Shown here piece after piece: positions 1 to 64,000 of a stretch of DNA of 64,000 bases; position 1 is the stretch's first letter, and every line of letters begins with the position of its first letter. Under the pieces are notes generated by a model that ran no database searches, had not been told where the DNA came from, and was given only the letters and a program-made list of their open reading frames with translations. The position numbers and the translations under genes are program-made. This DNA is from Bifidobacterium breve. GTDB lineage: Bacteria > Actinomycetota > Thermoleophilia > Solirubrobacterales > Solirubrobacteraceae. Where the stretch lies: NCBI GenBank assembly GCA_945878865.1, contig CAMCUD010000013.1, positions 1-64,000 on the forward strand. Direction: 5' to 3'.

Positions 1-182
1 CGCAGTACGACCAGCAGGGCCACCCGGTGGGCGATCCGCCCGTCGCGCCGACCGCACCGCCCGCGCCTCCGGCACCCGAGGCCCCGACAGTCGGCGCCCC
101 GACGCCGCCCTCGGCGTCGAGCGCGGACCGGCCCGATGACGCCCCGCCGCCCATGACGAGCGGCGACCCGCTCTTCGGCTAG
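1..182 (+). CDS. Partial CDS: C-terminal Pro/Ala-rich tail of an unknown protein
   Basis: The first complete codon starts at base 3 and the frame runs open to TAG at 180-182, so this is the 3' end of a gene that begins before the window. The 59 visible residues are a disordered-looking tail rich in Pro and Ala, ending in acidic and glycine residues (last residues GDPLFG). No catalytic motif is visible and I cannot name the family. It lies 37 bases upstream of dapA on the same strand. Confidence 0.6.
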   Translation, partial: QYDQQGHPVGDPPVAPTAPPAPPAPEAPTVGAPTPPSASSADRPDDAPPPMTSGDPLFG

Positions 183-204
183 ACGGTCCGCCGCCAAAGG
201 CTGC

Positions 205-210
205 GATACT
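205..210 (+). promoter_or_regulatory. Candidate -10 (GATACT) for a leaderless dapA transcript
   Basis: GATACT lies 9 bases before the dapA ATG, and no Shine-Dalgarno sequence intervenes. The same arrangement recurs before many genes in the window. No clear -35 is visible. Confidence 0.4.
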
Positions 211-219
211 CCGAGGCCG

Positions 220-1080
220 ATGTCCGGCCTCGGAGCACTCCTCACCGCCATCGTCACCCCGTTCGACGAGCAGCTGCGCGTCGACGAGGAGGCGTTCACG
301 TCCCTGCACCAGCACCTGTGCGAGCACGGCTCGGACGGGATCGTGGCCGTCGGCACGACCGGCGAGGCATCGACACTCGACGATGAGGAGCACCTCCGGG
401 TCATCGAGCTCGCCGTCCAGCACCGCCCTGCGGGCACCACGGTGATCGGCGGCACCGGGTCGAACGACACGCGCCACGCCTGTCACCTGACCGAGCGCGC
501 CACCGAGCTCGGCGTCGATGCCGTCCTCGTCGTGACGCCGTACTACAACCGGCCGAACCGGCGCGGGATCGTCCGGCACTACGAGGAGGTCGCCAAGGCG
601 ACCGACAAGCCGATCGTGCTCTACAACATCCCGCAGCGGACGGGCGTCGACATGCCGAACGACCTGCTCGCCGAGCTCGCGCAGATCGATGGCGTCTCGG
701 CGGTCAAGCAGGCCAACAACGACAATCTTGCGCTGATCGACGGCCTCGAGCTGTACGCCGGCAACGACGACATCCTTGGCCGCACGCTCGACCTCGGGGG
801 CGCCGGCGGCATCTGCGTTGCCAGTCACGTGGTCGGCGATCTCATGCAGGAGATGGTCGGTTCGCCCGAGCGTCGTGCCGAGATCGACGCGCAGATCGCC
901 CCGCTGCTCGACGCGCTGTCGGTCGCTCCCGCGTGCATCTCGACGAAGGCGGCGCTGCGTCTCCTTGGCCTGCTCACCAGCGGCGTGCGCCTGCCGATGG
1001 TCGACGCGTCCGAGGCGGAGATCGGGGTCATCCGCAAGGGGCTGCAGTCTGTCGGCCTGCTCGAGGGCGTCACGTCTTGA
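220..1080 (+). CDS. dapA: 4-hydroxy-tetrahydrodipicolinate synthase
   Basis: Condenses pyruvate with aspartate semialdehyde, the first committed step to diaminopimelate and lysine. The 286 residues match the usual TIM-barrel length. Visible family motifs are GTTGE at 45-49, the YYNRPNRRG segment at 108-116, catalytic Tyr135 in YNIPQRTG, and the Schiff-base lysine Lys163 in AVKQANND. The stop codon overlaps the TTG start of rnj (TTGA), so the two are probably translationally coupled. The later pathway genes dapF, dapD, dapC and dapE lie about 27 kb downstream. Confidence 0.95.
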   Translation: MSGLGALLTAIVTPFDEQLRVDEEAFTSLHQHLCEHGSDGIVAVGTTGEASTLDDEEHLRVIELAVQHRPAGTTVIGGTGSNDTRHACHLTERATELGVDAVLVVTPYYNRPNRRGIVRHYEEVAKATDKPIVLYNIPQRTGVDMPNDLLAELAQIDGVSAVKQANNDNLALIDGLELYAGNDDILGRTLDLGGAGGICVASHVVGDLMQEMVGSPERRAEIDAQIAPLLDALSVAPACISTKAALRLLGLLTSGVRLPMVDASEAEIGVIRKGLQSVGLLEGVTS

Positions 1081-2744
1081 GCGGCACGCTGCGCGTCCTG
1101 CCGCTCGGCGGCCTGGGCGAGATCGGGAAGAACATGACGGTCCTCGAGTACGAGGATCGGATGGTGCTCATCGACGCGGGGCTGCGGTTCCCGACGGCCG
1201 AGATGATGGGCATTGACCTCGTCCTGCCTGACTTCGCCTACATCCGTGACCGCGTGGAGGATCTCGACGCGATCGTCATCACGCACGGCCATGAGGACCA
1301 CCTCGGCGCGCTGCCGTTCGTCCTGCGGGAGCTGGGCGTCGCGCAGGCACCGCCGATCTACGGGCGGCCCCTGACCATGGCGATGGCGCGCAGCAAGCTC
1401 GACGAGCACCGCCTGAAGGACGTCGAGCTTGTCGACACCAAGCCCGGCCAGCCGTTCGAAGCCGGCCCGTTCGAGATCGAGCTCATCCACATGACGCACT
1501 CGATCCCGGATGCGGCGGCCGTCGCGGTGACCACGGAGCTCGGCACGGTCCTCATCACCGGCGACTACAAGTTCGACCAGACCCCGGTCGACGGCGGGCC
1601 CGCCGACATGGCCCGCCTCGCCGAACTCGGCCGGGACGGGCTGCTCCTGCTGTGCGGCGACTCGACGAACGCCGACCGCGAGGGCTGGGCGCTCTCCGAA
1701 GCGGTCGTCGGGCCGAAGCTCGAAGAGGTTTTCGCCCGCTGCGAGGGCCGGATCGTCGTGACGTGCTTTGCGTCGAACATCCACCGCGTGCAGCAGGTCG
1801 TCGATGCGGCTGCCGGCCTCGGGCGCAAGGTCGCGCTCATCGGCCGGTCGATGAAGAAGAACACGAACATCGGCAAGTCGCTCGGCCACATCGACATCCC
1901 TGAGGGCATCCTCGTCCAGCCGCGCGAGATCGACGACTGGCCCGACCACAAGCTCGTCGTCATCTCGACGGGCTCCCAGGGCGAGCCGCTGTCGGCGCTG
2001 CGGCGGATGGCCCACCGAGACCATCCGCAGGTCGAGCTGCGCCAGGGCGACACCGTCGTCTTCAGCGCCACGCCCATCCCGGGCAACGAGCGCGCGATCA
2101 ACGAGACGATCGATCGGCTGCACCAGATCGGCTGCGACGTGATCACCACCCGTGACGCCGCGATTCACGCCTCCGGCCACGGGTACGCCGAGGAGATCAA
2201 GCTCATGCTGAATCTCACGCAGCCCGAGTACGTCATGCCGTTCCACGGCGATCACAAGCGCATCCGCCTGCACGGTGAACTGGCCGAGGCCGTCGGCGTT
2301 CCGGAGGAGAACGTCTTCCGCGGCGAGAACGGTCTGCCACTGGAGATCGACGAGCACGGCGCCCGGTGGGGCGAGCCCGTGCAGTCGGGGATGATCTTCG
2401 TCGACGGGATGGACATCGGCGACGTCGCCGACGTCGCGCTGCGCGACAGGCGCATGCTGTCCTCCGACGGCATCTTCGTCGTCGTCGCGACGATCAGCGA
2501 GCAGGACGGCTCGTCGGTCGCCGACCCCGAGGTGATCCTGCGCGGCGTGTCGTTCCGCGAGGAGGCCGACGAGCTGCTCGACGACATTCGCGACGCCGTG
2601 GACGACTCACTCGAGCGAGCCGCCAAGGAGGAGATCCGCGAGATCGACCTCCTCCAGGAGATCCTGCACGACGACCTTGCGCAGTTCGTCTACGAGCGCA
2701 TCAAGCGGCGGCCGATGGTGCTGCCGGTCGTCGTCGAGGTCTAA
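1077..2744 (+). CDS. rnj: Ribonuclease J
   Basis: Metallo-beta-lactamase/beta-CASP ribonuclease with 5'-3' exonuclease and endonuclease activity in mRNA turnover and rRNA maturation. I place the start at TTG 1077, which overlaps the dapA stop and gives 555 residues, the normal family length; a further upstream start would lie inside dapA. The zinc motif HGHEDH is at 70-75, followed by His141, TGDYKFD near 161-167, GDSTNADREG, STGSQGEP of the beta-CASP domain, ASGHG, and PFHGDHKR. RNase Y is encoded 15 kb downstream, so the organism has both enzymes. Confidence 0.95.
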   Translation: MSGTLRVLPLGGLGEIGKNMTVLEYEDRMVLIDAGLRFPTAEMMGIDLVLPDFAYIRDRVEDLDAIVITHGHEDHLGALPFVLRELGVAQAPPIYGRPLTMAMARSKLDEHRLKDVELVDTKPGQPFEAGPFEIELIHMTHSIPDAAAVAVTTELGTVLITGDYKFDQTPVDGGPADMARLAELGRDGLLLLCGDSTNADREGWALSEAVVGPKLEEVFARCEGRIVVTCFASNIHRVQQVVDAAAGLGRKVALIGRSMKKNTNIGKSLGHIDIPEGILVQPREIDDWPDHKLVVISTGSQGEPLSALRRMAHRDHPQVELRQGDTVVFSATPIPGNERAINETIDRLHQIGCDVITTRDAAIHASGHGYAEEIKLMLNLTQPEYVMPFHGDHKRIRLHGELAEAVGVPEENVFRGENGLPLEIDEHGARWGEPVQSGMIFVDGMDIGDVADVALRDRRMLSSDGIFVVVATISEQDGSSVADPEVILRGVSFREEADELLDDIRDAVDDSLERAAKEEIREIDLLQEILHDDLAQFVYERIKRRPMVLPVVVEV

Positions 2745-2747
2745 CGC

Positions 2748-4307
2748 GTGGCGGCCTTCGCGCCGCTGAAGCTGCGGACCTTCCGGGTCCTGTGGGCCGC
2801 CGCACTCGTCTCGGCGATCGGGACGTGGATGCAGAACATCGCGGCGGCGTGGGAGATGACGTCGCTGACGTCGTCCTCGGCGCTCGTCGCCCTTGTCCAG
2901 TCGGCCACGACGCTGCCGGTGGTGCTCGTCGCGCTGCCCGGCGGCGCGCTGGCGGACATCGTCGACCGGCGCAAGCTGCTCGTCGCCGTCCAGGCGTGGG
3001 TGCTCGTCGCCGCGACGGTCATCAGCGCGCTGGCGTTCGCCGGCCAGATGACGCCGGGGCTGCTGCTCGGCCTGACGTTCCTGCTCGGGCTCGGCCTCGC
3101 GCTGTGGATGCCCGCGTGGCAGGCGGTCACGCCCGAGCTCGTGCCCAGGGCGCAGCTGCCGCAGGCCGTCGTCCTGTCGGGCATGTCGCTGAACGTCGCC
3201 CGCGCGGTGGGCCCGGCGATCGGCGGTGTCGTGCTGGCGGCCAGCAGCTCGGGCGTGGTCTTCGCCTGCAACGCGCTGTCGTGCGTCGTCGCGGTTGTCG
3301 CGTTCGCCCGCTGGCGCCGCACGCCCGAGGCGCAAGCCGTGGAGAACGTGCCGCCGGAGCGCCTGCGCGAGGCGATGCGCGCGGGCAGCCGGTTCGTCGC
3401 GCACTCGCCGGAGATGTGGTGGGTGATGGGCCGGATCACCGCGTTCGTGCTCGCGGCGTCCGCGCTGTGGGCCCTGCTGCCCGTCGTCGCCCGGCACGAG
3501 CTCGACCTCGGCGCCAGCGGGTACGGGCTGCTGCTCGGCTGCATCGGCGCCGGAGCGGTCGCGTCGGTCCCGCTTCAGGCCAAGCTGCGCGCGGCGCTGG
3601 GCCCCGACCGGCTCGCGGTCGTTGCTGCGCTGGCGTTCACCCTGGCGACGGTGGTCCTCGCGCTCGCGCCCAGCGTGCCGCTCGTGTGCGCCGCGCTGGC
3701 GATCGGCGGCGGGGGATGGACGGCGACGATCGGCGTGCTCAACACCGCCGCGCAGCAGGCCGTGCCCGCGTGGGTGCGCGCCCGCGCGCTGGCGATCTAT
3801 CTGCTCGCGCTCCAGGGGAGCCTGGCGTTCGGCAGCGCGGGGTGGGGGTTCATCGCCCAGCCCGCTGGTGACCGCGAGGCGCTGCTCGCCGCCGCCGGCG
3901 CGCTGGTCGCGGGCCTCATCCTCATCCGGGCACTGCCCGTGGGTGGCATCGACGCCGATCGCGCGCCGTGGGAGGCGTGGCCGGATCCCGACGTCGACGG
4001 CGAGGTCGATCCGCAGGCGGGCCCGGCGCTCGTCGTCATCGAGTACCGCGTCCCGCCGTCCGACGAGGAAGCGTTCCGCGCGGCGATGGGCCCGATCGAG
4101 CACTTCCGCCGCCGCACGGGCGCCGACCGCTGGCAGATCTGGACCGATCCCGCCGACCCGGGGCGCTGGGTGGAGACCTACGAGACGCGGACCTGGGCCG
4201 AGCATCTGCGCCAGCATCAGCGGCCGACCCTCGCCGACCAGGAGATCGAGCGTGCCGTGGCGGACTACCGGACGTCGCGCCCGGCCGTGCACCTCGTCGC
4301 GCCCTAG
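2748..4307 (+). CDS. MFS transporter (MFS_3/EntS-like) with C-terminal ABM-like domain
   Basis: A 519-residue GTG-start protein 3 bases after rnj. The first about 400 residues form some 12 hydrophobic segments. The start LRTFRVLWAAALVSAIGTWM is typical of the EntS-like MFS_3 branch, as is GGALADIVDRRK between the second and third helices. From about residue 425 it becomes a soluble domain resembling the antibiotic biosynthesis monooxygenase (dimeric alpha/beta barrel) fold, an arrangement found in this branch. Substrate unknown; export of a small molecule or siderophore is an inference. Its 3' end overlaps the histidine kinase gene by 4 bases, convergently. Confidence 0.85.
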   Translation: MAAFAPLKLRTFRVLWAAALVSAIGTWMQNIAAAWEMTSLTSSSALVALVQSATTLPVVLVALPGGALADIVDRRKLLVAVQAWVLVAATVISALAFAGQMTPGLLLGLTFLLGLGLALWMPAWQAVTPELVPRAQLPQAVVLSGMSLNVARAVGPAIGGVVLAASSSGVVFACNALSCVVAVVAFARWRRTPEAQAVENVPPERLREAMRAGSRFVAHSPEMWWVMGRITAFVLAASALWALLPVVARHELDLGASGYGLLLGCIGAGAVASVPLQAKLRAALGPDRLAVVAALAFTLATVVLALAPSVPLVCAALAIGGGGWTATIGVLNTAAQQAVPAWVRARALAIYLLALQGSLAFGSAGWGFIAQPAGDREALLAAAGALVAGLILIRALPVGGIDADRAPWEAWPDPDVDGEVDPQAGPALVVIEYRVPPSDEEAFRAAMGPIEHFRRRTGADRWQIWTDPADPGRWVETYETRTWAEHLRQHQRPTLADQEIERAVADYRTSRPAVHLVAP

Positions 4308-5755
4308 GCCATCGACGAGGCGGGAAGCGTCACGACGAACCGCGTGCCATGCGCGGGCCCGTCGCCGTTCATCGTCGGCGACTGGACGCTGACCTTCCCG
4401 CCGTGCGACTCCGCGACCGCGCGGACGATCGCCAGCCCGAGGCCTGACGACTTGCCGCCACGATCGCCGCCACCACGGACGAAGCGCTCGAAGACGCGAT
4501 CGCGCAGATCGGCCGGGATACCCGGCCCGTCATCCTCGACGATGACCGTCACCACGCCGTCCTCGCCGCGCACGGCCGCGTGGACGTGTGTGCCCGCCGG
4601 CGTGTGGGTGACGGCGTTCTGCATGAGGTTCAGGACGAGGCGGTGGAGCTCGTCGCGTGAGCCGTCCACGACGGCCGGCTCGGCGTCGACCTCGAGCTCG
4701 TGGTCGAGGGCGACCGGGCCGAGCTCGGACGCGGCCTCGACGACGACGCGCGCGATGTCCGTGGGCTCGTGCGGCGCTTCGCGCGCGGCGTCAGCGCGCG
4801 CGAGCAGGAGCAGGTCGGCCACCAGCCTGCGCATGCGCTGCGAGGAGCGCAGCGCGGATTCGGCCGCCTCCCGGCGCTCACCGTCGAGCGTCTCGGAGAG
4901 AAGCTCGAGGTTCGCGAGCACGCTGGTCAGCGGCGTGCGCAGCTCGTGCGACGCGTCGGCAACGAACTCGCGCTGGCGCTTGAGCGCGGCGACGGTCTCG
5001 TTCCGCGACGCGTCAAGGGCGTGGAGCATGTCCTCCAGCGTGCGGGCGAGCTCGGCCACCTCGTCGTCAGCCTCAGGGATCGGGACGCGCAGGGCGGCGT
5101 CCCGCGTGCGTTCGATCTCCCGAGCCGTCCGCGTGAGTCCGGCGACCGGCTCCATGGCGCGCCGCGCCGTCATGAGCCCTGCGGCCAGCGCGAGGCCGGC
5201 GCCGGTGAGGACGCCGCCGAGGAGGAAGAGCTTGACGCGGTTGATCGTGTCGTCGACCTCGGCCAGCGGGCGGCCGTACTGCACGAGGATCGCACCACCC
5301 ACGAGCGGGGCGGGCAGCTCCACCCGACGCGTCTCGATGAGGTAGCCGCCCTCCTCGACGGTTCGCGTCCGGGGGATGCCGAGGTCGGGAGCGCGGACGC
5401 TCGCCTTCAGTTCCCGGCCGTCCTCGGTCAGCACGCGCACGAACCCGTTCGGTGACTGTGCGTACGTGTCGAGGTTGATGCCGATGCCGCGGTAGCTCAG
5501 CGCCCCGGTGTACGGATCCTGGTTGAACTCGGGCTGGGCGTTCTCAGCCAGGCGGTCCGCCGCGTCGCGCACCTGCCGGTTGAAGTCGTCGCGGATCCGC
5601 TGCGTCGTCAGCGTGCCGACGGCGATCGCAAATCCGCAGAGGATCACGAACGTGAGCAGGGCGGAGCCGCCGGCCAGACGCCAGCGGATCGGCCAGCGCC
5701 TAGGCGCGAAGAACGTAGCCCGCGCCGCGGATCGTGTGGAGGAGTCGCGGCTCAC
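4304..5755 (-). CDS. Sensor histidine kinase (HAMP, HisKA, HATPase_c)
   Basis: A 483-residue membrane histidine kinase. Transmembrane helix 1 is near 27-50, the extracytoplasmic sensor spans about 51-172, helix 2 is near 175-195, then HAMP. The phosphoacceptor is His270 in ADASHELRTPLTS; the ATPase domain shows LNLMQNAVTHTP (N box), EDDGPGIP and SSGLGLAIV. The GTG start at 5755 gives a 56-base overlap with the response-regulator gene. No ATG or GTG lies nearer the regulator stop without removing helix 1, so I keep it. It is co-transcribed with the regulator and a cupin. The stimulus cannot be read from sequence. Confidence 0.93.
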   Translation of the reverse strand: MSRDSSTRSAARATFFAPRRWPIRWRLAGGSALLTFVILCGFAIAVGTLTTQRIRDDFNRQVRDAADRLAENAQPEFNQDPYTGALSYRGIGINLDTYAQSPNGFVRVLTEDGRELKASVRAPDLGIPRTRTVEEGGYLIETRRVELPAPLVGGAILVQYGRPLAEVDDTINRVKLFLLGGVLTGAGLALAAGLMTARRAMEPVAGLTRTAREIERTRDAALRVPIPEADDEVAELARTLEDMLHALDASRNETVAALKRQREFVADASHELRTPLTSVLANLELLSETLDGERREAAESALRSSQRMRRLVADLLLLARADAAREAPHEPTDIARVVVEAASELGPVALDHELEVDAEPAVVDGSRDELHRLVLNLMQNAVTHTPAGTHVHAAVRGEDGVVTVIVEDDGPGIPADLRDRVFERFVRGGGDRGGKSSGLGLAIVRAVAESHGGKVSVQSPTMNGDGPAHGTRFVVTLPASSMA

Positions 5756-6380
5756 CTTCGGCTTCCAGCTTGCGTCGCAGGTTCGAGACGAACACCTCGA
5801 TGGTGTTCGTCGTGGCGAACGGGTCGTAGCCCCAGACCTCTTCGAGCAGGCGCTGCCGGGGCACGACGATCCGCTCGTTGCGCATGAGGTACTCGAGCAG
5901 CTCGAACTCGCGCTGCGTCAGCTCGATGTCGCGCTCGCCGCGCTTGACCTCGTGCGTGTCGGGGTTCAGGGAGAGGTCCGCCACCACGAGCGACGCGCTT
6001 CCGCGCGGCGGCCGGCGGCGCAGGAGGGCGCGCATCCGGGCGAGCAGCTCCTGGCGCTCGAACGGCTTGACGAGGTAGTCGTCGGCGCCGGCGTCGAGGC
6101 CCTCCACGCGTTGCTCAACGCCGTCGCGGGCGGTGAGCATGAGGATCGGCACGTCGCCCTTCTCGCGCAGCGCACGCGCCACGTCGATCCCGTCGACACG
6201 CGGGAGGCCGAGGTCGAGCACGACGAGATCGGGGGAGAAGGCGTCGGCGTCGGCCAGCGCCGCCTCGCCGTCCAGGCTGGCACGGACCTCGTAGCCCTCC
6301 AGGCGCAGGGAGCGCTGGAGAACCTGGACGATCTCTTCGTCGTCCTCGACGACGAGCACGCGGGCAGGGCGTTCGCTCAT
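5700..6380 (-). CDS. OmpR-family response regulator
   Basis: A 226-residue DNA-binding response regulator. The receiver domain has the acidic pair VEDDEE at 11-16, phosphoacceptor Asp56 in VVLDLGLP, Thr83 and Lys105 (LVKPF). The C-terminal winged helix (about 125-226) has the family segment TQREFELLEYLMRN and ends in IRGAGYVLRA. It lies two bases downstream of the cupin gene and overlaps the kinase gene, so the three form one minus-strand operon. Targets are unknown; the linked cupin or the neighbouring MFS gene are reasonable guesses. Confidence 0.95.
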   Translation of the reverse strand: MSERPARVLVVEDDEEIVQVLQRSLRLEGYEVRASLDGEAALADADAFSPDLVVLDLGLPRVDGIDVARALREKGDVPILMLTARDGVEQRVEGLDAGADDYLVKPFERQELLARMRALLRRRPPRGSASLVVADLSLNPDTHEVKRGERDIELTQREFELLEYLMRNERIVVPRQRLLEEVWGYDPFATTNTIEVFVSNLRRKLEAEGEPRLLHTIRGAGYVLRA

Positions 6381-6382
6381 GC

Positions 6383-6874
6383 CTAGATGCTAGATGGCGG
6401 GGACGGCGGCTCGATGCCGTCCCAGTAGTCCACGGCGTCCTCGGTCCGCCAGAACCACTTGTGGACGTCGCCGTCGGGGTGCCGATCGGCCGCGCAGACC
6501 TTGCCCTCATCGGGGTACAGGACGATGTCGGGCTCGCCGTTCGTCGAGATCGCGAGGAACCGCACCGGCGCGTCGGTGTCGTTGACGATCTGGTGGCCGC
6601 CATCCACGCCGGGCGGAAAGACGACCGTCTCGCCGGCCGCAAGCCGCCGCCAGCCGTCCGCGCCGCGCAGGGCCGGCGTCCCGACGAGGATGACGAGCAG
6701 CTCCTCTTCGGTGAGGTGCAGGTGGTACGGATAGGCGGCCTGGCCGGGAGGCAACTCCCACAGGCTCGCGCCGAGGCGGCGGGCGCCGGCCTGCCGGCCG
6801 ATGCGGGCGCGGCGGGCGGCGAACCCGGGCGCGTCGCGGTCGTCGTCGAAGACGGGGTCGTAGACGTTGGCCAT
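6383..6874 (-). CDS. Cupin-domain protein upstream of a two-component pair
   Basis: A 163-residue single-domain cupin. The metal-site pattern is His51-x-His53 with Glu57 in YHLHLTEEE, and His94 in DGGHQ of the second cupin motif. ATG 6874 is chosen because the domain begins soon after it; the same frame stays open for two more kilobases only because it is antisense to ftsK. It is the first gene of a minus-strand operon with a response regulator and histidine kinase. Function unknown: a small-molecule-binding accessory to the signalling system, or a sugar or acid isomerase. Confidence 0.85.
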   Translation of the reverse strand: MANVYDPVFDDDRDAPGFAARRARIGRQAGARRLGASLWELPPGQAAYPYHLHLTEEELLVILVGTPALRGADGWRRLAAGETVVFPPGVDGGHQIVNDTDAPVRFLAISTNGEPDIVLYPDEGKVCAADRHPDGDVHKWFWRTEDAVDYWDGIEPPSPPSSI

Positions 6875-6940
6875 GCGTCGTGGTCTATCGCATCGGGGGA
6901 AGGGTTCCGGCCGCCCCCGGCGAATCGACGCTTGAAGTCC

Positions 6941-9445
6941 ATGGCAGCCCGTCGTCAGCCCGCCCGTCGCCGCGCCCGCGCGCGGCGCTCCTCGCCGAGT
7001 CCCGTCCGGCTGCCCGCGCTCGAGCAGCGTCAGCTGGATCTCATCGGCCTGGGACTCGTCGCCCTGGGCGTGCTCCTGGCGTTCCCGCTGTACCTGGGGT
7101 GGGACGGCGGCGTCGTGGGGGAAGGCGTCATCGACGGCCTGCGGACCCTCGTTGGCGAGCTGGCCTACGTCGTCCCGATCTTCGTCGTCGCGACCGGCGC
7201 GGTGCTCGTGCTGCGACCGGTGCTGCCGACGATCCGGCCGTTTCGCGCGGGCGCGATCTGCCTCGCGCTGGCGCTCGCCCTGGCGTTCGCCGCGGGCACC
7301 CTCGGGCTCGGCCCGGGCGATCACGACGGCTGGTGGAACGCCGACGAGTACCGCCAGGCCGGCGGGCTCCTCGGCGAGAGCCTGCTGTGGGTGACCTCGC
7401 ACGGCGTCGGCATGGCCGGCGCCCACGTCATCGCCGTCTTTCTCCTGCTCGCCGGGATCCTGCTGCTCACCGGCGCGTCGGTCGCCGGCGTGGTCCGCGC
7501 GACCTCGTCCTCCGTGGCGGACACCACCCGCGTCGTCCGATCCGCCGTGCCGACCCGCCCGGCCCGCGCCCGTGACGACGAGCCGACGTTCGTTCCGCCC
7601 GAACCCGCGGACGAAGAGCCCGTCGTGCGCAAGAAGAAGAAGCGCACGGACGCCTCGACCCTCGACGGCGCCCGCCGCTTCCCCGATCTCTTCGGCGACA
7701 CCGACACCGAGGCGCCCGACGCGGAGGCCGACGACGTGTTCGAACCGGTGCCCGAGCCCGACGAGCCCGAGGATGAGCCGCAGCTGGAGCTGCCCGTCGC
7801 CGCGGAGCCGGAGTTCGACGAGGCCGAAGACGACGAGGAAGAGGACGACGCGCCCGAGCCCGGCGTCATGAAGATCGACGAGGCCGACCTCACGCCGCAG
7901 GGCCGCCTGCGGGCCTCGGTCACCGATTCCCCGGACTTCCAGTGGAAGGTCCCGCGCGCGCGGATGCTCACGCGCTCGACGAAGGACCAGACGCGACCCG
8001 ACACCGCCGGCCAGGCGCAGACCGCGCACGCGCTCATCGAGGCGCTCGCGCACTTCAAGATTGACGCCAAGCTCATCGGCACCGTCGCCGGCCCGCACAT
8101 CACGCGCTACGAACTGCGCCTGGCGCCCGGCGTGAAGATGAGCAAGATCAGCCAGCTCAAGGACGATCTCGCCTACGCGCTGGCCGCCGTCGACATCCGC
8201 ATCCTCGCGCCGATCCCCGGCAAGACCGCCGTCGGGGTCGAGGTCCCGAACGTCAACCGCCGCATGGTCCACCTCGGCGACGTCTTCCAGGACGCGCCCG
8301 AGGGCTGGTCGCCGCTGACCGTCTGGCTGGGCAAGGACGTCGCCGGCAAGGCGATCGGCGCCGATCTGGCGAAGATGCCGCACCTGCTCGTCGCGGGCAC
8401 CACCGGCGCGGGCAAGTCGGGCTGCATCAACGCGATGCTCTCGAGCATCCTCCTGCGCGCCACGCCGCAGGAGCTCAAGATGGTGCTCGTCGACCCCAAG
8501 CAGGTCGAGCTCAACCACTACGAGTCCATCCCGCACCTGCTCACGCCGGTCATCACGAACCCGCGCAAGGCCGCCAACGCGCTGCAGAACCTCGTCCGCG
8601 AGATGGAGCAGCGCTACTCGATCATGTCGCTGGCGCGCACGCGCAACCTCAACGAGCTCAACCGCGTCCGCGAGGGCCGCGGGGAGGCGCCGCTCCCGTA
8701 CATCCTGTGCGTCATCGACGAGCTCGCCGACCTCATGATGGTGGCGCCCGCCGACGTCGAGGACTCGATCATCCGCCTGGCCCAGAAGGCGCGCGCCGTC
8801 GGCATCCACCTCGTGCTCGCCACGCAGTCCCCGCGGGTCGACGTCATCACGGGCATGATCAAGGCGAACGTGCCGAGCCGCATCGCCTTCGCGGTCTCGT
8901 CGCAGACCGATTCGCGCGTCATCCTCGACCAGAACGGCGCCGAGTCGCTGCTCGGACAGGGCGACATGCTCTTCGCCCCGGTCGGCTCCTCACGCCTGCA
9001 GCGCATCCAGGGTGCGTACATCGACGAGGCGCAGATCGAGCAGATCACGTCGTTCTGGCGCGAGCAGGGCGAACCCGAGCTGCGCGAGGAGCTGCTCGAC
9101 GAGGTCGAGGAGGAGACGTCGGCCGACGGCGGCGGCTCCGGCGCAGAGGATGAGCTCAGCCCCGACGAGGATCCGATGCTCGAAGACGCGATCCGGCTGG
9201 TCGTGGAGATGGGAACGGCGTCGACGTCGATGCTTCAGCGCCGCCTGCGCCTCGGCTACACGCGCGCCGGCCGGCTGATCGACATGCTCGAACGGCGCGG
9301 TGTCATCAGCGGGTATGAGGGCTCCAAACCGCGCCAGGTGCTGGTCGGCGAGGGCGATCTCGAGCGCTTCCTGCACAGCCTCCGCGAGCGCGAAGGTGGG
9401 GGCGCTGCAGCCGAGCACCCGGAACCCGAGCCCGTGGCCGAGTAG
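6941..9445 (+). CDS. ftsK: FtsK/SpoIIIE DNA translocase
   Basis: An 834-residue septal DNA pump that clears chromosome ends from the closing septum. After a basic N-terminus, four transmembrane helices lie between about residues 33 and 185. An acidic linker (about 205-310) leads to the motor: Walker A GTTGAGKS near 485-492 and Walker [12 protein letters not shown] near 590. The C-terminal gamma winged helix (about 745-806), which in the family reads KOPS-type polarity sequences, is intact. ATG 6941 is the first start that keeps the domain order. It is divergent from the cupin operon and followed at once by the RodZ-like gene and cinA. Confidence 0.95.
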
Positions 9446-9448
9446 CCT
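9443..9448 (+). promoter_or_regulatory. Candidate -10 (TAGCCT) before the RodZ-like gene
   Basis: TAGCCT overlaps the ftsK stop codon (TAG, 9443-9445) and ends 9 bases before the downstream ATG. It matches the recurrent TANNNT pattern in this window. The spacing is at the long end for a leaderless start. Confidence 0.3.
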
Positions 9449-9457
9449 TCCCGCCGC

Positions 9458-10237
9458 ATGGCGGAGATCGGCGAGACCCTGCGCGACGCGCGGATGCGCG
9501 CCAGGATCGACATCTCGGAGATCGAGGCGCAGACCAAGATCCGGGCCAAGTACCTGCGCGCCATCGAGAACGAGGAGTGGGACCTGCTGCCCGGGCCCAC
9601 GTACGTCAAGAGCTTCCTGCGTACCTACGCGGAGGCGCTGGGCCTGGACGCCCGGATGCTTGTCGAGGAGTACAAGCTGCGTCACGAGCGCCTCTCCGAC
9701 GACCAGCTGCGCCCGATCGGCCCACCCGGCTCGGCTGCTCGCAGCCGCGCGCCTGTGGGCGGGGGCGGCCCGCCGCGGCTCCTGATCGTCGGCGTGATCG
9801 TCCTGTTGCTCGTCGGCGCGCTGTGGGTCCTGGGCAACACCGGCAACGACGATTCGGGATCGGACTCGTCCTCGACGACCGCCCAGACGCAGACCGCCCC
9901 GCGCACCACGACGCAGGAGCGCACGACCACCACCGCGCGCACCACGCCCACGAAGAGCCCTCTCGTCCGCCTGCAGATCATCCCAACCGGGCAGGTGTAC
10001 GTCTGCCTCGTGGCCGGCCCACGTGTGCTCGTGCCGGGCTCGGTCCTGGAGCCCGGCCAGCCCACGCAGACGTTCCGCTCGCGCAAATTCCGGCTCAACC
10101 TCGGCAACAGCAACGTGAGACTGAAGATCAACGGCGTCACCCGGTCGGTCCCGAAGTCCTCGGAGGCGATCGGCTACACGATCACCCGCAACGGCCGGCA
10201 GCCGCTGCCGGCGGGCCAGCGCCCGGACTGCTCATGA
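9458..10237 (+). CDS. RodZ-like membrane protein (HTH_25, TM, DUF4115)
   Basis: A 259-residue protein. Residues 1-75 form a Cro-like helix-turn-helix ([19 protein letters not shown], then [18 protein letters not shown]), a hydrophobic helix lies near 108-126, a Thr-rich extracytoplasmic linker follows (about 130-168), and the C-terminal 90 residues resemble the DUF4115 beta domain of RodZ. RodZ links the rod-shape elongation machinery to the membrane; in actinobacteria lacking MreB the role is less clear, so I give no symbol. The stop overlaps the cinA start (ATGA). Confidence 0.85.
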
Positions 10238-11538
10238 GCCTGCGCGCCGGCATCGTCGTCACAGGCACCGAGGTCCTCACCGGGCGTGTGGTGGACCGCA
10301 ACGGCCCGTGGCTGTCGGATCGCCTCACCGAGCTCGGGGTCGAGCACGCGTACACGCTCATCGTCGGCGACCGCCCGCAGGACGTCCACGACGCGCTGCG
10401 GTTCTTCGCCGAGCGCGGCTGCGACCTCGTCGTGACCTCCGGCGGGCTCGGCCCGACCGAGGACGACCTGACCGCCCAGGTGGTCGCGGACTTCCAGCAG
10501 CGACCGGTCGCGCTCGACGTCCCGCTCGAGGAGCGCATCTGGAAGATCCTCGAGGGCGTGCGGTCACGGTGGCCGGACATCGACGAGGAGGCCATCCGCG
10601 CGGCCAACCGCAAGCAGGCGCTGGTTCCGGCCGGCGCGACGGTCCTCGAGCCGGTCGGGACGGCTCCCGGGCTGCTCGTGCCGCCGCCGGACGGCACGGA
10701 CGGGCCGCTCGTCGTCGTGCTGCCAGGTCCGCCGCGCGAGCTCAAGCCGATGTGGGGTGCCGCCGTCGAGGAGCCCGTCCTCAAGGCGGTGCTCGAGCGC
10801 GCGACCTCGTACGAGCTGCGGATGCTGCGACTCTTCGGGATCCCGGAGTCCGAGATCGCCGAGACGCTGCGCGTCGCTCGCGACGGCGGTGTCGACATCG
10901 ACGCGCTGGAGATCACGACCTGCCTCCGCGGCGGCGAGGTCGAGGTGGTGACCCGCTACGAGCCCACGCAGGCCAGCATCTACGGGGCGTTCGAGGACGT
11001 CGTGCGCGCCCGGCACGCCGACACGCTGTTCAGCGACGACGGGACGCTCGTCGACGACCAGGTCGCCGACGCGCTGCTCGGCGCGGGCGAGACGATCGCC
11101 ACAGCGGAGTCCTGCACGGGCGGCCTTGTCGCCGCGCGCCTGACGAACCGCCCGGGGGCGTCGCGGTATGTGCGCGGCGCGATCGTCGCGTACGACAACG
11201 CCGTGAAGACCGCCGTCGCTGGCGTGGATCCCGCGCTCATCGACGAGCACGGCGCGGTCTCCGAGCAGGTCGCCCGCGCGCTGGCCGCCGGTGCGATCGC
11301 CCGTCTCGACGCCGATGTCGGTGTCGGCATCACCGGCATCGCGGGACCCGACGGCGGAACGGCCGAGAAGCCTGTGGGCCTCGTCTGGTTCGCCGTCCTG
11401 CATCGCGACGGGCGGGAAATGGTGCGGTCGCTCGTCATCCCTGGGGGCCGCGATGACGTGCGCGACCGGTCGACGACGGTCGCGCTGCATCTCGTCCGGC
11501 GGCTGCTGCTCGGCACCGGCGGTCTGCCCGAGCGGTGA
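10234..11538 (+). CDS. cinA: CinA: MoCF-like domain fused to nicotinamide-nucleotide amidase
   Basis: A 434-residue two-domain protein. The N-terminal half is the molybdopterin-binding-like (COG1058) domain, with [15 protein letters not shown] and [13 protein letters not shown] plus the [11 protein letters not shown] loop. The C-terminal half is the PncC-type deamidase, with [15 protein letters not shown], the [11 protein letters not shown] segment and [12 protein letters not shown], which recycles nicotinamide mononucleotide after ligase activity. The ATG overlaps the preceding stop, and the stop overlaps the GTG of thpR. The position just before recA is common among Gram-positive bacteria. 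Confidence 0.95.
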
Positions 11539-12092
11539 CGGACGCGGCGAGGCTGTTCGCCGCGGTCGACCTGCCTGACGCGGTGCGGTCGGATCTCGCC
11601 GCGTGGGCGCGCGCGGCGATCGGGCACCGCGACGACCTGCGCAGGGTGCCCGCGGACGCCCTGCACCTCACCCTCGCGTTCATCGGCGACCGGGCGCTCG
11701 AGGAGGCGGGGGAGATCGGTGAGGCCGTCACCGAGGCCGCCGAAGGTGAGGTCCCGCTGCGGATCGGCGCGCCCCTCTGGCTCTCGCCGCGCCACCCGCA
11801 CGTCTTGACGGTCGCCATCGAGGATCCCACCGGCGCGCTCACCGCGCTGCATACGCGCGTCGAGGCGGCGCTCGCTGCGCGCTGTGGCCTCGTGCCCGAA
11901 CGCCGCACGTTCCGCCCGCACGTCACCGTCGCGCGCGTGCGGCGCGGCGCGCGGATCCGGCCGGTCCCGCTGGAGGCCCCGCCGCCATCGCGATTCAATG
12001 CTGTGGCGGTCACGCTCTACCGCAGCCGGCTCAGCCCGGGCGGCTCGCAGTACGAGGCGCTCGCCCGCGCCCCGCTGGCCAGGCCGGGGTGA
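11535..12092 (+). CDS. thpR: RNA 2',3'-cyclic phosphodiesterase (2H family)
   Basis: A 185-residue LigT/ThpR protein that hydrolyses 2',3'-cyclic phosphates on RNA ends. Both signature tetrapeptides are present: HLTL in [11 protein letters not shown] and HVTV in FRPHVTVAR. The GTG start overlaps the cinA stop (GTGA), indicating coupling. The length matches the family. No other domain is visible. Confidence 0.93.
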
Positions 12093-12157
12093 CTACGGAG
12101 CCGGTGTGCGGCCGGACGCGGATGGACGTCTGAGAGCGGCGCGCCAGGATCCGGCGC

Positions 12158-12661
12158 ATGCGTGTTCTCGTCACCGCCGCCAGCAAGCATGGAGCCACGG
12201 AGGAGATCGGCCACGCGGTCGTCGAGGAACTCGACCGGCGCGGGATCGTCGCGGACTTCCTCACGCCTGAGGCAGTGAAGTCCGTGACCGAGTACGACGC
12301 GGTCGTGATCGGGAGCGCGGTGTACGCCGGGCACTGGCTCAAGCCCGCGACGGACCTCGTGGAGGCGCACGCCGATGACCTGCGCAGCCGCCGCGGAGTG
12401 TGGCTCTTCAGCTCAGGCCCTGTGGGCGAGCCTGAGCCCAAGCCCGAAGGCGACCCCGCGGACATCGACGAGCTCGTCGCCGCCACGTCTGCGAAGGACC
12501 ACGTCGTCTTCGGCGGGCGCATCAAGCGCGACGAGCTCGGATTCGCCGAGCGGGCGATCGTGCGCGCGCTGCGCGTCGCCGACGGCGACCACCGCGACTG
12601 GGTGGCCATCGACGCCTGGGCCGGGACGATCGCGGCGTCGCTCGTCGCCTCAGGCGTCTAG
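12158..12661 (+). CDS. Flavodoxin-domain protein (HemG-like)
   Basis: A 167-residue flavodoxin fold. The FMN phosphate loop is TAASKHGATEEIG at 6-18 and the second flavin loop is GSAVYAGHW. This is the layout of menaquinone-dependent protoporphyrinogen oxidase HemG and related short flavodoxins, but I see no residue that fixes the substrate. The 65 bases upstream hold no gene. The last 12 bases overlap the 3' end of the convergent monooxygenase gene. Confidence 0.8.
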   Translation: MRVLVTAASKHGATEEIGHAVVEELDRRGIVADFLTPEAVKSVTEYDAVVIGSAVYAGHWLKPATDLVEAHADDLRSRRGVWLFSSGPVGEPEPKPEGDPADIDELVAATSAKDHVVFGGRIKRDELGFAERAIVRALRVADGDHRDWVAIDAWAGTIAASLVASGV

Positions 12662-14113
12662 ACCGAACCAGCGCGCCAGCGCCTCGGCGAGCGCGGGATC
12701 GTCGGGATCGCCCGCCCAGGCGACGTAGCCGTCAGGGCGGATGAGGACGGTCGGCGGCGGGTCCACCCGTCCGATGACCGGGAGCTTCCAGTCGTCGTCG
12801 CTGGCCGCGCGCACGGTGCGCACGGGCTCGGCCGCGGCCATCCCGGACGGCCCGAAGTGCAGGAGGACCGGCCGCGCGTCGTGCAGGAGCGTCGAGACGC
12901 GGGTCGGCTGGTCCGCGACGACGAGGTCGAGGTCGGGCATCCGGCGCCCGACCAGCGGGCGGCCGTCGTCGCCGAGGTCATAGCGGATGCCGAGCCCGGA
13001 GAACCGGGCGGCCAGGTGCGTGCGCGGGCCGTCCAAGGCGAGCACCTCGTCGAGCACGTCGCGCAGCGCCTCAACACGGTCCTCTTCGCGCATGAGCGCG
13101 TTCTGCGCGAGCGTGCCCTGGAGCACCCGCGCGCCGATCGGGTGGCGCTCGGCGTGGTAGGTGTCCAGCAGGGTCTCCGACACGGCGCCCCGGACCACCA
13201 GCCCGAGCTTCCACCCGAGGTTCATCGCGTCCTGCACCCCGGTGTTCAGCCCCTGGCCGCCCACCGGAGAGTGGATGTGGGCGGCATCGCCCGCCAGCAG
13301 CACCCGGCCGGCGCGGTACGCAGCCGCCTGGCGGGCGCCGTCGCTGAACCGGGAGATCCACGTGGGACTGTGGACGCCGTAGTCCGTGCCGTACACGGCC
13401 ATGAGGGCGGCGCTGAGCTCTTCCAGCGTCGCCTCGCCGGTCTCGCCGACCTCGGCCTCCGTCACGACGATCCGGGCACGGACGCCGTCCTCCAGCCGGC
13501 TGAAGCCGTGCACGCCCTTCTCGTCGCGGTGGATGACCCCCCAGGCGGGGTCACCGGCGACCTCGGTCTCCGCGACGAGCGAGGTGACGGTCGCCTCCCA
13601 CCCGGGGAAGTCGATGCCCGCGGCGCGGCGAACCGCGCTGCGCCCGCCGTCACATCCGACGAGGTAGGAGGCGCGGATCGTGGCGCCGTCGGCGAGGGTG
13701 ACGGTCACGCCGTCGTCGTCCTGGATGCAGCCGCTCACCTCCCGGCCGCGCATGACCGGAACGCCGAGCTCGTCCACCCACTCGGCGAGCGTCGCCTCGA
13801 TGCGGTCCTGCCACAGCCCGAGGCTGTACGGGTGACGTGAGGGGGCGTCGCTGAGGTCGAGCGCCGTGGCGCCGAAGGTGTGGACCTGGACGGTCGTGCC
13901 CTGGGTCAGGAAGCGGTCGGCGATGCCGCGCTGCTCGAACATCTCGATCGTCCGGGCGTGCAGTCCGCCGGCGCGCGAGCCGTCGAGGTGCTGGCTGGCG
14001 CGCCTCTCGACGACGGCGACATCGAGGCCCGCGAGGGTGAGCTCGGCGGCGAGGGTCAGCCCGGTCGGGCCGCCTCCTGCGACGACCACGTCGTGCTCGA
14101 AAGATGCCTGCAT
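12650..14113 (-). CDS. FAD-dependent aromatic monooxygenase (PheA/TfdB-like)
   Basis: A 487-residue class A flavoprotein hydroxylase. The dinucleotide fold is VVVAGGGPTGLTLAAELT at 10-27, the DG motif sits in GCDGGRSAVR, and the GD motif is LLAGDAAHIHSPVGGQGLNT. The C-terminal about 90 residues look like the thioredoxin-like tail of phenol and polyketide hydroxylases. I choose ATG 14113 over an upstream in-frame start because a strong AAGGAGG at 14122-14128 (minus) sits 8 bases before it. Substrate unknown. A perfect inverted repeat at 14158-14180 lies in its leader and may be an operator. Confidence 0.9.
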   Translation of the reverse strand: MQASFEHDVVVAGGGPTGLTLAAELTLAGLDVAVVERRASQHLDGSRAGGLHARTIEMFEQRGIADRFLTQGTTVQVHTFGATALDLSDAPSRHPYSLGLWQDRIEATLAEWVDELGVPVMRGREVSGCIQDDDGVTVTLADGATIRASYLVGCDGGRSAVRRAAGIDFPGWEATVTSLVAETEVAGDPAWGVIHRDEKGVHGFSRLEDGVRARIVVTEAEVGETGEATLEELSAALMAVYGTDYGVHSPTWISRFSDGARQAAAYRAGRVLLAGDAAHIHSPVGGQGLNTGVQDAMNLGWKLGLVVRGAVSETLLDTYHAERHPIGARVLQGTLAQNALMREEDRVEALRDVLDEVLALDGPRTHLAARFSGLGIRYDLGDDGRPLVGRRMPDLDLVVADQPTRVSTLLHDARPVLLHFGPSGMAAAEPVRTVRAASDDDWKLPVIGRVDPPPTVLIRPDGYVAWAGDPDDPALAEALARWFGLDA

Positions 14114-14157
14114 CTTCACGTCCTCCTTGGGAGCGGCGGGCGAGTATGAGGCATGGA

Positions 14158-14180
14158 GGGGGGCTTGAAACAAGCCCCCC
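14158..14180. repeat. Perfect inverted repeat between the monooxygenase gene and recA
   Basis: Two 10-base arms, GGGGGGCTTG and its exact complement, flank a 3-base AAA centre. It sits 44 bases upstream of the monooxygenase start and about 197 bases upstream of recA. It could be a regulator's operator (core CTTG-N3-CAAG) or an RNA hairpin; there is no U-run after it on either strand. Confidence 0.6.
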
Positions 14181-14245
14181 TTGCCGGGATACTGTGGACA
14201 CGGCGGGGCATGTCGTGCCCTTTGCGTCCCGCCTCCCTGCGCGTA

Positions 14246-14259
14246 CGAACGCGCGTTCT
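14246..14259 (+). promoter_or_regulatory. LexA/SOS box upstream of recA
   Basis: CGAACGCGCGTTCT matches the Gram-positive SOS box CGAACRNRYGTTYC at 13 of 14 positions and holds the palindromic core GAAC-N4-GTTC. It lies 117 bases before the recA ATG. lexA is not in this window. Confidence 0.85.
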
Positions 14260-14376
14260 GGTTCCGTCCGACACGGACCGCACACTTTCTCCACAGCTTC
14301 GACGCAGGCCTCCGCCGACGCGCGACGGGCGCGCGCGTAGCGTGCCGCCCACCCGCTCAGAGAAAGGCTTCACCGC

Positions 14377-15459
<1,083 letters not shown>

Positions 15460-15466
15460 CTCCGTC

Positions 15467-15961
15467 GTGCTGGAGCCCACGGATCGGGTCCTCTCACGCG
15501 AGGTCGAAGCGCAGCGCGCGCTCGATCTCGCGTACCGCTATCTCGGCCGCCGTGACCGCACGGTGGTCGAGATGCGCCGCCACCTGGAGGGCAAGCGCGT
15601 CGAGCCGGACCTCATCGACGAGGCCGTCGCCGAGCTGCTCGAGCAGGGTTACCTCGACGACGCCCGCTACGCCCGGCGGTTCGCCGAGGACCGCCGGTCG
15701 CTCGACGCGTGGGGTGCCGATCGCATCGAGCAGCGACTGCTCTCCGTCGGCGTCGATCGCGCGGACATCGCCGCGGCGCTGGCTGCGCAGGACGGCGCGG
15801 GCGAGTTGGAGGCCGCGGTCGAGCTGCTGCGTCGCAAGGTCCGCGTCCCTCCAGCCGACGATCGCGCCCGGGAACGGGCGCTGGGCATGCTCGCGCGCAA
15901 GGGCTACGACCTCGATGTGGCCTACGACGCGGTCCGGGCGTTCGAGCGCGAGGACGTCTGA
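15467..15961 (+). CDS. recX: RecX regulator of RecA
   Basis: A 164-residue RecX protein that modulates RecA filaments. It is nearly all helical, made of three tandem three-helix repeats, with the recognisable [19 protein letters not shown] and [16 protein letters not shown] segments. GTG 15467, 7 bases after recA, is the best start; the open frame further upstream lies inside recA. The TGA stop is also the first base of a 28-base palindrome. Confidence 0.93.
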
Positions 15962-15988
15962 AGCGGTCGCGCCTAGGCGCGACCGCTT
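15961..15988 (+). terminator. Palindromic hairpin ending the recA-recX transcript
   Basis: A perfect 28-base palindrome, arms AAGCGGTCGCGCC and GGCGCGACCGCTT around TA, starts at the last base of the recX stop codon. It would fold into a GC-rich hairpin of about 12 pairs. There is no U-tract, as is common for actinobacterial terminators. Confidence 0.65.
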
Positions 15989-15990
15989 GG

Positions 15991-15996
15991 TACTCT
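15991..15996 (+). promoter_or_regulatory. Candidate -10 (TACTCT), leaderless pattern
   Basis: TACTCT lies 7 bases before the GTG of the secreted-protein gene and just after the recX hairpin. The spacing suits transcription starting at or next to the start codon. No Shine-Dalgarno fits in the gap. Confidence 0.4.
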
Positions 15997-16003
15997 TTGC
16001 GCG

Positions 16004-17785
16004 GTGCGGGGGCAAGGACGCAACATCGCGACGTGGACGCTGCTGTTGGTGCTCGGGACCGCGTCGAACGCGTTCGCGGCGTCCGAGTGGCTCCCGGAGC
16101 GCGAGCTGATTCCCGGGGGTGGCGTGTTGGGGGTGCAGTCGCTCTACGTCCTGCCGAACGGCACGGCCGGAGCGATCATCACCGGCCCAGGCTTTCGGAC
16201 GGCGGACCTCGACGCGACGGGCACACCGGCCGGTTCCTTTTCGCCGCCGTTCGGTGACACGTTCAACACGGGCGGCGTAGCGGAGAGCAGCACGCGGACG
16301 ACGATGGTCTGGACCGACTACGACGGCAAGGCCCACGCCGTCACCCGTGCGGCGGGCGCGCCCGCGTTCGGGCCGGTCGACGACCTCGTACTCGACGCGG
16401 CGGCCCCGCAGTGGGTCACCGCGGTTCGATCCAACGCCGCAGGCGACGAAGTCTTCGGATACGCGACCCCCGACGGCGATGGTCATCCCGTCGCCCACCT
16501 GGTGACGCGCCCCGCCGGCTCGTCCTCGTGGACGGATGAAGCCCTCTTTGACGACGCAGGCGTTGCCGCTGCCGGCATCAGCGCGAGCCGCCGGATCGTG
16601 CTCGTGTTGTACGCCGACGACGCGTACTGGTTGACGTGGGCGTCGTGGGACGGCGAGTTCAGCAAGCCGCAATGGATCGGTGACAACGACGACGGCGTCT
16701 CGGACTTCACGTTCCAGGTCAACGCGCCGGGAGACGCGCTCGTGAGCTGGAACACCGACGCGGCGGGCGACGCCAGCCACGACCCCTGGACGCACGTCGT
16801 CGCGTACCTGGGACGTGACGGGACCGTCGTGCCGGCCGACCCGGTCCCGGGCTCTGAGTGGTCCGGGACCGGCGCCCCGGTCGTGCTCGACGACACCGGC
16901 CGCGTGACGGCGGCGTTTACGCGGGGAGAGCGAAAGGGCACACGCGGCGTCCTGTTCGTCCGCGAGCGCACTCCGTCGGGAACGTGGGGTGCGCCGCTCA
17001 CGCCTGCTGGGCTCGTCATCCCGGACATCGAAGGCGTGCGGCTGTCGGGCGATGCGGTGGGGAACGCCGTACTTGCGTACACACCCGACGGCAAGTTCGG
17101 GTACGAGGCCGTTCGCCGCACCGCCGACGGACACTGGGGCGCACCGCAAGATCTTCAACTCCCGTGTCCGAGTGCCTACGAGTCGCGGAAGTTCACGACA
17201 CTTCGCGTACACGGCGGGCTCAGCACGGCCGTCATGATCAAACCGACCGGGCCCACGTACGCGGGCGCCGCGACACTGGTGTCGCGTGAGCGCCCGGCCT
17301 CAGTGGACTCCGGGCGAGTCTGCGGCACGCCGCGGTTCGCAGAGCGCTCGCCGTTCGATTCGGCCCCGCCGGCGGGCGTATCATCACTGCCCAGCCCGAA
17401 CACGACGTCCCGTCCCCGTCCCGTGCCGATGCCTTGGCCGTCGACCCCCTCGGCGCCCGCGATTCGGCTCACGAACGTGCGCGTCCTCGGGCAGCCGACC
17501 AGGCGGTCCCGCTCGGTGCTGGTCCGCGCCTCGTGCTCGCGGGCCTGCGCACTGACCTTCAGGGTGTTCCATCGACCGTCGGGCGCAACGCTGGGCGTCG
17601 GGACCGCGCGGCTCACGCGTCCCGGGTCGGCTGAGGTCACGGTACGACTTCGGCGGCGCGCCCTCGCCCGCTGGCGCACCGCCCGCCCCGGGACGATCCG
17701 CCTCCTCGCGTCTGCCACGTGGACGGGCGTCAGTTCCGCTCACACGAGCATCGCGGTCCCGGTGCGCGCGGCGCGGCGGAGATAG
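16004..17785 (+). CDS. Secreted protein of unknown function, beta-rich
   Basis: A 593-residue GTG-start protein with a Sec signal peptide: basic N-terminus, hydrophobic stretch [10 protein letters not shown], probable cleavage after AFA near residue 25. Residues about 30-420 show repeated beta-strand blocks of the form W-x-D/G with polar loops, like a beta-propeller. A Pro/Ser-rich linker (about 455-490) leads to an Ig-like C-terminal domain with a Cys-x3-Cys pair ([12 protein letters not shown]). No catalytic motif recognised. It sits alone between recX and rny, and parts of it look less GC-rich than its neighbours, which may mean more recent arrival. Confidence 0.75.
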
Positions 17786-18086
17786 ACACGCCCATCCCAC
17801 GGGTGGTTGTGAACACCCCCGATTCGCGCGTATCATCGACTCGTTGGACCGAGCCCCGCGACGGGCCCCTGAAATCGCAGCAAATCGACGCTTTCCGAAA
17901 CCGGATGCTTCGTAGCAACGACACCACCACAGACCCGAGGACACGGCGCGAGGAGGCGCCCGGCCGCACGACGGCGGCACCTGGATCGAGCACCTGAACT
18001 TCCGCACGTCCCGGCGCACAGGCGCCTGCGCGTGCAACCGTCGCTTGGACCGGTCCTGTCCGAAGTCCCAACGGAGAGGAACGGCA
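17786..18086 (+). other. 301-base intergenic region: long leader of rny
   Basis: No gene is supported here. It holds a promoter-like pair at 17807-17836, a 10-base palindrome CAGGCGCCTG near 18020, and a GAGAGG ribosome-binding site about 8 bases before the rny ATG. A possible 31-codon reading frame starts at about 17906 but has no ribosome-binding site and I do not call it. If the promoter is right, the rny leader is about 245 bases. Confidence 0.6.
17807..17836 (+). promoter_or_regulatory. Candidate housekeeping promoter for rny
   Basis: TTGTGA at 17807-17812 and TATCAT at 17831-17836 are separated by 18 bases. This is the best -35/-10 pair in the gap before rny. Confidence 0.4.
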
Positions 18087-19499
18087 ATGGAGATCGTCGG
18101 CGCGGCCGCCATCCTGGCAGTGGCGCTCATCGTCGTCGCCGTGCTGGTGGCACGGGGTCGGCGCACGCCTGCGGGCGATGCGTCGGTGCGCGACATCGAG
18201 CAGGCCGTCCGCGAGCGCGAGCAGCGCGTCGGCGAGGTCGAGGAGCGCATCCGCGAGCGTGCCGGTGAGCTCGACCGCAGGGCGCGCGAACTCGATGAGC
18301 AGACCCGCGCGCTGGAGGCCGAGCGCGATCAGCTCGCGCGCCGCCGCCGTGAGCATGAGGAGGCGCTCGAGAAGATCTCGGGACTGAGCGTCGCGCAGGC
18401 GCGCGATCGCCTCGTCCGCGAAGCCGAGGAGCAGGCGCGCCACGACGCGGCGAAACGTCTGCGCCAGATCGAGGACGAGACGAAGCGCGCCGCCGATCAG
18501 CGCGTCCGCTCGATCCTCTCCGTGGCGATGCAGCGCCTGGCCGCCAGCCACGCGGTGGAGACCACGGTGTCCGTCGTCGAGTTGCCCAGCGACGACATGA
18601 AGGGGCGGATCATCGGCCGTGAGGGCCGGAACATTCGCGCCTTGGAGAACCTCACGGGCGTCGACTTCATCATCGACGACACGCCGAACGCGGTGGTGTT
18701 GTCGGCCTTCGACGGCGTGCGGCGGGAGATCGCGCGCATGACGCTGGAGCGCCTGCTGCAAGACGGCCGGATCCACCCGGCGAAGATCGAGGAGACGTAC
18801 TTCCAGGCCAAGGCCGATCTCGACCGCCAGATCGTCGAGGCCGGGGAGGAGGCGGCGCTGGAGGCCAACGTCCAGGGTCTCGATCCCGAGCTCGTCAAGA
18901 CGCTCGGCCGGCTGAAGTTCCGCACGAGCTACGGCCAGAACGTGCTGGCGCACTCCGTCGAGTGCGCGAACCTCGCCGCGCTCATGGCCGAGGAGCTCGG
19001 CGCGAGCGCGCGTACCGCCCGCCGGGCCGCGCTGCTGCACGACATCGGCAAGGCGGTCTCGCACGAGGTCGAGGGTCCACACGCCCTGGTCGGCGGCGAC
19101 CTCGCGCGGCGCTACGGCGAGAGCGAATCTGTGGCGCACGCGATGGAGGCGCACCACAACGAGGTCGAGCCGCAGACCGTCGAGGCGGTCATCGTGCAGA
19201 CCGCCGACGCCCTCAGCGGCGCGCGGCCCGGCGCGCGCGGCGAGTCGCTCGAGCACTACGTCAAGCGCCTGCGTGAGCTCGAGCAGCTCGCGCAGAAGCA
19301 CGAGGGCGTGGACAAGGTCTACGCCATGCAGGCCGGCCGGGAGATCCGCGTCATCGTGGCGCCGGACGCCGTCGATGACGACCGTGCGCTCGTGCTGGCG
19401 CGCGAGATCGCCCGCGAGATCGAGAAGGAGATGGAGTACCCCGGGCAGATCAAGGTCACGGTCATTCGCGAGTCCCGGGCGGTCGAGTACGCCCGCTGA
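18087..19499 (+). CDS. rny: Ribonuclease Y
   Basis: A 470-residue membrane-anchored endoribonuclease that starts mRNA decay. Order: an N-terminal transmembrane helix (about 4-25), a long charged coiled coil (about 30-165), a KH RNA-binding domain with GRIIGREGRNIRALE near 170, and an HD phosphohydrolase domain with LLHDIGKA and EAHHNE. It is about 50 residues shorter than the usual 520, mostly in the coiled coil. ATG 18087 follows a GAGAGG site; an in-frame upstream start would place a charged stretch before the membrane helix. A hairpin overlaps its stop codon. Confidence 0.95.
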   Translation: MEIVGAAAILAVALIVVAVLVARGRRTPAGDASVRDIEQAVREREQRVGEVEERIRERAGELDRRARELDEQTRALEAERDQLARRRREHEEALEKISGLSVAQARDRLVREAEEQARHDAAKRLRQIEDETKRAADQRVRSILSVAMQRLAASHAVETTVSVVELPSDDMKGRIIGREGRNIRALENLTGVDFIIDDTPNAVVLSAFDGVRREIARMTLERLLQDGRIHPAKIEETYFQAKADLDRQIVEAGEEAALEANVQGLDPELVKTLGRLKFRTSYGQNVLAHSVECANLAALMAEELGASARTARRAALLHDIGKAVSHEVEGPHALVGGDLARRYGESESVAHAMEAHHNEVEPQTVEAVIVQTADALSGARPGARGESLEHYVKRLRELEQLAQKHEGVDKVYAMQAGREIRVIVAPDAVDDDRALVLAREIAREIEKEMEYPGQIKVTVIRESRAVEYAR

Positions 19500-19518
19500 G
19501 CGCCGCGCGCTCTCAGCG
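19494..19518 (+). terminator. Hairpin overlapping the rny stop codon
   Basis: CGCTGAG at 19494-19500 (containing the TGA stop) pairs with CTCAGCG at 19512-19518 around an 11-base GC-rich loop. As with recX, the hairpin starts at the stop codon and has no U-tract. Confidence 0.5.
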
Positions 19519-19571
19519 AACCCCCAGTCTCCCGAAAGGGTCCCTTGACCGCCACGCGGCAGCCTGGCGGC

Positions 19572-19967
19572 ATGACTTCTTCGACCACTCCCGTGCCCGA
19601 CGCGCCGCAGGAGCGGCCGGCGTGGCAGCGCTACCTGCCCGCCGGCGCGGCGGCCACCGTCGTGGTCGCCGCCGTGATCGGGCTCCAAGCCGCGTCGTCG
19701 TCGGGCGAGACGACCAGCGGGCCGCAGGGCGGCCCGCCCGGGATGAACGGCCAGATGCAGGGTCCCGGCCAGGCGCAGAGCCAGCAAGGCGGGCAGACGC
19801 AGGCGCCGTCCCAGGGCCAGCAGGGCGGCCAGATGCAGCAGACGCCGCCGTGGGGCGGCGGGCAGGGCGGCCCGCCCGGCATGCAGCAGGGCCAGGGGCA
19901 GCAAGGCTCGGCGCAGGGCGTCGACCCGTCCCAGGGCATGGCGTCGCCACGGACGGGTGTCTCATGA
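19572..19967 (+). CDS. Small membrane protein with Gln/Gly/Met-rich tail
   Basis: A 131-residue protein of unknown function. A cytoplasmic N-terminus of about 20 residues is followed by one transmembrane helix (about 24-43) and a low-complexity tail built from repeats of Gly, Gln, Pro and Met (for example GGPPGM twice). A TTG 27 bases upstream (19545), preceded by GAAAGGG, is an alternative start. The stop overlaps the apbE start (ATGA), so the two are probably made together. I see no flavinylation motif of the D/S-G-A-S/T type. Confidence 0.7.
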   Translation: MTSSTTPVPDAPQERPAWQRYLPAGAAATVVVAAVIGLQAASSSGETTSGPQGGPPGMNGQMQGPGQAQSQQGGQTQAPSQGQQGGQMQQTPPWGGGQGGPPGMQQGQGQQGSAQGVDPSQGMASPRTGVS

Positions 19968-20935
19968 GCGTCCATGACGTCCGGTTCCGGGCGATGGGCA
20001 CCCGCATGCGCGTGGCCGCTGAGGGAGCGAGCGCCGCGCTCGAGCATCGGGTGCGTGCGGCGCGAACCGAGCTCGAGCACACCGACCAGCAGCTGACGCG
20101 GTTTGGCGCCGGCAGCGCGCTGTCGCAGCTCAACGCCTCGCCGTCGGAGACCGTCGAGGCCGGCCCGCTCCTGCGCGATCACGTGCGCGCGGCGCTGTGG
20201 GCGGCCCAGCGGTCCGGCGGCATGGTCGACCCGACACTCCTCGATGCCATCGAGGCCGCTGGGTACCGGGGATCGCTCGCCGACCGGCAGCGACCGGACC
20301 TCACGGACGCCCTCGGGTCTGCACCGGAACGACGCCGCGCGTCGGCCCGCGAGGATGCAGCCTGGCGCACGATCCGCGTCGACGACCGTGCGGGCACGAT
20401 CTCGCGCCCGGTCGGCGTCCACATCGACCTGGGCGGCACCGCGAAGGGCCACGCCGCGGACCGCGCGCTCGCGCACCTGCGCGGGGCACGCAACGCGCTG
20501 GTCGATTGCGGCGGTGACCTTGCGCTGGGCGGTGACGCCGGCCGGCCGCACGCGGTCATCGTCGAGCACCCCACGACGCGCGAGGCCGTCGCGACGCTGC
20601 GCGTGGCCCGGGGCGGCGTCGCGACCTCGGGCATCACCGCGCGGGCGTGGCAACGCGGCGACGGCACGTGGGCGCATCACCTGCTGGATCCCGCAACCGG
20701 CGAACCGTGCTGGTCGGGTCTCCTCAGCGCCACGGCGGTCGGGACGAGCGCGCTGCAGGCCGAGACGCTCGCCAAGACCGCGTTTCTGCGGGGTCCGGAG
20801 GGCGCGCGCCGGCTTCTGCGCCGCCGGGGCGGCGTGATCGTCCACGAGGACGGCGATGTCGAAGTCATCGCGGCGGGTGAGCACACGATGCGCGTGCGGC
20901 GCCAGGCGCTCGACCGGCTTCGCATCCAGGGCTGA
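19964..20935 (+). CDS. apbE: FAD:protein FMN transferase
   Basis: A 323-residue ApbE protein that attaches FMN to a Thr or Ser of exported flavoproteins. Family landmarks: FRAMGTRMRV at the N-terminus, MVDPTLLDAIEAAGY, the DLGGTAKGHAAD loop, NALVDCGGDLALGG, and TSGI. No signal peptide is visible, so it may act in the cytoplasm or depend on the coupled membrane protein. No FMN-binding-domain substrate is encoded nearby, which is unusual because such genes often cluster. Confidence 0.88.
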   Translation: MSVHDVRFRAMGTRMRVAAEGASAALEHRVRAARTELEHTDQQLTRFGAGSALSQLNASPSETVEAGPLLRDHVRAALWAAQRSGGMVDPTLLDAIEAAGYRGSLADRQRPDLTDALGSAPERRRASAREDAAWRTIRVDDRAGTISRPVGVHIDLGGTAKGHAADRALAHLRGARNALVDCGGDLALGGDAGRPHAVIVEHPTTREAVATLRVARGGVATSGITARAWQRGDGTWAHHLLDPATGEPCWSGLLSATAVGTSALQAETLAKTAFLRGPEGARRLLRRRGGVIVHEDGDVEVIAAGEHTMRVRRQALDRLRIQG

Positions 20936-20950
20936 CCACGCACGGCGGGG

Positions 20951-20956
20951 TAGCCT
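20951..20956 (+). promoter_or_regulatory. Candidate -10 (TAGCCT), leaderless pattern, for miaB
   Basis: TAGCCT ends 8 bases before the miaB ATG. It is the same hexamer seen before the cyclophilin and MazG-like genes. Confidence 0.4.
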
Positions 20957-20964
20957 GTCCTGCG

Positions 20965-22299
20965 ATGCGCAAGCGGTACCACGTCACCACCTTCGGGTGC
21001 CAGATGAACGAGCACGACTCCGAGCGGATGAAGGGCATGCTCGAGACGCTCGGCTACGACGAGGCGCCCGCACGCGACGACGCCGACCTCATCCTCTTCA
21101 ACACCTGCTCGATCCGCGAGGCGGCCGACTCGAAGTTCATCGCGCACCTCGGTGAGGCCAAGCGCCTGAAGCGCGAGAACCCCGAGCGGGTCGTCGGTGT
21201 CGGCGGCTGCTGGGCGCAGTCGGTCAAGGACGAGGTGTTCGCGCGGTTCCCATTCGTGGATGTCGCGTTCGGCCCAGGGCAGGTGCACAAGCTCGCGGAG
21301 TTTCTGACGTCCGACGCGATCACCGCCCAGGGCTACTTCGAGTTCGAGGGCTTCCCCGGCCACCTGCCGACGAAGCGCGCCCGTGAGTTCCAGGCGTGGG
21401 TGCAGATCCAGGTCGGCTGCAACTGCGCGTGCTCGTACTGCATCGTCCCGTCGACCCGCGGGCGGGAGGCCAGTCGCCCGTTCGACGAGCTCGTCGCCGA
21501 GGTGCGGGGACTCGTGAGCGACGGTGTCACCGAGATCACCCTGCTCGGTCAGACGGTCAACAGCTACGGGCGCGACCTGCGCGGCGACGACGGCAAGCCG
21601 CGGAGCTTCAGCGAGCTTCTGCGCGCGCTCGACGCGATCGACGGGCTGGAGCGCATCCGCTACACGAGCCCGCACCCGAAGGACCTCCGCGAGGACGTCG
21701 TGCTCGCGCACGCCGAGCTGCCCTCCGTCTGCCAGCACATCCATCTTCCGCTGCAGAGCGGCTCGACGAAGATCCTCAAGGCGATGCGTCGCACGTACTC
21801 GCGGGAGCGCTACCTCGACCGCGTGGCAATGATCCGCGAGCACGTGCCGGACGTCGCGCTGACGACGGACATCATTGTGGGCTTCCCGGGGGAGACCGAG
21901 GAGGACTTCGAGGAGACGCTGTCCCTGTGCGAAGAGGTCGGGTACGACGCGGCCTTCACGTTCATCTTCTCGCCGCGCCGCGGTACGACGGCCGCGGAGA
22001 TCACCGAGGGCGTCGTGCCGCATCCGGTGAAGGTCGAGCGGCTCGAACGCCTCGTCGAGGTCATCCAGCGTGGCGCGCACGCGCGGGCGCAGCGGTTCGT
22101 CGGCCGCACCCTCGACGTGCTCGTGGAGGGACCTTCGCGCAACGACCCGGCGAAGCTGCGCGGGCGCTGCTCCCACAACAAGGTCGTGAACTTCACCGGC
22201 CTGGCCGAGCCGGGAGACATCGTCCCGGTGGAGATCGTCTCGGCGACGAGCCAGACGTTGGCCGGCGAGATGTCACTGCTGGCGCGGTTGGCCGGCTGA
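20965..22299 (+). CDS. miaB: tRNA-2-methylthio-N6-dimethylallyladenosine synthase
   Basis: A 444-residue methylthiotransferase that adds the 2-methylthio group to i6A37 in tRNA. The N-terminal UPF0004 cluster ligands are Cys12, Cys48 and Cys82; the radical SAM triad is Cys152, Cys156 and Cys159 in GCNCACSYC; a C-terminal TRAM domain (about 375-440) is present. It works after MiaA, whose gene lies 4.4 kb downstream beyond an accessory block. In many actinobacteria the two genes are closer. Confidence 0.95.
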   Translation: MRKRYHVTTFGCQMNEHDSERMKGMLETLGYDEAPARDDADLILFNTCSIREAADSKFIAHLGEAKRLKRENPERVVGVGGCWAQSVKDEVFARFPFVDVAFGPGQVHKLAEFLTSDAITAQGYFEFEGFPGHLPTKRAREFQAWVQIQVGCNCACSYCIVPSTRGREASRPFDELVAEVRGLVSDGVTEITLLGQTVNSYGRDLRGDDGKPRSFSELLRALDAIDGLERIRYTSPHPKDLREDVVLAHAELPSVCQHIHLPLQSGSTKILKAMRRTYSRERYLDRVAMIREHVPDVALTTDIIVGFPGETEEDFEETLSLCEEVGYDAAFTFIFSPRRGTTAAEITEGVVPHPVKVERLERLVEVIQRGAHARAQRFVGRTLDVLVEGPSRNDPAKLRGRCSHNKVVNFTGLAEPGDIVPVEIVSATSQTLAGEMSLLARLAG

Positions 22300-22320
22300 C
22301 GCGTCCGACCGGACCCCATG

Positions 22321-22334
22321 CGAACATGTGTTCG
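22321..22334 (+). promoter_or_regulatory. LexA/SOS box at the start of the radical SAM gene
   Basis: CGAACATGTGTTCG matches CGAACRNRYGTTYC at 13 of 14 positions and sits inside a 20-base perfect palindrome (22318-22337). It ends one base before the ATG at 22336, so bound LexA would cover the promoter of a short-leader or leaderless transcript. Confidence 0.8.
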
Positions 22335-22335
22335 C

Positions 22336-23403
22336 ATGCGGTGGGAGCATCTAGAGATTGAGCGGCAGCAAGCCGCGACCCTGCCGGGGTACAGGGAACA
22401 GGCGACGGTGCGGCGATTCGACGCACCCGAGGCCCTCGACATGCGGTTCTACGAGGTCCGGGCCAAGACGGTCCTCAACCGGGTTCCCCCGAAATCGCAG
22501 ATGCCGTTCCGGTGGACGATCAACCCGTATCGGGGATGCAGTCATGCCTGCGTCTTCTGTTTCGCTCGCCCCACGCACACGTATCTCGGCTTCGACGCGG
22601 GCCGCGACTTCGAGCGCGAGATCGTCGTCAAGGTCAACGCGCCAGAGGCCGCGCGCGCCGAGCTCTCACGCCCGAGGTGGAGGCGCGAGCACGTCGCGAT
22701 GGGGACGAACACGGACCCGTATCAGTGGGTCGAGTCGAAGTACCGCTTGATGCCGGGGATCTGGGAAGCGCTGCGCGACAGCGACACCCCGTGTTCGATC
22801 CTCACGAAGTCGCCGCTGCTGCTCCGTGACGCGGACCTCATGGTCGAGATCGCCGACCGCGGCATCCCGGTGTACGCCGACCTCTCGATCCCGACGTGGG
22901 ACGAACGCGCCTGGCGCGCGACCGAGCCGCACACACCGAGCCCGAAGGCGCGGATGGAAGCCGTCGCCGAACTGAACCGGCGCGGCATCCCAACCGGGAT
23001 CCTTGTCGCGCCGCTCATGCCCGGCATCAACGACGCGCCGCACCAGCTTGCGCCGCTCCTCGAGGCCGCGGCTGAGGCCGGCGCCGTGCAGATCGGCGGC
23101 ATCGGGCTGCATCTCCGCGGCCAGGTGCGCGACGTCTTCATGGAGTGGCTGCGCAGTGCCCGGCCGGACCTCGTCGGTCTGTACGAAGAGCTGTACGAGG
23201 GCGGCGCCTATCTGCCGCAGCACGAGCGCCGGCGCCTCGCCCGACTCATCCGGGCCGAGGCGCGCGACCCGGCGCCGGGCAACGCGACGGGGGAGGGGAC
23301 GCAGCGCTTCGAGGCGCTCCGCGCGCAGCGGCGTGGCGCCGCGGAGCGGCCAGAGGAGGTGAAACGTACCCCGGCGCCTGCCGCGCAGGAGTCGCTGTTC
23401 TAG
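22336..23403 (+). CDS. Radical SAM protein, spore-photoproduct-lyase-like (Rv2578c type)
   Basis: A 355-residue COG1533-type radical SAM protein. The cluster motif is Cys68-x3-Cys72-x2-Cys75 in GCSHACVFCFARP, preceded by PFRWTINPYR, which is typical of the Rv2578c group. Further landmarks are MGTNTDPYQ, ILTKSPLLLRD and GILVAPLMPGIND. I use ATG 22336 rather than 22318 because the earlier ATG lies inside the SOS palindrome and the family usually starts MRW. The SOS box implies a damage-response role; the substrate is unknown. The 3' end shares CTAG with the convergent cupin gene. Confidence 0.88.
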   Translation: MRWEHLEIERQQAATLPGYREQATVRRFDAPEALDMRFYEVRAKTVLNRVPPKSQMPFRWTINPYRGCSHACVFCFARPTHTYLGFDAGRDFEREIVVKVNAPEAARAELSRPRWRREHVAMGTNTDPYQWVESKYRLMPGIWEALRDSDTPCSILTKSPLLLRDADLMVEIADRGIPVYADLSIPTWDERAWRATEPHTPSPKARMEAVAELNRRGIPTGILVAPLMPGINDAPHQLAPLLEAAAEAGAVQIGGIGLHLRGQVRDVFMEWLRSARPDLVGLYEELYEGGAYLPQHERRRLARLIRAEARDPAPGNATGEGTQRFEALRAQRRGAAERPEEVKRTPAPAAQESLF

Positions 23404-23732
23404 AGATCGCGTGCGCCTGGGTGGCCGTCGCCGGGCCACGGCGCCAGGATCAGCAGCAGGCGCGAATCGCTCATCGCGCGCACCTCATGGCGCTCCGCCG
23501 GATCGAAGATAGCGAGCATCCCGGCGCTCCCGCGCTGGGGCGCGCCCCCATTGCGCACCTCGACCTCGCCGTCGACCACCACGAGATGGGCACGCTCATG
23601 CACCTGGTGCTCGTCGAGCGACTCACCCGCGGGCAGCTGCAGGGCGATCGACCGGGACTCCCCGCGACGGGAGTCCAGAACGACGGGATGTCGCGGCATC
23701 ACGTCGAGGGTCTGCAGGTCCCAGTGGCGCAT
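23400..23732 (-). CDS. Small cupin-domain protein
   Basis: A 110-residue single cupin. The metal-site pattern is His42, His45 and Glu46 in EHQVHE, and His82 in RHEV. ATG 23732 is chosen over an upstream in-frame ATG because GGGAGG lies 6 bases before it. It stands alone on the minus strand, convergent with the SOS-linked radical SAM gene. Function unknown. Confidence 0.8.
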   Translation of the reverse strand: MRHWDLQTLDVMPRHPVVLDSRRGESRSIALQLPAGESLDEHQVHERAHLVVVDGEVEVRNGGAPQRGSAGMLAIFDPAERHEVRAMSDSRLLLILAPWPGDGHPGARDL

Positions 23733-23832
23733 GGTCAACCTCCCGGTCGGGTTCCCCGGCATCCGCCGGTTGTGTGTGCTTCGTCACACGTAGGTGTGGA
23801 CTATGCCGGGTCGGCGGGTACCCGTGCGCAGG

Positions 23833-24723
23833 ATGCTCATCACGAAGTCCCACGCATGGCAGGCCGCCGGCCTGGCCCGAAAGCTCAGTGACCAGCGCGC
23901 GCGCCGGGCGCGGATCGAGATTGCCGTGCTGATTCCCGCGATCGCCGCCGTCATCGCCGTCTACGTGCTGCGGGATGACCTGCTCGAGGGGGTGAAGACG
24001 CCCGTTCGACTCGTCGCCGCGATCCTCGTGCTGGTCCTCGGCTCGCTGTTCGCTCGTGCGATGGGGCAGGCGTTCGGTCCGCTGATGATCCGCCGCCTCG
24101 ATCCGGGCGCCGCAGGCGCGGTCGGGTTCGTCCTGCGCCTGTGCGTCCTGCTCGTGGCGATCTCGTCCGCCTTGCGGATCGGCGGCGTGGATCCCAGCGC
24201 ATTCATCCCGGCTGCCGCCGCGGCTGCGGTGCTGCTCGGTCTCGCCGCACAACAGACGCTCGGGAACCTCATCGCCGGGGTCGTGCTCCTCAGCGCCCAG
24301 CCGTTCCGCGTCGGTGACCGCATCCGCCTGCAGGGCGGGGGATTGGCCGGCGAGGTGGAGGGCGTCGTCTCATCACTGGGCCTGCTGCACACCACGCTCG
24401 TCAGCGGCGACAACTCGATCCTCGTCCCGAACCGCACCGTCCTCGACGTGGCGATCGTGCCGCTGAACGAGCCGGCCGGAGTGAACCTGCGGGCGCGTCT
24501 GCGGCGAGGCGTCACGCCCCTCGACCTGCACGACCTGCTCGTCGAGCGGGTGGAAACGCCCATGCGCAGCGAGCCGCGCGTCCTCCTCGAGGAGATCGAC
24601 GAGGACGAGCTGATCGTGCGCATCCAGGCCACGCCGGAGCAGGCGTCCGACGGCGCGCGCCTGGCATCCGAGGTGCTGCGCGCCGTCGGACCGGAGACGC
24701 AGCGCCTGCAGTCGGCGGCCTGA
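23833..24723 (+). CDS. Small-conductance mechanosensitive channel (MscS family)
   Basis: A 296-residue MscS-type channel that opens under membrane tension to relieve osmotic shock. Three hydrophobic helices lie between about residues 25 and 155; the pore helix is Ala/Gly-rich (AAAAAAVLLGLAAQQTLGN), followed by the beta domain start PFRVGDRIRL and the VPNRTVLD segment. The start is uncertain: ATG 23833 and ATG 23803 are both in frame, the latter with a weak TAGGTG before it. Confidence 0.88.
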   Translation: MLITKSHAWQAAGLARKLSDQRARRARIEIAVLIPAIAAVIAVYVLRDDLLEGVKTPVRLVAAILVLVLGSLFARAMGQAFGPLMIRRLDPGAAGAVGFVLRLCVLLVAISSALRIGGVDPSAFIPAAAAAAVLLGLAAQQTLGNLIAGVVLLSAQPFRVGDRIRLQGGGLAGEVEGVVSSLGLLHTTLVSGDNSILVPNRTVLDVAIVPLNEPAGVNLRARLRRGVTPLDLHDLLVERVETPMRSEPRVLLEEIDEDELIVRIQATPEQASDGARLASEVLRAVGPETQRLQSAA

Positions 24724-24725
24724 GG

Positions 24726-25523
24726 TCAGCCGTCGCGTCGGCTGGCCTGCCCGGCAGCGAGGCGCTCGGCCACGTCCGCGCCGCCCAGTTTGCGCTGGAA
24801 CCGGCTGGCGAGCTCGGGGGCGAGGCCGGCGACCATCACGCCCGCGCGCATGCTCAGCGGCGCGACGTCGACCTCGCGGACGTCCTTCTGGATCGCCCGC
24901 ACCACCGCGGACGCCACGTCTTCCGGGGAGCGGGTCCCGACGCCGCGGGGCAGCTCGATGTCCGCCTCCACGAACATGCCGGCGTCGCGGATGAATCCGG
25001 GGAAGATCGTGGACACGCCGACGTCGGTCCCGTGCAGCTCCTCGCGCAGCGCCCCGGCGAAGCCGCGCATCCCGAACTTCGTCGCGTTGTACATCGAGCT
25101 GTGCGCCGCGGGCACCTTGCCGGCCAGCGACGAGATGAACACGAGGTGGCCCGCGCCGCGCGCGAGCATCCCCGGCACCATGCGCTGGGCCATCATGATC
25201 GGCGCGCGCAGGTTGACGTCGAGCATGCGGTCGATCTGGGTCGGCGTCAGCTCGGTGATGAGCCCCGTGGCGGGAAGTGCGGCGTTGGCGATGAGCACGT
25301 CGGCTTCGCCGTGCGCGTCGAGCAGCGCGTCGAGCTGCGCGCGGTCGGCCAGGTCGACGGCGAGGTTCTCGGCGCCCAGCTCGGAGGCGAGCCCGGCGAG
25401 CACTTCGGTGCGCCGGCCGGTGAGCACGAGCTTGGCGCCTTCGGCGGCGCAGGCGCGCGCGATGGCGTGGCCGATGCCACCGGTCGCGCCGGTCAGCAAG
25501 ACGGTGCGGTCACGAAGATCCAT
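24726..25523 (-). CDS. Short-chain dehydrogenase/reductase
   Basis: A 265-residue classical SDR. The cofactor motif is TGATGGIG at 11-18, NAALP lies in the fourth strand region, and the catalytic Tyr-x3-Lys is in SSMYNATKFG with a Ser about 13 residues before. A closing region of about 25 residues beyond the fold resembles lipid-metabolism SDRs, but the substrate is unknown. Its ATG overlaps the FIST stop by one base (TGATG), so the two form a minus-strand operon. Confidence 0.92.
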   Translation of the reverse strand: MDLRDRTVLLTGATGGIGHAIARACAAEGAKLVLTGRRTEVLAGLASELGAENLAVDLADRAQLDALLDAHGEADVLIANAALPATGLITELTPTQIDRMLDVNLRAPIMMAQRMVPGMLARGAGHLVFISSLAGKVPAAHSSMYNATKFGMRGFAGALREELHGTDVGVSTIFPGFIRDAGMFVEADIELPRGVGTRSPEDVASAVVRAIQKDVREVDVAPLSMRAGVMVAGLAPELASRFQRKLGGADVAERLAAGQASRRDG

Positions 25524-26680
25524 CAGGCGAACACTGCCACAGTCGCCGTGAAGGCATGCAGGAAGTTCGCGCCGCCGACTGGTCCGATCTCACCGGCGGC
25601 GAAGAACCCTGCCGCGGGCGCGCCCGCCAGCCCGGAATGCACGGAGCGGGCGTCGTGATCGCCGACTCCGAACATCTCGCGGCCGCGGCCCGTGCAGGTG
25701 AAGACGAGCGCGCCGGCCGGTTCATCTTCCCCGAGTGCGATGCGGCGGAGCTCGAGCGCGTCGCGCAGATCGCGGTCCGCGGTGATGGCGTCGCGCGCGT
25801 GGAGTCGCACGACCTGCCCCGGGCTGACCGGCGCCCCGACGGCGACGGTGCCGAGCGCCGGGTCGCCGCCGAGCAGGCCCCGGATGAGCACGTCGCCGGG
25901 ACCGGGGACCGGCTGGTCGTCGAGGACGATGCCCAGCAGGACGCCCTCGGCGACGGCCGCGCGTTCCTCCTCGGGAAGCGACTCGACGACGTCGCGGAGC
26001 TTCGGCAGCGCCGGCTCGCCGCTGAGCTCCTCGATGACGTTGCCCTCGCCGGCGGTGATCTCAAGCCGGGGGCCGACAGGCCGCGCGCCCTGCGATACGC
26101 ATGGGAGCATCTCGACGCCATCGAGGCGGACCCCGACGGCCCCGCCGTGGCGGACCTCGTCGTCGAACAGCAGTGCCGCGGAGCCGTCCAGCGTCCGCGA
26201 GCTGGCGACCCCACCGAGGACCGGAACCCCGGGGGAGCGGACCGCGAGCTCGTCGAGGATCGCGTCGGTGGGGAAGGAGTACGGGTCGGGAAGCAGGATC
26301 GCCCCGGCTGCGCCGCTCATTGACGGCATGCCGGACACCGTGACGCCGCCGGTGTCGCCCGGACGGACGTCGGCGTGGAACGTGGTGGCCGACCCGCCGC
26401 CGAGATTGGCGGCCCACACGCTGATCGCGGTCCCGCCCTCCACCTCTCGGGCGTCGCCGACCACGCCCGCCGCGCCGCAGCCGATGAGGCCGCCGGGCCG
26501 CAGCACGGTGTGCAGCGCGTCCAGCGCGATCTCCGGCGCCGCGAGATGACCGCCGGCGAGGAACGCGACGACGAGATCGGCGGAGCGGCCGAGCCCCGCG
26601 GCGGCGCTTTCGGCCGCGTCGATGGCGCCGAGCTGGGGGTCCGCCAGCGTGGAGAGGCCGCAGCCGACGCGCACGGGCAT
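25523..26680 (-). CDS. FIST-domain sensor protein
   Basis: A 385-residue protein with FIST N-terminal (about 25-210) and FIST C-terminal (about 215-365) domains, thought to bind small ligands such as amino acids. Landmarks are LIGCGAAGVVGDAREVEGG, LLPDPYSFPTDAIL, VLGGVASSRTLDG and, near the end, GFFAAGEIGPVGGANFLHAFT. There is no transmembrane or output domain, so it may act through a partner. It is the first gene of an operon with the SDR and diverges from miaA. Confidence 0.88.
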   Translation of the reverse strand: MPVRVGCGLSTLADPQLGAIDAAESAAAGLGRSADLVVAFLAGGHLAAPEIALDALHTVLRPGGLIGCGAAGVVGDAREVEGGTAISVWAANLGGGSATTFHADVRPGDTGGVTVSGMPSMSGAAGAILLPDPYSFPTDAILDELAVRSPGVPVLGGVASSRTLDGSAALLFDDEVRHGGAVGVRLDGVEMLPCVSQGARPVGPRLEITAGEGNVIEELSGEPALPKLRDVVESLPEEERAAVAEGVLLGIVLDDQPVPGPGDVLIRGLLGGDPALGTVAVGAPVSPGQVVRLHARDAITADRDLRDALELRRIALGEDEPAGALVFTCTGRGREMFGVGDHDARSVHSGLAGAPAAGFFAAGEIGPVGGANFLHAFTATVAVFA

Positions 26681-26716
26681 GAGGCGACCATAACGCTCCG
26701 GGCGGCCCGGCCCGTC

Positions 26717-26722
26717 GATACT
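26717..26722 (+). promoter_or_regulatory. Candidate -10 (GATACT), leaderless pattern, for miaA
   Basis: GATACT ends 7 bases before the miaA ATG with only CTCCCCGGG-like sequence between and no purine-rich ribosome-binding site. Confidence 0.45.
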
Positions 26723-26729
26723 CCCCGGG

Positions 26730-27632
26730 ATGCCCGGCGTCCTTGCCATCTTCGGGCCGACGGCTGTCGGCAAGACCGCGTTCGCGATCGCGGCGGCCGA
26801 GCGCCTGCACGCGGAGGGCGACGCGCCGGTCGCGATCGGCGCGGACGCGCTGCAGCTGTACGCCGGGCTGGAGATCCTCACCGCGATGCCCACCGCGCAG
26901 GAGCGGGCGCGGTTGGAGCACCGGCTCGTGGGCATCACGCCCGTAACCGACACGTTCAGCGTCGCCCGGTACGCGCGCATGGCGCACGAGGAGATCGATG
27001 CGCTGCTCGCGGCCGGGCGCGCGCCGATCGTCGTCGGCGGCACCGGGCTGTACCTCCGCGCCGCGCTCGCTGACCTCCAGCTGCGCCCGCCGCCCGAGCC
27101 GGGGGTGCGCGAGGCGCTCATGGCCGAGCTCGAGGACGTCGGCCCGGAAGCGCTGCACGCGCGCTTGGCCGAGGCCGCACCGTGGGCCGCCGCGCGGATC
27201 GACGTCCGGGACCGGTCGCGGATCGTCCGGTCGCTTGAGCTCCACGCCGCCGGCCAGCTCGAGCCGCCGCCCGCCGAGAACGAGTTGTGGACCGCCCACA
27301 CGCGTCATCCCACCCGGCTGGTCGGCCTCGTGATGGACCGCGACGCGCTGGTCGCCCGGATCGACGCCCGTGTCGACGCGATGGTCGAAGCCGGGGTCAT
27401 CGACGAGGTCCGCCGCGCCGATGCGGCCGGCGCCTCGGCCACCGCGCGCGCCGCGGTCGGCTTCGCCGAGTTCCTCGCCGGTGACGTCGAGGCCGCAAAG
27501 GTGCGCACGCGGCGGCTCGCGCGGCGCCAGCTGACCTGGATGCGCAAGCTCGCCGGGGTGGAGCTCGTCGACGTCACCGACCGCACGCCCGACGAGGTCG
27601 CAGACGCGCTGCAACTAGGCTCCGCCGCATGA
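26730..27632 (+). CDS. miaA: tRNA dimethylallyltransferase
   Basis: A 300-residue enzyme that prenylates A37 of tRNAs reading UNN codons, the step before MiaB. The P-loop is GPTAVGKT at 9-16. The usual ADS-x-Q-x-Y region reads ADALQLYAG, and VVGGTGLYLRA matches the family. The customary GTAKP reads LTAMP, a small divergence. The C-terminal tRNA-binding part (RRLARRQLTWMRK) is present. Its stop lies beyond the dapF start (4-base overlap), so miaA and dapF are coupled. Confidence 0.93.
   Translation: MPGVLAIFGPTAVGKTAFAIAAAERLHAEGDAPVAIGADALQLYAGLEILTAMPTAQERARLEHRLVGITPVTDTFSVARYARMAHEEIDALLAAGRAPIVVGGTGLYLRAALADLQLRPPPEPGVREALMAELEDVGPEALHARLAEAAPWAAARIDVRDRSRIVRSLELHAAGQLEPPPAENELWTAHTRHPTRLVGLVMDRDALVARIDARVDAMVEAGVIDEVRRADAAGASATARAAVGFAEFLAGDVEAAKVRTRRLARRQLTWMRKLAGVELVDVTDRTPDEVADALQLGSAA
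27616..27621 (+). promoter_or_regulatory. Candidate internal -10 (TAGGCT) before dapF
   Basis: TAGGCT lies inside the end of miaA, 7 bases before the dapF ATG. It fits the recurrent pattern, but coupling to miaA could serve dapF without it. Confidence 0.25.
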
Positions 27633-28486
27633 CGCTCGCGTTCGAGAAGTGGCAGGCCCTGGGCAACGACTACCTCATCGTCGAACGCGACCGCCTGCCG
27701 TTCCCGCTCACCGAAGAGCGCGTCCGGCGCCTGTGCGACCGCCATCTCGGCCTCGGCGGCGACGGGATCCTCGAACTGTCACCGCCCGACGCGCCGGGCT
27801 TCGTCGCGCGGCTGCGCATCTTCAATCCCGACGGCTCCGAGGCTGAGCTGTCGGGCAACGGCGCGCGCGAGGCGATCATGTACCTGCGCCGCCGTGGCTG
27901 GACCGACCAGCGCGAGTTCTCCATCCAGACCGTCGCCGGCGAGCTGCGCCCGACGATCCTCTCCGACACCACGTGCACGGTGGACATGGGCCGCGCCAAG
28001 CTCGAGTCCGACGACTACCCGGCCGGCGAGCGCGACGGCCGCGGCGAGCTGGAGACCGGCGAGCACGCCTGGTGGTTTCAGCACGTGTCGATCGGCAACC
28101 CGCAGTGCAGCATCGAGGTGCCCGACGCCGACGCGCTGCTCGCGCTTGACCTCCACGCGATCGGACCGGGCATCGAGCACCACCACCTCTTCCCGAACCG
28201 CACGAACGTCTCGTGGTGGTGCCGCCTGGGCGACGACCGGATCCGCGCGCGGATCTTCGAGCGCGGGGTCGGCGAGACGATGTCGTCGGGAACCGGCGCG
28301 ACCGGCGCGGCGGTGTCGTTCGTCCTGCGCGGAGGGGACAGCCCGGTGACGGTGGAGCTCGACGGCGGCGAGCTGACCGTGGAGGTCGAAGAGGACCTCC
28401 ACGTCGACCTGACCGGCTGGGCCGTGCCGGTCTACGCCGGTGAGGTCAGCGGTGACCTGCTCGCCGACCTCACCGCGATGGACTGA
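27629..28486 (+). CDS. dapF: Diaminopimelate epimerase homologue with Ser in place of both catalytic Cys
   Basis: A 285-residue DapF-fold protein: LGNDYLIVE at 11-19, GLGGDGIL, FNPDGSEAE, SIGNPQC, and the paired active-site loops. DapF interconverts LL- and meso-diaminopimelate with two cysteines, normally in xCGNGxR and xCGTG. Here both are serine: Ser75 (codon TCG, ELSGNGAR) and Ser220 (TCG, ETMSSGTGATG). The rest of the two-lobed fold looks intact. Either the protein works with serines, or it has a different role. It is coupled to miaA and faces the dapE-dapC-dapD operon. Confidence 0.88.
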   Translation: MTLAFEKWQALGNDYLIVERDRLPFPLTEERVRRLCDRHLGLGGDGILELSPPDAPGFVARLRIFNPDGSEAELSGNGAREAIMYLRRRGWTDQREFSIQTVAGELRPTILSDTTCTVDMGRAKLESDDYPAGERDGRGELETGEHAWWFQHVSIGNPQCSIEVPDADALLALDLHAIGPGIEHHHLFPNRTNVSWWCRLGDDRIRARIFERGVGETMSSGTGATGAAVSFVLRGGDSPVTVELDGGELTVEVEEDLHVDLTGWAVPVYAGEVSGDLLADLTAMD

Positions 28487-28489
28487 CGC

Positions 28490-29313
<824 letters not shown>

Positions 29314-29317
<4 letters not shown>

Positions 29318-30486
29318 GGCCCCAACTTCGCAGATCGCGCGTCGAGGCGGCGGGCGGCCTCCTCGCACGCCTCGACCGTCGGCACGAGGGCCGCGCGGAC
29401 GTACCCGGCACCCGCGGCGCCGAGGTACGACCCGGGCGCGACGACCAGGTCGAGCTCGTCGAGCAGGGCGGTCGCGAACGCCTCGTCATCGCCACCGGGC
29501 ACGGCGAGCCACAGGAAGAACGACGCGTCGCCGCCGGCCAACCGCAGCCCCGCGCGTTCGAGCGCGGGAAGGAGGACGTCGCGCTTGCGCCGGTACCGCT
29601 CGCGGACCTGCTCGACGTGCGCCTCGTCGCGCCACGCCAATGCGGCGGCGCGCTGGACGAACAGCTGCGGTGCGACCCCGACCGACGGCCGGTAGCGCTT
29701 CAGCGCGGCGATGAGGTCCGGGTCTCCGGCGACGAAGCCCGACCGGTAGCCGGGCATCGACGACCGCTTCGAGAGCGTGTTGATCGCGAGGACGTTCGTG
29801 CGGTCGGCCAGCTGCAGCGCCGAGACGGGCGCGTCCCCGTCGAACCACAGCTCGCTGTACGCCTCGTCGCTGGCAAGCACCGCGCCCGCGGCCCGGCAGC
29901 GCGCCGCGGCGTCCTCGAGGAACGCGAGTGGGACCGTGGCCCCGGTCGGGTTGTTCGGGTAGTTCAGCCAGAGGATCGCCAGGCGGTCCCAGTCGATCGC
30001 GTCGAGGTCGGGCAGCCAGTCGCGCTCGGCGGTGAGCTCAAGCTCGACGACGTCGGCGCCGGCGAACGCGCCTCCGCGGGCGGGCACCGGATAGCCCGGA
30101 GTCGTCGCGGCGATGAGGTTCCGGCCCCCGTGACGGTCGACGATGACGTTGGCGAGGTGGAAGACCGCCTCCTTGGAGCCCAGCGTCGGGATGACTTCGG
30201 AGGCGGGATCGAGGTCCGCGCCGAACCGCCGCTTCGCCCAGGCGGCGATCGCCTCGCGCAGTTCAGGCAGGCCCTCGGCGGTCGGGTAGAGCGACACGCG
30301 TTCGGCCTGCACGGCCCGGACGAGCTCCTGCACGATGAAGGACGGCGTCTCCTCCCGCGGTTCCCCGATCCCGAAGTCGATGAGGTGCGCGCCGCGCTGC
30401 TGCGCCGCGGTCTTCGCCTGGGTCAGCCGGACGAACGGGTAGGTCCCGAGCGCGTCGAGCACCGGGTTGCGGGAGGTGGGCGACAT
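29314..30486 (-). CDS. dapC: Succinyldiaminopimelate transaminase
   Basis: A 390-residue class I PLP aminotransferase that makes N-succinyl-LL-diaminopimelate from the succinylated keto acid. PLP lysine is Lys240 in NTLSKRSSMPGYRSG; NYPNNPTG at 175-182 and SDEAYSELW (Asp207, Tyr210) also match the fold. Its position between dapE and dapD fixes the assignment; on sequence alone it is one of several related aminotransferases. It overlaps dapD by 4 bases and follows dapE by 12. Confidence 0.92.
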
Positions 30487-30498
30487 CGTGCGCGGAGG

Positions 30499-31581
30499 CT
30501 ATCCCTCGGTGATGAAGGCCCGCAGCACGTCGTAGGAGCGGCGCAGCGCGGCCTCGGTGACGAGTTCGTCCCGGCGGTGGGCCTGCTGCGGGTCGCCGGG
30601 ACCGAAGTTCACCGCGGGCAACCCGAACGCGGCGAATTCCGCGATCGGCGTCCATGCCTGCTTGGCCTGCACGGCGAGGTCGCCGTGCTCCCGCAAGGAC
30701 CGGACGAGCGGGTGCGCGAGGACGACCGGCGCCGACGGGGCGTTGGAGACGATCTCCAGCGTCCCGTGTGGCTCACACCACGCTCGCAGCCGAGTCTCGG
30801 CGTCCGCCGCGGCGATCCCCGGGGGGTAGCGGTAGTTGACGTGCGCGGTCGCGACGTCGGGGACGACGTTGTCGGCGATGCCGCCGGCGATCCGGGTGAC
30901 CGACACGGCCTCGGTGAAGACGAGGCCGTCGTGCTCGTGGTCGGTGTAGGGCACGTCGGCGAGCTCGGCGATCCCGCGGGCGGCGCGATGGATCGCGTTG
31001 TCCGCGGTCCAGGGCCGGCCGGAATGCCCGCTGCGCCCGTGGAAGCTCCACGTGGCGTTGAGGTTCCCCAGGCACCCGGCGTGCAGCGCGTTGTCCGTTG
31101 GCTCCATCATGAGGACGAGGTCCGCGCCGAGAAGGGCGGGCTCGCGGCCCAGCAGTGGGGTGAGCGCGCTCTCGGCCACGGGGAGCTCCTCGCGCCCGAA
31201 GAAGACGTAGCCGACGTCGATCGCGCACCTGTCCGGCGTCAGGTCGCCCGCCAGCTCGATCATCACGGCGAGCGCCGCCTTCATGTCACTGGCGCCGAGA
31301 CCGTGCACCGCGCCGTCCTGCAGTCGCCCTGGCCGGTTGCCCTGCGTCGGCACGGTGTCGAGGTGACCGGCTAGGAGCACCAGCGGACGATCTTCCCGGC
31401 GGCCGCCGGCGAGCGCGCCGGCAAGGACGCACGTGTCGCCCGCGTCCCGGACGGGCACGTCAAGCCCGGTGAGCACCCCAAGGACGTGCGCGGCGAGCGC
31501 CTGCTCGTCACGCGACTCGGACGGGACGTCGACCAGCTCCAGCGTTCTGGCGGCCAGGCGCCCGGTCAGGTCGGCGTGCAT
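30499..31581 (-). CDS. dapE: Succinyl-diaminopimelate desuccinylase
   Basis: A 360-residue M20 metallopeptidase-family enzyme that removes the succinyl group to give LL-diaminopimelate. Zinc-site residues are His73 and Asp75 in LAGHLDTVP, Asp99 in GASDMKAA, and the Glu131-Glu132 pair in GREELP; a dimerisation domain lies near 175-285. ATG 31581 is the first start compatible with the domain. It leads the dapE-dapC-dapD operon and diverges from the DUF429 gene across only 24 bases. Confidence 0.93.
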   Translation of the reverse strand: MHADLTGRLAARTLELVDVPSESRDEQALAAHVLGVLTGLDVPVRDAGDTCVLAGALAGGRREDRPLVLLAGHLDTVPTQGNRPGRLQDGAVHGLGASDMKAALAVMIELAGDLTPDRCAIDVGYVFFGREELPVAESALTPLLGREPALLGADLVLMMEPTDNALHAGCLGNLNATWSFHGRSGHSGRPWTADNAIHRAARGIAELADVPYTDHEHDGLVFTEAVSVTRIAGGIADNVVPDVATAHVNYRYPPGIAAADAETRLRAWCEPHGTLEIVSNAPSAPVVLAHPLVRSLREHGDLAVQAKQAWTPIAEFAAFGLPAVNFGPGDPQQAHRRDELVTEAALRRSYDVLRAFITEG

Positions 31582-31588
31582 GCCGGGG

Positions 31589-31594
31589 AGCCTA
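31589..31594 (-). promoter_or_regulatory. Candidate -10 (TAGGCT) for the dapE operon
   Basis: On the minus strand TAGGCT ends 7 bases before the dapE ATG. Its first two bases overlap the opposing -10 of the DUF429 gene. Confidence 0.45.
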
Positions 31595-31598
31595 ACCT
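31593..31598 (+). promoter_or_regulatory. Candidate -10 (TAACCT) for the DUF429 gene
   Basis: TAACCT ends 7 bases before the DUF429 ATG and overlaps the dapE -10 by two bases, giving a back-to-back pair in a 24-base gap. Confidence 0.45.
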
Positions 31599-31605
31599 CG
31601 CGGCC

Positions 31606-32397
31606 ATGCGGTACTGCGGCATCGACATCTCTGCCAAGCCCGGCAACCAGCAGCTGTGCACGCTCGTCGAGCGGCGCGGGGAGAACGGGCCCGAGCTCGT
31701 CGCGTCCTTCTACGCGCCGGGGACCGTCGAGGCGGTTGCGCGGACCGTCCTCGGCTTCGGTCGCGAGGCTGTGGTCGCGGTTGACGCCCCCTCCGGCCAC
31801 CGGCTGGACCTCCTCGCACCGGGGCAGCCGCTGCGTGAGACGCTCGATCTCCCCGAGGGCCGGTTCGAGCGCCACCGGGTGTGCGATGCGCTGCTGTTCC
31901 GCCGCCGCCTGCCCCTGTATCCCGTGCCGAACGCCGCGCAGGCGCTCTCGACCTGGGAGGCGTGGATCGGCGTCGGCTTCGAGCTCTTCGCGGCGCTGGA
32001 CGGCCTCGGCGTCTACCGCCCGCCCGCCGCGGACCGGCTGCAGGCGCCGGTCGGGACGGGTGCCCTCGCGCACGGGCGGCTCTGCGAGACCTACCCCGAC
32101 GCCGTCTTCTGCTCGCTGCTCGGCCACCGGCCCCGCCCGAAGCGCACGCCGTGGGGGCTGCAGGAGCGCATCGCCGCATTGCGGGTCCGCGGGATCGTCG
32201 ACGAGGACGGCGGGTTGTGGCACCGCACGCTCGACGAGCTCGACGCGTGCGCCGCCGCGTACGCCGCGTGGTCGCTGGCCTCCGGCGAAGGCTCGTGGGT
32301 GGGCGATCCGCAGGAGGGCGTCATCGTCCTGCCGGTCGCCGAACTGCTCGACCGGTACGACCCGCTGCCCCCGCCGCAGCGCCTCGTGCTGGCCTAG
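31606..32397 (+). CDS. DUF429 protein (predicted RNase H-fold nuclease)
   Basis: A 263-residue DUF429-family protein. It opens with the acidic strand GIDISAKPGNQQLCT and has AVDAPSGHRLD and ETYPDAVF further on, consistent with an RNase H-like fold with conserved acidic residues. The family is predicted, not shown, to be nucleolytic. It is divergent from the dapE operon and stands before the RGG-box protein gene; its role is unknown. Confidence 0.8.
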   Translation: MRYCGIDISAKPGNQQLCTLVERRGENGPELVASFYAPGTVEAVARTVLGFGREAVVAVDAPSGHRLDLLAPGQPLRETLDLPEGRFERHRVCDALLFRRRLPLYPVPNAAQALSTWEAWIGVGFELFAALDGLGVYRPPAADRLQAPVGTGALAHGRLCETYPDAVFCSLLGHRPRPKRTPWGLQERIAALRVRGIVDEDGGLWHRTLDELDACAAAYAAWSLASGEGSWVGDPQEGVIVLPVAELLDRYDPLPPPQRLVLA

Positions 32398-32483
32398 AAG
32401 CCGCGTCGCGCCGAAGGTGCCACAATGGTCTCCACGCACGCCCGGCCGCAGGGTCAACGCTTCTCCGGGGTGCGCCTTTCGTC

Positions 32484-33890
32484 ATGGCTTCAGACGACCA
32501 GACTCCCGACACCGCCCCCGAGCCCGACGCGCCGTCCACGGACGTGACCGCCTCGGCTGACGCTCCCGACCCCGCGCCTCCCGCGCCGGCCGCTGCGGAG
32601 GCGCCTGCGCCTGTCGCGGACGCTCCGGTCGCCGAAGCGCCCGCTGAGCCGGAGGCCGCTCCGCCTGCCGCGCCGGCTGAGCCGGCCGCACCCACCGCTG
32701 AGGCGCCGGCTGAGGCCGAGCCCACTGCCGCGGCCGAGGCACCCGCCGCCGAGGAGCCCGCGTCCGCCGAGGAAGCTCCGGCTGAGGCCGTGGCCGAGGC
32801 ACCCGCCGCTGAGCCGGCCGCGCAAGCCGAGGGGGAGGCTGCGGACGCTCCCGCGAAGCCGAGCCTGAGCCAGATCAAGCGCCTGCAGAGCGGCCACGGA
32901 CCCAAGCGCAAGCGCAAGCCGAGCGCCGCCCAGCGACACCGCGGGCTGTTCTTCGCCCGCCTGAACGAGCTTCGTCGCGCCGAGCGCGGCGGCCCGCAGG
33001 CCACCGACCCGGCTGCCGCGCCGGAGGAGACCCCGGCCGTCGAGGCCGCCCCGGCCGAGCCCGAGACCGCCCCCGTCGAAGAGACGGCTCCGGTCGAGGC
33101 CGCTGCCGAGGCGCCCGTCGCCGAGGAGGCCGTGACTGCGCCGGAGGCCGAAGCCCCCGCGACGGCGGAGCCCGCCGAGTCGCCGTCTGGTGAGGCAGCC
33201 GAGGAAGCGGCCGCAGCTGAGACCCCGGTCGTCGACGAGGCACCCGCCGAGCAGCCGGCGGAGCCCGCCGCGGCAGAGGCGACCACGGAAGACGCCGCCA
33301 CCGAGACACCCGCGCCCCCGGCGCGCAGCGCGAAGACGCCCCCGCCGCCGCTGGAGGGCGTCGGCCTGGCGCGCGTCCAGGCCGCGATCCAGCGCGTCGG
33401 TGGTCCGGACACCATCAAGGAAGCGCTCGCGCCGCAGCAGGACGCCAACGGCCAGCCGCTGAAGTGGGCCGCCGTCTGCGCCGAGAAGTCGATCGGGCTC
33501 AAGCCCGGCGACCCCGTCTTCCAGGCGTGGCTGCGCCTTGCCGCCACCCCCGTCCGTGAGGTCAAGGGCCAGCTCCGCGCGCTCACGGGCGAGGACGACC
33601 GCGACCAGCGCCGCGGTCGTGGTGGACGTCGCGGCGGCGGAGGAGACGGCCGGCGCCGTGAAGGCGGCGGCCGCGAGGGTGGTCGCCAGGGCGGCCGTGG
33701 CCCGCGCAGCGATCGGGCGGCGAGCTCGGAGGAGCTTCGCGCCCTCGGTCGCGACGGGTCGTTCTCACCGAAGGTCCGCATCGTCGCCGACCGCGACGAA
33801 GAGCGCCGCGAGCGTGAGAAGGCCCGCAAGGCCGCCAAGGAAGCGAAGCGCCAGGCCGAGCGCGAGCGCCTCTCCCGCCTGGGCTACTAG
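32484..33890 (+). CDS. Ala/Glu/Pro-rich protein with RGG-box region
   Basis: A 468-residue protein of low complexity. Two acidic Ala/Pro/Glu-rich tracts (about 1-130 and 170-285) flank a basic patch (PKRKRKPSAAQRHR near 145). A compact segment follows (about 290-365, containing LARVQAAIQRVGGPDTIKEA and WAAVCAEKSIGLKPGD), then a Gly/Arg RGG-type stretch (about 372-410) and a highly charged helical end. The RGG region and basic helix suggest RNA binding or a ribonucleoprotein scaffold; this is inference. It sits 15 bases before hflX. Repetitive codons make small length differences between strains likely. Confidence 0.75.
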   Translation: MASDDQTPDTAPEPDAPSTDVTASADAPDPAPPAPAAAEAPAPVADAPVAEAPAEPEAAPPAAPAEPAAPTAEAPAEAEPTAAAEAPAAEEPASAEEAPAEAVAEAPAAEPAAQAEGEAADAPAKPSLSQIKRLQSGHGPKRKRKPSAAQRHRGLFFARLNELRRAERGGPQATDPAAAPEETPAVEAAPAEPETAPVEETAPVEAAAEAPVAEEAVTAPEAEAPATAEPAESPSGEAAEEAAAAETPVVDEAPAEQPAEPAAAEATTEDAATETPAPPARSAKTPPPPLEGVGLARVQAAIQRVGGPDTIKEALAPQQDANGQPLKWAAVCAEKSIGLKPGDPVFQAWLRLAATPVREVKGQLRALTGEDDRDQRRGRGGRRGGGGDGRRREGGGREGGRQGGRGPRSDRAASSEELRALGRDGSFSPKVRIVADRDEERREREKARKAAKEAKRQAERERLSRLGY

Positions 33891-33901
33891 CCCGGCCCGC
33901 C

Positions 33902-33907
33902 TAGAAT
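33902..33907 (+). promoter_or_regulatory. Candidate -10 (TAGAAT) that decides the hflX start
   Basis: TAGAAT contains the A and T of the in-frame ATG at 33906 and ends 7 bases before the in-frame GTG at 33915. If it is the -10, the ATG is not transcribed and translation must begin at the GTG. Confidence 0.5.
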
Positions 33908-33914
33908 GAGACCT

Positions 33915-35234
33915 GTGCAGCGTTCACGCACAGGTCGCACCGACAACCGCCAGCATGCCTCCGGCGTCCCCGAGGGCCGCGCCAAGCAGCGCGCCTTCTG
34001 CATCGCCGTGCTCCCGGACGGCGATGATCTGTCCGAGCTCAAGGAGCTGCTGCGCACCGCGCGTGTGGCCGTCGTCGGGGAGTCCGTCCAGCACCGCGAG
34101 GCGCCGCATCCGCGGTCCTATCTCGGGTCGGGCAAGCTCGAGGAGGTCAAGGAGCAGGCCAAGGCGGCGGACGCCAACGTCATCGTGTGCGATGACGAGC
34201 TCAGCCCGAGCCAGGAGCGCAATCTCGAAGAGGCGCTGAAGCTGCCCGTGATCGACCGGACCGAGCTGATTCTCGACATCTTCGCCGGTCACGCGAACTC
34301 CGCCGAAGGCAAGCTTCAGGTCGAGCTGGCGCAGCTCGAATACAACATGGCGCGCATGCGCGGCCTGTGGACGCACCTCGACCGCCTCGGCGTCGGCGGC
34401 GTCGGCACGCGTGGCCCGGGTGAGACGCAGATCGAGACCGACCGCCGTCTCGCGCGCAACCGCATCACCGCGCTGAAGCGCCGCCTCGAGGAGGTCAAGG
34501 GCTCCCGGCGCACGATGCGCGCCGAGCGCGAACGCGCGCATCTGCCGCAGATCGCGCTGGCCGGCTACACGAACGCCGGGAAGAGCACGCTGCTGAACCG
34601 CCTGACCGGGGCCGAGGTCAGCGTGCGTGACCGGCTGTTCCACACGCTCGACCCGACCACACGCACGATGGAGCTGCACGGCCGCGCGTACCTGCTCACC
34701 GACACCGTCGGGTTCATCCGCAAGCTTCCGCACCAGCTCGTCGAGGCCTTCGGCGCCACGCTGGACGAGACCCGGCTCGCCGACCTCGTCCTCCACGTCG
34801 TCGACGCCTCATCGCCCGAGGACGAGATGGACAGCATGATGCGCGCCGTCGACGAGGTCCTCGACGAGATCGGCGCCGGCGAGAACCCGCGCATCCTCGT
34901 GCTCAACAAGGCCGACGCGATCGACGAAGACCGCCGCCGCGCCCTCGAGCTCGACCATCGCGGCGCCGTGCTCGTGTCCGCCGCGACCGGGGAGGGGCTC
35001 GAAGAGCTCGGCGAGCGCATCGAGCAGGAGTTCCGCCGCCGCCTGCGCACGGTCGACGTCCTGCTGCCGTACGCCGAGGGCGCGCGGCTCGCCGAGCTGC
35101 ACGACGTCGCCGGCGACGACCTGCGTCGCGAAGACACACCCACCGGGGTGCGCGTCAGTGCGCGGGTCCCGGCCGCGCTGGCCGAGCGCCTGGAGCCGTT
35201 CGCCGTCTCCAACGGCAACGGCGCCTCGGCCTGA
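33915..35234 (+). CDS. hflX: GTPase HflX
   Basis: A 439-residue ribosome-splitting GTPase. The N-terminal HflX domain shows RSYLGSGKLEE and GVGTRGPGETQIETDRRL; the G domain has P-loop GYTNAGKST, DTVGFIRKLP (G3) and NKAD (G4). Either ATG 33906 or GTG 33915 could be the start; I prefer the GTG because TAGAAT overlaps the ATG. In many actinobacteria hflX follows dapF directly and lexA comes next; here dapDCE and two other genes intervene and lexA is absent. Confidence 0.93.
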   Translation: MQRSRTGRTDNRQHASGVPEGRAKQRAFCIAVLPDGDDLSELKELLRTARVAVVGESVQHREAPHPRSYLGSGKLEEVKEQAKAADANVIVCDDELSPSQERNLEEALKLPVIDRTELILDIFAGHANSAEGKLQVELAQLEYNMARMRGLWTHLDRLGVGGVGTRGPGETQIETDRRLARNRITALKRRLEEVKGSRRTMRAERERAHLPQIALAGYTNAGKSTLLNRLTGAEVSVRDRLFHTLDPTTRTMELHGRAYLLTDTVGFIRKLPHQLVEAFGATLDETRLADLVLHVVDASSPEDEMDSMMRAVDEVLDEIGAGENPRILVLNKADAIDEDRRRALELDHRGAVLVSAATGEGLEELGERIEQEFRRRLRTVDVLLPYAEGARLAELHDVAGDDLRREDTPTGVRVSARVPAALAERLEPFAVSNGNGASA

Positions 35235-35235
35235 C

Positions 35236-35535
35236 TCAGCTGGTGACGACCGTCCACGGCTCGACGCGGTGCGCCGTGACGAGGCCGTTGGCCACGTAGG
35301 GGTCTTCGGCGACGAAGGCGTCGATCGCGTCGCGCTCGTCCGCGGCGAAGACGATCAGCCCCCCGGACGGCGGATCCCCGACCGCCCCGGCGATCACGAT
35401 CCGCCCGTCGCTCGCGAAGCGGTCGATGAGCGCGAGGTGCCCCTCGCGAAACGGCCCGCGCCGATCGAGCATGTCGGGCACGTAGTCGTAGAACAGGGCG
35501 AGCAGGCGGCGCGGTTCGGCCATCGTCGCACTCAC
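35236..35535 (-). CDS. YciI-like protein (YCII domain)
   Basis: A 99-residue ferredoxin-like-fold protein of the YciI family. The conserved HLALIDRFASDGRIVIAGAV segment carries the usual His and Asp. GTG 35535 overlaps the stop of the MazG-like gene (GTGA), which favours it over ATG 35523. Function in the family is poorly defined (possible dehalogenation-type or ligand-binding role). It forms a two-gene unit with the pyrophosphohydrolase upstream. Confidence 0.82.
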   Translation of the reverse strand: MSATMAEPRRLLALFYDYVPDMLDRRGPFREGHLALIDRFASDGRIVIAGAVGDPPSGGLIVFAADERDAIDAFVAEDPYVANGLVTAHRVEPWTVVTS

Positions 35536-35864
35536 CGGTCGTCGCCGCTGCCGGTCAGCACGCCGCGCTCCTGGCGCGACCGCAGCTTCGCGAGGTTCGC
35601 CCCCGCGATCTCGTCGAGGTCGAGCTCGGCCTCCGTCGCGATCTGCGCGACGTACCAGAGCACGTCGCCGAGCTCCTTGGCGATCGCGGCGCGCCGCTCG
35701 TCGCTCAGGACCCCCGCATCGTCACGGACCATCTTCTTGACCTTCTCGGCGACCTCGCCCGCCTCGCCGCACAGCCCGAGCGTGGGGTAGAGGAGGTTGT
35801 CGCCCGCGTCGGGATAGACCGCGGTCGCGCGCGAGTCGCGCTGGTAGTCGGCGAAGGTCGTCAT
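35532..35864 (-). CDS. MazG-like nucleotide pyrophosphohydrolase
   Basis: A 110-residue all-alpha NTP pyrophosphatase. The metal motif is spread over two helices, GLCGEAGEVAEKVKK and KELGDVLWYVAQIATE. Such single-domain proteins hydrolyse non-canonical or excess NTPs to monophosphates. ATG 35864 is chosen over an upstream in-frame start because TAGCCT sits 7 bases before it. It is followed with 4-base overlap by the YciI-like gene. Confidence 0.88.
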   Translation of the reverse strand: MTTFADYQRDSRATAVYPDAGDNLLYPTLGLCGEAGEVAEKVKKMVRDDAGVLSDERRAAIAKELGDVLWYVAQIATEAELDLDEIAGANLAKLRSRQERGVLTGSGDDR

Positions 35865-35871
35865 CTGCGCG

Positions 35872-35877
35872 AGGCTA
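35872..35877 (-). promoter_or_regulatory. Candidate -10 (TAGCCT) for the MazG-like gene
   Basis: Minus-strand TAGCCT ends 7 bases before the ATG at 35864, and it excludes the upstream in-frame start. Confidence 0.4.
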
Positions 35878-35914
35878 TCGCCCGCCCCGGCCACCGGGGC
35901 GGGCGATGCGCCGA

Positions 35915-36895
35915 TCAGCTGCCGGACGTCAGGCCGTACTGCGCCAGGTAGTCCGATGCGGCCTGCGCGGGCGTCTCCTTGTCGAGGTCCACGCGCGCGT
36001 TGAGCTCTTGCATCACGTCGGCCGTGAGGTTCTTGTTGACCTTGTCGATCGTGGCGCCGAGGTCGGGCCCGGCCTGCTGCACGGTCTCGTCACGCACGAG
36101 GAACGTCGAGTTGTACGGCGGGAACATGCCCTTGTCGTCCTTGAGCAGGACGAAGTTGTCGCGCTTGTTCTGCGGATCGGTCGTGAAGACGATCGAGACG
36201 TCGGCGTCGCCGTTCTTCAGGACCTCGTGGCGCTGGGCGATGTCGACGGGCACGAACTTCTGGAACTTCAGACCGTAGACCTGCTCGAGGCCCAGGAGGC
36301 AGTCGCGCCGCTGGCGGCACTCCGGCGAGCCGTAGAGGACGAGGTCGCCCTCCTTGCCCTTGAGGTCGCTGATCGTCTTGAGGTTGAGCTTCTCGGCGGT
36401 CTCCTGCGTGACCGCGACCTCGTTCGACGACGTGAACGGCGTCGGCGGGAACGCCGTGATGTTGTCCTTGGCGAAGTCCGCCTTGACCTGGTCGTAGGCC
36501 TGCGCCGGATCGGTGGGGAGCTTGTCGGCCGGGACGTCGAAGAACGAGAGGAGGGCGGTGCCCGTGTACTCGGGGTACCCGTCGATCTGGCCGTCCTGCA
36601 GGGCCTTCAGCGCGGTCTTCTCGTCGCCGAGGTTGAGCTCCTTGTCGACGGTGTAGCCCGCCGCGGCGAGCGCCTGCGCGTAGATCTCGCCGAGCACCTT
36701 CTGCTCGGTGAAGTTCTTCGAGCCGACGGTGATCTTCGTCTTGGCGTTCCCTGCGTCCTTCGTGATCGCCGTGGACGACGTCGCCGTCGTCGACGCCGAT
36801 CCGCTGTCGTCATCGTCGCCGCAGGCCGCGACGCCGAGGGGCAGCGCGAGAGCCGCGAGGACGAGCGGGATGGCTCGCAGTCGTCGTGTGGTCAT
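35915..36895 (-). CDS. ABC importer substrate-binding lipoprotein (glycine betaine/choline type)
   Basis: A 326-residue OpuC/OsmF-type binding protein. A lipoprotein signal peptide ends at the lipobox Cys25 (GVAACGDDD), followed by a Ser/Thr/Asp spacer. The mature part begins ITVGSKNFTEQKVLGEIYAQ, the hallmark of this family, and continues with DGYPEYTGTA. It delivers a quaternary ammonium solute such as glycine betaine, choline or carnitine; which one is not readable. Its ATG overlaps the upstream permease stop (ATGA), making it the last gene of a four-gene operon. Confidence 0.93.
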   Translation of the reverse strand: MTTRRLRAIPLVLAALALPLGVAACGDDDDSGSASTTATSSTAITKDAGNAKTKITVGSKNFTEQKVLGEIYAQALAAAGYTVDKELNLGDEKTALKALQDGQIDGYPEYTGTALLSFFDVPADKLPTDPAQAYDQVKADFAKDNITAFPPTPFTSSNEVAVTQETAEKLNLKTISDLKGKEGDLVLYGSPECRQRRDCLLGLEQVYGLKFQKFVPVDIAQRHEVLKNGDADVSIVFTTDPQNKRDNFVLLKDDKGMFPPYNSTFLVRDETVQQAGPDLGATIDKVNKNLTADVMQELNARVDLDKETPAQAASDYLAQYGLTSGS

Positions 36896-37653
36896 GGTGT
36901 GGTCGGAACCCTCCTGTTGGTGAAGTGAGACCGCTGCCGCGAGCCGCCGCGCGAGAGCTTCACGCCCTCGGGAGTCACGGCGCGCTGGGCGGCGGCGAAG
37001 AGCAGTTCGGTGGTGATGGCGACGAGCGCGACGAGCATCGCGGCACCGACGCGTCCTTCGTCGCCATAGACGCCTGCGTTGATGATCGGGTCGCCGAGCG
37101 TGTCGGCGAAGCCGGCGAGCGGTGCGATGGTCGCGGTCGCGACGACGTTCACGGCAGACACGCGTACTCCGGCGAGGACGAGCGGCAGCGCGAGCGGGAG
37201 CTCGACGGACCGCACGAGGCGCCACGCGCTCATGCCCATGCCGCGCCCGGCGTCGACGAGCTCGCGATCGACCTCGCGCATGCCCACGTAGGTGTTGGTG
37301 AGGATCGGCGGGATGGCCAGCAAGGCCAGCGCGAGCATCACGTTGAAGAAGCCCGCGCCGAACCACGCGAAGAACACGAAGATCAGCGCGATGCTCGGAA
37401 CGGCGCGGCCGATGTTCGCGACGCTCACGGCGACGAACCCACCGCGCCCCGTGTGTCCGAGCACGACGCCGACGGGCAGGGCGACGGCGCAGGCGGCGAG
37501 CATCGCGGCGATGGACAGCTTGATATGCCCCCACAGCAGCTCGCCGGTCTGCTGCAGGCCGCCGACGTTCCCGCCGCCGCGCCCTTGGCGCTCACGCACG
37601 AGGAAGTCGATGCCGTCGCCGAAGACGCCGAGGAACGCGAGGCTCGTCGTCAT
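36892..37653 (-). CDS. ABC importer permease (betaine/choline type), second
   Basis: A 253-residue inner-membrane permease with about five to six helices. The ATPase-contact loop has the form EVDRELVDAGRGMGMSAWRL followed by VELPLALPLVLAGVRV, conserved with the other permease of the operon. The N-terminal about 35 residues are extra and Gly/Arg-rich. ATG 37653 overlaps the stop of the first permease (ATGA), and its own stop overlaps the binding-protein start. Confidence 0.92.
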   Translation of the reverse strand: MTTSLAFLGVFGDGIDFLVRERQGRGGGNVGGLQQTGELLWGHIKLSIAAMLAACAVALPVGVVLGHTGRGGFVAVSVANIGRAVPSIALIFVFFAWFGAGFFNVMLALALLAIPPILTNTYVGMREVDRELVDAGRGMGMSAWRLVRSVELPLALPLVLAGVRVSAVNVVATATIAPLAGFADTLGDPIINAGVYGDEGRVGAAMLVALVAITTELLFAAAQRAVTPEGVKLSRGGSRQRSHFTNRRVPTTP

Positions 37654-38360
37654 GCCGCCGCCCTCGCGCGGGTCCATGGCGTCATCCAACGCTGCGCCAG
37701 CAGGATGACGACGTCGAGGAACGTGGCGAGCAGCACGCACAGCCCGCCGGCGACGAGCACGTTGCTCTTGAAGGCCTTGTCGGCCTCCAGCGGCTCTCCC
37801 AACCCGCCGGCACCGGCGAAGAACGCGAGCGCGGCGAGGCCGACCGTGGTGGTCGTGGCGATCCGCAGGCCGGCCATGATCGCCGGCAGCGCGAGCGGGA
37901 GCTCGACGCGCCACAGCAGCTGGCGCTCGGTCAGGCCCATGCCCCGCCCGGCGTCGCGCGCCTCCTCGGGCACGGCGTCGAGGCCCTCGAGGACGTTGCG
38001 GAACAGGATGAGCAGCGTGTACGCCGTCAGGGCGATGATCGCCGTGAGCGGCCCGCGTCCGGTGATCGGCAGCAGCAGGAAGAACGCCGCGACGCTGGGG
38101 ATCGTGTAGAGGATGCCCGTGACGTTGGCGATCGGCGCGATGAGCCACCGGCGGCGGTAGGCAAGCACCGCGAGGGGGAAAGCGATGAGCAGGCCGAGCG
38201 TGACCGACGCGACCACGAGCCACACGTGCTGGAGGAACGGATCGACATACCGGTCGAGGTGATCGGCGATCCACCCGGGGCACACGCCGTTGTTCTCCAC
38301 GCAGCTGCTGCCGCTGCGGTCGCGGAAGAAGCCGTCGGCCTGCGCGAGCACCGCGATCAT
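37650..38360 (-). CDS. ABC importer permease (betaine/choline type), first
   Basis: A 236-residue permease. After an N-terminal extracytoplasmic stretch with a Cys pair (SSCVENNGVC), five or six hydrophobic helices follow; the coupling loop is AVPEEARDAGRGMGLTERQL then VELPLALPAIMAGLRIA. It pairs with the second permease to form the channel. ATG 38360 overlaps the ATPase stop (ATGA). Confidence 0.92.
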   Translation of the reverse strand: MIAVLAQADGFFRDRSGSSCVENNGVCPGWIADHLDRYVDPFLQHVWLVVASVTLGLLIAFPLAVLAYRRRWLIAPIANVTGILYTIPSVAAFFLLLPITGRGPLTAIIALTAYTLLILFRNVLEGLDAVPEEARDAGRGMGLTERQLLWRVELPLALPAIMAGLRIATTTTVGLAALAFFAGAGGLGEPLEADKAFKSNVLVAGGLCVLLATFLDVVILLAQRWMTPWTRARAAA

Positions 38361-39454
38361 CCGACGGGCTCCTCGCGCTGGACGAGGTCATGGATGAGGT
38401 CGATGCTGATGATCCCCGCCACTCGCCCCTCGACGTCTACGACCGCGCCGTACTGGACGTCGCTCTGCAGCAGGCCCGACAGCGCGTCGCGGAGGGTGTC
38501 GTCGAGCTCGACGCGGTGCACATCGCCCGCGCCGGCGCCGGCCCATCGCAGCGGGCGCTCCTGGTCGTCGACGACCAGCGGATAGGCGATGTCCGGCGTC
38601 CCGTCGGAGCGGGCCGCGCCGTCTTCGCCGACGAGCGGCGCCCGGTGCAGCTCGATGTCGCGGACCCGCTGGAGGGCCAGCCGCTTCAGCGCGCGGTCGG
38701 CCCCGACGAAGTCGCGGACGAAGTCGTCGGCGGGCGCGGCGAGCAGCTCGGCGGGAGTCGCGTACTGCGCGAGGTGCCCGCCCTCGCGCATCACGGCGAT
38801 CCGGTCGCCCATCTTGATCGCCTCATCGATGTCGTGCGTGACGAACACGATGGTCTTGCGCAGCCGGGCCTGAAGCCGCAGGAACTCGTTCTGCAACCGG
38901 TCGCGGTTGATCGGGTCGATCGCGCCGAACGGCTCGTCCATGAGCATGAGCGGCGGATCGACGGCCAGCGCGCGGGCGACACCGACGCGCTGGCGCTGGC
39001 CGCCCGACAGCTGTGCCGGGTAGCGACGCGCGATGTCCGGCTCGAGGCCGATGAGGTCGAGGAGCTCGTCCACGCGCGCGGCGATCCGCGTGCGATTCCA
39101 CCCGAGCAGGGTGGGGACGGTCGCGATGTTCTCGCCGATCGTGCGGTGTGGGAACAGGCCGATCTGCTGGATGACGTAGCCGATGTGCCGCCGCAGGTCT
39201 GCCTCGTCGCGCTCGCGCACGGACCGGCCGCCGAGCAGGATGTCGCCCTCGGTGATCTCGATCATCCGGTTGACCATGCGCATCGCCGTGGTCTTCCCGC
39301 AGCCGGACGGGCCGACGAGCACACAGATCTCTCCGGCGGGAACGTCGAGCGTCAGCCCATCGACCGCGGGGGCCGCGGCACCGGGGTAGCGCTTCGTGGC
39401 GGCGCGGAACGCGAGCGGCTCCGCGGACGGGCTCGGGGACGGGACTCCGGCGAT
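38357..39454 (-). CDS. ABC importer ATPase with CBS domains (OpuBA/ProV-like), apparent ATC start
   Basis: The ATPase has Walker A VGPSGCGKTT, Q-loop VIQQIGLF, signature LSGGQRQRVGVARAL, Walker B LMLMDEPFG, VTHDIDEA and C-terminal CBS repeats (DTLRDALSGLLQSDVQYGAV). The first ATG/GTG/TTG is the GTG at 39322, directly at Walker A, which would delete the essential first strand. The reading frame upstream encodes the expected FRAATKRYPG and AVDGLTLDVPAGE, and runs back to TAG 39464-39466 with no normal start. ATC at 39454, 6 bases after TAGACT, is the best candidate (365 residues). First gene of the importer operon. Confidence 0.85.
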   Translation of the reverse strand: MAGVPSPSPSAEPLAFRAATKRYPGAAAPAVDGLTLDVPAGEICVLVGPSGCGKTTAMRMVNRMIEITEGDILLGGRSVRERDEADLRRHIGYVIQQIGLFPHRTIGENIATVPTLLGWNRTRIAARVDELLDLIGLEPDIARRYPAQLSGGQRQRVGVARALAVDPPLMLMDEPFGAIDPINRDRLQNEFLRLQARLRKTIVFVTHDIDEAIKMGDRIAVMREGGHLAQYATPAELLAAPADDFVRDFVGADRALKRLALQRVRDIELHRAPLVGEDGAARSDGTPDIAYPLVVDDQERPLRWAGAGAGDVHRVELDDTLRDALSGLLQSDVQYGAVVDVEGRVAGIISIDLIHDLVQREEPVG

Positions 39455-39460
39455 GCGCGA

Positions 39461-39466
39461 AGTCTA
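39461..39466 (-). promoter_or_regulatory. Candidate -10 (TAGACT) for the ABC importer operon
   Basis: On the minus strand TAGACT begins with the gatD stop codon itself and ends 6 bases before an in-frame ATC. The spacing is the same as for other leaderless candidates in the window. Confidence 0.4.
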
Positions 39467-40216
39467 GTTCGGTGATCCGACTGCAGAGACGCCCGCTGCG
39501 CGCCGCGCCGATGCGTGGGCGGCATCTTCGAGCCGGTCATCGAGCGGCGCCAGCTCGACCCCGGTCGCCCTGGAGATGAGCCAGTCGGCAAACCACGTGT
39601 TCTTCGGCAGCAGCGGGCCGTGGAGGTACGTGCCGATGACGCCGTCGCGGCGCACCCCCTCGGACCCGGAGCGTCCGTCGTTGCCGTGCCCCTTCAGCAC
39701 ACGGCCGAGCGGCTGCTCGCCGGTACCCAGATGGGTACGGCCGCCGTGGTTCTCGAAGCCGGCGAGGACGCGCGGGCGCCCGGAAGGGCCGTCGAGCTCG
39801 ACTTCGATCGCGACGTTGCCGATGAGACGGGGCCCGTCTTCGCGCACGGTCTTCAGATCGACGAGGCCGAGGCCGGGGATCTCGTCGTCGCCGAGCTCGT
39901 AGACGTGGCCCAGGAGCTGGAAGCCGCCGCAGATCCCGAGGACGAGCGCCCCGCGGTCGGCCGCGGCGTGCAGCGCGTCGCGCTTCGTCTCGACGAGATC
40001 CTTCGCGCAGAGCACCTGGTCGCGGTCCTGGCCGCCGCCGAGGTAGAAGAGGTCATGGGCGTCGGGGTCGACCCGGTCGCCGAACCCAGCCGGCGTGATG
40101 ACGACCTCGATGCCGCGCCATCCCGCGCGCCGCTCGAGCACCAGCAGGTTTCCGCGATCGGCGTAGATGTTCATCACGTCGGGATACAACGCGCAGATCC
40201 GCAGGAGGTCAGCCAC
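39464..40216 (-). CDS. gatD: Lipid II isoglutaminyl synthase, glutaminase subunit GatD
   Basis: A 250-residue class I glutamine amidotransferase (CobB/CobQ-like). The nucleophile is Cys96 in LGICGGFQLLG, the paired histidine is His199 in GTYLHGPLL, and GFENHGGRTHL is typical of GatD. It supplies ammonia to MurT for amidation of the D-glutamate in lipid II. The GTG start overlaps the methyltransferase stop by 8 bases. It ends the lipid kinase-murT-methyltransferase-gatD operon, and its TAG is in frame with the ABC ATPase that follows. Confidence 0.93.
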   Translation of the reverse strand: MADLLRICALYPDVMNIYADRGNLLVLERRAGWRGIEVVITPAGFGDRVDPDAHDLFYLGGGQDRDQVLCAKDLVETKRDALHAAADRGALVLGICGGFQLLGHVYELGDDEIPGLGLVDLKTVREDGPRLIGNVAIEVELDGPSGRPRVLAGFENHGGRTHLGTGEQPLGRVLKGHGNDGRSGSEGVRRDGVIGTYLHGPLLPKNTWFADWLISRATGVELAPLDDRLEDAAHASARRAAGVSAVGSPN

Positions 40217-40919
40217 CGAGCATCACCACCGTCGAGCCGACGTGATCGTCGGTCTGGGGGATCATCCGGCGGGGGAGGACCTCGAGGCCGTGCGCGGCGC
40301 CCTCGGCTTCGAGCGTCTCGGCCGAGAGCCGGTCCAGCCGCGTCTGGCGGTGCACGACGCGGCTCGTGCCGTCCGGCTCGCGCACGACGCGCGCGTGGTG
40401 AAGGACCCAGCCGTCACCGACCTCCTCGATCGCGAACGGGTCGCTCTCGTAGCGGCGGCCCGCGTGCTCGGCGGTGACGAACGCCACGGCCTCGTCGGCG
40501 CTGTAGGGCTCGACGTCCTCGGCGAGCGCCGCGGCGAAGACGCCGCCGGGCGCGAGGTGGCGACGCACCGTGTCGAGCAGCTCGGCGCGCGCGTCGGCCC
40601 CGCCGAGCAGCTGCACGGTCTGCATCGGCACGACGATCAGCGGCACCTGCCGGTCCAACTCGAAGCTGCGCGCGTCGGCGGCGACGGTACGCACCGGCCG
40701 GCTTCCCGCCCGACGCGCGAGCTCGTTCAGCAGGACGGAATCGAGGTCGACGGCGATCACCTCGAACCCGGCGTCGAGCAGATCCAGGGAGACGCGGCCG
40801 GTGCCGGCGCCGAGGTCGACGACGGGCGCCCCGTGCGCGTCGGCGAGCTCCCGCCACAGCTCCAGGTCGGCGTCGTAGATGCCGCACTCGAGGTCGTGGA
40901 AGACGACGTCCTCGTTCAT
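40209..40919 (-). CDS. Class I SAM-dependent methyltransferase inside the murT-gatD operon
   Basis: A 236-residue Rossmann-fold methyltransferase. Motif I is PVVDLGAGTGRVSLDLL at about 32-48, the acidic second strand is VIAVDLD, and VAADARSFEL follows. The substrate is unknown. The ATG overlaps the murT stop (ATGA) and its stop overlaps gatD, so it is made in step with the two subunits of the lipid II amidating enzyme. In most bacteria murT and gatD are adjacent; this insertion suggests a methylation linked to peptidoglycan precursors, which is inference. Confidence 0.85.
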   Translation of the reverse strand: MNEDVVFHDLECGIYDADLELWRELADAHGAPVVDLGAGTGRVSLDLLDAGFEVIAVDLDSVLLNELARRAGSRPVRTVAADARSFELDRQVPLIVVPMQTVQLLGGADARAELLDTVRRHLAPGGVFAAALAEDVEPYSADEAVAFVTAEHAGRRYESDPFAIEEVGDGWVLHHARVVREPDGTSRVVHRQTRLDRLSAETLEAEGAAHGLEVLPRRMIPQTDDHVGSTVVMLGG

Positions 40920-42274
40920 GTGAACATCCCCGCCGTCGCGCCGCGTCGCGCGAGCAGCTCGCGCAGCGCGAGCATCGCCGTGTACGTCGGCATCGCGTAG
41001 AGCCGGTCGCCGGCGTCGGCGAGCGCCGCGTCGAGGCCCGCCTCGAGGTCGTCGACCGTCTGGATGCGCTCCCCAGGGATGCCGGCGTACTTCAGCCGCA
41101 GCGCGAGCTCGGGCGCCCGCGTGCCGCTGCACACCACGCGCCGCACACCGCCGGCGAGTAGCTCGAGGTCGGCGTCCCAGATCCACGAGACGTCCCGCCC
41201 GTCGGCGATGTTGTCGTTCAAGACGGCGAGCAGGTCGATCTCGCCCGGCTCGAGGGCGAGGGTTCGCAGCACCTCGTTGGCGCCGGTGGGGTTCTTGACG
41301 AGCAGGATCGCCAGCTCGTGGCCGTCGACCTCCACCGTCTCGGCGCGACCGAACGCCGCGCGCACCTCTTGCAGCCCGGCGACGATGTCGTCCAGCCCGA
41401 CGCCCAGGGCGAGGGCCAGGGCCGCGGCGCCCAGGGCGTTGTAGACGTTGTAGAGGCCAGGGAGGTTCAGGCGGACGTCCGCGTCCCCGGCGGGCGTGCG
41501 CAGGCGCAGCGACGCGCCGCGGGTGCCGTCGAGGCGGATGTCGGTGGCCGTGACGTGCGGAGCGGGGCGCGCCGAGTCGCCCCGGGGGCAGTGGTACCGG
41601 CCGAGATGCCCGACGTAGACGGCGTCGTAGACGAGCGGCGTCCCGCACCGGCGGCAGTGCTTGGAATCCGATGCGTGCGGGAGGTCGGCCAGCGCGACCG
41701 TGTCGTCCTCGATGCCGAAGTAGAGAACGTCCGCGCGGCTGACGCCGAGGTCGGCGACCAGCGGGTCGTCGGCGTTGAGGACGAGCTTGGTCGCCGGCAT
41801 GCGGTCGAGCACCGCGCTCCAGCGCTCGGCGATCGTCTCCAGCTCGCCGTAGCGGTCGAGCTGGTCGCGGAAGAGATTGCCGAGCAGCAGCGCGCGCGGC
41901 TGCAGCTGCGGGCCGATGCGATCCAGCCAGAACTCGTCGATCTCGAAGAGCCCGACCTCACCGTCGATCCCGCGACCGTGCGCCGCGTCGAGCAGGGCGC
42001 TCGCGACCCCGCCGGCCATGTTCGCGCCCTGGACGTTGTGGACGACGCGCCCTTCGGCGCGCTGGAGGATCCCCGCCACCAGCGCGGCGGTCGTCGTCTT
42101 CCCGTTCGTGGCGGAGATCGCGGCGCTGCCGCGGGGCAGGCGCGCCGCGAGCGTCCCGATCGCGTCGGGCTCGAGGCGCAGCAGCACCTTGCCGGGCAGC
42201 GACGTGCCGCCGCGACCGGCGCGACGCGAGAGCGCGCCGGTGGCGCGAGCGGCGGCGATCTTCGGACCGATCAC
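40916..42274 (-). CDS. murT: Lipid II isoglutaminyl synthase, ATP-dependent subunit MurT
   Basis: A 452-residue Mur-ligase-family protein with the C-terminal MurT domain (DUF1727). The P-loop is ATNGKTTTA at 55-63, and VQGANMAGGV and the LLGNLFRDQLDRYGE segment are typical. A zinc-ribbon insertion has Cys207, Cys210 and Cys229, but the expected fourth Cys is Gly232 (CPRG); His228 might substitute. It activates lipid II for amidation with ammonia from GatD. The GTG start overlaps the lipid-kinase stop (GTGA). Confidence 0.93.
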   Translation of the reverse strand: MIGPKIAAARATGALSRRAGRGGTSLPGKVLLRLEPDAIGTLAARLPRGSAAISATNGKTTTAALVAGILQRAEGRVVHNVQGANMAGGVASALLDAAHGRGIDGEVGLFEIDEFWLDRIGPQLQPRALLLGNLFRDQLDRYGELETIAERWSAVLDRMPATKLVLNADDPLVADLGVSRADVLYFGIEDDTVALADLPHASDSKHCRRCGTPLVYDAVYVGHLGRYHCPRGDSARPAPHVTATDIRLDGTRGASLRLRTPAGDADVRLNLPGLYNVYNALGAAALALALGVGLDDIVAGLQEVRAAFGRAETVEVDGHELAILLVKNPTGANEVLRTLALEPGEIDLLAVLNDNIADGRDVSWIWDADLELLAGGVRRVVCSGTRAPELALRLKYAGIPGERIQTVDDLEAGLDAALADAGDRLYAMPTYTAMLALRELLARRGATAGMFT

Positions 42275-43158
42275 GCGGCCGGGCAGAGGACGGGGACGGC
42301 CTGCGGCACGCAGGAGATGGTGACCGGCGTCGAGGCGATCGGGTCGCCGTCGGCGTAGACGTCGAACGGCCGATCGACGCGCACCTCGACCGCGCGCACC
42401 CGCCGGATCTCGATCTCCGGCTCGTTGACGTGCGTGCCCTTGAAGACCTTCGGCAGGTTCAGGACGAAGCGCCGCCGCGGCATCGCCGCGGTGATCACGA
42501 GGTCGAGCAGGCCGTCGTCCAGCCGGGCGTCGGGGGCAAGGAACATGCCACCACCGTAGGCCCCGCTGTTCGCGGCGGCCACCGACATCGCAGGCCGCTC
42601 GATCACGCTGCCGTCGTCGAGGACGAGCGTGAACGTCGCCGGCCGATACGCGGCCAGCGCGCGGAGCGCGCCGTACGCGTAGGCGAACGGGCCGAGCCAG
42701 GACGGCGCCTCGTTGCCGATGCGGTTCGCATCGCTGTCGAAGCCCAACGAGGCGATGCCGATGAATGTCCGTCCCGCCACGTCGCCGACGTCGAGCCGGC
42801 GCACCTCGCAGTCCGGGAGCGCCCGGGCGGCGGCGACGGGGTCGCGGGGGAGCCCGAGCACCCGGACGAAGTCGTTGCCGCGCCCGCCCGGCAGCACCCC
42901 GAGCAGCGCGTCGTCGCGTCCGCGCAGGATGCCGGCGGCGCAGCCGATGAGCCCGTCGCCCGACAGCGTGACGACGGCGTCACCGGCATCCGCAGCGCCG
43001 GCGATGAGCTCGCACGCGTGCTCGAGCGACCGGGTGCGCTCGGTCGTGAGCGTCACGCCACGGGCGCGGAGAGCGGCCTCGACGTCAGGAAGGACCTTGA
43101 GCGCCCGGCCGCCGCCCGCCGCGGGGTTGACGAGCAGCACGACGGGCCGGTCGAACAC
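42271..43158 (-). CDS. Diacylglycerol/lipid kinase family protein (YegS/DgkB-like)
   Basis: A 295-residue soluble lipid kinase. The start LLVNPAAGGGRALK and the nucleotide motif SGDGLIGCAAGIL with GVLPGGRGNDFVRVLG define the family; FIGIASLGFDSDAN follows. It phosphorylates diacylglycerol or a related lipid. It leads the operon that includes murT, a methyltransferase and gatD, so its lipid could be linked to wall-precursor recycling. The GTG start is uncertain; no better one is seen. Confidence 0.88.
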   Translation of the reverse strand: MFDRPVVLLVNPAAGGGRALKVLPDVEAALRARGVTLTTERTRSLEHACELIAGAADAGDAVVTLSGDGLIGCAAGILRGRDDALLGVLPGGRGNDFVRVLGLPRDPVAAARALPDCEVRRLDVGDVAGRTFIGIASLGFDSDANRIGNEAPSWLGPFAYAYGALRALAAYRPATFTLVLDDGSVIERPAMSVAAANSGAYGGGMFLAPDARLDDGLLDLVITAAMPRRRFVLNLPKVFKGTHVNEPEIEIRRVRAVEVRVDRPFDVYADGDPIASTPVTISCVPQAVPVLCPAA

Positions 43159-43177
43159 CGGCCCGATGTTATGTGAG

Positions 43178-45055
43178 TCAGCTCGCGGGGGAAGGCTCGG
43201 TCGCCGCGTCGCCCGTCTCGAGCGTGAAGCGATCGATGAGCTCCTCCAGCCGGGCGGCCGTGGCGGCGAGCTCGGCGGCGGAGGCCGTGATCTGCTGCGT
43301 GGAGGCCGTGGTCTCCCGCGCGGACGCGGCGACCTGCTGCGTGGAGGCCGACGACTCCTCGGCGACGGCGACGACCTCGCTCATGTCCGCCTCGACCCGC
43401 GACGCCTGCTCGTCCACCGCGGCGATGACCTCGGAGATCGCGAGAATGCGCTCGCCGACCGTCGCGACGGCAGCCTCGATGCGGACGAACGCGTCTCGCG
43501 CCCGGTCGACGGTGACGGCGCCGTCCTCGGTGCGCTGCGCGCCCTGCTCGACGACCTCGACGGCGCGACCGGTCTCCGCCTGGATCTCCCCGATGAGCTC
43601 GGCGATGGAGGCTGCCGCCTGCTGGGACTCCTCGGCCAGCTTGCGGACCTCGTCGGCGACGACCGCGAAGCCGCGGCCCTGCTCGCCCGCCCGGGCGGCC
43701 TCGATGGCCGCGTTGAGGGCCAGGAGGTTCGTCTGCTCGGCGATGCCGGTGATCGTCTCCACGATGCCGCCGATGCGCTCGGACTTCGCGCCGAGCTCGC
43801 GGATGGCGCTCGTCGCGCGGCCGGAGTTGTCGCGGACGGCGGCCATGGCGGACGTCACCTCGTCGACGGCGCCCGTGCCCTGAGCGGCGACCTCACGCGC
43901 CTCGTCGACCGCGGCGCTCGTGGCCTCGGCGTCCTGCGCGCCGGCCTTCGACCGGCTGACGACCTCCGTGGTGGACCGCGTCGCCCCGCTGACGACCTCG
44001 ACCTGGCGCTCCGCTCCGTGGGCGACGCTGTCGATCGCACCCGCGATCTCGGCGATCGCCCGGCCGGCGTCCTCGGACACCGTCGACATCTCCTGGGACG
44101 CCTTGGAAAGCTGCGCGCTCGACCCGCGCACCTCGGCGACGAGCTCGCGCAGGTTGCCGACCATGCCGCCGAACGAGTGGGCGAGGCCGTCGCGCTCGCT
44201 GCGCGGCGTCAGCGCGACGGTCAGGTCGCCGTCGGCGACGCGGCCCGCGGCGCCGGCGACCTCGTCGAGGCCGTCGACCATGCTGTTGAGCGAGGCGGCC
44301 AGGTCGTCGATCTCGTCGCGGCCCTTCGTCTCCAGGCGCTCGTCGAGGTCACGCTGGGCGACGCGGTCGGCGAAGCGGCTGTAACGCTTGACGCGGCGCA
44401 CGACGCTGCGGGCGAGCAGCCCGAGCACGATGAGCGTGATGCCGCCGCCGACGATCGCGGCGATGAGGACCCCGCGCTTCGAGGAGGACGCCGTGTTCTG
44501 GGCGTTCTTCACCGACGCCCGGCCTTCGGCGAAGTGCACGTTCGTCATCTTCTCGTTGGCGTCGCTGTACGCCTTGAAGGCGATCCCCAGCGCCTTGGCG
44601 GCCGCGATGAACTCCGGCGCCGTCTGCGCAGCAGCCACCTGGCCGAGCGCGGGGGAGAGCTTCTGATTGAACGCCGCCTCCAGCGCCTTGGACTTCTCCG
44701 CCTCCTCGCCGGCCGCGCTGTTGGTGCCCGTGCCGACGATCTCCTTGCGCAGCTCGGCGAAGTACGCCGTCAGCTCGCGGCGCTGCTTGGCGGCCTCCCC
44801 GGCCAGCCGGGCGCGCTCCGCGCCGCGGGCCAGCGCGGCATCAACCGCGAGGTTCTGCAGCTCCGCGATCTTCCGGTACTCGGTGAACGACCCTTCCGCT
44901 TCCTGGAGCTCGGCCTGGACGCCGACGCCGGCGTCACGTGTCTCGTTGACCCCGCGAACGGAGACCAGGGTGAGAACGACGAGGGTGATGATCACGATCG
45001 TCCCCGCGAGCGCGAACTTCGCGGCGACGGAGAGACGGACGGCAGGCAGGGACAC
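43178..45055 (-). CDS. Methyl-accepting chemotaxis protein (first)
   Basis: A 625-residue chemoreceptor. Transmembrane helix 1 is near 12-32, a helical four-bundle-like sensor (about 35-185) contains NAASG-type spacing, helix 2 is near 192-214, followed by HAMP and a long signalling domain whose tip reads [20 protein letters not shown] and [21 protein letters not shown] 45055 has GGAGG 7 bases upstream. A sigma-28-type promoter lies 51 bases upstream, matching the sigma factor encoded at 62 kb. The ligand is unknown. Confidence 0.95.
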
Positions 45056-45105
45056 AACGACCTCCGGGCGGGGAAAGCGGGCAAGACAGGCCTCGACTCC
45101 TCCCG

Positions 45106-45132
45106 TTATCGGTTACGTAACGTCCCGCTTTA
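45106..45132 (-). promoter_or_regulatory. Sigma-28 (FliA-type) promoter of the first chemoreceptor
   Basis: On the minus strand TAAA (45132-45129) and CCGATAA (45112-45106) are 16 bases apart, exactly the spacing of the consensus TAAAGTTT-N11-GCCGATAA. The -35 uses bases of the HAD gene's TAA stop. It gives a leader of about 40-45 bases carrying the GGAGG site. Confidence 0.8.
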
Positions 45133-45936
45133 AGCAGTGTGGCCAAGGACGAGGTCGGCCAAGGTTGGCGCGATGGCAATCGGACCAGGGTCCGCCGATT
45201 GTGCTTCCGCGAGCGTCGTCGATCCGGTCAGCACGACCGCCCCGTCGATCCCCGCATTCAGGGCCGCGGCGAGGTCGGTGTCCAGGCGGTCGCCGACGAA
45301 GAGCGCGCGGCCGGGGCCGAGCCGGTCGAGGGCCGTCGTGACGAGTCCCGCCTCCGGCTTGCCGATCGTGGTCGCCGTCGCTCCCGTCGCCGTCTCGACC
45401 GCGGCGACGAGCGCCCCGGTACCCGGCCACAGCCCCGCGGCGGTGGGGTACGTCGGGTCGCGCGAGGTCGCCAGGAACTCCGCGCCGCGCATGATCGCCG
45501 TCGTCGCGTCGCGCAGCTCGGCGAAGTCGAAGGCCTCGTGCCCGGAGACCACCGCGACCGCGGCGCGTGCGACGAAGTCGGTCCCGTTGACGATCCGCAG
45601 CCCGGCCGCCTCGACGTGGCGATGGATGGTCGGCGAGCCGATCACGACGGCCGGCGCCCGTTGCGCGCCGTAGCGCTCGGCGAGCATGAACTGCACCGCG
45701 GCGCCGACGGTGACGACCTCCTCGACCGACGCCTGCATCCCCAGGCCCCACAGCTTGCGCACGAAGTCCTCGACGCCGTGGCGCCCGTCGTTCGTCACGA
45801 ACGCCAGGCCCTTGCCGGCTGCGCGCAGCGCCGCCAGCGCCTCCGCGGCCTGCGGCGTGGCCTCGTCGCCGACCCAGACGCAGCCGTCGAGGTCGAGCAG
45901 GACGTGGTCGTATCCGGCCACCAGCGGGCTCAGCAT
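45130..45936 (-). CDS. HAD-IIA family hydrolase (NagD-like phosphatase)
   Basis: A 268-residue HAD phosphatase. Motif I is LLDLDGCVWVG, motif II is FVTNDGR (Asn-Asp in place of Thr/Ser-Asn), motif III includes IGKPEAG, and motif IV is FVGDRLDTDLAAA. The C2-type cap between motifs II and III is of the NagD/PGP class, which cleaves small phosphorylated metabolites. GGAGGG lies about 6 bases before the ATG. It is divergent from the cyclophilin gene. Confidence 0.9.
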   Translation of the reverse strand: MLSPLVAGYDHVLLDLDGCVWVGDEATPQAAEALAALRAAGKGLAFVTNDGRHGVEDFVRKLWGLGMQASVEEVVTVGAAVQFMLAERYGAQRAPAVVIGSPTIHRHVEAAGLRIVNGTDFVARAAVAVVSGHEAFDFAELRDATTAIMRGAEFLATSRDPTYPTAAGLWPGTGALVAAVETATGATATTIGKPEAGLVTTALDRLGPGRALFVGDRLDTDLAAALNAGIDGAVVLTGSTTLAEAQSADPGPIAIAPTLADLVLGHTA

Positions 45937-45969
45937 CCCGCACCCTCCGGGGCGACGGCCGTGAGGGGA

Positions 45970-45975
45970 TAGCCT
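45970..45975 (+). promoter_or_regulatory. Candidate -10 (TAGCCT), leaderless pattern, for the cyclophilin gene
   Basis: TAGCCT ends 8 bases before the ATG at 45984 within a 47-base divergent gap. Confidence 0.4.
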
Positions 45976-45983
45976 CGCCGATC

Positions 45984-46496
45984 ATGAGCAACCCCGAGCC
46001 CCCCAGCGAGCCCCTCGAGCCCGGCGAGCACGTCGTCACCGTGCAGACCAGCCACGGCACGTTCGAGATCACGCTCGACACCGAGCGCGCGCCGGTCACG
46101 GCGTCGTCCTTCGCGTCCCTCGTCTCCCAGGGCTTCTACGACGGCCTCACGTTCCACCGCATCGTCCCCGGCTTCGTCATCCAGGGCGGCTGCCCGGACG
46201 GCACCGGCATGGGCGGGCCGGGGTACAAGGTCGAGGAGGCGCCGCCGTCGGACCTGCGCTACGTCCGCGGCGTCGTCGCGATGGCGAAGACCGCCGTCGA
46301 GCCGGCGGGCACGTCCGGCAGCCAGTTCTTCGTGGTGACCGGCGGCGACGTCGGCCTGCCGCCCGACTACGCGCTCGTCGGCCACGTGACTGAGGGTGAC
46401 GACGTCGTCGGCGAGATCGAGGGCGTGAGGACCGGCCGCGGCGACGTCCCGGAGGAGCCGGTGATCATGGAGAAGGTCACCGTCGCCAAGCAGTAG
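45984..46496 (+). CDS. Cyclophilin-type peptidylprolyl isomerase
   Basis: A 170-residue cyclophilin that speeds proline cis-trans isomerisation during folding. Active-site strands are visible: FHRIVPGFVIQGG with the catalytic arginine, GTSGSQFFVVTGG, and GHVTEGDDVV. There is no signal peptide, so it is cytoplasmic. It converges on a membrane-protein gene with a 4-base gap. Confidence 0.95.
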   Translation: MSNPEPPSEPLEPGEHVVTVQTSHGTFEITLDTERAPVTASSFASLVSQGFYDGLTFHRIVPGFVIQGGCPDGTGMGGPGYKVEEAPPSDLRYVRGVVAMAKTAVEPAGTSGSQFFVVTGGDVGLPPDYALVGHVTEGDDVVGEIEGVRTGRGDVPEEPVIMEKVTVAKQ

Positions 46497-46500
46497 GGCG

Positions 46501-47103
46501 TCAGCCCGCGCGGGCGGCGCGCGCATTGGCTTGGCGCCGCCGCCCCACGAAGTACAGGACCACGAAGACCGCGGTGAGGATCAGCACGCCGAGCAGGACG
46601 CGCCACGGGATGCTGGCCCCGCCGAACGGCAGCGTGACGACCGTGGCGGCCAGGAAGCCGACGAGCAGCAGGACGACGACGATGAGGATGAGCAGCGCGA
46701 CGCCGCGGACCCGCGCGAGCACGCTGGAGCCGGGCGGGGGGACGAGCAGGCCGCTGACCTTCAGCAGGAAGAGCTGACGGTTCGACGGCGCCTCCTGCCC
46801 GAGCTTCTCAACGGCGACCTTGAGGTCGCCCGCCCTGCGCTCGGCCAGCGCGAGCGACGCGTCAGCCATGCGCCGGAGCTGCATGCGCTCCTGCGGCCGC
46901 GCGGCGGCGATCGCCTTCTGGAAGTGGGCGCGGGCGGCCTTCGCGTCATAGCGCTCGGCGGCGCGGGCGCCGAGGATCGCCTGGGCGGCGGCCCGCTGCT
47001 TGCTCTCGGCTTCGAGCTCCTCGTCGGAGCGCGACTCGAGCGCCTGCATCGCCGCGAGGGCGCCCTTCTGCTCCATCCGGATCTGTCGCTGCTTGGGCGG
47101 CAT
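46501..47103 (-). CDS. Predicted membrane protein with N-terminal helical repeat region
   Basis: A 200-residue protein of unknown function. Residues 1-110 are charged and helical, with a TPR-like stretch (AAERYDAKAARAHFQKAIAA). Two transmembrane helices follow (about 131-152 and 166-186), and the end is basic. No motif names it. TACACT lies 10 bases before the ATG on the minus strand. It diverges from a small membrane protein gene. Confidence 0.75.
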   Translation of the reverse strand: MPPKQRQIRMEQKGALAAMQALESRSDEELEAESKQRAAAQAILGARAAERYDAKAARAHFQKAIAAARPQERMQLRRMADASLALAERRAGDLKVAVEKLGQEAPSNRQLFLLKVSGLLVPPPGSSVLARVRGVALLILIVVVLLLVGFLAATVVTLPFGGASIPWRVLLGVLILTAVFVVLYFVGRRRQANARAARAG

Positions 47104-47129
47104 GAGGCGCCACAGTGTAGAGCCCGGTG

Positions 47130-47135
47130 TAGGGT
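47130..47135 (+). promoter_or_regulatory. Candidate -10 (TAGGGT), leaderless pattern
   Basis: TAGGGT ends 6 bases before the GTG at 47142, leaving no room for a ribosome-binding site. Confidence 0.4.
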
Positions 47136-47141
47136 CGGCGC

Positions 47142-47531
47142 GTGACGCCCGAAGAGACGCTCAAACTCGTCAACACCGGCATGATCGGCTTCGATCTCGC
47201 GCTGGGCGCAGGCGCGCTGCTCGCGCCGGCCACGACGCTGAAGATCCTGGGGCATGCCGAGCCCGCGCCCGACGCCGAGGCGCTGTTCCGCCGGGCCGGG
47301 CCGATCTGGCTGACGTTCGCCGCCGCGCACGCCGTCGCGGCCGTGCGCGGCCGCCCGGAGGACTGGCTCGCGGTCGCGTGGCTGCGCGGGACCGAGATCG
47401 GTACGGACGTCCTGTGGGCGGAGTCGCCAGGCATCGAACGCGGCCTATCGCGATGGGCGCTGCGCGGCGCCAGCGCGTTCAACCTGGGCCTGTCGCTCGC
47501 ATGTGCGGCGATGGCGCGCCGCACGCGCTGA
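47142..47531 (+). CDS. Small integral membrane protein
   Basis: A 129-residue protein with about four hydrophobic helices (near 10-32, 50-68, 75-92 and 105-125). The layout, with a conserved-looking FRRAGPIWLTFAAAHAVAA segment, resembles DUF4267-type small membrane proteins, but I do not assign it. The GTG start follows TAGGGT by 6 bases. It is followed after 25 bases by another membrane-protein gene. Confidence 0.7.
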   Translation: MTPEETLKLVNTGMIGFDLALGAGALLAPATTLKILGHAEPAPDAEALFRRAGPIWLTFAAAHAVAAVRGRPEDWLAVAWLRGTEIGTDVLWAESPGIERGLSRWALRGASAFNLGLSLACAAMARRTR

Positions 47532-47556
47532 TCGGGGCGGTACGCTCTCGCGCCCG

Positions 47557-47952
47557 ATGTCGCTTCGTCGCCTCGCCCTCATCCTGTGCGCCGCCGTCCT
47601 GGTGGCCGGCGCGATCGCTCCGGCCGCCGGCGCCCAGTCGGGCAGCGGCCCGCTGCTCTCCCCGCCGGCCGAGACGGTCGACACCTCGCCGCCGCCCGAC
47701 GAGAGCCACAAGGGCGACGGGCTCAGCGCGTTCCAGCAGCTGCTCATCCTGCTCGGCGCCGCCGCGCTGATCGGCGGCATCGGCTTCGCCATCTGGCGGG
47801 ACGCCCGCAAGAACGCGCCGGCAGAGACCAAACGCCAGCTCTCCGACGAGGAGGCCGGCGGCCCGGCGAAGACCCGTCAGCGCACGCGTGAGCGCGACAA
47901 GCGCCGCGCGAAGGCCAAGCAGGCGCGCAAGCAGCGCAAGCGCAACCGCTAG
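47557..47952 (+). CDS. Secreted/anchored small protein with basic C-terminus
   Basis: A 131-residue protein. A signal peptide (about 1-27, ending PAAGAQ) and a Ser/Pro spacer precede a transmembrane helix (about 58-78). The cytoplasmic tail (80-131) is very basic with Arg/Lys repeats, which could bind nucleic acid or lipid head groups. ATG 47557 is preferred because it puts the signal peptide at the terminus; TACGCT is 10 bases upstream. Function unknown. It shares CTAG with the convergent hydrolase gene. Confidence 0.75.
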   Translation: MSLRRLALILCAAVLVAGAIAPAAGAQSGSGPLLSPPAETVDTSPPPDESHKGDGLSAFQQLLILLGAAALIGGIGFAIWRDARKNAPAETKRQLSDEEAGGPAKTRQRTRERDKRRAKAKQARKQRKRNR

Positions 47953-48824
47953 CCGAAGACCCGCGCGATCCGGTCGACCACGAGCTCCGGCCGCTCGTCG
48001 ACGATGAAGTGGCCGGTGTCGGGGACGAGTTCGATCGTGAGGTCGTCGCACCACTGGTCGAGCCCCTGGAGCATGTCGGGGTGGATCGCGGCGTCGTTCT
48101 CGCCGAACAGCAGGTACGTCGGGACGGTCAGGCGCTGCGAGCGGTAGCGACCGGCCATCGCTGGCCCGAGCTCGCGCAGGAGGAACTCGCGGTAGACCAG
48201 CTGCGACGCGCGCGCCCGCGCAGGCTCGCGGAAGCTGTCGGTGAACGTCTGGCGCGCCTGCGCGTCGACGGCGTCCGGGTCTTCGAGCCCCGCCCGCCAG
48301 ACGATGTCGACGACGCCGGCGCGCAGCAGCGGGGCCCCCAGAGGGCTGGCGAGGAGCACCTGGTAGGAGAGCTTGACCAGCGCCAGGAGGCTCGAGAGGC
48401 CGGGTCGCGGCGGCATGAACGGCGGCACGATGTTCAGGGCCAGGTACCGCTCGACGCGCTCGGGCGCGCGCAGCGCCAGCAGGAACCCCGTCCACCCGCC
48501 CCAGTCGTGACCGACGAGCTTGACGCGGTCGATCCCCATGGCGTCGAGCAGGTGCAGGATGTCGCTGGCAAAGCGCTCCTTGCGATACCCGCTCGGCGGC
48601 GCATCCGTCCAGCCGAAGCCCCGCAGATCCGGCGCGATCACGCGGTAGCGGTCACTGACGGCCGGGATCACGTTCCGCCAGAGGTACCAGTGCTGCGGCC
48701 AGCCGTGCAGGAGCAGGAGCGGCGGGGCATCCTCCGGACCGGCGAGCGCGACGTGCGTCCGCAAGCCGCCGGCGGTGATGTACTGGTGGTCGACGCCGTC
48801 GACGTGGGGCAGAGGGCGAGCCAT
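47949..48824 (-). CDS. Alpha/beta hydrolase (epoxide hydrolase/haloalkane dehalogenase-like)
   Basis: A 291-residue alpha/beta hydrolase. The oxyanion-hole motif is LLHGWPQHWYLW, the nucleophile elbow is GHDWGG with Asp107, and the catalytic histidine is in DTGHFIVDE. An aspartate nucleophile with HGWP points to the epoxide hydrolase/dehalogenase branch rather than to esterases. The cap lies about 135-215. Substrate unknown. It is convergent with the preceding gene and divergent from the VOC-like gene. Confidence 0.9.
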   Translation of the reverse strand: MARPLPHVDGVDHQYITAGGLRTHVALAGPEDAPPLLLLHGWPQHWYLWRNVIPAVSDRYRVIAPDLRGFGWTDAPPSGYRKERFASDILHLLDAMGIDRVKLVGHDWGGWTGFLLALRAPERVERYLALNIVPPFMPPRPGLSSLLALVKLSYQVLLASPLGAPLLRAGVVDIVWRAGLEDPDAVDAQARQTFTDSFREPARARASQLVYREFLLRELGPAMAGRYRSQRLTVPTYLLFGENDAAIHPDMLQGLDQWCDDLTIELVPDTGHFIVDERPELVVDRIARVFG

Positions 48825-48856
48825 GCCCCAGACCCTACTCTTCGGTAGCGATCAAC

Positions 48857-49456
48857 ATGGCCTTCCCGACGCTCACCTGCCTGGACATCGGCGCGGACCC
48901 CGACCGCTGGCGCGCGGCGGGTGTCGCCCTCGATACGGACGGGCGCGCGCAGATCGGCGGGATCACGCTCGGCGTCGGCCCGGGGGAGCGCGAGGGACTT
49001 CGAGCCTGGGGCTGGGACGGCCTGGCCGCCGGGGCGACGCTCGACGGTGTCCCCGTCACCACGATGCCGGCCGGCCCGAAGCTCGAGCAGCCGCTCGGCC
49101 TCACGGCGGTGGACCACGTCGTGCTGGCGACGGGCGATCTGGATCGGACGGTCTCCGCGCTCGACACGGCCGGACTGGACCGCCGGCGCATTCGCGACGC
49201 GGGAAAGATCCGGCAGGCCTTCTACGTCGCCGGGCCGGCCCTCGTCGAGGTTGCAGGCCCCGCTGAGCCCGACGGAGGCGACGCCGCGCTGTGGGGCATC
49301 ACGTTCGTCGTGGACGATCTCGATGCCGCGGCGGCCGCGATGGGCGAGCTCCTCGGCGACGTCCGGGACGCCGTGCAGCCCGGCCGGCGCATCGCGACCG
49401 TCAGGCGCGACGCCGGCCTCGGCGTGCCGGTCGCGCTCATGACGCCGCGGCGCTGA
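48857..49456 (+). CDS. VOC/glyoxalase-like protein
   Basis: A 199-residue protein whose core (about 77-195) resembles a VOC-fold unit beginning AVDHVVLATGDLDRTVSALD and continuing LWGITFVVDDLDAA. The first 75 residues are an extra domain I cannot name. Clear metal-binding residues of a typical glyoxalase are not all present, so it may be non-catalytic or bind a ligand. A hairpin downstream probably serves as a shared terminator with the convergent gene. Confidence 0.75.
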   Translation: MAFPTLTCLDIGADPDRWRAAGVALDTDGRAQIGGITLGVGPGEREGLRAWGWDGLAAGATLDGVPVTTMPAGPKLEQPLGLTAVDHVVLATGDLDRTVSALDTAGLDRRRIRDAGKIRQAFYVAGPALVEVAGPAEPDGGDAALWGITFVVDDLDAAAAAMGELLGDVRDAVQPGRRIATVRRDAGLGVPVALMTPRR

Positions 49457-49505
49457 CCGCCCCCCGACAGTCAGCGCCGCGTGTCATGCACGTCGCCCTC
49501 CACCC

Positions 49506-49531
49506 CGTCCCGGGGCTCCACTTCCGGGACG
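49506..49531. terminator. Hairpin between convergent genes
   Basis: CGTCCCGG (49506-49513) and CCGGGACG (49524-49531) pair around a 10-base loop in the 127-base gap between two convergent genes. The stem could extend with further G-C pairs. It could end transcription from both sides. Confidence 0.5.
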
Positions 49532-49583
49532 AGGCGGGGCGACATCTGGTCCCCCCAGGGATGCGGGAGCGGTGCGGGAAGGT

Positions 49584-49949
49584 CTAGAAGTCCTCGGGCA
49601 GGATCGCGTCGGCCTGCAGGGCGGCGGCGAACCGGTCGGCCTCGTCACGCGCGTTGGCGGCCGCTAGCGCGTCGAGCGCCGCGACCAGGGTGCGGGTGCC
49701 CTCGTCGAGACCGATGTCGAACTGCTCGAGCGCCTCGTCGTCGTAGACGCCGACGCCCTCCCAGTCGCAGTTGGGGCAGCGCAGGCCCACGGCGAAGTGC
49801 CACTCGTCGACTTCGAGCGCCTCGGTCGGGAACACGAACGGCATCTGGCAGGACGGGCAGACGTGCGGGCCGGCCTCGGTCGTGACCTCGTGGGTGTGGA
49901 TGCCGAGCGCCCGATGGATGTCGTGGCTGGTGGTGTCGACGTGGAGCAT
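49584..49949 (-). CDS. Small protein with CxxC pairs (CpXC-like)
   Basis: A 121-residue protein. Two CxxC pairs, CPSC at about 31-34 and CPNC at about 57-60, suggest a zinc ribbon; an acidic helical C-terminus follows. This resembles CpXC-type domains, but I make no firm assignment. The longer frame upstream is antisense to the next gene and is rejected. The 150 bases between this gene and the next hold both promoters. Confidence 0.65.
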   Translation of the reverse strand: MLHVDTTSHDIHRALGIHTHEVTTEAGPHVCPSCQMPFVFPTEALEVDEWHFAVGLRCPNCDWEGVGVYDDEALEQFDIGLDEGTRTLVAALDALAAANARDEADRFAAALQADAILPEDF

Positions 49950-50099
49950 GCAGCGCAAGGTGATCCCCTCGCGTGTGGAAACGGTGTGAGCCGGGGTGAA
50001 GGAGCGGTGGTGCGAAAGTCCCCCTCGCCGTAAGCAATCCGCGACCCCCGGGTTGAGCCTCCGACCGACCACTCCCGTCACCCTCCAGGAGGCACAGTC

Positions 50100-50507
50100 A
50101 TGGGGTTCTTCAAGGACATCCGCAATCTTCAGAAGCAGGCCGACGCGATGACGCCGCCCGAGTACAAGGGCTTCGGCGGCTCGATGCGGCAGATGCGCGA
50201 CGGCGTCGCGCTCGCCAGCCAGACGATGAGCGACCTCAACGCCGGCCAGATGCAGGCGCAGACGCTCATGGCGACCGGGGTCCCCGGCCAGGGGCAGATC
50301 ACCGGGGTGCGCGACACGGGCATGACCGTCAACGACAACCCCGTCGTCGAGCTCGATCTGCAGGTCACGACGCCGAGTTCCCCGGTGCCCTATCCGGTCA
50401 CCCACCGGCAGATGGTCAACCGCCTCCAGGTCGCCCAGCTGCAGCCGGGCGCGACCGTCCAGGTGCGCGTCGACCCGATGAACCCGCAGTCGCTCATCCT
50501 GGCGTGA
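50100..50507 (+). CDS. Conserved-looking small soluble protein, unknown function
   Basis: A 135-residue protein. The N-terminal half is helical and amphipathic (FFKDIRNLQKQADAM, then a Met/Gln-rich helix); the C-terminal half looks like a small beta-barrel, with GQGQITGVRDTG, PVVELDLQV and VQVRVDPMNPQ. A GGAGG site lies 7 bases before the ATG, so this gene has a classical leader. No homologous family can be named from sequence alone. Confidence 0.75.
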   Translation: MGFFKDIRNLQKQADAMTPPEYKGFGGSMRQMRDGVALASQTMSDLNAGQMQAQTLMATGVPGQGQITGVRDTGMTVNDNPVVELDLQVTTPSSPVPYPVTHRQMVNRLQVAQLQPGATVQVRVDPMNPQSLILA

Positions 50508-50562
50508 GCGGCGAACCGGCGTGGCGGCGCCGCGCGCGCCGCTACGCTACTTCGCGGTAGGG

Positions 50563-52005
50563 ATGCTGCGGAGGAGACTGCTCATAGCCCTGGCGACGCT
50601 CGTCGCTGCGCTCACGTTGCCGGCCGGCGCGCATGCGGCCGAGCAGACGATGAAGTTCCGCTTCGGGCCGATCGTCGTCACGCCGGGCCAGAACGACATC
50701 CTCTTCGCGCTCAACGACAAGAAGCCGCAGGTCCCCGGCTGGATCACGTCGTTCAAGCCCGACCTGGTCTACAAGGACGGCACGCCCACCCGTACCGACG
50801 TCATCCACCTGCACCACGGCGTCTGGTTGAAGAACAACTACCCGCAGTTCGCCGCCGGGGAGGAGAAGTCGATCATCGACCTGCCGCCCGGCTACGGATG
50901 GCGGTCGCTGCCCAGCGACCGGTGGGTGATGAACCACATGATTCACAACCTCACGCCCAATCCGGCGGAGGTCTACCTCACGTACGAGATCGGCTTCATC
51001 CCCGACACGGACCCCGCCGCGGCGGGCATCACCCATGAGGTGCAGACGAAGTGGCTCGACGTCATGGGCCTGCGTGCGTGGCCCGTCTTCGACGCGATCA
51101 AGGGGACCGGGGGCAAGGACAAGCGCTTCACGTATCCCGATGAGGTCCCCGGCTACCGCCCCGAGTCCTACCCGTTCAACCAGTGGACGGTCGAGCAGGA
51201 CGGCGCGCTCGTCGGCACGGTCGGCCACCTCCACCCGGGCGGCCTCTACACCGATCTGCGCGTCACCCGCGGCGGCCGCACGGTGACCGTCTTCCGCTCG
51301 GAGGCCAAGTACTTCGAGCCGGCGGGCGCCGTCTCGTGGGACGTCGCGCTGACGCGTACGCCGCAGAACTGGCGCGTGGCGGTGCGCAAGGGCGACGTCG
51401 TCAGCGTGCACGCCACGTACGACACGTCGCGGGCGTCGTGGTACGAGTCGATGGGCATCATGCCGCTGGCGTGGGAGCCCGGCGGCCAGGGGACCGACCC
51501 GTTCGCGTCGCAGGTCCCGACGCGCGGCAAGGTCACGCACGGCCCGCTGAAGGAGAACCGCAACCACGGCGGCGGGCCGTTCGGCCTGCCGGACCCGCGC
51601 AAGCTGCCCGACGGCCGGGCGCTCTCCCGTGGCGCGGTCAAGGTGACCGACTTCCTCTACGAGCAGGGTGACCTGAAGAACATCGGGCGCGCGCTGCGAC
51701 CGCCGACGATCCCGGCCGGCAAGGGCCTGACGTTCATCAACCGCGACGCGGCGAAGAACATCATGCACACGATCACCGCGTGCAAGGCCCCGTGTAACCG
51801 CGAGACGGGCATCGCCTACCCGCTCGCCGACGCCAGTGTCGCGTTCGACTCGGGCAATCTCGGCTACGGCCCTGCCGGCCGCACCGCGGCGAAGAACACC
51901 GACCGCTGGAGCACGCCGAAGAACCTCCGGCCCGGCACCTATACGTACTTCTGCCGGGTCCACCCGTTCATGCGCGGGTCCTTCCGGGTCAAGCCCCGGC
52001 AGTGA
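50563..52005 (+). CDS. Secreted copper protein: PHM-like region plus C-terminal cupredoxin
   Basis: A 480-residue secreted protein with signal peptide 1-26 (cleavage after AHA). The N-terminal about 320 residues carry His clusters HLHHG (82-86), NHMIHN (124-129), GHLHPGG (221-227) and Met297/Met300. This arrangement recalls the two copper sites of peptidylglycine monooxygenase-type enzymes, though that link is inference. The C-terminus (about 355-480) is a type 1 copper cupredoxin with ligands His402, Cys464, His467 and Met470 (CRVHPFM). ATG 50563 is preferred over GTG 50521 because it gives a clean signal peptide. Confidence 0.8.
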   Translation: MLRRRLLIALATLVAALTLPAGAHAAEQTMKFRFGPIVVTPGQNDILFALNDKKPQVPGWITSFKPDLVYKDGTPTRTDVIHLHHGVWLKNNYPQFAAGEEKSIIDLPPGYGWRSLPSDRWVMNHMIHNLTPNPAEVYLTYEIGFIPDTDPAAAGITHEVQTKWLDVMGLRAWPVFDAIKGTGGKDKRFTYPDEVPGYRPESYPFNQWTVEQDGALVGTVGHLHPGGLYTDLRVTRGGRTVTVFRSEAKYFEPAGAVSWDVALTRTPQNWRVAVRKGDVVSVHATYDTSRASWYESMGIMPLAWEPGGQGTDPFASQVPTRGKVTHGPLKENRNHGGGPFGLPDPRKLPDGRALSRGAVKVTDFLYEQGDLKNIGRALRPPTIPAGKGLTFINRDAAKNIMHTITACKAPCNRETGIAYPLADASVAFDSGNLGYGPAGRTAAKNTDRWSTPKNLRPGTYTYFCRVHPFMRGSFRVKPRQ

Positions 52006-52258
52006 GCGCGGCACGCAGGGCGTCGGCCTCGACACCCTGCACCTCGACGACCTTGTCCCGGGCGCTGTGCCCGGAGACCACCTCCACGGCGGACTTCGCC
52101 ACGCCGGCACGCTTGGCCACGAACGCGCAGAGCGCCGCGTTGGCCTTCCCGTCGACGGGCGGCGCCGTGACGCGGATCACCACCGCGTCACCGCGCACGC
52201 CGACGACCTCCTCACGCTTGGCGCGCGGCTGCAGGCGGACGGCGATCCGCGCCGCCAC
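51989..52258 (-). CDS. DUF167/YggU family protein
   Basis: An 89-residue YggU-fold protein with the family core TAPPVDGKANAALCAFVAKR and VVSGHSARDKVVEV. Its function is not established. The GTG start shares one base with the uppP stop (TAGTG), so it is coupled to uppP. It is convergent with and slightly overlaps the copper-protein gene. Confidence 0.88.
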   Translation of the reverse strand: MAARIAVRLQPRAKREEVVGVRGDAVVIRVTAPPVDGKANAALCAFVAKRAGVAKSAVEVVSGHSARDKVVEVQGVEADALRAALTAGA

Positions 52259-53091
52259 TACGTCGCCGCCAGGACGCCCGCGGTCGTGAGCGTGAGGATG
52301 AGGGAACCCAGCGCCACGCGGTACACGATGAAGATCGAGTAGTCGTGCTTGGCGATGTAGCGCAGCAGCCACGCGACGGCGACGTAGGCGACCACGAAGC
52401 TCGTGACCGTGGCGGTGATCGTCGGACCCCACCCGACGCCCGTCGAGATCTCGTCGTACTTCGTGACGGTCTGCAGGATCGCGGCGGCGGTCAGCGCCGG
52501 GATCGACAGGAAGAACGACAGGCGCGTGACCGTGACGCGATCGAAGCCGCGCAGCAGGCCCGCGCTCATCGTGGCGCCCGACCGTGACACGCCCGGGATC
52601 AGCGCGAGGCACTGCGTGATGCCGATGACCAGCGCGTCGCGCCACGTGACGTCACGCTCACCGCGATCCTGCGGGCCGTTGCGGTCGGCGAACCACATGA
52701 CGCCGCTCCAGAGGATCAGCGCCGCGCCCACCACGTACAGGCTGCGCAGCGTCGTCTCGATCTGGTCCTTGAACGCCAGGCCGACGATCGCGATCGGGAT
52801 CGAGCCGACGATGACCGACCAGCCGAACAGGTAGTCGAAGTCGCGCGGCCCGCGGCCCAGGACGCCGAACACCCAGGCCTTGGCGATCCGCCAGAGGTCC
52901 TCCCGGAAGTACAGAAGCGTGGCGAAGACCGCGCCGACCTGGATGATCGCGGTGAACGCGGTGATGTCGGGGTCGTCGACGGAGAAGCCCATCGCCGACT
53001 CGAGGATCGTGAGATGGCCCGTGCTGGAGATCGGCAGGAACTCCGTGAGCCCCTCGACGAACCCCAGGACGAGCGCCTGGAGGATGGTCAT
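52258..53091 (-). CDS. uppP: Undecaprenyl-diphosphatase
   Basis: A 277-residue BacA/UppP membrane enzyme that dephosphorylates undecaprenyl pyrophosphate, recycling the carrier for cell-wall synthesis. Both active-site loops are visible: EGLTEFLPISSTGHL near 14-28 and PGVSRSGATMSAGLL near 165-180. About eight helices fill the rest. It is followed with a 1-base overlap by the YggU-like gene. Confidence 0.95.
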   Translation of the reverse strand: MTILQALVLGFVEGLTEFLPISSTGHLTILESAMGFSVDDPDITAFTAIIQVGAVFATLLYFREDLWRIAKAWVFGVLGRGPRDFDYLFGWSVIVGSIPIAIVGLAFKDQIETTLRSLYVVGAALILWSGVMWFADRNGPQDRGERDVTWRDALVIGITQCLALIPGVSRSGATMSAGLLRGFDRVTVTRLSFFLSIPALTAAAILQTVTKYDEISTGVGWGPTITATVTSFVVAYVAVAWLLRYIAKHDYSIFIVYRVALGSLILTLTTAGVLAAT

Positions 53092-53126
53092 CGCGGCGGG
53101 ACCTTACCCGCCGCGCGACCTCGGCC

Positions 53127-53438
53127 TCAGACCCGCTGGTCGAACACGGTGCCCTGCACGTCGACGAGGCTCCGCACCACCTGCGCGTTGGCCCCGTACA
53201 TCTGCTTGGCGGTGATGAGCTCGGTCATCTCGTCGGCGACCGAGACGTTCGACACGGGCGACGCGGGGTCGCCGGACTTGCTGATGGCCTCGATCTTGAC
53301 GCCGCCGCCCGGCCCTTCGGCGAGCTCGGCGCGCTGGTCGAGGTGGCCAGGCGTGTTGGCGCTCGCGATGTCGTTGGCAGCGACATCGAACCTGTTCTGC
53401 GCTGCGAACAGGCCGCTGAGGGAGGCGGAGACGTTCAC
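53127..53438 (-). CDS. Short flagellar basal-body rod protein (FlgC/FlgG-like)
   Basis: A 103-residue protein. The N-terminal rod motif (AAQNRFDVAANDIASANTPGH) and a C-terminal rod helix (MTELITAKQMYGANAQVVRS) are both present, but the middle is very short compared with FlgC of about 140 residues. It is the only structural flagellar gene in the window. The GTG start has GGGAG directly against it, too close for a Shine-Dalgarno, but lies 7 bases after CCGACGA, so a leaderless sigma-28 transcript would explain it. Confidence 0.75.
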   Translation of the reverse strand: MNVSASLSGLFAAQNRFDVAANDIASANTPGHLDQRAELAEGPGGGVKIEAISKSGDPASPVSNVSVADEMTELITAKQMYGANAQVVRSLVDVQGTVFDQRV

Positions 53439-53445
53439 CTCCCTG

Positions 53446-53473
53446 TCGTCGGCGCGGACCCGCGCCGGGTTTA
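53446..53473 (-). promoter_or_regulatory. Sigma-28-like promoter of the flagellar rod gene (weaker)
   Basis: Minus-strand TAAA (53473-53470, formed from the upstream gene's stop) and CCGACGA (53452-53446) are 17 bases apart. The -10 matches CCGATAA at 5 of 7, and the GTG is 7 bases on. Confidence 0.45.
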
Positions 53474-54127
53474 GTGCGCGACCTTGCGCGTGGCCGGACG
53501 TTCAGCGCTGCGCCCGCGCGGCGTCGTCCCGAACACGCGATCCCACACCGGGCTGCTGACGCCGAAGCCGCGCGTGTGGTCCTGGAAGTGGTGGCGCATG
53601 TGGTGCTCGCGCAGCCGCCGGCCGGCCTTCGAGGACGGCACGCGATGGTGCAGGAGGTAGTGCGTCATGTCGTAGACGAGGTAGCCCGCCAGGAACCCCG
53701 ACCCGAAGGCCATCGCCCGATCGCCGCCGAGCACGATGAGGAACGCCCCGTAGAACATCAGCGCGAGCGGGACGCTCACCGAGGGCGGCATCACGAGGCG
53801 CATCGGGTCGTTGGGATGGTCGTGGTGCACGCCGTGGATGATCCAGTGCAGGCGCGCGCCGAGACCGTCATCGGGCTCCCAGTGGAACACGACGCGGTGC
53901 AGCCAGTACTCCAGGAGCGTCCAGAAGACGTAGCCCGCGACGGCCCAGGCCACGGCGACGGCGCCGAGGCGGCCGACCCCGAGGACGAACAGGATCGCGA
54001 TCGCCGGCAGGAAGAGGACGATGGGCACGGAAGGATGGACGCGCGACAGCTTGTCGAGGACGTCGTTCTCGAACATGCGGGGCGAGGCCTTGAGGCGCTC
54101 GCTTCTGCGCTGGGAGGTGGGGGTCAT
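53471..54127 (-). CDS. Fatty acid hydroxylase/sterol desaturase superfamily protein
   Basis: A 218-residue membrane di-iron enzyme candidate. Histidine boxes are visible: HRVVFH, HGVHHDHPND, HYLLHH and EHHMRHHFQDH, separated by transmembrane pairs. This class hydroxylates or desaturates lipids; the lipid is unknown. ATG 54127 has GGGAG 5 bases before it. It diverges from a His-containing membrane protein gene, which may work with it. The stop contributes to the sigma-28-like promoter downstream. Confidence 0.88.
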   Translation of the reverse strand: MTPTSQRRSERLKASPRMFENDVLDKLSRVHPSVPIVLFLPAIAILFVLGVGRLGAVAVAWAVAGYVFWTLLEYWLHRVVFHWEPDDGLGARLHWIIHGVHHDHPNDPMRLVMPPSVSVPLALMFYGAFLIVLGGDRAMAFGSGFLAGYLVYDMTHYLLHHRVPSSKAGRRLREHHMRHHFQDHTRGFGVSSPVWDRVFGTTPRGRSAERPATRKVAH

Positions 54128-54220
54128 GATGGCTCCCGGAAATGGACCTTCACATGCGACGTGTCGCCATCCTATTGCCCTCGCCGGAGGGCGTGAGCCG
54201 ACTGCGATGATGGCTTCCCC

Positions 54221-55090
54221 ATGACGACAACCGCGACACTCCTCGGGGACTTCTGGCACGACCAGATCGCCGACGACGGCCGGCAGGGCATCTTCCTGCT
54301 GCTCGTCTCGTTCCTCGCGTCCTTCCTGTTCATCCGCACGAGCGCGCGGCTGGGCCGCAGCACGACGTGGTGGCCCGGCAGCGTCGTCACCGACGGCGGC
54401 GTGCACCTGCACCACCTCGTCTGGGGCATCTGCCTGATGATGGCCTCGGGCGTGGTCGCGTTCACGCTGCGTGACGAAACGCCGTGGTTCGAGGTGTGCG
54501 CCGTGCTCTTCGGGGTCGGGATGGGCCTGACCATCGACGAGTTCGCGCTCTGGGTCTACCTCAAGGACGTCTACTGGGCCCAGCAGGGCCGCGCGTCGAT
54601 CGACGCCGCGCTGTACGCCGCCGCGTTCATGGGCCTGCTCCTGCTCGGCATCGACCCGCTGGACTTCGATCAGGGCGCGTGGGCGATCATCTCCACGATC
54701 GTCTTCGTCCTCGCGTTGAGCTTGGTGTGTTTCGCCAAGGAACGTGTGACGCACGGGCTGTTCGGCCTCTTCATCCCGATCGTGTCGCTCATCGGCGCCG
54801 TCCGCCTGGCCAAGCCCACCTCGCTGTGGGCGCGCAAGTTCTACGGGGACAAACGGCCCGCGAAGCAGGCACGCGCGGAGGCGCGGTACGCCGAGCGTCG
54901 CTCAGATCGCTTCAAGGACCGGCTGCGCGACGCCATCGGCGGGAAGACGAACGCCGAGCTGGTGGCCGAGGGCAAGGGGCCCAAGCGCGTCTCCGAGTCC
55001 GAGCTCACCGCCAACGCCGACGGCCAGATCGCTGCAGCGCAGGAGATCCGCGCGCGGGCCGACCGCGTCGCAGGCGACGAGCAGAGCTAG
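54221..55090 (+). CDS. Integral membrane protein with HLHH motif
   Basis: A 289-residue protein with about six transmembrane helices in the first 200 residues and a long basic, charged cytoplasmic tail (about 205-289). A HLHHLVWG segment near 62-69 and FGVGMGLTIDEFALW near 97-111 place His and acidic residues in or near the membrane. I cannot name the family. It is divergent from the His-box hydroxylase gene and its 3' end overlaps the kinase gene by 4 bases. Confidence 0.75.
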   Translation: MTTTATLLGDFWHDQIADDGRQGIFLLLVSFLASFLFIRTSARLGRSTTWWPGSVVTDGGVHLHHLVWGICLMMASGVVAFTLRDETPWFEVCAVLFGVGMGLTIDEFALWVYLKDVYWAQQGRASIDAALYAAAFMGLLLLGIDPLDFDQGAWAIISTIVFVLALSLVCFAKERVTHGLFGLFIPIVSLIGAVRLAKPTSLWARKFYGDKRPAKQARAEARYAERRSDRFKDRLRDAIGGKTNAELVAEGKGPKRVSESELTANADGQIAAAQEIRARADRVAGDEQS

Positions 55091-56523
55091 CCCAGCTGGT
55101 TGCGGATCGCCGCGGTCGTGCGGCGGATCTCGGCGGCCGCCGGGTCCTGCCCCTGCTGCATGCGCTGCGCGAAGCGCTGCACCGGCTCGATGGACCCGTA
55201 CCGCGAGGCCGCGAGCGCGTTCGACGCCTCGTCGGCGAGCAGGACGAGGCCGGCCACCAGCGCGGCCTGTTCCTCGGCCAGGTCGTCGGGCGGGCTGAGC
55301 GCCCGCAGCCGCGCGGCGTGCCGCCTCGCGGCATCACGCACCTGGATGGCGAAGTTGCGCTGCAGCGAGAGCGAGCCCGTCGCCTGCGCCTGGTCGGTCG
55401 CGGCGGAGATCTCCTCGTCGAACGCCTGACTGCTGGTCTGCCAGCTCGCCTTGTACGCGGCGTCGTCGTCGCCGCCGTTGAGGGCCAGGACGGCGACGAC
55501 GGCCAGCACGGCGACCAGCGCGAGGGCGCCCGCGAGCATCGCCGTCCGCCGGATGGCCGGAGAGCGCGACGTGCGCGCGCCGTGATCGGACGGCGGGGCG
55601 GGGGTGGGGAGGCTCTGTTCGCCGTGGTCACTCGGGCGCGGCGGCAGCCCGACGGGCACGGGGAGCACCTGGCCGTCGGCCTCCATCGCCGCGCGAGCGG
55701 CGTGCGCGAGGTCGCCGCAGCTGGCGAACCGCTCGGCCGGGTTCTTCGCCATCGCGCGGTCGATCACCGCCTGGAGCTCCGGGGAGACGTCCTCGAGCGA
55801 GCGGTCCAGGCGCGGCGGCGGCTCGTGCAGGTGGGCGAACAGCATCCGCGAGACGCTGTCCGCGTCGTACGGCAGCTCTCCGGTGAGGCATGCGTAGAGC
55901 AGCGCCCCAAGCGCGTAGACGTCGGTCTGCGGGCTCAGCGGGCCGAAGCGCTCGGGTTCGATCTGCTCGGGCGCCGCCCACTCGACGGTCCCCATGAACT
56001 CGCCGACGCGCGTGATCTCCGGCCCCTGAGCGTGGAGGGGCTTGATCAGGCCGAAGTCCGAGAGCACGGCGCGGTCGCCCTCCAGCAGCACGTTGCCGGG
56101 TTTGACGTCGCGATGGACCAGCCCGGCGTCGTGCGCCGTGTCCAGGGCGGAGGCGAGCTGCTCGATGATCGACAGCGCCCGCGCCGGAGCGAGCGCGCCC
56201 TTGTCGAGGAGGGTGTGCAGGTCACCTCCGCGCACCAGCTGCATGGCGACGTAGAGACGGCCGTCGAGCTCTCCGGCGTCGTAGATGGCGACGATGCTCG
56301 GGTGCTGCAGGCGGGCGGCCAGGCGCGACTCGCGCAGGAACCGCTCGCGCGCCTCCTCGTCACCGCGCCACCAGTCGCCAAGGACCTTGATCGCCGCCGG
56401 CCGGTCCAGATGGACGTGACGCCCCTGGTAGACGACGCCCATCCCGCCACGGCCAAGCACGCCTTCGACCAGATACGGTCCGAAGCGCTGATCCTGGAGG
56501 ATGGCGTCTGGCTCGGTGCTCAT
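55087..56523 (-). CDS. Membrane Ser/Thr protein kinase (PknB-like)
   Basis: A 478-residue Hanks-type kinase. The glycine loop is LGRGGMGVVYQG, the catalytic lysine is in AAIKVLG, the catalytic loop is HRDVKPGNVLL, and SDFGLIK and GTVEWAAPEQ follow. A Pro/Ser-rich linker leads to a transmembrane helix (about 352-374) and an extracytoplasmic helical sensor of about 100 residues without PASTA repeats. ATG 56523 is chosen over an upstream start because the kinase fold begins just after it. Targets unknown. Confidence 0.93.
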   Translation of the reverse strand: MSTEPDAILQDQRFGPYLVEGVLGRGGMGVVYQGRHVHLDRPAAIKVLGDWWRGDEEARERFLRESRLAARLQHPSIVAIYDAGELDGRLYVAMQLVRGGDLHTLLDKGALAPARALSIIEQLASALDTAHDAGLVHRDVKPGNVLLEGDRAVLSDFGLIKPLHAQGPEITRVGEFMGTVEWAAPEQIEPERFGPLSPQTDVYALGALLYACLTGELPYDADSVSRMLFAHLHEPPPRLDRSLEDVSPELQAVIDRAMAKNPAERFASCGDLAHAARAAMEADGQVLPVPVGLPPRPSDHGEQSLPTPAPPSDHGARTSRSPAIRRTAMLAGALALVAVLAVVAVLALNGGDDDAAYKASWQTSSQAFDEEISAATDQAQATGSLSLQRNFAIQVRDAARRHAARLRALSPPDDLAEEQAALVAGLVLLADEASNALAASRYGSIEPVQRFAQRMQQGQDPAAAEIRRTTAAIRNQLG

Positions 56524-56590
56524 GGGGCGCCCTCGGACGCGCGGGCGGTTGGCGCGTCCGCCGCCGATCCTACTCCCGTCCCGGGGCGTC

Positions 56591-57016
56591 ATGATCGCCC
56601 TCATGCCCTACACCCACCGGGAGCGGGTCCGCTTCGGCGACCTCGACGCGATGCGTCACCTCAACAACGTCGTGTTCCTGCGGTACTTCGAGACGGCGCG
56701 GATCGGCTACCTGCGGGAGCTGTCGCCGGCCCACGACCCCGCCAACCCCGAAGCCGACCGCTCCGGGTTGATCTTCGCGTAGTGCCACATCTCGTACCGG
56801 GCCCCGGCCTATTTCGACGAGCCGGTGGACGTGATCTGCAGCGTGGGGGAGGTTCGCCGCTCGGCGTTCCGGGTCGACTTCACCATGCGGGTGGATGATC
56901 GGACGATCGCCGAGGGCCACGGGTGGCTCGTCGGCTACGACTACGAGCGCCAGGAGTCGGCACGCCTGCCCGAGGCGCTGCGCGAGCGCCTCGAGCAGGA
57001 AGCAGCGTCCGGTTAG
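56591..57016 (+). pseudogene. Acyl-CoA thioesterase (4HBT family) with in-frame TAG
   Basis: The hotdog-fold sequence reads RVRFGDLDAMRHLNNVVFL with the catalytic Asp, continues through SGLIFA, meets TAG at 56780-56782 (codon 64), and resumes in the same frame with CHISYRAPAYFDEPV up to TAG 57014-57016. The two halves together give a full-length thioesterase of about 141 residues. There is no frameshift or other decay, so this is a single-base nonsense change (for example from GAG), a sequencing error, or readthrough. ATG 56603 is an alternative start. It is convergent with the second chemoreceptor gene. Confidence 0.8.
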
Positions 57017-58896
57017 GACGTGATGCCCAGGTCGGCGCGCGCGTCCTCGACGCGGAAGCGCTCGACGAGCTGCTCGAGCTCAGCGGCGGTGGAAGCGAGC
57101 TCCTGCGCGGAGTCCGCGACCTCCTGCGTGGCGGCCGACGTCTGCTGGGTCGAGGCGGAGACCTGCTGCGCCGAGGCCGAGGATTCCTCGGCGACCGCGC
57201 TCATCTCCGCCATGTCGTGCGCGATCCGGCCGCGCATGAGGTCGGCGGACTCGCCGAGATCGCTGGCGATCGCCTCCACGCGTGCGGTCATGCCCTCGAC
57301 CGCCTCGTCGATCCGCTCGAAGGCGGCGCGGGCCTGCTCGACCGTCGTGGCGCCGTCGCCCGTCCGGCGAGCGCCGTCCTCGACGAGCGAGACCGCGCCC
57401 TGCGTACCCTTGGAGATGTCTTCGAGGAGCGCCGCGATCTCCGTGGCGGAGCCCTGCGCCTCCTCGGCGAGCTTGCGCACCTCGTCGGCGACGACCGCGA
57501 ACCCGCGGCCCTGCTCGCCGGCGCGGGCAGCCTCGATCGCCGCGTTGAGCGCCAGGAGATTGGTCTGCTCGGCGATCGCGGTGATCGTGTCGACGATCGT
57601 GCCGATCTGCTCGGACTTTGTCGCGAGGTCGCGCATCGCCGAGGTCGCGGCCTCGGTCGCGTTGCGGACCTGCTCCATGGCCTCGGTCGCCGCACCCGCC
57701 GCGCCGACACCGTCCCGGGCGACGGAACGGGCGCCCGCGGCTGCCTCGGCGGTCTCGCGGGCCTGCGTGGCGCTGCGCTCGGCGTTCTCGGCGACCCGGT
57801 CGACCGAGTCGCGCGTGGTCGCGACCGCCGCGACCTGACGCTCGGCGCCGGTGGCGACCTCGTTCATCGCGTTGGCCACCTCGTTGATGGCGGCGCCCGA
57901 CTCGCGGGACGTGCTCGCCATCTCGTCGGAGGCCCTGCTGACCTTGCGCGCCGACTGCGTCACGCTCGCGAGGATCTCGCCGAGGTTCCCGCGGGTCTGC
58001 TCGTAGGCCGTCACCGACTGGCGAGCCTGCTCGATGACTGCGTCGACGACCCGCGCGGCGGCGCCGACCTCGTCGGGCGACTGATCGCCGACCGGCTCGG
58101 CCGCGGTCGTCACCCGCTTCGTGAGGTCCCCGTCGGCCATGGCCTGCAGGCCTTCGCCGAGGTCATGCAGGTCGTGCTCCTGGACGGAGCGCAGCTGCGC
58201 GACGAAGCGCTTCATCGGGCCGGTGATCGAACGCGTGATGAGGACCGCCAGGGCGATCGCCAGCAGGAGGGAGATCGCGCCGACGATGAGCAGGATCCGG
58301 CGCCCGGTGGCCGCCTTGTCGGCTGAGGCAGCGAGGGCGGCGTCGGTGTCCCGCTGGACCTGCTTGACGAGGGCCTCTTCCTGCGCGGTGAACCGGTCGA
58401 GGACCGGGACGACCTGCTCGATGTAGGTGCCGCGCGAGCCGTCGCGCTCCTCGACCTCCTGGATCGTCTCCGTGCGCGATTGCGCCACCGCGCGGTCCAT
58501 GAGGACTTCCAACTGCTGGCGCGTCTTCGTGAGGCTCGCCACGTCACGCTGGGCGGCGGCGCTCGTCACGACCGGCGCGAGCTGCTTGATCGCGGCGTCG
58601 GTCTTCGCGTGCTCGGCCTCGATGGTGTCCGCCACCTGATCCTGCGTCTTGAGGTCCCCGTCGAAGACGTACAGATGCCGGACGAGCTCATGCGAGCTGC
58701 GCGCGATGTTCACCCCGAGTGCCTCGAGCGTCGTCAGAGCCTTGACGTTGCGGCCTGCGGCGGTGTCGTCCGAGGACGCGTTGAGCTGGCCGAGCGTGGA
58801 CACGCCGACGGCGACCGTGATCGCGATGGCCGCGAGCAGCAGCGCGAATGCGATGGTGAGACGCACACCGACCCGGGTGCGGCGCAGGATGGACAT
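57013..58896 (-). CDS. Methyl-accepting chemotaxis protein (second)
   Basis: A 627-residue chemoreceptor with the same layout as the first: helix 1 near 13-33, a helical sensor (about 35-200), helix 2 near 205-227, HAMP, and a signalling tip [20 protein letters not shown] with [18 protein letters not shown]. An extra stretch of heptads lies between HAMP and the signalling domain. ATG 58896 follows a GGAGGA site at longish spacing. A weak sigma-28-like element lies about 40 bases upstream. The ligand is unknown. Confidence 0.95.
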
Positions 58897-58934
58897 GGGC
58901 AGGACTTCCTCCGAAACGGGTGGGGACGTCCCAT

Positions 58935-58962
58935 AACTCGGCCCGCCACCACCCGCTCTTGA
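58935..58962 (-). promoter_or_regulatory. Weak sigma-28-like promoter of the second chemoreceptor
   Basis: Minus-strand TCAA (58962-58959) and CCGAGTT (58941-58935) are 17 bases apart. Each element departs from TAAA and CCGATAA, so this is only suggestive. Confidence 0.3.
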
Positions 58963-58999
58963 GCACCCGGACGGGGCTTCTACCCGGTCCTGGGGACCG

Positions 59000-59773
59000 T
59001 CAGGCGCCGGTGCGTTCGGCCGACCGCAGGCCCCGCAGCGCCCAGATCCCGAAGACCGCGACCATCGCCGCTGCCGTGCCGTAGACCAGGCCCGCGGCGA
59101 CGTGCTCACCGGCGAGGAGGTCGCGGGCGCCGTCCATGAGCGCGGTGATCGGATTGACCGACGCGACGCTGTGCACCCAGCCGGCGACGAGGTTCAGCGG
59201 GACGAACACCGGCGCGAGGAAGAGCGCGAGGAACACCGGCATCTGCATCGCCGGACCGGCCTGCACGGTCTTCAGCCGCATCGCCACGCCGCAGGCGAAC
59301 AGCATCGCGGCCGTGCACACCAGCGCTGCGAGGAGCGCGAGCTCGACGCCCTGCAGCGGCGAGCTCAGCGGTCGCATGCCGGTCACGAGCGCCACGATCG
59401 TCAGGAGCCCGGCCGTCAACGTCGCGCGGCCCAGTGCGCCCAGCCAGTAGCCGACGAGGATGGCCTCACGGTGCGCCGCCGCCAGGAAGTAACGCCGCGC
59501 GAACCCGCGCTCGAAGTCCGCCGCGATGCCGAATCCGCTGAACACCCCGCCGAACGCGCTGGCCTGCAGCAGGACGAAGCCGAACTGGAACGTGTCGTAC
59601 CCGGCCGGGTACTCGAACCCCGGGACGTTGCCGACGCTGGAGAGGCCGCCCGCGAACGCGATGTAGAAGATGAGCGGGAAGATCACGGCCGGCAGGAGGA
59701 ACGCCGGGTTGGTGACCGTCAGGTGGATGCTCCGCCAGGCCACGCCGCGGGCGGTCGAGGTGAACTCCCTCAT
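59000..59773 (-). CDS. ABC-2 type transporter permease (second)
   Basis: A 257-residue ABC-2 permease with about six helices. The region starting [21 protein letters not shown] and [18 protein letters not shown] are typical of DrrB-like drug or lipid exporters. The ATG overlaps the stop of the preceding permease (ATGA). With the first permease and the ATPase it forms a heteromeric exporter, probably repressed by the adjacent MarR protein. Confidence 0.9.
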
Positions 59774-60528
59774 GTGCGCACCAGGCTTCCGCGCATCGCC
59801 CGCGAGGCCGCGAATCCGCCGGCGGCGATCCCGACGAGCAGCACCGCCACCGCGGGCCACAGGGCCGACGGGTCCCAGCCGGTGATCACGAGCGAGCGGA
59901 CGCCCTCGACGAGGTAGCTCACCGGGTTGATCGTCGCGATCGTCTTGAACCACTCCTGCTGCATGAGATCGCGCGGAATGTTCGCGCTGGACAGGAACAG
60001 GAAGACGAAGAACAGCGGGAAGAAGCCCTGAACGGCCTGCGGTGACCCGGTGCGCAGGCCGACGAACGCCCCGATCGACGAGAACATGAGGCCGATCATC
60101 ACCGCGAGGACGACGAGCGCGACCACCCCGGCGGCGCCCGACGCGATCGTCACGCCGGCGATGAAGCCGATGCCGAGGTAGGCGATCGCGGCGACGAACG
60201 AGAGCGCCACGACCCCGGCGACCTGCCCGAGCAGGAGCGATGTCCCGCCGACCGGGGTCAGGGCGAGCCGGCGCATGAACCCGCTCTCGATGTCCGTGGC
60301 CAGGTCCGTGCCGGCGTTCATCATCGCGAACAGGCCGCCCTGCACGAAGGGGACGGCGATGGCGAAGTCGAGATACGAATCCCCTGGAAATCCCGGAAGC
60401 TTCGTGGCTGCCTGCAGGCCGGACGAGTTGATCGCGACGAGCAGCATGGGGAAGACGAGGACCGGAATGATGTTCGCCGGCTGGCGCATCGTGCGCAGCA
60501 GCGCGCGGCGGGCGAGGTCGCGTGTCAC
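59770..60528 (-). CDS. ABC-2 type transporter permease (first)
   Basis: A 252-residue ABC-2 permease with six helices. RQPANIIPVLVFPMLLVAIN and TINPVSYLVEGVRSLVITG match the family. The GTG start overlaps the ATPase stop (GTGA) and its own stop overlaps the second permease, so all three exporter genes are coupled. Confidence 0.9.
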   Translation of the reverse strand: MTRDLARRALLRTMRQPANIIPVLVFPMLLVAINSSGLQAATKLPGFPGDSYLDFAIAVPFVQGGLFAMMNAGTDLATDIESGFMRRLALTPVGGTSLLLGQVAGVVALSFVAAIAYLGIGFIAGVTIASGAAGVVALVVLAVMIGLMFSSIGAFVGLRTGSPQAVQGFFPLFFVFLFLSSANIPRDLMQQEWFKTIATINPVSYLVEGVRSLVITGWDPSALWPAVAVLLVGIAAGGFAASRAMRGSLVRT

Positions 60529-61505
60529 GCGGCGGCCCCCGCGACAGCGACCCCGTCATCGCCGCTCATGCGCTCCCCGGTCTTGGCCAGGAAGACGTCG
60601 TCGAGCGTCGGCGCATGGAGGTCGAACGTCTCCAGCCCGATGCTCTCGGCGTCCAGGCGGCGGACGACCTGCGCGAGCCCGTCTGCGCCGGCCTCCAATC
60701 GGACGGCGGCGGCGCCGGGCGGGGCGGCCGTCGGGGGCCCGAATTCCTCGAGCACGGCGGCGAGCCGGTCGCGGTCCGCGGCGACGGCGGGGACGACCTC
60801 CAGCGAGGGCCGGCCGATCTCGCCCTTCAGCGCGTCGGGCGTCCCCTCGGCGACGATCTTGCCCTGGTTGATGATCGCGATGCGATCGGCGAGCTGGTCG
60901 GCCTCCTCGAGGTACTGCGTCGTCAGGAAGACCGTGACGCCCTGCTCACGCGCGAGGCGGCTGACCTCGTCCCAGAGGTCGGCGCGCGACTGCGGATCGA
61001 GGCCCGTGGTGGGCTCGTCGAGGAAGAGGATCTCCGGCTCGTGCACGAGCGCCAGTGCAAGGTCGAGCCGGCGCTTCATGCCGCCGCTGTAGCCGCCGAC
61101 CCGGCGGTCGGCCGCGTCGGTGAGGCCGACGCGCTCGAGCAGTTCGTCGGCACGCGCGCCCCGCGTCGCTTTGGGCAGCGCCTGGAGCGCGGCCTGCAGG
61201 CGCATGTGCTCGCGACCGGTCAGCAGCGGGTCAAGTGCGGCCTCCTGCAGCGCCGCGCCGATGTGCCGGCGCACCTCCGCGCCCTGGCGCGAGACGTCGA
61301 AACCCGCGACGCTGGCCCGACCGCCCGATGGGGGAAGGAGGGTGGTGAGCATGAGCACCGTCGTCGACTTGCCCGCGCCGTTCGGCCCGAGGAAGCCGAA
61401 GATCTCGCCGGGCTCGATGGCGAACGAGATGCCGTCGACCGCGAGGACGTCCTTGAACGAGCGCTGCAGGTCGTCGACCTCGATGCCGGGGGAGGAAGAG
61501 GACAT
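60525..61505 (-). CDS. ABC exporter ATPase (DrrA-like)
   Basis: A 326-residue ATPase. Walker A is GPNGAGKST, the signature is YSGGMKRRLDLALAL, Walker B is ILFLDEPTTGLD, and the C-terminal about 90 residues are the DrrA-type extension. It powers the two ABC-2 permeases, probably exporting a drug or lipid. ATG 61505 is chosen because TACGGT lies 7 bases before it; the in-frame start further upstream falls within the operator region. Confidence 0.92.
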   Translation of the reverse strand: MSSSSPGIEVDDLQRSFKDVLAVDGISFAIEPGEIFGFLGPNGAGKSTTVLMLTTLLPPSGGRASVAGFDVSRQGAEVRRHIGAALQEAALDPLLTGREHMRLQAALQALPKATRGARADELLERVGLTDAADRRVGGYSGGMKRRLDLALALVHEPEILFLDEPTTGLDPQSRADLWDEVSRLAREQGVTVFLTTQYLEEADQLADRIAIINQGKIVAEGTPDALKGEIGRPSLEVVPAVAADRDRLAAVLEEFGPPTAAPPGAAAVRLEAGADGLAQVVRRLDAESIGLETFDLHAPTLDDVFLAKTGERMSGDDGVAVAGAAA

Positions 61506-61512
61506 AACTCGG

Positions 61513-61518
61513 ACCGTA
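61513..61518 (-). promoter_or_regulatory. Candidate -10 (TACGGT) of the exporter operon
   Basis: Minus-strand TACGGT ends 7 bases before the ATPase ATG and lies next to the first palindromic operator (61520-61534), so repressor binding would block it. Confidence 0.45.
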
Positions 61519-61519
61519 C

Positions 61520-61534
61520 CACGGAATGTCCGTG
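61520..61534. promoter_or_regulatory. MarR-type operator 1
   Basis: CACGGA-ATG-TCCGTG, a perfect 6-3-6 palindrome upstream of the exporter ATPase promoter. A near-identical site follows one base later. Confidence 0.7.
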
Positions 61535-61551
61535 ACACGGAACATCCGTGT
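61535..61551. promoter_or_regulatory. MarR-type operator 2
   Basis: ACACGGA-ACA-TCCGTGT, a perfect 7-3-7 palindrome lying between the -35-like GTGACA (61532-61537) and the -10 TAGAAT of marR. Binding here would block marR itself. Confidence 0.7.
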
Positions 61552-61555
61552 CTCG

Positions 61556-61561
61556 TAGAAT
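61556..61561 (+). promoter_or_regulatory. -10 (TAGAAT) of the marR gene
   Basis: TAGAAT is preceded 18 bases upstream by GTGACA, a 5-of-6 match to TTGACA, and ends 6 bases before the ATG. It is the clearest full promoter of the leaderless type in the window. Confidence 0.6.
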
Positions 61562-61567
61562 CGACGC

Positions 61568-62005
61568 ATGGCGACCGAGCCCAAGACCGCCACCTCCGCG
61601 TGGGCGCTGGTCTGGGACATCTTCCAGTCCGACAAGAAGCGGCGGTGGGGACTGCTGGCCGAACTCGGGCTCACGCCCGTCCAGGGCATGGCGCTCAGCT
61701 CGCTTGACGCCGACGATCCGCCGACGATGTCGCACCTCGGCGGCCAGATCATGTGCGACAGCTCGACCCTCACAGGCGTCGTGGATCGGCTCGAGGCGCT
61801 CGGCTACGTCGAGCGCCGGCCCGCGCCGAACGACCGTCGCGCCCGATGCGTCGCGCTGACCGACAAGGGGCGGGCGCTTCAGGCGGAGCTCCGGGCACGG
61901 ATGAGCCCGCCGCCGCCGCAGCTCGAGCACCTCACGGCGGATGAGGCCGCCCAGCTGCACGATCTCCTGGCGACCGCGATCGCGCGGCACGCAACCGGCG
62001 CATAG
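61568..62005 (+). CDS. MarR-family transcriptional regulator
   Basis: A 145-residue winged-helix dimer. The recognition region is TMSHLGGQIMCDSSTLTGVV and the wing is RRPAPNDRRARCVALTDKG, the standard MarR DPRDxR-like loop. It is divergent from the DrrA-like exporter across two palindromic sites placed on both promoters, so it probably represses itself and the exporter until a ligand binds. Confidence 0.93.
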   Translation: MATEPKTATSAWALVWDIFQSDKKRRWGLLAELGLTPVQGMALSSLDADDPPTMSHLGGQIMCDSSTLTGVVDRLEALGYVERRPAPNDRRARCVALTDKGRALQAELRARMSPPPPQLEHLTADEAAQLHDLLATAIARHATGA

Positions 62006-62060
62006 ATCTGCGCCGGTCAGGGAAACTCCTCCGTGTCGAACGAGGGGAGCGTGCGAGCGA

Positions 62061-62885
62061 ATGACCGCACCCGTGTACAGCGCGACGGCACCTCCACGAC
62101 GCGCATCGCGCGCCGCCGAGGACCGCCGCCTCATCGCCGCGTACCGCGAGACCGGCGACCGGCGCATCCGAGACCGCCTCGTGTTCACCTACGCGCCGCT
62201 CGTGAAGTACCTCGTGGGCAAGAAGGCGCGGACGCTTCCGGCGCAGGTCGACGCCGACGACCTCACCTCCGCGGGCCTCGAGGCGCTGCTGCGCTGCATC
62301 GACCGCTACGACATGGATACCGGCACGTCGCTCGAAGCCTTCATCTGGACCCGCGTGCAGGGCGCGATCCTCGACGAGCTGCGTCGCGACGACTGGGCGC
62401 CGCGCTCGGTCCGCCGGCACGAGCGCGACGCGCAGACCGCGAGCGCCCGTTTCCTGCGCGAGCACGGGCGCAGTCCCGACGAGGCCGAGCTCGCCCAGGA
62501 GATGGGAATCTCGCTCGGCGAGCTGCGAGACCGCGACCACGACGTCGCCACCGCGACGCTCGGCTCGCTGAACACCACGCTCGTCGACGCCGAGGACTCC
62601 GAGATCGAACGCGTCGAGACGCTGCGCTCGCACGACCTTCACTCTGATCCCGAGCACGCCACGGTCGACGCCGCGGCGCGCGAACGGCTCCGGGCCGCGA
62701 TCAACGAGCTGTCCGAGCGTGACCGGTCGATCATGGTCATGCTGCACACCCACCACATGACGCTCGCCGAGACCGGGGCGATCCTCGGCGTGACCGAGAG
62801 CCGCGTCAGCCAGTTACACACGCGGATCCGCAACAGGCTTGCAGAGGCCCTCGAGGACGACCGGTCGCTGTTCGAGATCGCCTAG
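62061..62885 (+). CDS. Sigma factor of the FliA/WhiG (sigma-28) type
   Basis: A 274-residue sigma-70 family factor. Region 2 reads [26 protein letters not shown] with the DLTSAG core, region 3 includes [18 protein letters not shown], and region 4 ends [20 protein letters not shown]. This is the FliA/WhiG group, which directs flagellar, chemotaxis or sporulation genes. The start ATG 62061 has only a distant GAGGGG. Its probable targets here are the two chemoreceptors and the rod gene, which carry sigma-28-like promoters. Confidence 0.9.
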
Positions 62886-63874
62886 GTGGGAGCTGCGACG
62901 CCGGCCAGCAGCTCGAGCGACCGCAGCCGTGCGGCGACCGAGTCGCCCTGGTGGGCGACGATGAGCTCGTCGGCCTCGGCATGCGCGCGGAACTCGTCGA
63001 GGTACGGCCCGACCGTCTCCGGGGTCCCGAGCGCCGTGTACGTGAACATCTGCTCGAGCTGGCGCGCGTGCGGGGTGCGCAGCAGCGCCTCGACCTCGTC
63101 GTCGTCCAGGCGCCGGCCACCGCGGTTGAAGAGGACCCGCGCGACGGTGCGCCGCCGCACCTCGAGCTGGCGGCGCGCCTCGTCCTCGGTGTCCGCCGCG
63201 ATGACGTTCACGCCGGCGATGACGTACGGCTCCTCCAGCTGCGCAGACGGCTCGAAGCGCTCGCGGTAGACGCGCACCGCCTCCTCGAGCATCGTCGGGG
63301 CGAAGTGCGACGCGAACGCGTAGGGGAGCCCCAGCGCTGCGGCGAGCTGCGCGCCGAACAGCGACGAGCCGAGGATGTACAGCGGGACGTTCGTCCCGCT
63401 GCCGGGGACGGCCTGCACGCCGGGGATGCGCGTCTCGCCGCTGAGGAAGCCCTGAAGCTCCTGCACGTCCTGCGGGAACGTGTCGGCCGCGCTGGGGTCG
63501 CGGCGGAGCGCCCGCATGGTGTTCGTGTCCGACCCGGGCGCGCGGCCGAGCCCGAGATCGATCCGGCCGGGATGCAGCTCGGCGAGCGTGCCGAACTGCT
63601 CGGCGATGACGATCGGCGAGTGGTTGGGCAGCATGATCCCGCCGGCGCCGAGGCGAATGCGTTCGGTGTGCGCGGCGACATGCGCGATGAGCACCGCCGT
63701 GGCCGACGACGCGATCGACGCCATGTTGTGGTGCTCGGCGTACCAGACCCGCGTGTACCCGAGCTCCTCGGCGCGCTGCGCGAGCCGGACGCTGCCCTCG
63801 AGGCTGTCGCGCACCGTCTCGTCCGGGCCGATGCTCGCCAGGTCGAGGATGGAGAGCGGGACGGTGAGGGCCAT
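62882..63874 (-). CDS. LLM-class flavin-dependent oxidoreductase
   Basis: A 330-residue luciferase-like TIM-barrel monooxygenase. The N-terminal region has [19 protein letters not shown], then [19 protein letters not shown] and [13 protein letters not shown], typical of the single-component MsnO8/YhbW group. It uses FMN or F420; which one is not clear from sequence. TACCGT lies 6 bases before the ATG. Its 3' end overlaps the sigma-factor gene by 4 bases, convergently. Confidence 0.92.
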
Positions 63875-63880
63875 ACGGCC

Positions 63881-63886
63881 ACGGTA
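63881..63886 (-). promoter_or_regulatory. Candidate -10 (TACCGT), leaderless pattern
   Basis: Minus-strand TACCGT ends 6 bases before the ATG at 63874 of the flavin oxidoreductase gene. Confidence 0.4.
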
Positions 63887-63904
63887 GGGGGTGAAGGACC
63901 CCGG

Positions 63905-64000
63905 TCAGACGACCTGCGCCGCCGCGTGGCCCGACGCCCAGGCCCACTGGAAGTTGAACCCGCCGAGGTGTCCCGCGATGTCGAGCACCTCGCCGATGAA
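63905..64000 (-). CDS. Partial CDS: C-terminus of a HI0933-like FAD flavoprotein
   Basis: The last 31 residues are visible, ending in TGA (minus strand 63907-63905). They read FIGEVLDIAGHLGGFNFQWA then ASGHAAAQVV. This is the conserved C-terminal FAD-contact segment of the HI0933/BaiN-like flavoprotein family (usual form GEVLDVDG-x-GGYNFQWA). The rest lies beyond the window. Confidence 0.8.
   Translation of the reverse strand, partial: FIGEVLDIAGHLGGFNFQWAWASGHAAAQVV

Follow-up and report, generated by a model that had tools for sequence, protein, structure and literature searches.

The dapF gene of the window (the whole stretch of 64,000 nucleotides analysed here, from a soil bacterium) encodes a homologue of diaminopimelate (DAP) epimerase with serine in place of both catalytic cysteines, and this protein is probably the true DAP epimerase of its genome, with Ser75 and Ser220 as its acid/base pair. 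DapF is a standard example of how a thiol/thiolate pair can abstract, with no cofactor, an alpha proton that is not activated (pKa about 29). That whole lineages should do without both textbook cysteines will surprise a specialist. No report of a natural Ser/Ser DapF (serine at the first and second catalytic position) was found in the open-access literature that we searched. Beyond what the earlier note on this DNA had seen, Ser/Ser is a recurrent state in several lineages and phyla. To judge from the sequences compared, it is a real active-site variant of DapF and very probably a working epimerase, for which a serine mechanism can be proposed. The features of the region are listed in Table 1.

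Table 1. Genes and codons of interest around dapF, with positions counted from the first letter of the window.
Feature	Position	Strand	Evidence
miaA, directly upstream of dapF with a 4-base overlap	26730..27632	+	TIGR00174, 177 bits
dapF, diaminopimelate epimerase, with Ser75/Ser220 for both catalytic cysteines	27629..28486	+	Translation, TIGR00652, AlphaFold2 model
Ser75 codon (TCG), first catalytic position (Cys73 of H. influenzae DapF)	27851..27853	+	Sequence, alignment
Gln159 codon (CAG), His in other DapF groups (His159 of H. influenzae)	28103..28105	+	Alignment
Ser220 codon (TCG), second catalytic position (Cys217 of H. influenzae DapF)	28286..28288	+	Sequence, alignment
dapD, tetrahydrodipicolinate N-succinyltransferase	28490..29368	-	NF008808, 346.7 bits (cut-off 204)
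dapC, succinyldiaminopimelate transaminase	29314..30486	-	Best model TIGR03537, 367.9 bits, under the cut-off of 453.6
dapE, succinyl-diaminopimelate desuccinylase	30511..31563	-	TIGR01900, 331.5 bits (cut-off 304.2)

The dapF product has 285 residues and matches the TIGR00652 equivalog model over its full length (193.1 bits, cut-off 114.65). It also matches the Pfam family PF01678 (DAP_epimerase; 150.1 versus a cut-off of 34.7), which was the only family found in the Pfam scan, the proline racemase family profile giving no match. The two active-site loops of the translation read ...EAELS75GNGAR... and ...GETMSS220GTG.... When solved DapF structures are aligned with the protein, both serines fall on the catalytic cysteines, as the earlier note had claimed, and neither of the two cysteines typical of DapF is present. 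The same note had considered the fold to be intact, and this is borne out by the AlphaFold2 model (pLDDT 97.2, pTM 0.93). The model has the two-domain DapF architecture, with helices predicted at residues 76-88 and 221-233 and the two serines placed at their N-terminal ends, as are the cysteines in DapF. Its closest PDB folds are DapF structures, such as Anabaena 9mro (TM-score 0.88), and TM-scores of up to 0.88-0.90 are reached with the characterised enzymes (TIGR00652; H. influenzae, Anabaena 9mro and C. glutamicum 5m47). The likeness extends to the substrate contacts, the catalytic positions at helix ends, the pathway context and a neighbourhood shared with Cys/Cys orthologues of the class. 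The difference lies in the Ser/Ser pair that stands for the acid/base cysteines and, throughout the order Solirubrobacterales, also in the change of His159 to Gln.

That the other contact residues are intact, another point of the earlier note, holds for most of them. According to the alignment, the DAP contacts Asn13, Asn66, Asn77, Asn157, Asn193, Glu211, Arg212 and Thr222 (for their roles see PMC12039745 and PMC5296763) are invariant in the order, and they are kept in the other Ser/Ser groups, where position 222 is Thr or Ser. This includes the Arg, Asn and Glu residues for the distal end of DAP, its second amino-acid moiety. The statement fails for the conserved His that follows GNP in DapF (GNPH, His159 of H. 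influenzae), which one data set gives among the catalytic residues (PMC3581254). This residue is Gln159 in 109 of 109 distinct sequences of the order, after Asn157, and His in every other group aligned, the other Ser/Ser groups included. H159Q, F210 and E81 are specific to the order. Position 195 is Glu in all Cys/Cys proteins, Ser or Gln in most Ser/Ser groups and Glu in one Ser/Ser group. Among the alignment columns, we found no compensating residue common to all Ser/Ser groups, and no new basic residue conserved across them that could explain the activation of serine.

The organism names attached to related loci assign the window to Solirubrobacterales, in the class Thermoleophilia. Ser/Ser is present in 132 of the 132 full-length DapF proteins of Solirubrobacterales that reach both positions. 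As these orthologues come from many independent assemblies, the agreement cannot be put down to chance, and a sequencing error or pseudogene in the window was ruled out on this ground. The earlier note had raised the question whether Ser/Ser is lineage-wide. This is true for the order, but not for the class Thermoleophilia. Two further families of the class are entirely Ser/Ser (f7, 48/48; f11, 4/4), whereas families f5, f6, f8, f10 and f12 show Cys/Cys in all readable cases, and family f9 comprises 12 Cys/Cys and 5 Ser/Cys proteins. A Cys/Ser protein, with only the second position changed, was not seen in the survey, which suggests that the first catalytic position may change first. Within the order, Ser75 and Ser220 are 100% invariant in the 109 distinct sequences, whose pairwise identity goes down to 51%; 55 of the 285 positions are invariant in this set, including the two serines and the residues that contact the substrate. 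TCN and AGY serine codons are more than one silent step apart. Most of the codons concerned are TCN, and AGY is used in 3 of the 109 sequences at Ser75 and in 21 of the 109 at Ser220, so that serine has persisted while its codons switched. The invariance of serine together with the use of both codon sets argues for selection keeping serine rather than for drift. The possibility of a catalytic cysteine relocated elsewhere in the protein was also considered. No Ser/Ser-specific cysteine is common to the groups, and the frames of three Ser/Ser orthologues (L262, L263 and L277, one of them from a single-contig genome, G009) are free of any cysteine, which excludes a relocated thiol in these three. 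It can be mentioned that DapF is shortened in a subgroup of f7 (L262-L277), where about 217-232 residues align, still Ser/Ser and in some cases cysteine-free, with scores mostly just over the family cut-off. A Solirubrobacterales bin (G357, contig 165) contains a very divergent second DapF-like gene, L236, with the loops WCGNGAR and LGCATG. This is the one remaining gene of the order with cysteines. It is too divergent to be taken as the lineage's second DapF, and represents either contamination or a distinct family.

Outside Thermoleophilia, Ser/Ser is the sole DapF in six genomes reached via related loci, belonging to Methylomirabilota, Aquificota, ANGP1 and, in one case, Bacillota. Two cyanobacterial genomes have a Ser/Ser protein alongside one or two Cys/Cys DapF, and its function there may therefore be different. 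A separate Ser/Ser clade with the loops EKSGNG and TLASGSS includes L104, L106-L110, L101 and L112 from Aquificota, Methylomirabilota, ANGP1, Bacillota and Cyanobacteria. In Aquificota, exactly one DapF is present in 81 of 81 genomes; of the 50 that were read, 44 are Cys/Cys and 6 Ser/Ser. With one DapF of either type per genome, the two forms replace each other. When 396 Actinomycetota genomes were scanned for a single codon spelling of the Ser loop, two more Ser/Ser families (f46, f49) and four Ser/Cys families (f26, f55, f71, f76) emerged, with a single DapF in 17 of the 18 genomes checked. A protein search of plasmid records brought up only DapF with less than 60% identity.

In a tree of 100 rows the distribution of Ser/Ser needs 4 label changes, and 5 are needed in a broader tree set of 85 rows. 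Family f7 groups with the Cys/Cys family f5, and the order with f10 (Cys/Cys) and f11. These topologies favour several origins of Ser/Ser. Nevertheless, approximately unbiased (AU) tests do not reject a single clade, either for all Ser/Ser proteins (p 0.18) or for those of Thermoleophilia (p 0.30), and a repeated origin is thus favoured, not proven. Cys/Cys to Ser/Cys to Ser/Ser may be an evolutionary path that was followed repeatedly.

How could two serines do the work of two cysteines? We propose that substrate closure would place the alpha carbon between the N-termini of the two helices described above, as in ordinary DapF. Ser75 would act as base towards the L centre, with the helix end and backbone NH groups stabilising it, and a proton would be given from the opposite face by Ser220. 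In the back reaction these roles would be reversed. The serine hydroxyls would thus serve as acid and base. A hydroxyl that is not activated is much less acidic than a thiol. The thiolates of known DapF owe their stability to helix ends and backbone NH groups, and no basic residue lies close to them (PMC12039745). L,L-aziDAP labels the first cysteine of the enzyme (PMC12039745), and the first residue is therefore likely the base for the L centre. For proline racemase, the C-H pKa of the bound substrate has been estimated at about 16 (PMC6389717). By analogy, an alkoxide would not be out of place at such a value. The behaviour of engineered relatives, which are nearly inactive, counts against a Ser/Ser epimerase: a Cys-to-Ser change in PddB leaves less than 0.1% of activity (PMC8225329), activity of HisR C67S/C209S is greatly reduced (PMC11602996), and Cys-to-Ala replacement in C. 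glutamicum DapF (C83A/C221A) abolishes it (PMC5296763). The C73S and C217S mutants of H. influenzae DapF (PDB 2q9h and 2q9j) carry the same substitutions singly and in the same fold. However, these are engineered, single and impaired, whereas the Ser/Ser pair described here is natural, double and stable across an order.

To our knowledge, no Ser/Cys enzyme outside the related proline racemase superfamily is known to be active. In that superfamily, a 4-hydroxyproline 2-epimerase with a Ser93/Cys236 pair is active, and the trans-to-cis (L to D) direction was attributed to Ser93 (PMC4113996). This active epimerase resembles the window protein in being cofactor-independent, in its superfamily and in the serine at the first catalytic position; it differs in retaining one Cys and in belonging to another family with another substrate. 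The Ser/Thr trans-3-hydroxyproline dehydratase also has Ser at the first position, but it is a dehydratase and not an epimerase (PMC4113996). The precedent of a serine assigned as catalytic base speaks against a different explanation, in which DAP is epimerised and the proton is carried by an ordered water, Glu211, the amine or carboxylate of the substrate, or a modified serine. We regard this as unlikely. Its appeal is that a serine hydroxyl is an unlikely base, that the loss of His159 indicates remodelled surroundings in the order, and that one structure of H. influenzae DapF has a water close to the alpha-amine and to Glu208 (PMC12039745). Yet it is Ser, never Ala or Gly, that is strictly kept at both positions through codon switches, and the retention of His159 in the other Ser/Ser groups leaves no common substitute visible.

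The function of the window protein can also be approached through gene order. The gene miaA is beside dapF in 48 of the 48 loci of the order with long flanks, and hflX then follows in 44 of the 48. This arrangement, miaB-miaA-dapF...hflX, is also found around Cys/Cys genes (f10, f12 and several named loci of Thermoleophilia), the Ser/Cys genes of f9 and the Ser/Ser genes of f7, f11 and f49. For the Cys/Cys family f5, miaB, miaA and the downstream aminotransferase gene are present, and hflX was not found within the stretch available. Genes of all three types thus share one layout and are positional orthologues, and this common gene order rules out a paralogous or horizontally gained dapF in Thermoleophilia.

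LL-DAP, formed by DapE as the product of the succinylase branch, is the substrate of DapF, and LysA acts on meso-DAP. The branch leading to LL-DAP is complete and encoded next to dapF. The opposite-strand dapE-dapC-dapD genes noticed earlier were substantiated by family profiles, the dapE match corresponding to residues 299-649 of a longer open frame (30499-32457). The window genome has one LysA, found in 40 of 41 genomes of the order, and a MurE with the DNPR motif. For all Solirubrobacterales, the diamino acid that is diagnostic of the wall is meso-DAP (PMC3035278), which was also reported for Solirubrobacter deserti (PMC10722151), this wall chemistry being that of relatives of the window organism. 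Given the LL-DAP branch, LysA and meso-DAP walls, these cells must possess an LL-DAP epimerase. A search of the window genome for a second dapF with Cys/Cys, as the earlier note had advised, returned none, PF01678 being represented by one gene in all. A DapF match is found in 147 of 151 genomes of the order, and nearly all of these have exactly one. The meso-DAP dehydrogenase Ddh is absent from the window genome, and a bypass of the DapF step by this enzyme was ruled out for this reason. Ddh matches over the cut-off occur in 2 of 81 genomes of the order and in none of the 27 Ser/Ser or Ser/Cys genomes outside it. Two Solirubrobacterales (L187 and L188, from G254 and G365) combine a clear Ddh (>440 bits) with a Ser/Ser DapF. 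From the presence and absence of these genes, the window DapF is the only candidate LL-DAP epimerase that we see, and it would convert LL-DAP to meso-DAP for lysine and probably also for peptidoglycan. The place in the dap pathway that the earlier note had thought likely is supported both by the dapE-dapC-dapD neighbourhood and by the positional orthology with Cys/Cys dapF.

That note had left three options, namely a modified mechanism, another job, or LL-DAP that stays unconverted. The first is favoured by the lineage-wide Ser/Ser state, the single dapF, the missing Ddh, the presence of LysA and MurE and the literature on meso-DAP, and the other two are disfavoured. If the protein had another job (another substrate, binding or regulation), a different and unrecognised enzyme would have to make meso-DAP. 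We judge this improbable: the Thermoleophilia Ser/Ser gene is the positional orthologue of Cys/Cys dapF and the sole DapF, every DAP-contact residue is kept, including the distal set, and, Ddh being absent, a hidden second epimerase would be required in several separate lineages. What speaks for it is the near inactivity of the engineered Cys-to-Ser enzymes, the two cyanobacteria with both types, whose Ser/Ser copy may differ, and the existence of DapF relatives with other substrates, O-ureidoserine racemase (7vdy) being among the fold matches. HisR, PddB and O-ureidoserine racemase share the DapF fold and a two-base logic. All three act on other amino acids, and HisR and PddB keep both cysteines; the window protein, unlike them, retains the DAP-contact set and the dap neighbourhood. 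A decaying dapF, with LL-DAP left unconverted and built into the wall, finds its sole support in the loss of the canonical residues and is hardly credible in view of the 55 invariant positions, the presence of LysA and the meso-DAP reported for the order.

With the window protein as a Ser/Ser DAP epimerase, we lean towards the view that several lineages run the essential DapF step with this pair, some of them with cysteine-free proteins, and thus perform cofactor-independent amino-acid epimerisation without thiols. If this is true, the accepted need for a low thiol pKa would be wrong or met otherwise, and it would be a mistake to call cysteine-less DapF proteins inactive. DapF is also an antibacterial target, and known aziridine inhibitors alkylate its catalytic thiols. 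Such thiol-reactive compounds would in that case miss whole lineages. Thermoleophilia offer matched Cys/Cys, Ser/Cys and Ser/Ser orthologues at one locus, which makes a direct test possible. As to a benefit, peroxide joins the two cysteines of C. glutamicum DapF in a disulphide, and activity is lost (PMC5296763). Resistance of Ser/Ser proteins to oxidation is possible by analogy, and speculative.

The surroundings of the window dapF have some features of their own. A radical SAM gene of the Rv2578c family adjoins miaB at 22318-23403, its best family score being 389.4, below the cut-off of 430. The opposite-strand dapE-dapC-dapD block (28490-31563) is rare in the order: among the loci with long flanks, all three genes are present only in L111, where they are 86-92% identical to those of the window. 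Most loci of the order have instead, immediately downstream of dapF and in the same orientation, an aminotransferase gene of about 34% identity. The window block resembles that of f7 (62-71% identity for dapD), and either an exchange between lineages or the retention of an old layout is possible.
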